Assembly: GCA_026001225.1 (NCBI GenBank)
Contig: BNZQ01000032.1
Coordinates: 1-21,040, forward strand
Reading direction: 5' to 3'
Source of the DNA: Clostridia bacterium
GTDB taxonomy: Bacteria; Bacillota; Clostridia; Christensenellales; DUVY01
Length of the DNA: 21,040 bases
Shown here: positions 1 through 21,040 of the stretch, in pieces
Numbering within the stretch: position 1 is the first letter of the stretch
Layout of the letters: every line of letters begins with the position of its first letter
Position numbers and translations under genes: made by a program
Notes under the pieces: model-generated
Seen by the model: only the letters and a program-made list of their open reading frames with translations
What the model was told of the DNA's origin: nothing
The model's database searches: none

Positions 1-109
1 ACATCTACGGCCAATACCTCCTTGCCCATTCTGCATAAAGCCCGCGCCAACGTGCCGCCGAAGCCGCCCAAACCGATGACCGCAATGGATTGAATGTCGC
101 GCCTGTCCG
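1..109. other. Inverted copy of the start of ktrA; probable chimeric junction
   Basis: Bases 1-109 are the reverse complement of 1404-1512, the first ~110 bases of the RCK gene downstream, with one mismatch (position 101). The match ends at 109/110, where trkH-like coding begins. The last eight bases (CCTGTCCG, 102-109) fit both sequences, so the junction lies in a microhomology. A fold-back of a neighbouring gene fused through microhomology at a contig edge is typical of amplification or assembly chimeras; a real inversion cannot be excluded from sequence alone. The true upstream part of trkH is therefore missing. Confidence 0.85.
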
Positions 110-1296
110 TTGTGAAAAATGTCTCTGATTTTTACAGCGTGTTCGGCCAAATCGTCCTGCTGCTGCTGATCCAAGTCGGCGGCCTCGGCGTCATGGCCGT
201 CGCGACGCTTGTTTTTTTGGCGATGCGCAAAAAGATTTCCTACGGCGAGCGGCTGATGATGCAGCACGCCCTCTCCGCCGACACCAACGAGGGCGTTGTC
301 CGGGCGATGCGCCGCCTTGTCGCCGTCACCTTTATCATCGAGGGCGCGGGCTTTATCGCGCTTTTACCCGAAATGATCGGCGCATTCGGCGCGGGCGGCA
401 TCTTTCGCGCGTTGTTCGTTTCGGTGTCCGCCTTTTGCAACGCGGGCATACAGAACCTCGGCGGCGAGGGCATGCCTGTGTTTTCAAAAAGCGTGTCCGT
501 CCTGTTGTCGATTTCCTTTTGCGCCGTTTTAGGCGGCCTCGGATTCGCCGCCATCGTCGATATTTTGTTCAAAAAATTCCGATACCGTAAATTTTCTCTG
601 CATACGAGGCTTGTTTTGACCGTGACAGGCCTCCTGCTTCTGTTCGGCACGGCCGTTGTGCTTGGGTGCGAATACCGAAACCCCGCGACGTTGGGCGGCA
701 TGGGCTTTGGCGGCAAGCTGCTGAACGCGTTCTTTTTAGCCACCAACGCACAGTCTACGGCGGGCTTCGACACGGTGAGAATCGGCGACCTGACCGACGC
801 GAGCCGTTTTGTACTGATCTTTTTGTCCGCGGTCGGCGCCAGCCCCGGCTCCACGGGCGGCGGCATCAAGACCGCGACGCTCGCGATTTTGGTTATCTGC
901 GCTTTTTCCGGCTCCGGCGCGGACGGTACGGTTTCCTACGGCAAGCGCAAGATCAGCCGCGAAACCATATTGCGCGCAGTCGGCGTGGCCTGCTTTTCGT
1001 TGGCTTTAATGTTCGTCGGAACGCTCGCGTTGCTTTTAACCGAAAGCGGAAACACGCAAATTCAAAGCCTGTATAATTTGGAAAATATTCTGTTGGAAAC
1101 GACGTCGGCCTGGACGACCGCCGGGCTGTCGACGGGAATGACGCCGTATCTTTCCGCGGGAGGCAAGCTGCTTTTGATCGTCCTCATGTTTGTCGGGCGC
1201 ATGGGCCCGATCACCTTAATGATGGCCTTCGGGCGGAACGCGAACGGCAACGGGCCGCGGATCGATTACGCCGACGCGCATATTTTGATCGGCTAA
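94..1296 (+). CDS. ktrB: TrkH/KtrB-family potassium transporter membrane subunit, 5'-truncated
   Basis: Ion-conducting membrane subunit of a Trk/Ktr potassium uptake system, working with the cytoplasmic RCK protein encoded next. Three of the four selectivity-filter loops are visible: VSAFCNAG (residues 111-118), NAQSTAGFD (218-226) and TSAWTTAGLSTG (337-348). The conserved GASPGSTGGGIKT (248-260) and GRMGP near the end are also present, with alternating hydrophobic helices throughout. Family members are about 440-490 residues. The first helices and the first filter are missing because coding from about base 101 is fused to an inverted copy of ktrA. The ATG at 94 belongs to that foreign piece, so the first ~3 residues are not native; homology starts at LSVVKN. 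The C-terminus is complete. KtrB is favoured over TrkH because the partner has a single RCK module. Confidence 0.9.
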   Translation: MSRLSVVKNVSDFYSVFGQIVLLLLIQVGGLGVMAVATLVFLAMRKKISYGERLMMQHALSADTNEGVVRAMRRLVAVTFIIEGAGFIALLPEMIGAFGAGGIFRALFVSVSAFCNAGIQNLGGEGMPVFSKSVSVLLSISFCAVLGGLGFAAIVDILFKKFRYRKFSLHTRLVLTVTGLLLLFGTAVVLGCEYRNPATLGGMGFGGKLLNAFFLATNAQSTAGFDTVRIGDLTDASRFVLIFLSAVGASPGSTGGGIKTATLAILVICAFSGSGADGTVSYGKRKISRETILRAVGVACFSLALMFVGTLALLLTESGNTQIQSLYNLENILLETTSAWTTAGLSTGMTPYLSAGGKLLLIVLMFVGRMGPITLMMAFGRNANGNGPRIDYADAHILIG

Positions 1297-1331
1297 AACG
1301 GCAAAAACCGTGAAAATTTTGGAAAGGAATA

Positions 1332-1382
1332 TACGGGGAAAAATCTCCGTACTATAAGGGCGTGTCTACTTTGTCAACACGC
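1332..1382 (+). promoter_or_regulatory. Two stem-loops in the ktrB-ktrA spacer
   Basis: Hairpin 1 (1332-1351) pairs TACGGGGA with TCTCCGTA, with one G-U pair, around an AAAA loop. Hairpin 2 (1360-1382) pairs GCGTGT with ACACGC around 11 bases and is flanked by direct repeats CTATAAGG (1352-1359 and 1384-1391). The second copy leads into the ktrA ribosome binding site. No U-run follows either stem, so these are not ordinary terminators. Possible roles are mRNA processing or control of ktrA translation (inference). Confidence 0.35.
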
Positions 1383-1399
1383 TCTATAAGGAGCAAAAA

Positions 1400-2092
1400 A
1401 TGGCGGACAGGAGCGACATTCAATCCATTGCGGTCATCGGTTTGGGCGGCTTCGGCGGCACGTTGGCGCGGGCTTTATGCAGAATGGGCAAGGAGGTATT
1501 GGCCGTAGATGTCAACAAGGATTTGGTCAACGAGTTTTCCTCGATCGCGACAGGCGCGGCAGCCGCCGACGCCGCCGACGAAAAAACGCTGAAAAGCTTG
1601 GGGATTCAAAACTTCGACGCGGTGGCGGTCTGCATGAAGGATATCGAATCCAGCATCGTCATCATCATACTTTGCAAGCAAATGGGAGTCCCCTATGTGA
1701 TCGCCAAAGCGAGCAATACCCTGCACAAAACCATTTTGGAAAAAATCGGCGCGGATTTTGTCGTGTTCCCCGAGGAATATATGGGCGAAAAAATCGCATC
1801 CATGATCTTTAACCCGACGATTTTGGAGATCGCGGACGTGACCGCCGACTTCAAAATCATCGAGATTGTGACGCCCGAAAAGTGGCGCGGCAAATTTTTA
1901 AAGGATTTGGACGTCCGCAAAAAACACAAGGTGAATATCATTTTGGTCAAGCGCGGCGACCTCGTATTGTATCCCGACGGCGAATTCGTTTTCGAACAGG
2001 ACGACCTTTTGGTCATCGGAGGCGGCACGGCGGAATTGAACCGGTTAAAAAGCAAGGCGACCGTGGCGATCCCCGACGAGGAACTTTTGTAA
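1400..2092 (+). CDS. ktrA: Ktr potassium uptake regulatory subunit (RCK/TrkA protein)
   Basis: Cytoplasmic gating subunit of a Ktr-type K+ channel/transporter; KtrA rings bind nucleotide and set the activity of KtrB. The 230-residue protein has one RCK_N Rossmann domain with GLGGFG (residues 14-19) and an acidic residue at the end of strand 2 (VLAVDVN, D37), followed by an RCK_C domain (about 140-225). The length and single RCK module match KtrA rather than the double-length TrkA. The start is supported by AAGGAG seven bases upstream of ATG. It lies 103 bp after ktrB on the same strand. The first 109 bases also occur inverted at the window edge. RCK_C domains of this type often bind c-di-AMP, but that is family knowledge, not visible here. 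Confidence 0.92.
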   Translation: MADRSDIQSIAVIGLGGFGGTLARALCRMGKEVLAVDVNKDLVNEFSSIATGAAAADAADEKTLKSLGIQNFDAVAVCMKDIESSIVIIILCKQMGVPYVIAKASNTLHKTILEKIGADFVVFPEEYMGEKIASMIFNPTILEIADVTADFKIIEIVTPEKWRGKFLKDLDVRKKHKVNIILVKRGDLVLYPDGEFVFEQDDLLVIGGGTAELNRLKSKATVAIPDEELL

Positions 2093-2153
2093 CGAACCTC
2101 AAAACTTATCCTTGTGGGCCGTTTTAATGATAAGAAAGAGGAAATAAACATAG

Positions 2154-2627
2154 ATGAAAAAAGATTGGCTTTTTTTAGACAAACAAAGTTTATGCGGTTT
2201 TAGAACGGTAGGCGTTCTGATCCGAAACGATCAAATTCTTGTCCAAAGGGAGAAGGACGGGAATGAATACGCTTTACCGGGCGGACACATTAAAATAGGT
2301 GAAACGTCTATTGATGGGCTTATCAGAGAATTTATAGAAGAAACGGGTACGAATATTAATGTAAACCGCCTTGTTTGGGTGGAGGAAACATTTTGGAAAT
2401 GGGGCAAAAAAGACGCTCACACGATATCATTTTATTATCTCATTTCACTAACAAATGACGACGATATACCGGACAATTATTTCAAATCTCACAAAGATAA
2501 TTGCAATGTTTTGCTCGAATGGAAATCTTTTGACGAAATAAAACATTTAACGATTTACCCTGCATTTATAAAAGAGAAGCTTGGGCATATATCGAAAAAT
2601 ATCGAACATTTTATAAGTAAAGAATAA
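2154..2627 (+). CDS. Nudix hydrolase
   Basis: A 157-residue Nudix-superfamily hydrolase, probably cleaving a nucleoside diphosphate linked to another moiety; the substrate cannot be read from sequence. The Nudix box is complete and canonical: G-x5-E-x7-REFIEETG, starting at the GGH near residue 42, with the metal-binding glutamates intact. A GAGG-type ribosome binding site lies about 12 bases before ATG. It follows ktrA by ~60 bp on the same strand, but the base composition is clearly AT-richer than ktrA, pgi or glyA, with many AAA, ATT and TTT codons. That fits recent acquisition or a low-expression accessory gene. The C-terminal half beyond the Nudix fold has no motif I recognise. Confidence 0.88.
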   Translation: MKKDWLFLDKQSLCGFRTVGVLIRNDQILVQREKDGNEYALPGGHIKIGETSIDGLIREFIEETGTNINVNRLVWVEETFWKWGKKDAHTISFYYLISLTNDDDIPDNYFKSHKDNCNVLLEWKSFDEIKHLTIYPAFIKEKLGHISKNIEHFISKE

Positions 2628-2764
2628 CTGCTCAAACTCCTTTTTTATATTCTTTCCGCTGTGCTTGAAAGTATATGTGAAGTGGATAAATGAAGTATCC
2701 CCCGCCGATCTGCGGCACGGCGAATCCGTGAGGTGCAGGGCTCTGCCATGCGGTATAATACCGT
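2628..2764. other. Convergent spacer between the Nudix gene and the alcohol dehydrogenase
   Basis: A spacer of 137 bp between convergent genes. It contains GAAGT words (AAGTATATGTGAAGTGG, then AATGAAGTATC) followed by short GC-rich stems: CACGG/CCGTG around 2718-2732 and GCAG/CTGC around 2735-2750. A palindrome GGTATAATACC follows. No U-tract makes any of these a convincing terminator. The GAAGT-word layout resembles intergenic repeats seen in gut Clostridia (recollection, not checked). Confidence 0.3.
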
Positions 2765-3931
2765 TTATTCCGCCAACCGAAACAGCTCCTCGATCTCGGC
2801 GGCAGTCAGCTGTCCGAACGCGCCGACGCGGGTATCGTACCCGTACAGATCCCGCAGAACGGGCGATACTTGGCTCATAGACAGGCCGATCTGCGAAAGG
2901 CGCGTCTTTAAGCCGATCGAGGCGTAAAACCTCTCTAATTGCTCGATCGCCATTTCCGCCGAGGGCTTCGCCGCGCCGTCCCGCGCGTCCGTCGCCAAAC
3001 GGGCGAACGAAAGCACGCGTTCGGGGCTTTTGCGGGACATCAATTTCAACCACGCGGGGAACAGAATCGCCAAGCCTGCGCCGTGCGCGAGGTTGTGAAC
3101 TCCCGACAAAACGGCGTTCTCCGCCCCGTGTGTCCCCCAATCCCCGTTGCGTCCCATGCTCAACATATCGTTATGGGCCAGCGTCCCGCACAAGCACATT
3201 TCCGCCCATAAGTCATAGTTTTTATTGTCCTTCACGAGTTTCGGCGCGATCCGAAATACCGTTCGTATGCACGCCGCGAGCAGCGCGTCGGTCAACTCGC
3301 CGCACTCCTCCTCCCGCGAAAAATACCGTTCCAACAAATGCGCCAAAATATCCGACGCACCGTAGGCGATTTGCTCTTTCGGCAGCGTGAAACAGTATTC
3401 GGGATTGATAAATGCGAACCTCGGAACGAGGAAAGGACTGTACAGGGCGAATTTACAGCCGCTTTCGTCATCGCGGATCACCGAGTGCGGGCCGCCCTCG
3501 CTGCCCGCCGCCGGAATAGTCAGCACGCAACCTAAGGGCAGCGCGGCTTTCAGTTTCCGTTCGCCCTTATAGCATTTCCAAACGTCACCGTCCGCCGCCC
3601 CCGCCGCGATACATTTCGCGCTGTCGATCACGCTGCCGCCGCCGATCGCCAAAACAAAATCCACAGCCTCGCGCCTTGAAAATTCCACGCCTTTTAGGGC
3701 AAAGCTCTTTAACGGGTTGGCCGAAACGCCGCCGTATTTGACGAAAGCGATTTTCCGTCCGGTCAGCTCGGCTTCGATTCTGCCGAGCAAGCCGCTCGAA
3801 ACCGCGCTGCCTTTGCCGTAATGCAACAGCACGCGCTTTGCGCCGTATTCGGATAGGAGATCGGCGATTTTACTTTCGGGGAACCGCCCCAAGACGATCG
3901 CGTTTGCGTTTTGATAGACAAAATTCAACAT
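2765..3931 (-). CDS. Iron-type alcohol dehydrogenase, YqhD/butanol dehydrogenase class
   Basis: NAD(P)H-dependent group III alcohol dehydrogenase that would reduce aldehydes such as butyraldehyde to alcohols in the cytoplasm. Starting at base 3931 the protein is 388 residues, the usual length, and opens MLNFVYQNA as this subfamily does; the reading frame stays open 23 codons further upstream but that part has no family counterpart. The cofactor loop GGGSVID is at 97-103. Metal ligands are at the expected spacing: D194 and H198 (SDILAH), H268 (GTHGAEN) and H283 (LAHGAGL). Proline-rich and glycine landmarks of the fold are intact, so the enzyme should be active. No Shine-Dalgarno lies before this ATG, and a strong promoter ends only 9 bases upstream. 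The exact substrate is unknown. Confidence 0.9.
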   Translation of the reverse strand: MLNFVYQNANAIVLGRFPESKIADLLSEYGAKRVLLHYGKGSAVSSGLLGRIEAELTGRKIAFVKYGGVSANPLKSFALKGVEFSRREAVDFVLAIGGGSVIDSAKCIAAGAADGDVWKCYKGERKLKAALPLGCVLTIPAAGSEGGPHSVIRDDESGCKFALYSPFLVPRFAFINPEYCFTLPKEQIAYGASDILAHLLERYFSREEECGELTDALLAACIRTVFRIAPKLVKDNKNYDLWAEMCLCGTLAHNDMLSMGRNGDWGTHGAENAVLSGVHNLAHGAGLAILFPAWLKLMSRKSPERVLSFARLATDARDGAAKPSAEMAIEQLERFYASIGLKTRLSQIGLSMSQVSPVLRDLYGYDTRVGAFGQLTAAEIEELFRLAE

Positions 3932-3940
3932 AATGAACAC

Positions 3941-3969
3941 AGTATACTCTATTTTCCGCTTTTTGGCAA
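3941..3969 (-). promoter_or_regulatory. Sigma-A-type promoter of the alcohol dehydrogenase gene
   Basis: On the minus strand TTGCCA (3969-3964) is followed by 17 bases and TATACT (3946-3941). The predicted start, about 7 bases after the -10, falls near 3934, three bases before the ATG at 3931. This implies a leaderless or nearly leaderless mRNA, consistent with the missing ribosome binding site. Confidence 0.65.
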
Positions 3970-4008
3970 GCGCGGAAAAACCAACCTCTAATAAATTCAC
4001 AGAAAAAA

Positions 4009-4755
4009 TTAACCTCTAAAAAATTCCCCTCTTGCGGGGCATTGCCAACAATTCAGTGATTTGAGCAAAGTATTTTTATGAACAAAGAGTAATAAAGTTA
4101 GTTGCAGCATATCGTATGTCTTTGAATAGCGTTTAGTCTTGCGATTAAATCTTGCAAGATTGACGCGGATACTGCTGTTTAAACTTTCTATTAGATAAGT
4201 TTGGTTTTTTGTCATTGCATGAGATTCAGTGATACCTAACTCTTGAAATGCCGCATCATAGCAACTGTTAGCGTCAGAATAAAATTGTATTCCACAGGTC
4301 TTATTCTTTTTACACTGTTGTAAATTGCCTTCGCCGCATTTATTCCGCACCCTATTACAAAACCTATAACTTTACGGCTGTTGCGTGAATACGCTGTCCA
4401 TATAAGAGTTCTCATCGGTTTTTTTAAACAAGCTGTATATATGTCAAGTCCTATTCTCGGTTGATGCATCACCGTTTAAAATCTCGGCATTTCCGCTTAA
4501 ATCATTTCCTGCTTGTCTAACCCAATTCAAAACGGTCTGTCGACTTACATTCATAAACAATGCGGCTTTTCTAATTCCCACATTATTGAGGTAAAGTTGT
4601 AAAACCTTTTGCTTTGCTGCGTTGCTAAATCGTTCATCTCTCCTTGAAAAGGTGCGTTTACAATCCTTGCAAATGTATCGATATGTCCCTCTGCTTGTAC
4701 CGTTCTTATTCGTGTTTATACTACCGCAATGTTTACACTTTGCACCCATACTCAT
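4009..4755 (-). pseudogene. IS1-family transposase, frame-disrupted
   Basis: The N-terminal part (4755-4444, 103 residues) is intact. It has a zinc ribbon CKHCGS...YRYICKDCKRTF, then a helix-turn-helix (KAALFMNVSRQTVLNWVRQAG) like IS1 InsA. The catalytic half, like InsB, is split over two frames: GLDIYT...IWTAYSRNSRKVIGFVIG (about 4450-4350) in one, then RNKCGEGN...FYSDANSCYD...LIESLNSSIRVNLARFNRKT in another (4350-4009). The last piece is in the same frame as the N-terminus, so two compensating shifts lie near 4440-4475 and 4345-4355. Likely DDE residues (D in LDIYT, D in YSDAN, E in LIESLN) are present but never in one continuous chain. The reconstructed length of ~248 codons suits a single-ORF IS1-family member. 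Non-functional as written. Confidence 0.8.
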
Positions 4756-4815
4756 ACCTGTTTTTTATACTGTTATTTTAACATAAAAACAGTCATTGAG
4801 TTCTTGACAATGCCC
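4037..4815 (-). mobile_element. IS1-family insertion sequence remnant (~780 bp)
   Basis: Terminal inverted repeats bound the element: GGGCATTGCCAACAATTCAG from 4037 inward, and GGGCATTGTCAAGAACTCAA read on the minus strand from 4815 inward, then TGA in both. The TGCCAAC...TGATT pattern recalls IS1 ends, and the size is right for IS1. The transposase fills nearly the whole element and its frame runs slightly past the left end (to 4009). Copies of CCCTC or CCCCTC lie just outside both ends, so the true tips may be a few bases further out. No clean target duplication is visible. Confidence 0.72.
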
Positions 4816-4822
4816 TCCCTCC

Positions 4823-5047
4823 GGGGCATTGTTCAACAGTATGTAAAGCGTTTAACATTTGTTTAAAATTGAAATATAATAAGAAAATGGAAAAAGAGGA
4901 AATTAAGTGTGGGTATTGCGGTGTCATGTTTGGAAAAAGGGGATTAACCATATGATTCAGCGGATTTAGACCGCACCGTAAAACTATTTGTTTACTATAA
5001 ACTCTTTAATACCATTCATTATCTTACACACGATTGAGCAATGCCCC
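4823..5047 (+). mobile_element. MITE-like internally deleted relative of the IS1-family element
   Basis: A 225-bp unit with its own terminal repeats: GGGGCATTGTTCAACAGTAT from 4823 inward, and on the minus strand GGGGCATTGCTCAATCGTGT from 5047 inward, both then GTAA. These share GGGGCATTG with the adjacent IS but differ after it, so this is a related, separate element. It abuts the IS with only a 7-bp spacer (4816-4822). Inside is the start of a transposase reading frame in the opposite orientation to the IS. Outer flanks carry inverted copies of AAAATTCCCCTC (near 4019 and 5067). Confidence 0.6.
4887..4955 (+). pseudogene. Zinc-ribbon stub of an IS1-like transposase
   Basis: A 22-codon frame begins MEKEEIKCGYCG and continues with FGKRG before stopping. 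The C-x2-CG-x4-K-x-G pattern matches the start of the neighbouring IS1-family transposase (KCKHCGS...KNG). The rest of the transposase is deleted. This supports the surrounding 225-bp unit being a derivative of an autonomous element. Confidence 0.5.
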
Positions 5048-5067
5048 CCACGGAGGGGAATTTTTAA

Positions 5068-5224
5068 ATGTAAAACCGTTTCAAGTCCGACCGAATTTTT
5101 ATGCAATAAAAATTCGTGGGCGATGTGGCATAACTCATGGTCGAAGAAGCGCGGAACGCGCGATCAAACGAGGAATCCGAGCAGGATTCCGACGTATGAG
5201 CAAAACGGAGCGCGCAGGAGCGCG
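5068..5224. other. pgi 3' spacer with several stem-loops
   Basis: No gene is seen. A perfect 11-bp AT-rich stem with a 3-base loop lies at 5092-5116 (CGAATTTTTAT/ATAAAAATTCG). Further on are GGAATCC/GGATTCC around GAGCA (about 5172-5190) and short GCGC stems (about 5149-5163 and 5209-5224). Read in the pgi direction, the GGAATCC stem is followed by TCGTTT, and a GCGCG/CGCGC stem by TTCTTC. One of these may end pgi transcription, but none has a strong U-tract. Confidence 0.4.
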
Positions 5225-6622
5225 TCAATCGACAATAAATTTCTCGTTGTGATAAGCGGATTTGATTTCCTTCAACTTTTCCTCGTAACCGGGACGGCCC
5301 AACATCGCGAACGTAGCTAACTTGCCCTCCTCTACGCCGGGTTGATTGTAGGTGTCCACGTCCAGCAGCGCACCCGCAAAGGCGGTCTGATACATCATAA
5401 ACATCAGTAATTGACCGACGGTGTATTCGTCCACCCCGTCGAGCAAAACCGTGAAATTGGGACGTTTGGCCTTGACCAACGCGAAAGCGGTCGCCTCGCG
5501 CTCGGCGTTAATCAGTTCGTTAAAGGTATGGTTCTGTAAAAACGCGGCCCCGCCCGCCCCTTTGACGGCGGGAATCTTTACTTCGGCGCGGAAATTCCGC
5601 ACGCCGATAAAGGTGATTACCTTGTCAAACGGGCCCTCGGTGTACAGTTGAATTTGGCTGTGTTGATCGGTCACGCCCAAGGCCTTTACGGGCGTTTGCC
5701 CCGCGTAAACGGTTTTGCCCGAATTGTCCGCGGCTTTCCCCAACGATTCGCCCCAAATCTGACAATAAAAATCCGACATGAATTTTAAGCTGTCCGCATA
5801 GGGCATCATGACCGAAATATTCTTGCCGCGTTTGATCGAATGATATTGCAAATATGCCCCCATAAGGGCCGGATTGAAGCGTACGCCGGTTTTACAACAA
5901 GCCTTCGACATATCCGCCGCGCCGCGCAGGAGCTTCTTTAAGTTGAGTCCCAACGCCGCGAACGGCAACAGTCCCACGGGACTTAAAACCGAAAACCGAC
6001 CGCCGACGCCCTTGCCCAAACCGTAAACCTTATAGCCGCGCTCGACGGCGATATTGTACAGCGTGCCTTTGCCGACCGTGGTGGTGACGACGATATTCTC
6101 CTTTGCCTTGTCGCCCAAGGCTTTATCGAGTATATCCAACACGAACAGCAGCTGAGACAATGTTTCGCCGGTCTCGCCCGATTTCGTGATCACGTTGAAC
6201 ATCGTGTCCGCGGGATCGATAATATCCAAAAGAGCGGACATTCTCTCCGGATCGACGTTGTCCTCCACGTAAAACCGGGGGCCCTTCCGCTTGCCCGGAC
6301 GAAGCTCGTTATGGCGCAGGTGCAAAAGCGCGTTCGCCACGGCCAAGGGGCCGAGCGCCGAGCCGCCGATGCCGAAAACCACAAAATTATCAAATTTTCT
6401 GCGGATCAAGCGGCCCGTTTCGGTCAGTTCTTCAATATAGGCTTTATCGACAAAGGGAAGCTCCGTCCATTCCTGCCATCCCTTGCCCCTGTTTTCTAAC
6501 ACCTTGGCGCGGGCAGCCGCAATGAGGGCTTTATCCTTATGAATGGCTCCCGCCGGCATCCCGTCTTTTTGGCCGATCGCCGCGGCCATCATATTGTTGT
6601 AGTCAAGCTGAAAATGCTTCAT
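5225..6622 (-). CDS. pgi: Glucose-6-phosphate isomerase
   Basis: Interconverts glucose 6-phosphate and fructose 6-phosphate in glycolysis and gluconeogenesis; cytoplasmic. At 465 residues it is the compact Firmicutes form. Visible hallmarks are IGGSALGP (85-92), the phosphate-binding TKSGETGETL, GVGGRFSVLSPVGLLPFA, the catalytic segment with DQHSQIQLYTEGP, and NQPGVEEGK near the C-terminus. All PGI signatures are intact. The start is backed by AGGAG about 8 bases upstream of ATG. It stands alone: IS debris lies downstream and the giant surface-protein gene upstream, separated by a terminator that leaves only ~24 bp before the start codon. Its promoter therefore has to lie in or across that terminator. 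Confidence 0.97.
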   Translation of the reverse strand: MKHFQLDYNNMMAAAIGQKDGMPAGAIHKDKALIAAARAKVLENRGKGWQEWTELPFVDKAYIEELTETGRLIRRKFDNFVVFGIGGSALGPLAVANALLHLRHNELRPGKRKGPRFYVEDNVDPERMSALLDIIDPADTMFNVITKSGETGETLSQLLFVLDILDKALGDKAKENIVVTTTVGKGTLYNIAVERGYKVYGLGKGVGGRFSVLSPVGLLPFAALGLNLKKLLRGAADMSKACCKTGVRFNPALMGAYLQYHSIKRGKNISVMMPYADSLKFMSDFYCQIWGESLGKAADNSGKTVYAGQTPVKALGVTDQHSQIQLYTEGPFDKVITFIGVRNFRAEVKIPAVKGAGGAAFLQNHTFNELINAEREATAFALVKAKRPNFTVLLDGVDEYTVGQLLMFMMYQTAFAGALLDVDTYNQPGVEEGKLATFAMLGRPGYEEKLKEIKSAYHNEKFIVD

Positions 6623-6639
6623 AGTATTCTCCTATTAGG

Positions 6640-6668
6640 ACTCTAAAACGAAAGCAGCCCGATATCAA
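6640..6668 (-). promoter_or_regulatory. Candidate pgi promoter overlapping the upstream terminator
   Basis: Minus strand TTGATA (6668-6663), 17 bases, TAGAGT (6645-6640). The -35 lies in the terminator loop region and the spacer is the terminator's 3' arm. Predicted start is near 6633, leaving a very short leader that begins about at the ribosome binding site. The -10 matches only 4 of 6 consensus bases, so this is tentative. Confidence 0.4.
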
Positions 6669-6682
6669 GCTGCTTTCGTTTA
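6645..6682 (-). terminator. Rho-independent terminator of the surface-protein gene
   Basis: A perfect 13-bp stem (AAACGAAAGCAGC 6646-6658 with GCTGCTTTCGTTT 6669-6681) around a 10-base loop. On the minus strand the stem runs into TTTT, 23 bp after the surface-protein stop. On the plus strand the tail (GTTTATAA) is weaker. Confidence 0.75.
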
Positions 6683-6704
6683 TAACTAAAAGTTTTGGAA
6701 ATGA

Positions 6705-9700
6705 TTACCGCGTGTTCTTGCGGCGCACGCCGACGAAGTAGAACACCAAGCCGCCGATCACGACCACGCCGAGAATCGAGAAAATCACCGCCAAAGCCTT
6801 ATCGCTGATGACCTTGCCCTTGGTCTTTTCGGTAACCTTGATCGTGAAAGTCTTGATACCCTCGTTGCCCGCGTCGTCCTTGACCGTATACTCGACGGTG
6901 TAATCGCCCGGCGCGTCGAAGGTGTATTTGTTGTCGGGGATCTTGTCGCCGCCCTGCGTCGCGTTATTGAACTTCGCGTCGCCGTTCAGTTTCAGCTTCA
7001 TATCCACCTTGGATGTGATGTCCTTGGTTTTAGGTTCAGGGGTCGTGACGCCGTTCGTAATTTCATAGTATTTGTCGCTCGCCGTCACCGGATAGAAATT
7101 GAATTTATCCCCTACCTTGGCCTCGGTCGGATACTGATATTTGGCGTCCAACTTGATCTCCGGTACGAACACGTCTCCGATCTCTACCGTATAGGTCTGC
7201 GTGGTTTCTTTGCCGTTGTTGGCTGTCACACGGTAGGTAACCGTATATTTGCCGTCTTTGAGGGGTGTGAACTGCTTCCAACCCGCGTATTGCGGATCGA
7301 CGCCCGCATAGTCCTTGACGCCGATCGTCGTCGTGCCGTTCGATACCTCGATCACGGTCTTGGCCGAATCGACGCCCGAAACGCTGCTGGCGATCACGTT
7401 CGGAATCACCACATCCTTCTCGATCGCCTCGGATTTGGCGGGCACCAATCCTGTCAACTGCATCACGGGGCTGACCGTGCTTTCGGATTTGAAGCTGTCC
7501 GTGGTCGTCGCCATATTGGGCTTATCGATCGGATTGATACCGTACGAAAGAGGCGCATTCAAGGTAGTGGTCATATAATCGCCCGCTTTCATGATAATCC
7601 TGTACTCGCCGTTCGCCCACGAGGTCAAATCGCGGCCGGAAACCGAGAAGTGCGGCCCAATCACGGTCGTCCGATAGATATAGGGCAAATTGCCGTCCGG
7701 GAAAGCCGCTTGCACCTGCGATTGCGTCCAACCGGCAGGGTACGTGGCCGCATCCGACTCTATCACTTTTTCAGGATACACCTGATTGTCGGCCTCGTCA
7801 TAGTAATAATACGTTTTCTTCGGCAAGCTGACGGACGTCCCGAACTCCGCGGTGGCGGGCAGTTTGACCGTCGTAGAGGAGGCCGTGTTCTCGGTGCCGG
7901 CCGTTCTGCCGGTCACGTTCAAGAACAAAGTAATCGAAGATGTCGCGCCGGTCACGTCGAAAACGTTGACGCCGATCGAATAGATACCCTTGACAGAGGG
8001 CTTGAACGAGAAATTTTCAACGTGCAAAACTCTCGCGTTTGCGTTCGTATACGGATCGACCCAAAACGTCGATTCCATGTCGTCCACAATGTCGCCGTAT
8101 CCGTCCGCCGAAGGCTTACGCACCACGATCTCATAGCCCATATAATCGTCCGCTTTATTCAATGTCGCGACAATGCTGTCGATTCCGTACCAACCCTGGC
8201 TCAAATCCCAATCGCCGAGATCCGCAGACGCGAGCGCGGGCTGTCCGAAGACGGGAACGATCGATGTCAAGACGGGCGCTACGGCGCCTTGCGTCGGATC
8301 GATCAAATTGATCGACTGGATATCCTTTTTCTTGTTGCCGACGGCGTCCACCGCATACGTGATCACCTTGATCGACGTCGCGGTATTAAAGTTAGCCTTG
8401 CCGACAGGCAATACCGAAACCGCCGGAATATCGGTTTCATTGATAGGATCATATTTGACTTCGGACAACAAGCCGGAAGTCCCCAACAAATCGTTCAATC
8501 CCGTCGCGCTTTCCCATGCGAATTTATCAATTTTGCCGTTGTAGAACGCGTCCTTGTCGAGCTCGGCCACAACGTCCGCGCCGCCGTTCTTATAGAGGAA
8601 ATACCGCGTTTCGGAACGCACCGCGCCCACATTGTCGCTGACCTTAATCGCCGGTTTATTGAACGTTTCGCTGATTTTCACGTTCTTTTGCAAGTTTTCC
8701 ACCGTGATATAGGGCTGCTGCACGTCCTCTAACGTATCCACCAACGTGACCGTGAAGTAAGAGATCGCGGTGCTGTACGACTTGTTGTCGCGTTCCGCCG
8801 TATAGCGGATTTCATAATCGCCCGACGTGCGCAGCTCGCCCGCCGGAATCACATAGTAATCCTTCGGCACGCCGAAACCGTCCGTTACGGTTTTGACGTT
8901 ACTGTCCGTTTCGCCCTTCTTTTTCAGAATATCGTACGTGTTCTTGCCGGGCTTCTTATAAGCGACCTCGACGTTGGTGAATTGGGCGGCGACCACATTG
9001 TTGCTGATCACATAGTCGTCGGCTTTATCGAAATAAGGCAGATACAGATCGAAATGCGCGGACTTTTCGGCATCCGTAAGATTCGCGTAGACCCATTCTT
9101 TCGTAGGGCTGGCCGGACTCACATCGTCATAAACGCCGTTGACCAACTGCTGTACGCGCTTTTTAACCGTGCCCATCGCCCACTTGGAGGGAATCTCGCC
9201 GCTCTCGATCTTGATCCGCGGACGCTCGGTTTCGGACACCGTGATCGGAAACGACTTGATATCCTGTTTGCCGTCGTCGTTGGTCGCCGTGTAGGTCACG
9301 ACGTATTTCGCGCTGTCCGCGCTCCCGCCCAATGTGTGCGGATAGAAGGTCATATCGCGGGAGGTCGCAAAGCCGACGAGATTGCCCGTCTTTGCAGCGT
9401 CCGCGTAGAAATCCGTTCCGGCCTTGTATTGATCCAAAATATAGCCGGATTTTTCATCCAATTGCTTATCGTCGCGCACGGTGTAGACCTTGTCGGAATT
9501 GGCCGTATCGGGCGACGTAACCGCAACGGTGATCCTGACGTTGGTATCCCGCTTGTCCGTCGCGGTAGCGGTCGGCAACGTGATCTTCGTGTACAGCTTG
9601 CCGCTGTCCGGCACGCCGCTGACCGACAGCGTGGGCGTATCCGATGTCGCCGTATAGGCATTGTCCACGGTGACCGTGAACTCCTTTTGGATCGTCACAT

Positions 9701-10364
9701 TGCCCGGTAACACATAGTAATATTTGATAAAATATTTACCGCTGTGAAACGTTTGGTCGGACGTAATCGTACGTTTTTTGCCGTCCTTATTCTCCAAATT
9801 ATTGATATCCTGTATGCCCGCGCCGGTGACCAAAATCTTGATTTTCTCGTTTTCGGCGGTCTCCGCGGCCTGCACCTTACCCTTCGCGTCGGTGTAAATC
9901 AACCGGGCGGACGGCAACGTTTTATCAACCAAGGTTGTGCAATACGTCGGGATGTCCGCGCCGTCGGAATCGACCTCGATCGAGTAATCCTTTGCGGCGA
10001 CATGGAAACGAAGCGTCCGCGTCGTCGCGACCTTCTTCGGACTTGTGCTTACCTCGTTATAATAATCGATGGTATAATAGCCCGCGTACAAGGCCGTGTA
10101 GACCGTGCCGGGTACACAATCCTGCTCTCCGCCGGGGCCCTTGACCTTGGCCGAGAAGCCGTTAGAAGCGGACGGCACGGTGATCGGTGTTCCTCCCGCC
10201 GCCAGCTCGTATTCGGTTTGGAAGCCCGTAGCGGCGATAACCGTTTGGTAATCGCCAAAGGCCGCACGCACGGCGATCAAACCGGTCAGGTTGGCGGCGA
10301 ACAGCGCGACCGCAAGCAACGCGGTTCCCGTCAGAATGAAAAGTTTCTTGATGCTCTTTTTCAT
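6705..10364 (-). CDS. Giant secreted Ig-like repeat surface protein with C-terminal membrane anchor
   Basis: A 1219-residue exported protein, function unknown beyond a likely cell-surface adhesive or structural role. The N-terminus is a signal peptide: basic MKKSIKKLF, a hydrophobic core, and cleavage probably after VRA near residue 33. The ectodomain is a series of beta-sandwich modules, each ending in a Y.V.Y.A.D..G / .F.V.V pattern like bacterial Ig-like or HYR domains. Module ends are visible around residues 125, 236 and 380, at YFTVTLV in the middle, at TYTVEIGDV, and finally at DDAGNEGIKTFTIKV. The C-terminus has one hydrophobic helix (IFSILGVVVIGGLVFYFVGV) and a short basic tail, RRKNTR. 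No LPxTG motif is present, so anchoring is by the helix rather than sortase. The ATG at 10364 was chosen because AGGAG lies 12 bases before it; the frame is open four codons further to a TTG. Monocistronic, with its own promoter and terminator. Confidence 0.88.
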   Translation of the reverse strand: MKKSIKKLFILTGTALLAVALFAANLTGLIAVRAAFGDYQTVIAATGFQTEYELAAGGTPITVPSASNGFSAKVKGPGGEQDCVPGTVYTALYAGYYTIDYYNEVSTSPKKVATTRTLRFHVAAKDYSIEVDSDGADIPTYCTTLVDKTLPSARLIYTDAKGKVQAAETAENEKIKILVTGAGIQDINNLENKDGKKRTITSDQTFHSGKYFIKYYYVLPGNVTIQKEFTVTVDNAYTATSDTPTLSVSGVPDSGKLYTKITLPTATATDKRDTNVRITVAVTSPDTANSDKVYTVRDDKQLDEKSGYILDQYKAGTDFYADAAKTGNLVGFATSRDMTFYPHTLGGSADSAKYVVTYTATNDDGKQDIKSFPITVSETERPRIKIESGEIPSKWAMGTVKKRVQQLVNGVYDDVSPASPTKEWVYANLTDAEKSAHFDLYLPYFDKADDYVISNNVVAAQFTNVEVAYKKPGKNTYDILKKKGETDSNVKTVTDGFGVPKDYYVIPAGELRTSGDYEIRYTAERDNKSYSTAISYFTVTLVDTLEDVQQPYITVENLQKNVKISETFNKPAIKVSDNVGAVRSETRYFLYKNGGADVVAELDKDAFYNGKIDKFAWESATGLNDLLGTSGLLSEVKYDPINETDIPAVSVLPVGKANFNTATSIKVITYAVDAVGNKKKDIQSINLIDPTQGAVAPVLTSIVPVFGQPALASADLGDWDLSQGWYGIDSIVATLNKADDYMGYEIVVRKPSADGYGDIVDDMESTFWVDPYTNANARVLHVENFSFKPSVKGIYSIGVNVFDVTGATSSITLFLNVTGRTAGTENTASSTTVKLPATAEFGTSVSLPKKTYYYYDEADNQVYPEKVIESDAATYPAGWTQSQVQAAFPDGNLPYIYRTTVIGPHFSVSGRDLTSWANGEYRIIMKAGDYMTTTLNAPLSYGINPIDKPNMATTTDSFKSESTVSPVMQLTGLVPAKSEAIEKDVVIPNVIASSVSGVDSAKTVIEVSNGTTTIGVKDYAGVDPQYAGWKQFTPLKDGKYTVTYRVTANNGKETTQTYTVEIGDVFVPEIKLDAKYQYPTEAKVGDKFNFYPVTASDKYYEITNGVTTPEPKTKDITSKVDMKLKLNGDAKFNNATQGGDKIPDNKYTFDAPGDYTVEYTVKDDAGNEGIKTFTIKVTEKTKGKVISDKALAVIFSILGVVVIGGLVFYFVGVRRKNTR

Positions 10365-10424
10365 GTCGGTATACAACTCCTATAAAAACGCCTTTTAGAA
10401 TGACAGCTTTTATGTACTCGCAAT

Positions 10425-10453
10425 ATTTTACTAAAAAAGATTCACTTTGTCAA
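10425..10453 (-). promoter_or_regulatory. Strong promoter of the surface-protein gene
   Basis: Minus strand TTGACA (10453-10448), exactly 17 bases, then TAAAAT (10430-10425). Predicted transcription start is near 10418, giving a leader of about 54 nt with AGGAG before the ATG at 10364. Confidence 0.8.
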
Positions 10454-10480
10454 ACGATTATAAACGATTATTAAGGATTA
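10454..10480 (-). promoter_or_regulatory. Three 10-bp-phased direct repeats directly upstream of the -35
   Basis: On the plus strand ACGATTA (10454-10460), ACGATTA (10464-10470) and AGGATTA (10474-10480) repeat with a 10-bp period, one DNA turn. They directly abut the -35 of the surface-protein promoter. The geometry matches activator or response-regulator sites contacting RNA polymerase. The regulator is not in the window. The repeats also lie between this promoter and the divergent small genes, so they could act on both sides (inference). Confidence 0.55.
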
Positions 10481-10555
10481 TCGTATATTTATTTGTAAAA
10501 TTTCTATGACGACCGAAAAAGGGACACCGATAGTGTGCGACGAAAGGACATTTTT

Positions 10556-10681
10556 ATGCGCGCAAAGCAAGAAAAAAGAAGAATAGTCCGCAAGAAAAAA
10601 AGAATAATTCGCCGTTACGGGCGGCATACTAATGATAAACGACCGATATCGTCAAAAAAGGAGGATTCGTACCATGCCTAA
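10556..10681 (+). CDS. Candidate 41-residue highly basic small protein
   Basis: A short frame opens with ATG at 10556, preceded by GAAAGGA about 7 bases upstream. It stops at 10679-10681, overlapping the first 8 bases of the next gene (which starts at 10674). Of 41 residues, 17 are Arg or Lys (starts MRAKQEKRRIVRKKKRIIRR), suggesting nucleic-acid binding or simply an A-rich leader. The overlap suggests translational coupling to the ferritin-like coat gene. Alternatively it is a chance frame in A/G-rich leader sequence. I do not recognise a family. Confidence 0.4.
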   Translation: MRAKQEKRRIVRKKKRIIRRYGRHTNDKRPISSKKEDSYHA

Positions 10682-10874
10682 ACCCAAGCTTGCCGCTAAA
10701 AATTTAGAGGTTTTGAGTGAATTGATGCTGATCGAGGAGCTTGCATACAAAAAATGCGATTTGTATTCGCGCTCGTTTAAAGACGACGCCTTGCAAACGC
10801 AATGCAAAGACCTCGCCCAAAACCACAAGGCGCGCTTCAACGCCTTGCACGATTATCTCAATTCCCACAACTGA
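10674..10874 (+). CDS. Small ferritin-like / spore-coat-like helical protein
   Basis: A 66-residue protein starting MPKPKLAAKN, with AGGAGG 8 bases before ATG. The frame is open 14 codons further upstream, but those overlap the ribosome binding site. It is almost wholly helical, with two amphipathic segments (LEVLSELMLIEELAYKKCDLY and DLAQNHKARFNALHDYL). The EE...K and H/N-x2-RF pattern resembles the short ferritin-like partners often found beside CotF genes in Clostridia. Its neighbour at 11057 is CotF-like, so both may be coat or forespore proteins. Assignment to a named family is uncertain. The stop lies two bases before a palindromic repeat element. Confidence 0.75.
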   Translation: MPKPKLAAKNLEVLSELMLIEELAYKKCDLYSRSFKDDALQTQCKDLAQNHKARFNALHDYLNSHN

Positions 10875-10876
10875 CT

Positions 10877-11000
10877 TTTAACGGCATATACGTCGTCGGA
10901 TTCGGGCGGCGATCGGTTCGCCGCTCGGTCATGTATGCGAATACATTCCCTTCGCGGCTCGTCAACTGCTGCCCGACTGCGGCGCGCCTATGCCGTTAAA
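10877..11000 (-). repeat. Structured palindromic element, copy A
   Basis: A 124-bp unit closed by perfect 12-bp arms TTTAACGGCATA / TATGCCGTTAAA. Read on the minus strand it has: outer stem, inner stem TCGGGC/GCCCGA, the stretch AGC...GACGAG...CGAAGGGA, hairpin ATGTAT-TCGC-ATACAT, then GACCGAG. The same layout and words occur at 20093-20220 with different but still paired stem sequences. The element begins two bases after the stop of the upstream plus-strand gene and ends 56 bp before the cotF-like gene. No reading frame in it looks coding. Confidence 0.7.
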
Positions 11001-11056
11001 CGGACCCCCACGATCAAACCAAATCAAATCAATTATAATGAAAGGAGTTCAAAACT

Positions 11057-11338
11057 ATGCAAACAGCTACGGCCGCTTTAGCGGAAAAGGACATGCTGCA
11101 AGACATTTTGGTGCTGGAAAAGGATATGGTCAAGACCTACGGCCATTATTTGATCGAGGTTTCCTGCCCGAATCTGCGCAACGTCCTGACCAAAAACCTC
11201 AAAGACAACGCCGGCGATCAATATCAGGTCTTTGCCGCGATGACCGCGCGCAACTATTACCCCGTCAAGGAAGCGCAGGAACAGGACGTGCAACAGGCCA
11301 AGACAAAATTCGACGGCATCGCGGATATGATCAACTGA
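11057..11338 (+). CDS. CotF-like spore coat family protein
   Basis: A 93-residue protein matching the CotF/coat-F domain: helix EKDMLQDILVLEKDMVKTYGHYL, then SCPNLRNVLTKNLKD, then QYQVFAAMTARNYYPVKEAQEQDVQQAK. The ...Q.qvF..M...gyYPv..A pattern is characteristic of the family. These ferritin-like four-helix proteins are common in Clostridia and often occur as tandem paralogues; only some are proven coat components. GAAAGGAG lies 9 bases before ATG. It follows the smaller coat-like gene on the same strand, with palindromic element A between them, so they may be one transcript. No clear terminator follows. Confidence 0.85.
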   Translation: MQTATAALAEKDMLQDILVLEKDMVKTYGHYLIEVSCPNLRNVLTKNLKDNAGDQYQVFAAMTARNYYPVKEAQEQDVQQAKTKFDGIADMIN

Positions 11339-11363
11339 TCATCAAAAACTTTCGATAAATAAG

Positions 11364-11402
11364 TGTCAAACAGTTGACATACAACAGGTTATATGTTAGA
11401 AT
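11364..11402 (+). promoter_or_regulatory. Promoter with a palindromic operator over its -35
   Basis: TTGACA (11374-11379), 17 bases, TAGAAT (11397-11402): a near-consensus promoter for the small membrane protein. The -35 is one arm of the perfect inverted repeat TGTCAA-ACAG-TTGACA (11364-11379), positioned so that a dimeric repressor bound there would block RNA polymerase. Confidence 0.65.
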
Positions 11403-11436
11403 AATAAAAGACAAAATTTTTATCGGAGGTTTTATC

Positions 11437-11655
11437 ATGGCAAAAAGCAAAGGCTTCTTTGGACTTGGTTGGCTGATCACGCTCATTCTCGTTATCTTCG
11501 CTCCGTTTGGTTGGATTTGCGGTACGATCGAGCGATTATTGCGCGGAAAAATTCTCGGCGCGATCGTCAATCTCCTGGGATACGGTATCGGCATCCTGTG
11601 GATCTGCGACATCGTAACCTTAATCCTGAGTCACGACATTAAAGTTTTGGCCTAA
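11437..11655 (+). CDS. Small two-helix membrane protein
   Basis: A 72-residue protein, starting at ATG 11437 with GGAGG 8 bases upstream; the longer open frame begins inside the promoter and is rejected. Two hydrophobic helices (WLITLILVIFAPFGWICG and AIVNLLGYGIGILWICDIV) are joined by a basic loop (TIERLLRGK), giving a hairpin in the membrane. Size and layout recall YqaE/Pmp3 proteolipids and TM2-type proteins, but the signature residues are not convincing, so no family is assigned. It has its own promoter with a probable operator and its own terminator: a tightly regulated single-gene unit. Confidence 0.82.
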   Translation: MAKSKGFFGLGWLITLILVIFAPFGWICGTIERLLRGKILGAIVNLLGYGIGILWICDIVTLILSHDIKVLA

Positions 11656-11670
11656 AAAAACAGAAGCTCA

Positions 11671-11704
11671 AAAAGCCGCCCCGAATCCGAGGCGGCTTTT
11701 TTTT
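11671..11704 (+). terminator. Bidirectional rho-independent terminator
   Basis: Stem AAAAGCCGCC (11671-11680) with GGCGGCTTTT (11691-11700) and a 10-base loop, followed by TTTT. The A-run on the other side makes it usable from the minus strand. It lies between convergent genes and would serve both the membrane protein and the DUF1292 gene. Confidence 0.9.
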
Positions 11705-11710
11705 CGTTCT

Positions 11711-12139
11711 TCAATGGTGATGATGCCCGTGTCCACAGCCGCAATCGCAGCCGTCGCCGCAATCGTCCTCCCCGTCGTCCGCGCAATCCGCGCAATCGGG
11801 ATCGCCGCAACCGCAGCCCCCGTCGGCCGCCGCTTTCAGGTAGGCCTCGAAAACCTTGTGCATCAGCGCTTCGTTTTCGAGCGGCAGTAAAAGATCGCTG
11901 TCGTTGCCTTTATCCTCCTGCAACCGGAAAATCGCCACCTCTCCGACCGAAATTTCGGGCATGTCCTCCGCTGGTTCGAGCAGGGCATAAAATTCCCCGT
12001 CCATGTCCACGCAGGCGACCTGATAGAATTTGGCTTCCTTGCCGTCGTCGCCCTGCAACGGAATCATGTTTTCCTCGGTTCTGTCGAAAAATTCGACGTG
12101 GACCTCGGATTCCTTTTTGGGTTTTTTGGTATTCGGCAT
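11711..12139 (-). CDS. DUF1292 (UPF0473/YrzB-like) protein with Cys/His-rich tail
   Basis: A 142-residue protein. Residues ~12-105 match DUF1292: VHVEFFDR...IPLQGDDGKEAKFYQVACVDMDGEFYALLEP...EVAIFRL, then a helix ending VFEAYLK. In Firmicutes this family sits beside ruvX (yrrK), as here, 32 bp downstream of it. Its function is unknown. The tail (about 107-142) is unusual: eight cysteines among Asp and Gly, ending GHGHHHH with five histidines. That is a plausible zinc, nickel or copper store or sensor (inference). It is encoded genomically, not a cloning tag, because the frame and terminator continue naturally. The start has AGGAG 10 bases upstream. Confidence 0.88.
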   Translation of the reverse strand: MPNTKKPKKESEVHVEFFDRTEENMIPLQGDDGKEAKFYQVACVDMDGEFYALLEPAEDMPEISVGEVAIFRLQEDKGNDSDLLLPLENEALMHKVFEAYLKAAADGGCGCGDPDCADCADDGEDDCGDGCDCGCGHGHHHH

Positions 12140-12171
12140 GATATTTGTTCTCCTTTTTATGATGTTTTATT

Positions 12172-12585
12172 TTAACTTTTACCGTCCAAATAGTCCTGCA
12201 AGATCACCTGCGCGGCCACCTTATCGATAAGCCTTCGGCGGTCGGCGCGGGAAACGCCCGCCGAGATCAGGATTTCCTCCGCCGTCACCGTCGAAAGGCG
12301 TTCGTCGAAGTAGACGAGGCTTACATGCGGGACGGCCGCCTGCAATTTACCGCCGAACGCGCGGGCTAATTCCGCGCGCGGGCCTTCCGTGCCGTCCATG
12401 TTGAGCGGCAAGCCCAAAACGACGGTATCCGTCTCTTTTTCGACGATCAATTTTTGAATATACGTCAAATCCTCCGCTTCGGTTTTGCGCCCGTACACCT
12501 CGTACGCCGAGGCAATGATCCGCAAGGGATCGCTCAAAGCGAAACCGAACCTTTTGTCGCCGTAATCTATACCGAGTGTTCGCAT
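12172..12585 (-). CDS. ruvX: RuvX/YqgF-family Holliday junction resolvase-like nuclease
   Basis: A 137-residue RNase H-fold protein. The family has been implicated in Holliday junction resolution and, in several bacteria, in pre-16S rRNA 5' maturation. Catalytic acids are visible: D7 in LGIDYGDKRFG, E95 in YFDERLST and D121 in DKVAAQVILQDYL. The conserved VVLGLPLNMDG segment is present, and length is typical. It is the first gene of a two-gene minus-strand unit with the DUF1292 gene. The ribosome binding site is weak (GGGGCGG about 9 bases upstream). No alaS or IreB gene, its usual upstream neighbours, is present; a repeat remnant and a divergent gene lie there instead. Confidence 0.93.
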   Translation of the reverse strand: MRTLGIDYGDKRFGFALSDPLRIIASAYEVYGRKTEAEDLTYIQKLIVEKETDTVVLGLPLNMDGTEGPRAELARAFGGKLQAAVPHVSLVYFDERLSTVTAEEILISAGVSRADRRRLIDKVAAQVILQDYLDGKS

Positions 12586-12629
12586 ATCATTAAACCGCCC
12601 CGTCCTACGCGGAGAGAATTTTTATCGAT

Positions 12630-12667
12630 TGAGCTTCCACGGACGCTTCGCGTCCTCTGAATGACAT
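12630..12667. repeat. Remnant of a dispersed TTCCACGG...CTCTGAATGACA repeat
   Basis: The stretch TTCCACGG, the hairpin GGACGC-TTC-GCGTCC (12641-12655) and the end TCCTCTGAATGACA. The same two borders recur at 13527-13534 and 13569-13582 with a different interior, and a GTCATT...AATGAC unit lies at 13639-13668. This looks like a fragment of a genome-wide intergenic repeat. Its final ATGACA may provide the -35 of the next gene. Confidence 0.45.
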
Positions 12668-12691
12668 AACCGTGTATATATATCGTATAAT
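12661..12691 (+). promoter_or_regulatory. Probable promoter of the YtxH-like gene
   Basis: A perfect TATAAT (12686-12691) with ATGACA (12661-12666) 19 bases upstream. The spacing is long, so the -35 is tentative. The gene starts 45 bp downstream. Confidence 0.5.
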
Positions 12692-12736
12692 CGCGCATAC
12701 TATGATTGTCCCTAAATAAAAGGAGGTGCAACAAGT

Positions 12737-12919
12737 ATGCAAAACGGAATTTTGATCGGCATGGCTATCGGCGCGCTCATCGGAGCCGCTTTCGTCGAGG
12801 GCAACGCGCCCGCGAGCGAAATGGTCGCCAAAAGCAAGAAGGCTATTCAGAAAGGCGCCGGCGCCGTCGCGGACGGGATTTCAGACTGTGTCCGTAAGAA
12901 AACCAAAACGGCGGAATAA
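12737..12919 (+). CDS. YtxH-like small protein with N-terminal membrane helix
   Basis: A 60-residue protein preceded by AGGAGG 9 bases upstream. Residues 4-20 (GILIGMAIGALIGAAFV) form a glycine-zipper membrane helix. A charged amphipathic helix follows (SEMVAKSKKAIQKGAGAVADGISDCVRKK). This layout is that of YtxH-type proteins, small membrane-tethered proteins often linked to stress or envelope responses; the biochemical role is unknown. It is a single gene with its own promoter, divergent from ruvX and convergent with iscU. A fold-back repeat follows 15 bp after the stop. Confidence 0.8.
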   Translation: MQNGILIGMAIGALIGAAFVEGNAPASEMVAKSKKAIQKGAGAVADGISDCVRKKTKTAE

Positions 12920-12933
12920 GAGCAAGATCAATG

Positions 12934-13043
12934 CACAATGTAAAATTCATAATGCACAATTAAGGGTTAGTGATCAGCAGTCAATTGTTGATTAGCGGTT
13001 AGTGGCCGGTCGCATATCCTTTAATTGTGCATTGTACATTGTG
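12934..13043. repeat. Word-type fold-back element 1
   Basis: Long imperfect inverted repeat between convergent genes. Left arm words CACAATGTA (12934-12942) and AATGCACAATTAA (12951-12963) pair with TTAATTGTGCATT (13021-13033) and TACATTGTG (13035-13043). The interior repeats GGTTAGTG. It shares TTAAGGGTTAG and CCTTTAATTGTSCATTGT borders with the element at 14954-15066. Confidence 0.6.
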
Positions 13044-13050
13044 AAATTGC

Positions 13051-13419
13051 CTATTTTTGTTTCCCGCGGTAGTTATCGATCGCCGCTTTGATCGCTTCCT
13101 CCGCCAATACCGAGCAATGGATTTTCTGCGCGGGAAGCTCGTCCAACATGTTCACCACATCCTTGTTGGTCAATTTTAAAGCTTCCTCTACCGTCTTACC
13201 CTTGATCAGTTCGGTCGCGACGCTGCTGGTCGCAATCGCCGCCGCGCATCCGAACGTCTGAAATTTGGCGTCGGTGATTTTGCCGCCTTCGATTTTCAGA
13301 TACATTTTCATGATGTCGCCGCATTTGGCGTTGCCGACCTTGCCCACCCCGTCGGCGTCCTGTATCTCGCCCACGTTCTTCGGGCACGTAAATTCCTTGA
13401 TGACCTTTTCATTGTACAT
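13051..13419 (-). CDS. iscU: Fe-S cluster scaffold protein, IscU/NifU-N type
   Basis: Scaffold on which Fe-S clusters are built from sulfur delivered by the cysteine desulfurase encoded upstream. The 122-residue protein carries the three ligand cysteines: C33 in NAKCGD (with D35), C58 in FGCAAAIA and C102 in KIHCSVLA. The KCGD arrangement without the SUF-type zinc insertion marks it as IscU/NifU-N rather than SufU. It is a stand-alone N domain with no NifU C-terminal extension. AAAGGAG lies 8 bases before ATG. It is the last gene of the minus-strand block, downstream of iscS across a 297-bp spacer that contains a stem-loop immediately upstream. Confidence 0.96.
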   Translation of the reverse strand: MYNEKVIKEFTCPKNVGEIQDADGVGKVGNAKCGDIMKMYLKIEGGKITDAKFQTFGCAAAIATSSVATELIKGKTVEEALKLTNKDVVNMLDELPAQKIHCSVLAEEAIKAAIDNYRGKQK

Positions 13420-13716
13420 ATAATGCTCTCCTTTGAAGACCGTCGCCTATCAGGTTTGATACAGGCTACGCTTACCAAGTCCGAAACTCAATCTGCGACG
13501 GCTCTTGCGTTTTTATTCGGTTGAAATTCCACGGCGGGCCGACGCACGCTGCCCTGACCCTACAGCGTTCCTCTGAATGACACATAGCGCGTTCGCGTCG
13601 TTAATCGCCGTTACAAGGTGCAAATCCCGTCGTTTTTTGTCATTGCGAGACGAACGCCTCCGAATGACGCACAGTGCGAAACCGTCTTTGCAATCGTCCG
13701 TACCTTTTACCTTGTA
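13420..13716 (-). other. iscS-iscU spacer with leader-like stem and repeat remnants
   Basis: No gene is seen in 297 bp. Just before iscU, CCGTCGC (13440-13446) pairs with GCGACGG (13495-13501), enclosing the small hairpin TATCA-GGTT-TGATA (13448-13461). On the iscU transcript this would be a ~62-nt structured leader ending ~20 nt before the start codon. The rest holds two decayed repeats: TTCCACGG...TCCTCTGAATGACA (13527-13582) and GTCATTGCGAG...GAATGAC (13639-13668). No strong promoter was found. Confidence 0.4.
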
Positions 13717-14934
13717 CTAAACAAGCTTTCCTTCTTCCTTAAATTCCGAGTACAGCGGGCTCATTTCGCGGCGTTTTTGCACGATATCCTTTAAAAGATC
13801 GATGCAAAAGTCCACCTCCCCGATCGTGTTGGACTTGCCGAACGAAACGCGCAACGCGCCCTGCGCGTCGGCGTGCGACAAGCCCATCGCCAACAGCACG
13901 TGGGAGGGTTCGAGCGAATCGCTGGCGCACGCGCTGCCGCTGCTGGCCGCGATGCCGCTTAAATCGAGAGAGGTCAACAGGCCCTCGGACTCGATAAACC
14001 GAAAGCCGACGTTGACCGTGCCGGGCAGAGTGCGTTCGGGGTCGCCGTTGACCGCCGTGTATTCGATTTCCTTGATTCGGTTCAGGAAATGCGTTTTCAG
14101 ACGTTTCAAATGGACGGCGCGGTTTTCGCGCTCTTTCGCCGCGATTTCGATCGCCGCGCCGAACCCGACGATCAACGGCACGTTGGAGGTGCCGCCCCGC
14201 CGGGAAAATTCCTGATGACCGCCGGGAATCAGTTTATCGATTTTTACGCCGCTCTTGATATACAGCGCGCCGATCCCTTTCGGGCCGTAAAATTTATGCG
14301 CGGACAGGCTCAACAGATCGACGCCCAATTTCTTGACGTCCAAATCCAAAACGCCCGCCGCCTGCACCGCGTCGGTGTGGAACAAAATTTTGCATTCGTT
14401 GCAGATTTTTGCGATTTCCGCGATCGGCTGAATCGCGCCGGTTTCGTTGTTCGCCGTCATGACGGAGACCAAAACCGTGTCGGGCCGCAACGCCTTTTGC
14501 AGCTTGTCCGTTCGAACGACGCCGAAAGCGTCCACATCGATATAGGTGATTTCAAAACCGCGTTTTTGCAATTGCTCGCACGTACTCATGATCGCGGCGT
14601 GTTCGATTTTGGTGGTCACGATATGCTTGCCCTTGGCGGCGTTGGCATAGGCCGCGCCCGTAAGCGCCCAAACGTCGGCTTCCGTACCGCCCGACGTGAA
14701 ATAAATCTCGTCCTTTTGGCGGGAATCCAACAGGCGGCAGCCCGCGTTCAGCGCGCGCGCCACACGGGCGCGGGCGTCCCCGACCGCTTTTGCCGCCTCG
14801 CGCCCGAACGAGTAGACCGTATTCGCCGCGTTGCCGAACGTGTCGCAAAAATAGGGCCTCATCGCCTCGAAAACCGCGGAATCGACGGGCGTCGTCGCCG
14901 CATGGTCGAAATAGATTCTTTGTATATTCTCCAT
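13717..14934 (-). CDS. iscS: Cysteine desulfurase, IscS/NifS type
   Basis: PLP enzyme that converts cysteine to alanine and passes persulfide sulfur to IscU. Its 405 residues show YFDHAATTPVD at the N-terminus, H112 stacking on the cofactor (KIEHAA), the TDAVQAAG segment, the PLP lysine K214 in SLSAHKFYGPKG, RRGGTSNVP, and the persulfide cysteine C336 in SSGSACAS. This SSGSACAS loop is the class I (IscS/NifS) type, matching its IscU partner. A small difference is the segment GCRLLDSRQKDEIYFTSGG, slightly longer than usual. The ribosome binding site is modest (GCAGG). A fold-back repeat separates it from glyA. Confidence 0.95.
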   Translation of the reverse strand: MENIQRIYFDHAATTPVDSAVFEAMRPYFCDTFGNAANTVYSFGREAAKAVGDARARVARALNAGCRLLDSRQKDEIYFTSGGTEADVWALTGAAYANAAKGKHIVTTKIEHAAIMSTCEQLQKRGFEITYIDVDAFGVVRTDKLQKALRPDTVLVSVMTANNETGAIQPIAEIAKICNECKILFHTDAVQAAGVLDLDVKKLGVDLLSLSAHKFYGPKGIGALYIKSGVKIDKLIPGGHQEFSRRGGTSNVPLIVGFGAAIEIAAKERENRAVHLKRLKTHFLNRIKEIEYTAVNGDPERTLPGTVNVGFRFIESEGLLTSLDLSGIAASSGSACASDSLEPSHVLLAMGLSHADAQGALRVSFGKSNTIGEVDFCIDLLKDIVQKRREMSPLYSEFKEEGKLV

Positions 14935-14953
14935 TTAATTACCTGCTCTTATA

Positions 14954-15066
14954 TTAAGGGTTAGGGGGCAGGGGTTAGGGGATTCTTCATTCCCGGAAGA
15001 ATGACACCCGATACCTATTCCCTATTCCCTATTCCCTGCCCCCTGTTCCCTTTAATTGTCCATTGT
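14954..15066. repeat. Word-type fold-back element 2
   Basis: The glyA-iscS spacer folds back on itself: AGGGGGCAGGG (14963-14973) pairs with CCCTGCCCCCT (15034-15044), with further GGGTTAGGG/CCCTATTCCC words on either side. An inner hairpin ATTCTTC/GAAGAAT lies at 14982-15002. The right border CCTTTAATTGTCCATTGT reaches the glyA stop codon. Borders are shared with the element at 12934-13043. Confidence 0.6.
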
Positions 15067-16304
15067 CAATTGTACAAAGGGTATGCCTCGCACAATTCCT
15101 TTACCTCTTTCTTGACCGCGGGGATCGCGGCTTCCTTGTCGCGGATTACACGCACAATCAAATCGGCGATCGTTTTCATTTCCCTTTCGTTCATACCGCG
15201 CGTCGTCACCGAGGGCGTGCCGATCCGGACGCCGCTGGCCACGCTGGGCGCGAGCGTCTCGAACGGGATTGTGTTTTTGTTCAGCGTGATGTTCGCCTTG
15301 TCCAAAAGCACCTCGGTTTCCTTGCCCGTCGTCCCGCAAGCCGCGACGTTCAGCAACATAAGGTGCGTGTCCGTGCCGCCGCTGACCAGCTTCATGTCCT
15401 GCCGGATAAAGGCGTCGGCCAAAGCCGCCGCGTTCGCAAGAACCTGCCGCTGGTACGTCTTAAATTCGGGCGACGAGGCTTCCTTTAAGGCGACGGCCTT
15501 CGCCGCGATGATATGTAACAGCGGGCCGCCCTGAATGCCGGGGAAAACGACCTTGTCCACCGCTTTCGCGTGCTTTTCCTTGCACAAAATCAAACCGCTG
15601 CGCGGACCGCGCAGGGTTTTATGCGTCGTCGTCGTCACGATATCGGCGTAGGGCACGGGGCTTTCGTGCAAGCCCGCCGCCACCAAACCCGCGATATGCG
15701 CCATATCCACCATGAAATACGCGCCTACGCTGTCGGCGATCGCTTTCATCCGTTTGAAATCCAGCTTGCGCGGGTACGCGCTCGCGCCGGCGAGAAGCAT
15801 TTGCGGCTTATGGATCAACGCCTCGTTCTGCAGGCGGTCATAGTCGATCGTTTCGGCTCCTTCCGATACGCCGTAGGACACGATTTTATAGTCCTGCCCC
15901 GAAAAGCTGACCGGCGCGCCGTGCGTCAGATGCCCGCCGTTGGCCAAACTCAAAGCCAAAACGGTATCGCCGTGCTTGACCAACGCGCGGTAGGCGGCCA
16001 TGTTCGCGGACGAGCCGCAATGCGGTTGGACGTTGGCGTGCTCCGCGCCGAACAGCGATTTGGCGCGCTCGATCGCGAGGTTTTCCACCTCGTCCACGAA
16101 TTCGCAGCCGCCGTAATACCGCCGTCCGGGATAGCCCTCGGCGTATTTATTGGTCAAGTGACTGCCCGCGGCCGCAAGCACCGCTTCGGAGACGAAGTTC
16201 TCGCTGGCGATCAGCTCCAAATTGCCCTGCTGACGGCGCAGCTCCTTCATCATCATTTCAAAAAGTTCCGGATCGGCTTTTTTGACGACCGTGTAATCTA
16301 ACAT
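15066..16304 (-). CDS. glyA: Serine hydroxymethyltransferase
   Basis: PLP enzyme interconverting serine plus tetrahydrofolate with glycine plus methylene-tetrahydrofolate, the main source of one-carbon units. Its 412 residues carry [30 protein letters not shown], the HGAPVSFSG segment, [13 protein letters not shown] and the PLP lysine K229 in [12 protein letters not shown], followed by GGPLLH. All are standard, at the standard length. GGAGG lies 9 bases upstream of ATG. It follows trxA by 60 bp. The last codons (LYN then TGA) run into a fold-back repeat. The short spacer from trxA contains a small AATGCACAATT word like those in the repeat at 12934. Confidence 0.98.
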
Positions 16305-16364
16305 TTTATGGTTCCTCCGTTATAACAATGCACAATTGTTGTTTTTTCCTTAATTGACGGGCCG

Positions 16365-16688
16365 TTAAATCAGTTTGTCGATGATTTGAACAAGAAACGC
16401 CTTATTCCTCATGCCGACGACCTTTTCGGCCAGTTGCCCGTCCTTGAAAAGCAGTAGGGTCGGAATGCTCATAATCCCGTAGGTGTCCTGAGCGAATTTG
16501 CCGTTGTCGTCCACGTTGACCTTGCCGACCTTTAATTTACCGGCGTATTCGCGAGCCAACTCCTCGACGATCGGCGCAATCGCCTTGCAAGGGCCGCACC
16601 ACGGCGCCCAAAAATCCATAAGGACAACGCCCTCTTTGGTGAACTCGGCGAACTCGTCGGCCGACAATTCGGTTACATGTTCAGACAT
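16365..16688 (-). CDS. trxA: Thioredoxin
   Basis: Cytoplasmic dithiol-disulfide oxidoreductase. It is 107 residues with the canonical WAPWCGPCK active site (C31, C34), the buried aspartate in VLMDFWAPW, and the cis-proline loop MSIPTLLLFKDG. Its first 8 bases overlap the end of the RseC-like gene, so the two are probably translationally coupled; GGAGG is inside that gene's last codons. Placement beside an RseC-like redox membrane protein and upstream of glyA and the Fe-S genes gives a thiol/redox flavour to the block. No thioredoxin reductase is in the window. Confidence 0.97.
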   Translation of the reverse strand: MSEHVTELSADEFAEFTKEGVVLMDFWAPWCGPCKAIAPIVEELAREYAGKLKVGKVNVDDNGKFAQDTYGIMSIPTLLLFKDGQLAEKVVGMRNKAFLVQIIDKLI

Positions 16689-17100
16689 TTTGTGATTCCT
16701 CCATATTGATGATCTTGATCATTTTCGGTTTTAATCGTTTTCTTTTAAAATATTTCGCGTCCAACACGGCGGCCAACGCGAAAGCCGCGCCCACCGCGCC
16801 CAAAGCCGCGCCGAACTGTATCCTTTGATCCATGCCCCACGTGACCATAAAGGCGACCAACGCCGCCGCGATCGGCAGAACATAGACGATCAGCGTCGCA
16901 ATCGACAGCGCGGCCGTACTCAAATCCACGATCACCGTGTCGCCCGCCTTTGCGTTCGCCGTGTTTTCCAACGTGTAGTCGATATACATATTCCTTTTGC
17001 TCATGCACATGTTACAGCTTTCGCAGGACGCTTTGCGGTCAAAGCGCACCACCGCCCGACCGTCGGGCTTGATTTTGGTTACCTTTCCGGTTTCGTTCAT
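16681..17100 (-). CDS. RseC/MucC-like (SoxR-reducing system) membrane protein
   Basis: A 139-residue protein from ATG 17100, with GGAG 6 bases upstream; the frame is open 19 codons further, but that would overlap hisS. The N-terminal domain (MNETGKVTKIKPDGRAVVRF) leads to a cysteine cluster C26-x2-C29-x2-C32, then a beta-domain (GDTVIVDLS). Two membrane helices follow (about 66-85 and 92-112) with a basic cytoplasmic tail. This is the RseC/MucC layout, linked in other bacteria to SoxR reduction, Rnf-type electron transfer or sigma-E control. Here it starts 10 bp after the hisS stop and overlaps trxA by 8 bp, so it may exchange electrons with thioredoxin (inference). Confidence 0.85.
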   Translation of the reverse strand: MNETGKVTKIKPDGRAVVRFDRKASCESCNMCMSKRNMYIDYTLENTANAKAGDTVIVDLSTAALSIATLIVYVLPIAAALVAFMVTWGMDQRIQFGAALGAVGAAFALAAVLDAKYFKRKRLKPKMIKIINMEESQNV

Positions 17101-17110
17101 ACGCGCTCCG

Positions 17111-18499
17111 TCATAGGATAGCTTTGAGAAGCAGGCCTTTAAGAGAGGAATATCCAAATTCGACGGGACTCTCTATGCCCGTTTTAAGATTTCTTTGCGT
17201 CAACGCATTTAATTTCACTTCGTCGCCGCCGATAACGACCGCGTTTTTCGCGTTTGCCCTGTCCGCCGCCTTGAACTGCGCCTTGACGCTCCGATTCAAA
17301 TGGTCGAAGTCGACCGATTTGCCCTGTTGCCGCACCTCCTCCGCCACTTGATAAACTATTTTTGCTATTAACTCGTTCGGATTGACATCGGCAACTCTCC
17401 GCTCCAAATCGTCGAAGTCGACCGATTTGCCTTGTTGCCGCAACTCCTCCGCCGCTTTACGAGCTATTTCTTCTATTTGGTCCTTGCTCATAGGGACGTC
17501 GACGCGAATCAAATAGTAATCCGGCGCTTCGTCCGCGTTTTTCAACAATCCGTCCGCCTCCATGACGTTTAACAACCGCTCGATGCCCATGCCGAAGCCC
17601 ACGGCGGGTTCGGGATTGCCGCCCACCTCTTCGACCAAACGGTCGTACCGCCCGCCGCCGCAAACAGTGCCCTGCGCGCGCTCGGAATCCGCGACGAACT
17701 CGAACACCGTCCGATTGTAATAATCGAGGCCGCGCACGATATAGGGATTGACCTTGTACGCGACGCCGTAAATCTTCAGCAGGCTTTGCAAGCCTGAAAA
17801 ATGCTCCTTGCAGTCGTGGCACAGATAATCCGTGATATGCGGCGCGGCCTCGGTGATCTCCTTGCAGGCAGCCTCCTTGCAATCCAAAATCCGCAAGGGA
17901 TTCTTTTCAAACCGCGCGTTACAGGCGGGGCACATTTTCGGTAACCGCTCCTTTAAATATGCCCGTAACGCTTCGTTATAAACCTTTCGGCAGTCGGGAC
18001 AGCCCACGCTGTTGATATGCAGAGCCAAGCTTTTGATGCCCAAACGATATAGCAATGACCGCGCGATCAGGATCGCCTCGGCGTCGATCGAGGGCGCGGA
18101 CGCGCCGTACAACTCGACGCCGAACTGCCGATGCTCGCGCAACCGCCCCGCCTGCGGCCGCTCATAGCGGTATACGGGCGTGATATAGTACATTTTCAGC
18201 GGCTTGGGTTCGTTGGCCAGACCGTTTTCGACATAGGCGCGCGCGACACCCGCCGTCCCCTCCGGTTTCAGCGTGATACTGCGGCCGCCCTTGTCGGTAA
18301 AGGTGTACATTTCCTTGTTGACGATATCGGTCGTTTCCCCCACGCCGCGCAAAAACAAATCCGTATGCTCGAAGTTGGGCGTGCGGATTTCCCGCAAATT
18401 GTAGAGGCGCGCCGTTTCGCGGGCGGCATTTTCGACAAAATGCCACTTGCCCGCGTCGGCGGGCAGAATGTCTATGGTACCTTTGGGGCGTGTTATCAT
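17111..18499 (-). CDS. hisS: Histidyl-tRNA synthetase with internal 36-residue duplication
   Basis: Charges tRNA-His. Class II landmarks are PKGTIDILP (5-13), motif 2 around RYERPQAGRLREHRQFG, the histidine-binding GLDYYNRTVFEF, GGGRYD and GFGMGIERL. Paired cysteines (GCPDC, MCPAC, CHDC) in the insertion domain are usual for clostridial HisRS. At 462 residues it is ~36 longer than expected. The anticodon-binding domain contains LRQQGKSVDFDDL (353-365) and again VRQQGKSVDFDHL (389-401), exactly 36 residues apart. At DNA level 17303-17345 and 17411-17453 agree at 41 of 43 bases. The second copy joins the normal NRSVKAQFKAADR, so the extra unit is probably the first. The ribosome binding site is very weak. 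Confidence 0.95.
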   Translation of the reverse strand: MITRPKGTIDILPADAGKWHFVENAARETARLYNLREIRTPNFEHTDLFLRGVGETTDIVNKEMYTFTDKGGRSITLKPEGTAGVARAYVENGLANEPKPLKMYYITPVYRYERPQAGRLREHRQFGVELYGASAPSIDAEAILIARSLLYRLGIKSLALHINSVGCPDCRKVYNEALRAYLKERLPKMCPACNARFEKNPLRILDCKEAACKEITEAAPHITDYLCHDCKEHFSGLQSLLKIYGVAYKVNPYIVRGLDYYNRTVFEFVADSERAQGTVCGGGRYDRLVEEVGGNPEPAVGFGMGIERLLNVMEADGLLKNADEAPDYYLIRVDVPMSKDQIEEIARKAAEELRQQGKSVDFDDLERRVADVNPNELIAKIVYQVAEEVRQQGKSVDFDHLNRSVKAQFKAADRANAKNAVVIGGDEVKLNALTQRNLKTGIESPVEFGYSSLKGLLLKAIL

Positions 18500-18510
18500 C
18501 TTTATTTAAG

Positions 18511-18636
18511 TGAAAACTGAAAACTGAAAATTATGGATTTATCGAAAAGACACTTTTATTATGCCGTAAGTTCCTTACCCGCCGACAAAGCCGCTTTGAC
18601 GCATATTCGACCGAAATTTTCAGTTTTCAATTTTCA
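18511..18636. repeat. Word-type fold-back element 3
   Basis: Inverted repeat in the hslU-hisS spacer. The left arm at 18511-18532 is made of TGAAAAC words; the right arm at 18615-18636 is its complement at 21 of 22 positions. The ~80-bp interior is not repetitive. It lies 12 bp upstream of the hisS start, so on the hisS transcript the arms would form a long AU-rich stem next to the weak translation start. Confidence 0.65.
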
Positions 18637-18644
18637 GTGTTCCG

Positions 18645-18690
18645 TTACGAAGTACATTCTTTAAGAATTTTTAAAGAATGTACTTCGTAA
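18645..18690 (-). repeat. Perfect 20-bp-arm palindrome overlapping the hslU stop
   Basis: Arms 18645-18664 and 18671-18690 are perfect reverse complements around GAATTT. The right arm encodes the last hslU codons and stop (TKYIL then TAA), which are conserved in the family. The left arm is therefore the intergenic copy. A 20-bp stem could end transcription or protect the 3' end, but no U-run follows on the hslU strand. Confidence 0.7.
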
Positions 18691-19990
18691 GATCGTGTTT
18701 CTTGACCGTGCCTTTCAAATGCTCTTTCACATAGGCGCGGTCGATTTTGACCTCGGTTTCGGGGTGTTGACCGTCCGCGTTAAAGGAAATATCTTCGAGC
18801 AGCAGCTCGATGATATTGTGCAGGCGGCGCGCGCCGATATTCTCGCTCGTTTCGTTTTCCAACACGGACACGGCGGCGATCTCGTCCACGGCGTCGGCCG
18901 TAAACGTCAATTTGATATTGTCCACCGACAGCAGGTGCGCGTATTGCCGCGTGATCGCGTTCTCCGGAATCGTCAAAATATCCACGAAATCCTTGTGCTT
19001 TAAGCTGTCCAATTCGACCTTGACCGGAAAGCGGCCCTGCAATTCGGGAATCAAGTCCTCCGGTTTGGATATATGAAACGCGCCGCTCGCGATAAACAGA
19101 ATAAAGTCGGTTTTGACCGGCCCGTATTTGGTGATGACCGTGCTGCCCTCGACGATCGGCAGAATGTCGCGCTGAACGCCCTCGCGCGAAACATCGTGCC
19201 CGCCGCCCTGATTGCTCCGCGCGGCTATTTTGTCGATCTCGTCGATAAAGATAATGCCGTCCTGCTCCGCGCGTCGCACCGCCTCGGTCGTGATCGCGTC
19301 GTTGTCGATCAGCTTGTCGCCCTCCTCGGCAATCATCAAATCCAAGGCTTCCTTGACGGTCATTTTGCGCTTTTTCTTCTTTTTGCCGCCAAACAAGCCG
19401 CCCATCATGTCGCCGATATTGATCATCTCCATACCGCCGCCCGGCATCAACTCCATGGGCTTCGGACGGTCGGTCACGTCGATTTCGATTTGCAATTTAT
19501 CCAACGCGCCGCTCCGCAACTGGTCGGCGACCTCGGATTTGATCAGCGGTTCGGGCGTGTCCACCGACCGCGCTTTACGGTCATGCACCAAAATATCGAT
19601 GATGCGGGCCTCCGCCGACGCTCGCGCCTTGCCCTCGACCTCGCGGAATTTCTCCTCGCGCACCAAACGCACCGCCACCTCGGTCAGGTCGCGGATCATC
19701 GACTCGCAGTCCCGCCCGACATAACCGACCTCGGTATACTTCGTCGCCTCCACCTTGATAAAGGGCGCCTTGACGAGCCTCGCCAAACGACGGGCGATTT
19801 CGGTTTTGCCCACGCCGGTCGGCCCTTTCATCAGGATATTTTTGGGCGTGATTTCCTCCCGCACCGCGTCGGGCAGTTGGCTCCGGCGGTAACGGTTGCG
19901 CAGAGAAACCGCCACGGCCCGTTTGGCGGCGGCTTGCCCGATAATAAAGCGGTCGAGCTCCAACATGATTTGTTTCGGTGAAAGGTCCAT
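18671..19990 (-). CDS. hslU: HslU, ATPase subunit of the HslUV protease
   Basis: AAA+ unfoldase that feeds substrates to the HslV peptidase. Its 439 residues carry Walker A GPTGVGKT (56-63), the pore loop GYVG (89-92) that threads substrate, an I-domain (about 110-235) with a basic KKKKKRK stretch, Walker B IIFIDEIDK (246-254), and ELQGRFP with the arginine finger region near 320. The C-terminal YIL, which inserts into HslV to activate it, is intact (KYIL at the end). The start has AAGGA 7 bases upstream. hslV is upstream on the same strand, but 223 bp of repeats lie between, unlike the usual tight coupling. Confidence 0.97.
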   Translation of the reverse strand: MDLSPKQIMLELDRFIIGQAAAKRAVAVSLRNRYRRSQLPDAVREEITPKNILMKGPTGVGKTEIARRLARLVKAPFIKVEATKYTEVGYVGRDCESMIRDLTEVAVRLVREEKFREVEGKARASAEARIIDILVHDRKARSVDTPEPLIKSEVADQLRSGALDKLQIEIDVTDRPKPMELMPGGGMEMINIGDMMGGLFGGKKKKKRKMTVKEALDLMIAEEGDKLIDNDAITTEAVRRAEQDGIIFIDEIDKIAARSNQGGGHDVSREGVQRDILPIVEGSTVITKYGPVKTDFILFIASGAFHISKPEDLIPELQGRFPVKVELDSLKHKDFVDILTIPENAITRQYAHLLSVDNIKLTFTADAVDEIAAVSVLENETSENIGARRLHNIIELLLEDISFNADGQHPETEVKIDRAYVKEHLKGTVKKHDLTKYIL

Positions 19991-20013
19991 ATTTAAATCC
20001 TTTTTTATTTTTT

Positions 20014-20045
20014 GCGGAAAAACTTTTTAGAAAAAGTTTTTCCGC
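20014..20045. repeat. Long perfect hairpin upstream of hslU
   Basis: GCGGAAAAACTTTTT (20014-20028) and AAAAAGTTTTTCCGC (20031-20045) form a nearly loopless 14-15 bp stem, 24 bp before the hslU start codon. On the hslU strand an A-rich stretch and the AAGGA ribosome binding site follow, so it is not a terminator in that direction. It could stall or stabilise the hslV-hslU transcript. Confidence 0.55.
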
Positions 20046-20092
20046 GCCTTTTCAAAAATTTGAGTTTCAATATTATACGTTTGTTCAAAGCG

Positions 20093-20220
20093 GGTTTAAC
20101 GACATAGATACGGCATCAGACGGACAGCTGGCGAGGACAACGACGGGAGCGTAGTCAACCTACGTGACCGAGGAGGACAAGCACGCAGTCCGTATCACGC
20201 CGTATCTATGTCGTTAAACC
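20093..20220 (+). repeat. Structured palindromic element, copy B
   Basis: A 128-bp unit with perfect 22-bp arms (20093-20114 and 20199-20220; TTTAACGACATAGATACGGC is the core of the left one). Nested inside are a 5x5 internal loop ATCAG/ATCAC and stem ACGGAC/GTCCGT (20120-20125 / 20188-20193). Then comes AGCTGGCGAGG...CGACGGGA, hairpin GCGTAG-TCAAC-CTACGT (20149-20165) and GACCGAG. The hairpin base holds tandem G-A mismatches (G47-A48 opposite G66-A67, last two digits) closed by CGG/CCG. Same plan as the element at 10877-11000. The right arm contains the hslV stop codon. Confidence 0.75.
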
Positions 20221-20747
20221 GTTTCCACGGTTATATTCCCGTTCGTAAATATGCAAATTTGACCCGCGATTTCGATCGCCTTTTTCGCGATATCCTTCGC
20301 GCCCAAGCCGGTTTCGTTCATCAGCGCGCGCGCCGCCGCCAAGGCGTAATTGCCGCCGCTGCCGATCGCGCACACGCCGTCCTCCGGATCGATCACGTCG
20401 CCCATGCCGTCGATGATCAGCAGGGACTCGACGTCGGCAACGATCATCTGCGCTTCGAGCCGACGCAAAAACTTGTCGCCCCGCCACATCCGAGCCAGCT
20501 CCACCGCGCCGCGCATCAGGTTGCCGCTGTATTTTTGCAGCATTTCCTCGAAACGCTCGCTCAACGTGAACGCGTCGGCGACCGAGCCCGCAAAGCCCGT
20601 GACGACCTTGCCGTCAAAAATGCGGCGCACCTTAATCGCGTTGTTCTTTAAGACGACGCTTTGGCCGCCGGTCACCTGTCCGTCGCCCGCGATCGCCGTC
20701 ACGCCGTCGCGCTTTACCGCGACGATTGTCGTTCCGTGAAGTTCCAT
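20214..20747 (-). CDS. hslV: HslV, peptidase subunit of the HslUV protease
   Basis: Proteasome-like threonine peptidase forming two stacked hexameric rings, driven by HslU. The 177-residue precursor begins MELHG, then [10 protein letters not shown], so a five-residue propeptide should be removed to expose Thr6 as nucleophile. Conserved AGDGQVT, the lysine in [29 protein letters not shown] and [15 protein letters not shown] follow. The short propeptide resembles clostridial forms; Bacillus ClpQ uses an N-terminal serine instead. First gene of the minus-strand block, with a clear promoter ~95 nt upstream. The final Val codon and TAA lie inside the arm of palindromic element B. The ribosome binding site is AAGGCGG. 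Confidence 0.97.
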
Positions 20748-20848
20748 ATAGTATTACCGCCTTTCGATTCTCTGAAACCAAGCCGCAGCGTAAAATTATT
20801 CGCCGCGACCGTCATAAGCTTTGGATAGTATATCGGATAATCGTCACT

Positions 20849-20878
20849 ATTATATCACAAATCGGAATGAAATGTAAA
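20849..20878 (-). promoter_or_regulatory. Promoter of the hslV-hslU block
   Basis: Minus strand TTTACA (20878-20873), 18 bases, perfect TATAAT (20854-20849). Predicted start near 20842, giving a ~95-nt leader before hslV. I see no CtsR or CIRCE (TTAGCACTC-type) operator, so heat-shock control of the usual Firmicutes kinds is not evident. Confidence 0.7.
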
Positions 20879-20974
20879 GGATATGAGCGGCGGTAGAACA
20901 CAAAATAATTTTAGGGCAAGTTGTAAAATGGAGAGCAACGGGACAAGAGAAGACCCACGAGGTTGATTCTTTGG

Positions 20975-21040
20975 TACAATAGTGTTGAAGAGGCACAAAA
21001 AGTATCAAAGGAGGGACCTAACGTGGGTCAAGAAGATTGT
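20975..21040 (+). CDS. Start of an unidentified plus-strand gene, cut by the window end
   Basis: TACAAT (20975-20980) with an upstream TG gives an extended -10 (TGG-TACAAT). AAAGGAGG (21007-21014) precedes GTG at 21023, then codons for G-Q-E-D-C to the edge. Only six codons are visible, so no function can be assigned. The coordinates include the promoter; coding begins at 21023. The edge may fall in a multicopy element, since both window ends look like contig breaks (inference). Confidence 0.45.

Follow-up and report, generated by a model that had tools for sequence, protein, structure and literature searches.

Palindromic repeats at stop codons in uncultured Clostridia, probably distant kin of ERIC

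ERICs are regarded as repeats of enterobacteria and vibrios, and REP units are tied to Y1 transposases (RAYT). ERIC is described in V. cholerae (PMC2267715). TA ends and a TA target duplication are reported for ERIC in one passage of another paper (PMC2759123), and the relevant part of a review states that ERICs within Yersinia operons alter the stability of upstream mRNA in an orientation-dependent manner and calls the mode of ERIC movement an open question (PMC2229807). For REPs no more than 15 nt from a stop codon, a portion of a further study describes stalled ribosomes and lowered translation of the upstream gene (PMC12306157). Searches of CC-licensed PMC papers gave no account of ERIC relatives in Clostridia.

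Here we describe a palindromic element found in the window, the whole 21,040-nt stretch of DNA that was analysed (contig BNZQ01000032.1 of the Clostridia bacterium assembly GCA_026001225.1). Its copies A and B probably belong to an ERIC superfamily of non-coding, palindromic, non-autonomous mobile elements of ~125 bp that spread in trans and act, most likely, as an mRNA hairpin at gene ends. The analysis establishes the fold, its covariation, the copy number, homology between models in both directions, the presence or absence of the element at orthologous sites, and a fixed position and polarity at stop codons.

Structure and copies of the element

Copy A (10877..11000, minus strand) is a near-full-length element of 124 nt that scores 90.7 bits against the covariance model R1. 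Copy B (20093..20220, plus strand) is full-length, with 128 nt and 92.9 bits. As the original prediction had it, the two share one fold: the minus strand of copy A forms one long hairpin at -62.9 kcal/mol (z -6.15), and so does the plus strand of copy B at -72.3 kcal/mol (z -11.23), with 0 of 200 shuffles as good in either case. The outer arms are TTTAACGGCATA/TATGCCGTTAAA in copy A (within 10877..11000, minus strand) and form a perfect 22 bp helix in copy B. The strand with the conserved GA motifs, minus for A and plus for B, is referred to as the core strand. Along it the order of parts is arm, an AGAC/GGGC region, inner helix, C GA (n) GG GA, hairpin, GA CC GA G, inner helix and arm. The core segment of copy A (10914..10964, minus strand) contains the lower stem, tandem G.A motifs, GG/CC and the hairpin ATGTAT...ATACAT, and that of copy B (20131..20182, plus strand) reads CGACGGGA-GCGTAG...CTACGT-GACCGAG. 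Tandem G·A oppositions stand before and after the hairpin, their inner pair being intact in 57 of 70 copies. The first pair of the hairpin is a nearly fixed G·U, present in 34 of the 42 clostridial type 1 copies scored there.

A search of the window against Rfam gives 11 matches at E ≤ 5, none of them over A or B and none at gathering score. The earlier failure to recognise a named family holds as far as Rfam is concerned, but not beyond it, as the element is kin of a named repeat, ERIC. An intrinsic terminator was rejected, there being no T run behind A or B. By coincidence the ends of copy B resemble the R'/R'' boxes of an integron attC site. The ends of other copies do not read in this way and the conserved part is the inner core, so this identity was set aside on the sequence of the copies.

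With copy B as the blastn query, further copies appear in the same genome (G000). Two subfamilies were aligned from these, and R1 was built from nine type 1 copies. This nine-copy alignment of one subfamily shows two-sided change in 24 of 48 pairs, with 90.0% of cells paired; slid controls of the same alignment have 28.0–34.5% of cells paired. None of 500 shuffles does as well in pairing, in covariation score or in the count of two-sided pairs, and 1 of 500 does so in the number of pair types. The paired changes first noted in several stems are therefore real and extend beyond A and B, and the selection on a fold proposed from them is judged likely.

Against the 2.2 Mb genome R1 gives at least 96 matches at E ≤ 1 on both strands, with 150 of the 413 first-look candidates scored. 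Against the window and 50 fetched stretches of the genome it gives 116 matches, which reduce by hand to 79 non-overlapping places. Of these, 70 are near-full-length copies (>100 nt and >25 bits); the nine dropped are short deletion forms or weak matches, including at least one (L176:6569) that looks like chance. The family is composed of two main subfamilies, types 1 and 2, together with short deletion forms. What had been taken for an element in two copies is a dispersed, high-copy repeat with ~70 near-full-length copies in the genome. The original prediction had staked itself on the existence of further copies and on stems that do not break as often as they hold; both were tested and both were borne out. 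Its observation is confirmed. Its interpretation is partly supported, and the antisense placement of the element at stop codons had escaped it.

Kin in other Clostridia, which the original prediction had suspected, are present in further genomes of both the order and the class. R1 matches at E ≤ 0.01 in 12 of 61 neighbouring genomes, the source genome included, and some of these matches are only weak (G008, G053). It has no match in three genomes of the same family that are 89–97% complete (G002, G004, G005). The class was searched with R2, a model of the core only, with at most 20 candidates scored per genome. At least 10 of 291 genomes match, again with the source genome included, and among these class matches three are chance-like (L208, L210, L211). 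There are clear cases outside the order (G333, G127, G082, G154), all with the same kind of fold. An exact ERIC-type pattern occurs in 2 of 398 genomes phylum-wide, and this pattern is too narrow for the source genome's own copies. The observed spread is a lower bound, and a noisy one.

Two genomes of different families (G033, locus L131; G012, locus L132) each contain one near-identical hairpin bearing the core, next to tRNA genes: tRNA-Val and tRNA-Ala in L131, tRNA-Leu in L132. The dispersed copies differ in this respect. This hairpin may be a single-copy relative or mark an integration site. L154 (~5177-5227, 5919-6030 and 9654-9707) holds further short dispersed repeats, which have many hits in G001; no relation to the element was seen.

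Position at gene ends, mobility and the far arm

In the window copy A is flanked by a short gene (10674..10874, plus strand; longer ORF form 10632-10874), which has no Pfam family, and by a gene with a Coat_F domain (11057..11338, plus strand). The TGA of the short gene (10872-10874) ends 2 nt ahead of copy A, whose core strand is antisense to that gene. Copy B lies between an hslV-like gene (20214..20747, minus strand; Pfam Proteasome) and, downstream of the copy and in the same direction as hslV, an hslU-like gene (18671..19990, minus strand; AAA_2). The stop codon of the hslV-like gene (TAA, 20214-20216) falls inside the 3' arm of copy B. A NifU_N gene (13051-13419, minus strand) starts 17 nt downstream of an internally deleted short relative with type 1 arms (13437..13504, minus strand). 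This relative is a weak match to R1 (E 0.048 in the genome search, 0.0059 in the fetched stretches) and is assigned by its arms and position. Elsewhere in the window, two ORFs at 4009-4755 resemble an IS1-type transposase pair: the one at 4444-4755 passes the cut-off for HTH_28, and the one at 4009-4350 has a DDE_Tnp_IS1 match (E 0.0059) that falls short of its own. The hslU stop is the site of an inverted repeat (18644-18690), in which the last 20 nt of the gene, stop codon included, return as an exact inverted copy beyond a short loop, without the element core; Rfam hits there are below gathering scores. Among 158 element-free gene ends examined, hslU is the only one with an inverted copy of at least 12 nt.

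Position relative to genes was counted for 106 copies from three genomes of a single family (70 in G000, 24 in G001, 12 in G003), leaving out one G001 copy cut by a contig end and using 12 of the 13 R1 matches in G003. Gene ends were taken from our own codon-usage gene caller rather than from annotation. In 68 of the 106 copies a gene on the opposite strand has its stop codon no more than 12 nt from the 3' end of the element, and in none of the 106 is the stop of a sense gene within the same distance of the element's 5' end. As a control, 3711 of 82726 intergenic positions (4.5%) are within 12 nt of any stop codon. A further 16 of the 106 copies precede a start codon in sense, at a distance of 1-24 nt. 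Neither the stop nor the start rule describes 22 copies, in six of which the called stop falls within the element (-14 to -39), and six antisense starts within 30 nt of the element's 5' end fit no stated rule. The copies are intergenic, and by the same gene caller it is mostly the arm alone that overlaps gene ends. In other genomes of the order and class an antisense stop is found 41-72 nt 3' of the core centre in 15 of 28 distinct loci (31 rows, in which three places are shown twice).

Comparison of congeners shows sites with and without the element. In a stretch of the source genome with six listed copies, three of the four copies compared are absent from the syntenic DNA of G001 and the fourth is shared. 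At the three sites that lack the element in G001, two genes stop at the same codon and the third gene is one codon longer in G000. Conversely, one G001 copy corresponds to a G000 site without the element with both flanks aligned, and a second, partial element stands beside the G001 copy. The unfilled G000 site has 12 nt, ~10 of them identical to part of the element, and G000 may therefore have lost a copy. Different subfamilies occur at the stop of one gene in G000 and G001 (L201/L271), which is recurrent use of one site. The same hslV stop is occupied by a different element in one contig (L028, isolate name Lapin-014). In other genomes hslV and hslU are no more than 66 nt apart in 61 of 74 loci, a gap too small for the element, and in 35 of these no more than 11 nt apart. 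The hslU locus of another MAG (L016) has two tandem cores behind hslU with the same polarity as the L028 element.

The fold appears to be kept up where a site is shared. Three orthologous sites hold the element in both congeners. With every pair scored from either sequence, which lets a single change count twice, 25 changes lead from one Watson-Crick pair to another and 13 to G·U; 8 lead to A·C and 10 are of other kinds (18 broken pairs), with 198 pairs unchanged and 4 gapped. Double changes thus probably exceed what independent change at this divergence would give. One of the orthologous pairs (L157/L253) may represent two independent insertions.

No mobilising enzyme was found when RVT_1 and Y1_Tnp were compared with the distribution of copies. 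RVT_1 was not found in five element-carrying genomes that are 98-100% complete (G010, G019, G036, G127, G288). It is present in G000, G034 and G333 and in two genomes chosen as element-free. A retroelement partner was rejected because RVT_1 does not track copies. Y1_Tnp was not found in element-carrying G000 (78% complete), G019 (99%) and G036 (98%) and is present in G001, G010, G127, G288 and G333, a mixed pattern on which a RAYT/IS200 partner was also rejected.

The stop codon lies inside the arm in 36 copies, and in 28 of these the far arm repeats the gene's own stop (18 TAA, 10 TGA). Within the 28 the identity of the far arm runs on into coding sequence for 3.4 nt on average and up to 13; with swapped genes the mean is 0.50 and never exceeds 1.04 in 2000 trials. 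This copied gene end and the placement and polarity at stop codons are two features that look new. The copied end could date from the landing of the element, result from template switching afterwards, or reflect selection for longer stems. Tentatively, entry of the element might be coupled to gene 3' ends: the free sense strand at the stop would prime synthesis along the core strand and then snap back on the gene end, which would fix the polarity and write the inverted stop and the last coding bases into the far arm. If true, this would amount to stop-codon-targeted mobility, probably driven by host enzymes, and would bear on the whole ERIC superfamily.

Such a route could also be taken as the main source of the structure. 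Synthesis primed at the gene 3' end and snap-back of the new strand would then make the perfect arms, with selection on the fold secondary. The stop copied in the far arm (28 of 36 copies, 3.4 nt as opposed to 0.50 with swapped genes), the fixed polarity at stops and the 20-nt inverted copy that hslU carries of its own 3' end without any core all agree with this account. However, arm repair alone would erase the tandem G.A pair that 57 of 70 copies keep intact, and neither a reverse transcriptase nor a Y1 transposase tracks the copies. We regard it as doubtful.

Kinship with ERIC

The core of the element is one that we take to be the ERIC core, CCCCAG-GA-GCTTAC..GTAAGT-GA-CTGGGG; this ERIC sequence has a match in 5375 of 5426 E. 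coli genomes. R1, built from clostridial copies, aligns with all model positions to the ERIC between ybhI and ybhJ of K-12 (E 3.5e-5 in 12 kb). It matches ERICs over positions 1-127 in 9 of 13 enterobacterial loci, two of which are one locus in two strains (E 9.7e-6 to 0.026), and, in a single E. coli record, 5 of 12 ERIC loci (E 1.9e-4 to 0.12). The core-only model R2 has no match in three ERIC loci. Since R2 finds no ERIC and R1 misses 4 of the 13 and 7 of the 12 loci, the kinship is distant.

In the opposite direction a model of 18 ERICs, R3, was used, which combines 11 from E. coli or other enterobacterial records with seven ERIC-like ones from IMG/VR contigs of unstated host. The 18 aligned ERICs covary (22 of 39 pairs two-sided, 94.1% of cells paired) and all 18 have the G.U at the base of the hairpin. 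The best match of R3 in 259 kb is copy B, at 36.4 bits and E 1.3e-6. In the window and the 50 stretches of the source genome it marks 12 places at E ≤ 0.1 (E 1.3e-6 to 0.083), all of them R1 places; copy A and most of the genome's own copies do not reach that threshold. For 42 loci from other genomes or contigs R3 has 39 matches (best E 9.3e-11); some loci carry two or three of them and some loci overlap. Six loci from two more genomes of the phylum yield another five. Its alignments to clostridial copies cover model positions 1-125, with ends at or near those of ERIC. The outer motifs AAGGCG ... CAACGCA are found in ERIC order in several clostridial copies, including those of G333, and E. coli carries copies with the core GGAGCGTAC...GTACGTGAC. 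Based on these two-way model matches and shared outer motifs, the ERIC superfamily reaches into Clostridia, at large distance.

The traits of ERIC are shared to different degrees. Length agrees with the ~127 bp of ERIC (124 nt for A and 128 nt for B, with all 127 model positions covered in the own-genome matches listed), as does the long imperfect palindrome folding as a single stem. The architecture of the GA-flanked hairpin GGAGCNTAC...GTANGTGAC is kept while its stem bases vary; the exact pattern has no match in G000 and is present in copies of G333, G010 and others. TA ends were not seen at the ends of copies, which vary with the gene end, and the sole pair of filled and empty sites shows no TA duplication. 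The element is therefore filed as kin within the ERIC superfamily and not as ERIC proper.

These gaps leave some room for convergence, in which unrelated clostridial palindromes would share with ERIC a short GA-flanked hairpin because tandem sheared G.A pairs are a common stable solution. R2 has no ERIC match, few invariant bases are shared, and the TA ends of ERIC are absent. However, the alignments of R1 (1-127) and R3 (1-125) run across all model positions with ends at or near those of ERIC, AAGGCG and CAACGCA are common to both groups and in order, and E. coli itself has copies bearing GGAGCGTAC...GTACGTGAC. Convergence is unlikely on this evidence, and common descent with ERIC is the reading followed below.

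ERIC-like sequences are also found outside both groups. The exact ERIC-type core occurs in 59 IMG/VR stretches. Strong flanking complementarity (z>4) accompanies 27 of 60 IMG/VR matches, duplicates included, and by eye most of these resemble enterobacterial ERICs. Four IMG/VR loci (L346, L349, L359, L368) have ERIC-like cores with complementary flanks and a host that is unknown or outside enterobacteria and Clostridia; L368 is without an R3 match. A plasmid of Sulfurovum mangrovi (L324, Campylobacterota) likewise has an ERIC-like core between complementary flanks and gives a weak R3 match (E 0.0022). L205, L359, L346 and L402 look like intermediates that could bridge the ERIC and clostridial types.

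Probable role and related repeats

The balance of G·U and A·C mismatches, viewed on the core strand, was used to ask which strand folds as RNA. In the pooled stems of type 1 copies in the source genome there are 55 of each, and an RNA fold of the core strand is therefore not favoured. Divided by context, the G·U:A·C counts for these copies are 24:40 at stops, 21:13 at starts and 10:2 elsewhere, and those for type 1 in G001 and G003 are 9:24, 4:3 and 1:5. For type 2, over the columns common to both folds, they are 16:13 at stops, 0:3 at starts and 7:6 elsewhere; at stops the count becomes 27:16 or 16:24 depending on the folded strand. ERIC has 37:5, its fixed wobble pair left out. These counts, whose cells are not independent, suggest that the mRNA strand has an excess only in type 1 copies at stops.

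By analogy with described repeats, copies are expected to form hairpins at the end of a message. They would spread in trans. A copy that has landed would be transcribed together with the gene, its hairpin following the termination codon immediately or else just preceding a start codon. Most likely this hairpin would tune translation termination and how fast the upstream message decays. A family of regulatory RNAs (riboswitch-like or sRNA) multiplied by duplication without transposition of its own would agree with the strong covariation, the upkeep at orthologous sites and the 16 of 106 copies in sense 1-24 nt before a start codon, but is very improbable given that 68 of 106 copies have their core strand antisense to the gene, that the neighbours within the window are unrelated (HslV-like, Coat_F, NifU_N) and that presence differs between congeners.

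Read as mobile elements, the clostridial copies supply covariation evidence for the fold and sites at which one congener has the element and another lacks it. They add a sharp positional rule, the stop of the antisense gene, and, in the copied gene end, a possible trace of insertion. With these, comparison of close genomes or cultured relatives can put the mode of mobility to the test.

Several known repeats share some of these features. REP, BIME and REPIN are likewise palindromes at gene 3' ends, and GTAG-type REP ends often provide the stop codon, according to one section of a published study (PMC3733652). However, REP units are 20-40 bp long as compared with ~125 bp here, and Y1_Tnp does not track the copies. 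The BOX elements of pneumococcus, compared by description only, are also dispersed but consist of modular boxA, boxB and boxC; according to part of one report, 36 CDSs of one genome have their stop codon encoded by such an element (PMC3049150). YPAL or RU-2, again compared by description only, is a palindromic mobile repeat as well, 168 bp in length, with targets that span or adjoin dyad symmetry as stated in a portion of the review (PMC2229807). The closest resemblance is to ERIC (IRU, RU-1), with its ~127 bp, long imperfect palindrome, GA-flanked central hairpin, fixed G.U and dispersed intergenic copies. The clostridial element differs from it in its far greater sequence diversity, the lack of TA ends and its host, uncultured Clostridia. 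Placement at the stop of an antisense gene also sets the two apart, being found in 68 of 106 clostridial copies as opposed to 4 of 11 annotated enterobacterial ERIC loci and 1 of the 12 loci of one E. coli record.
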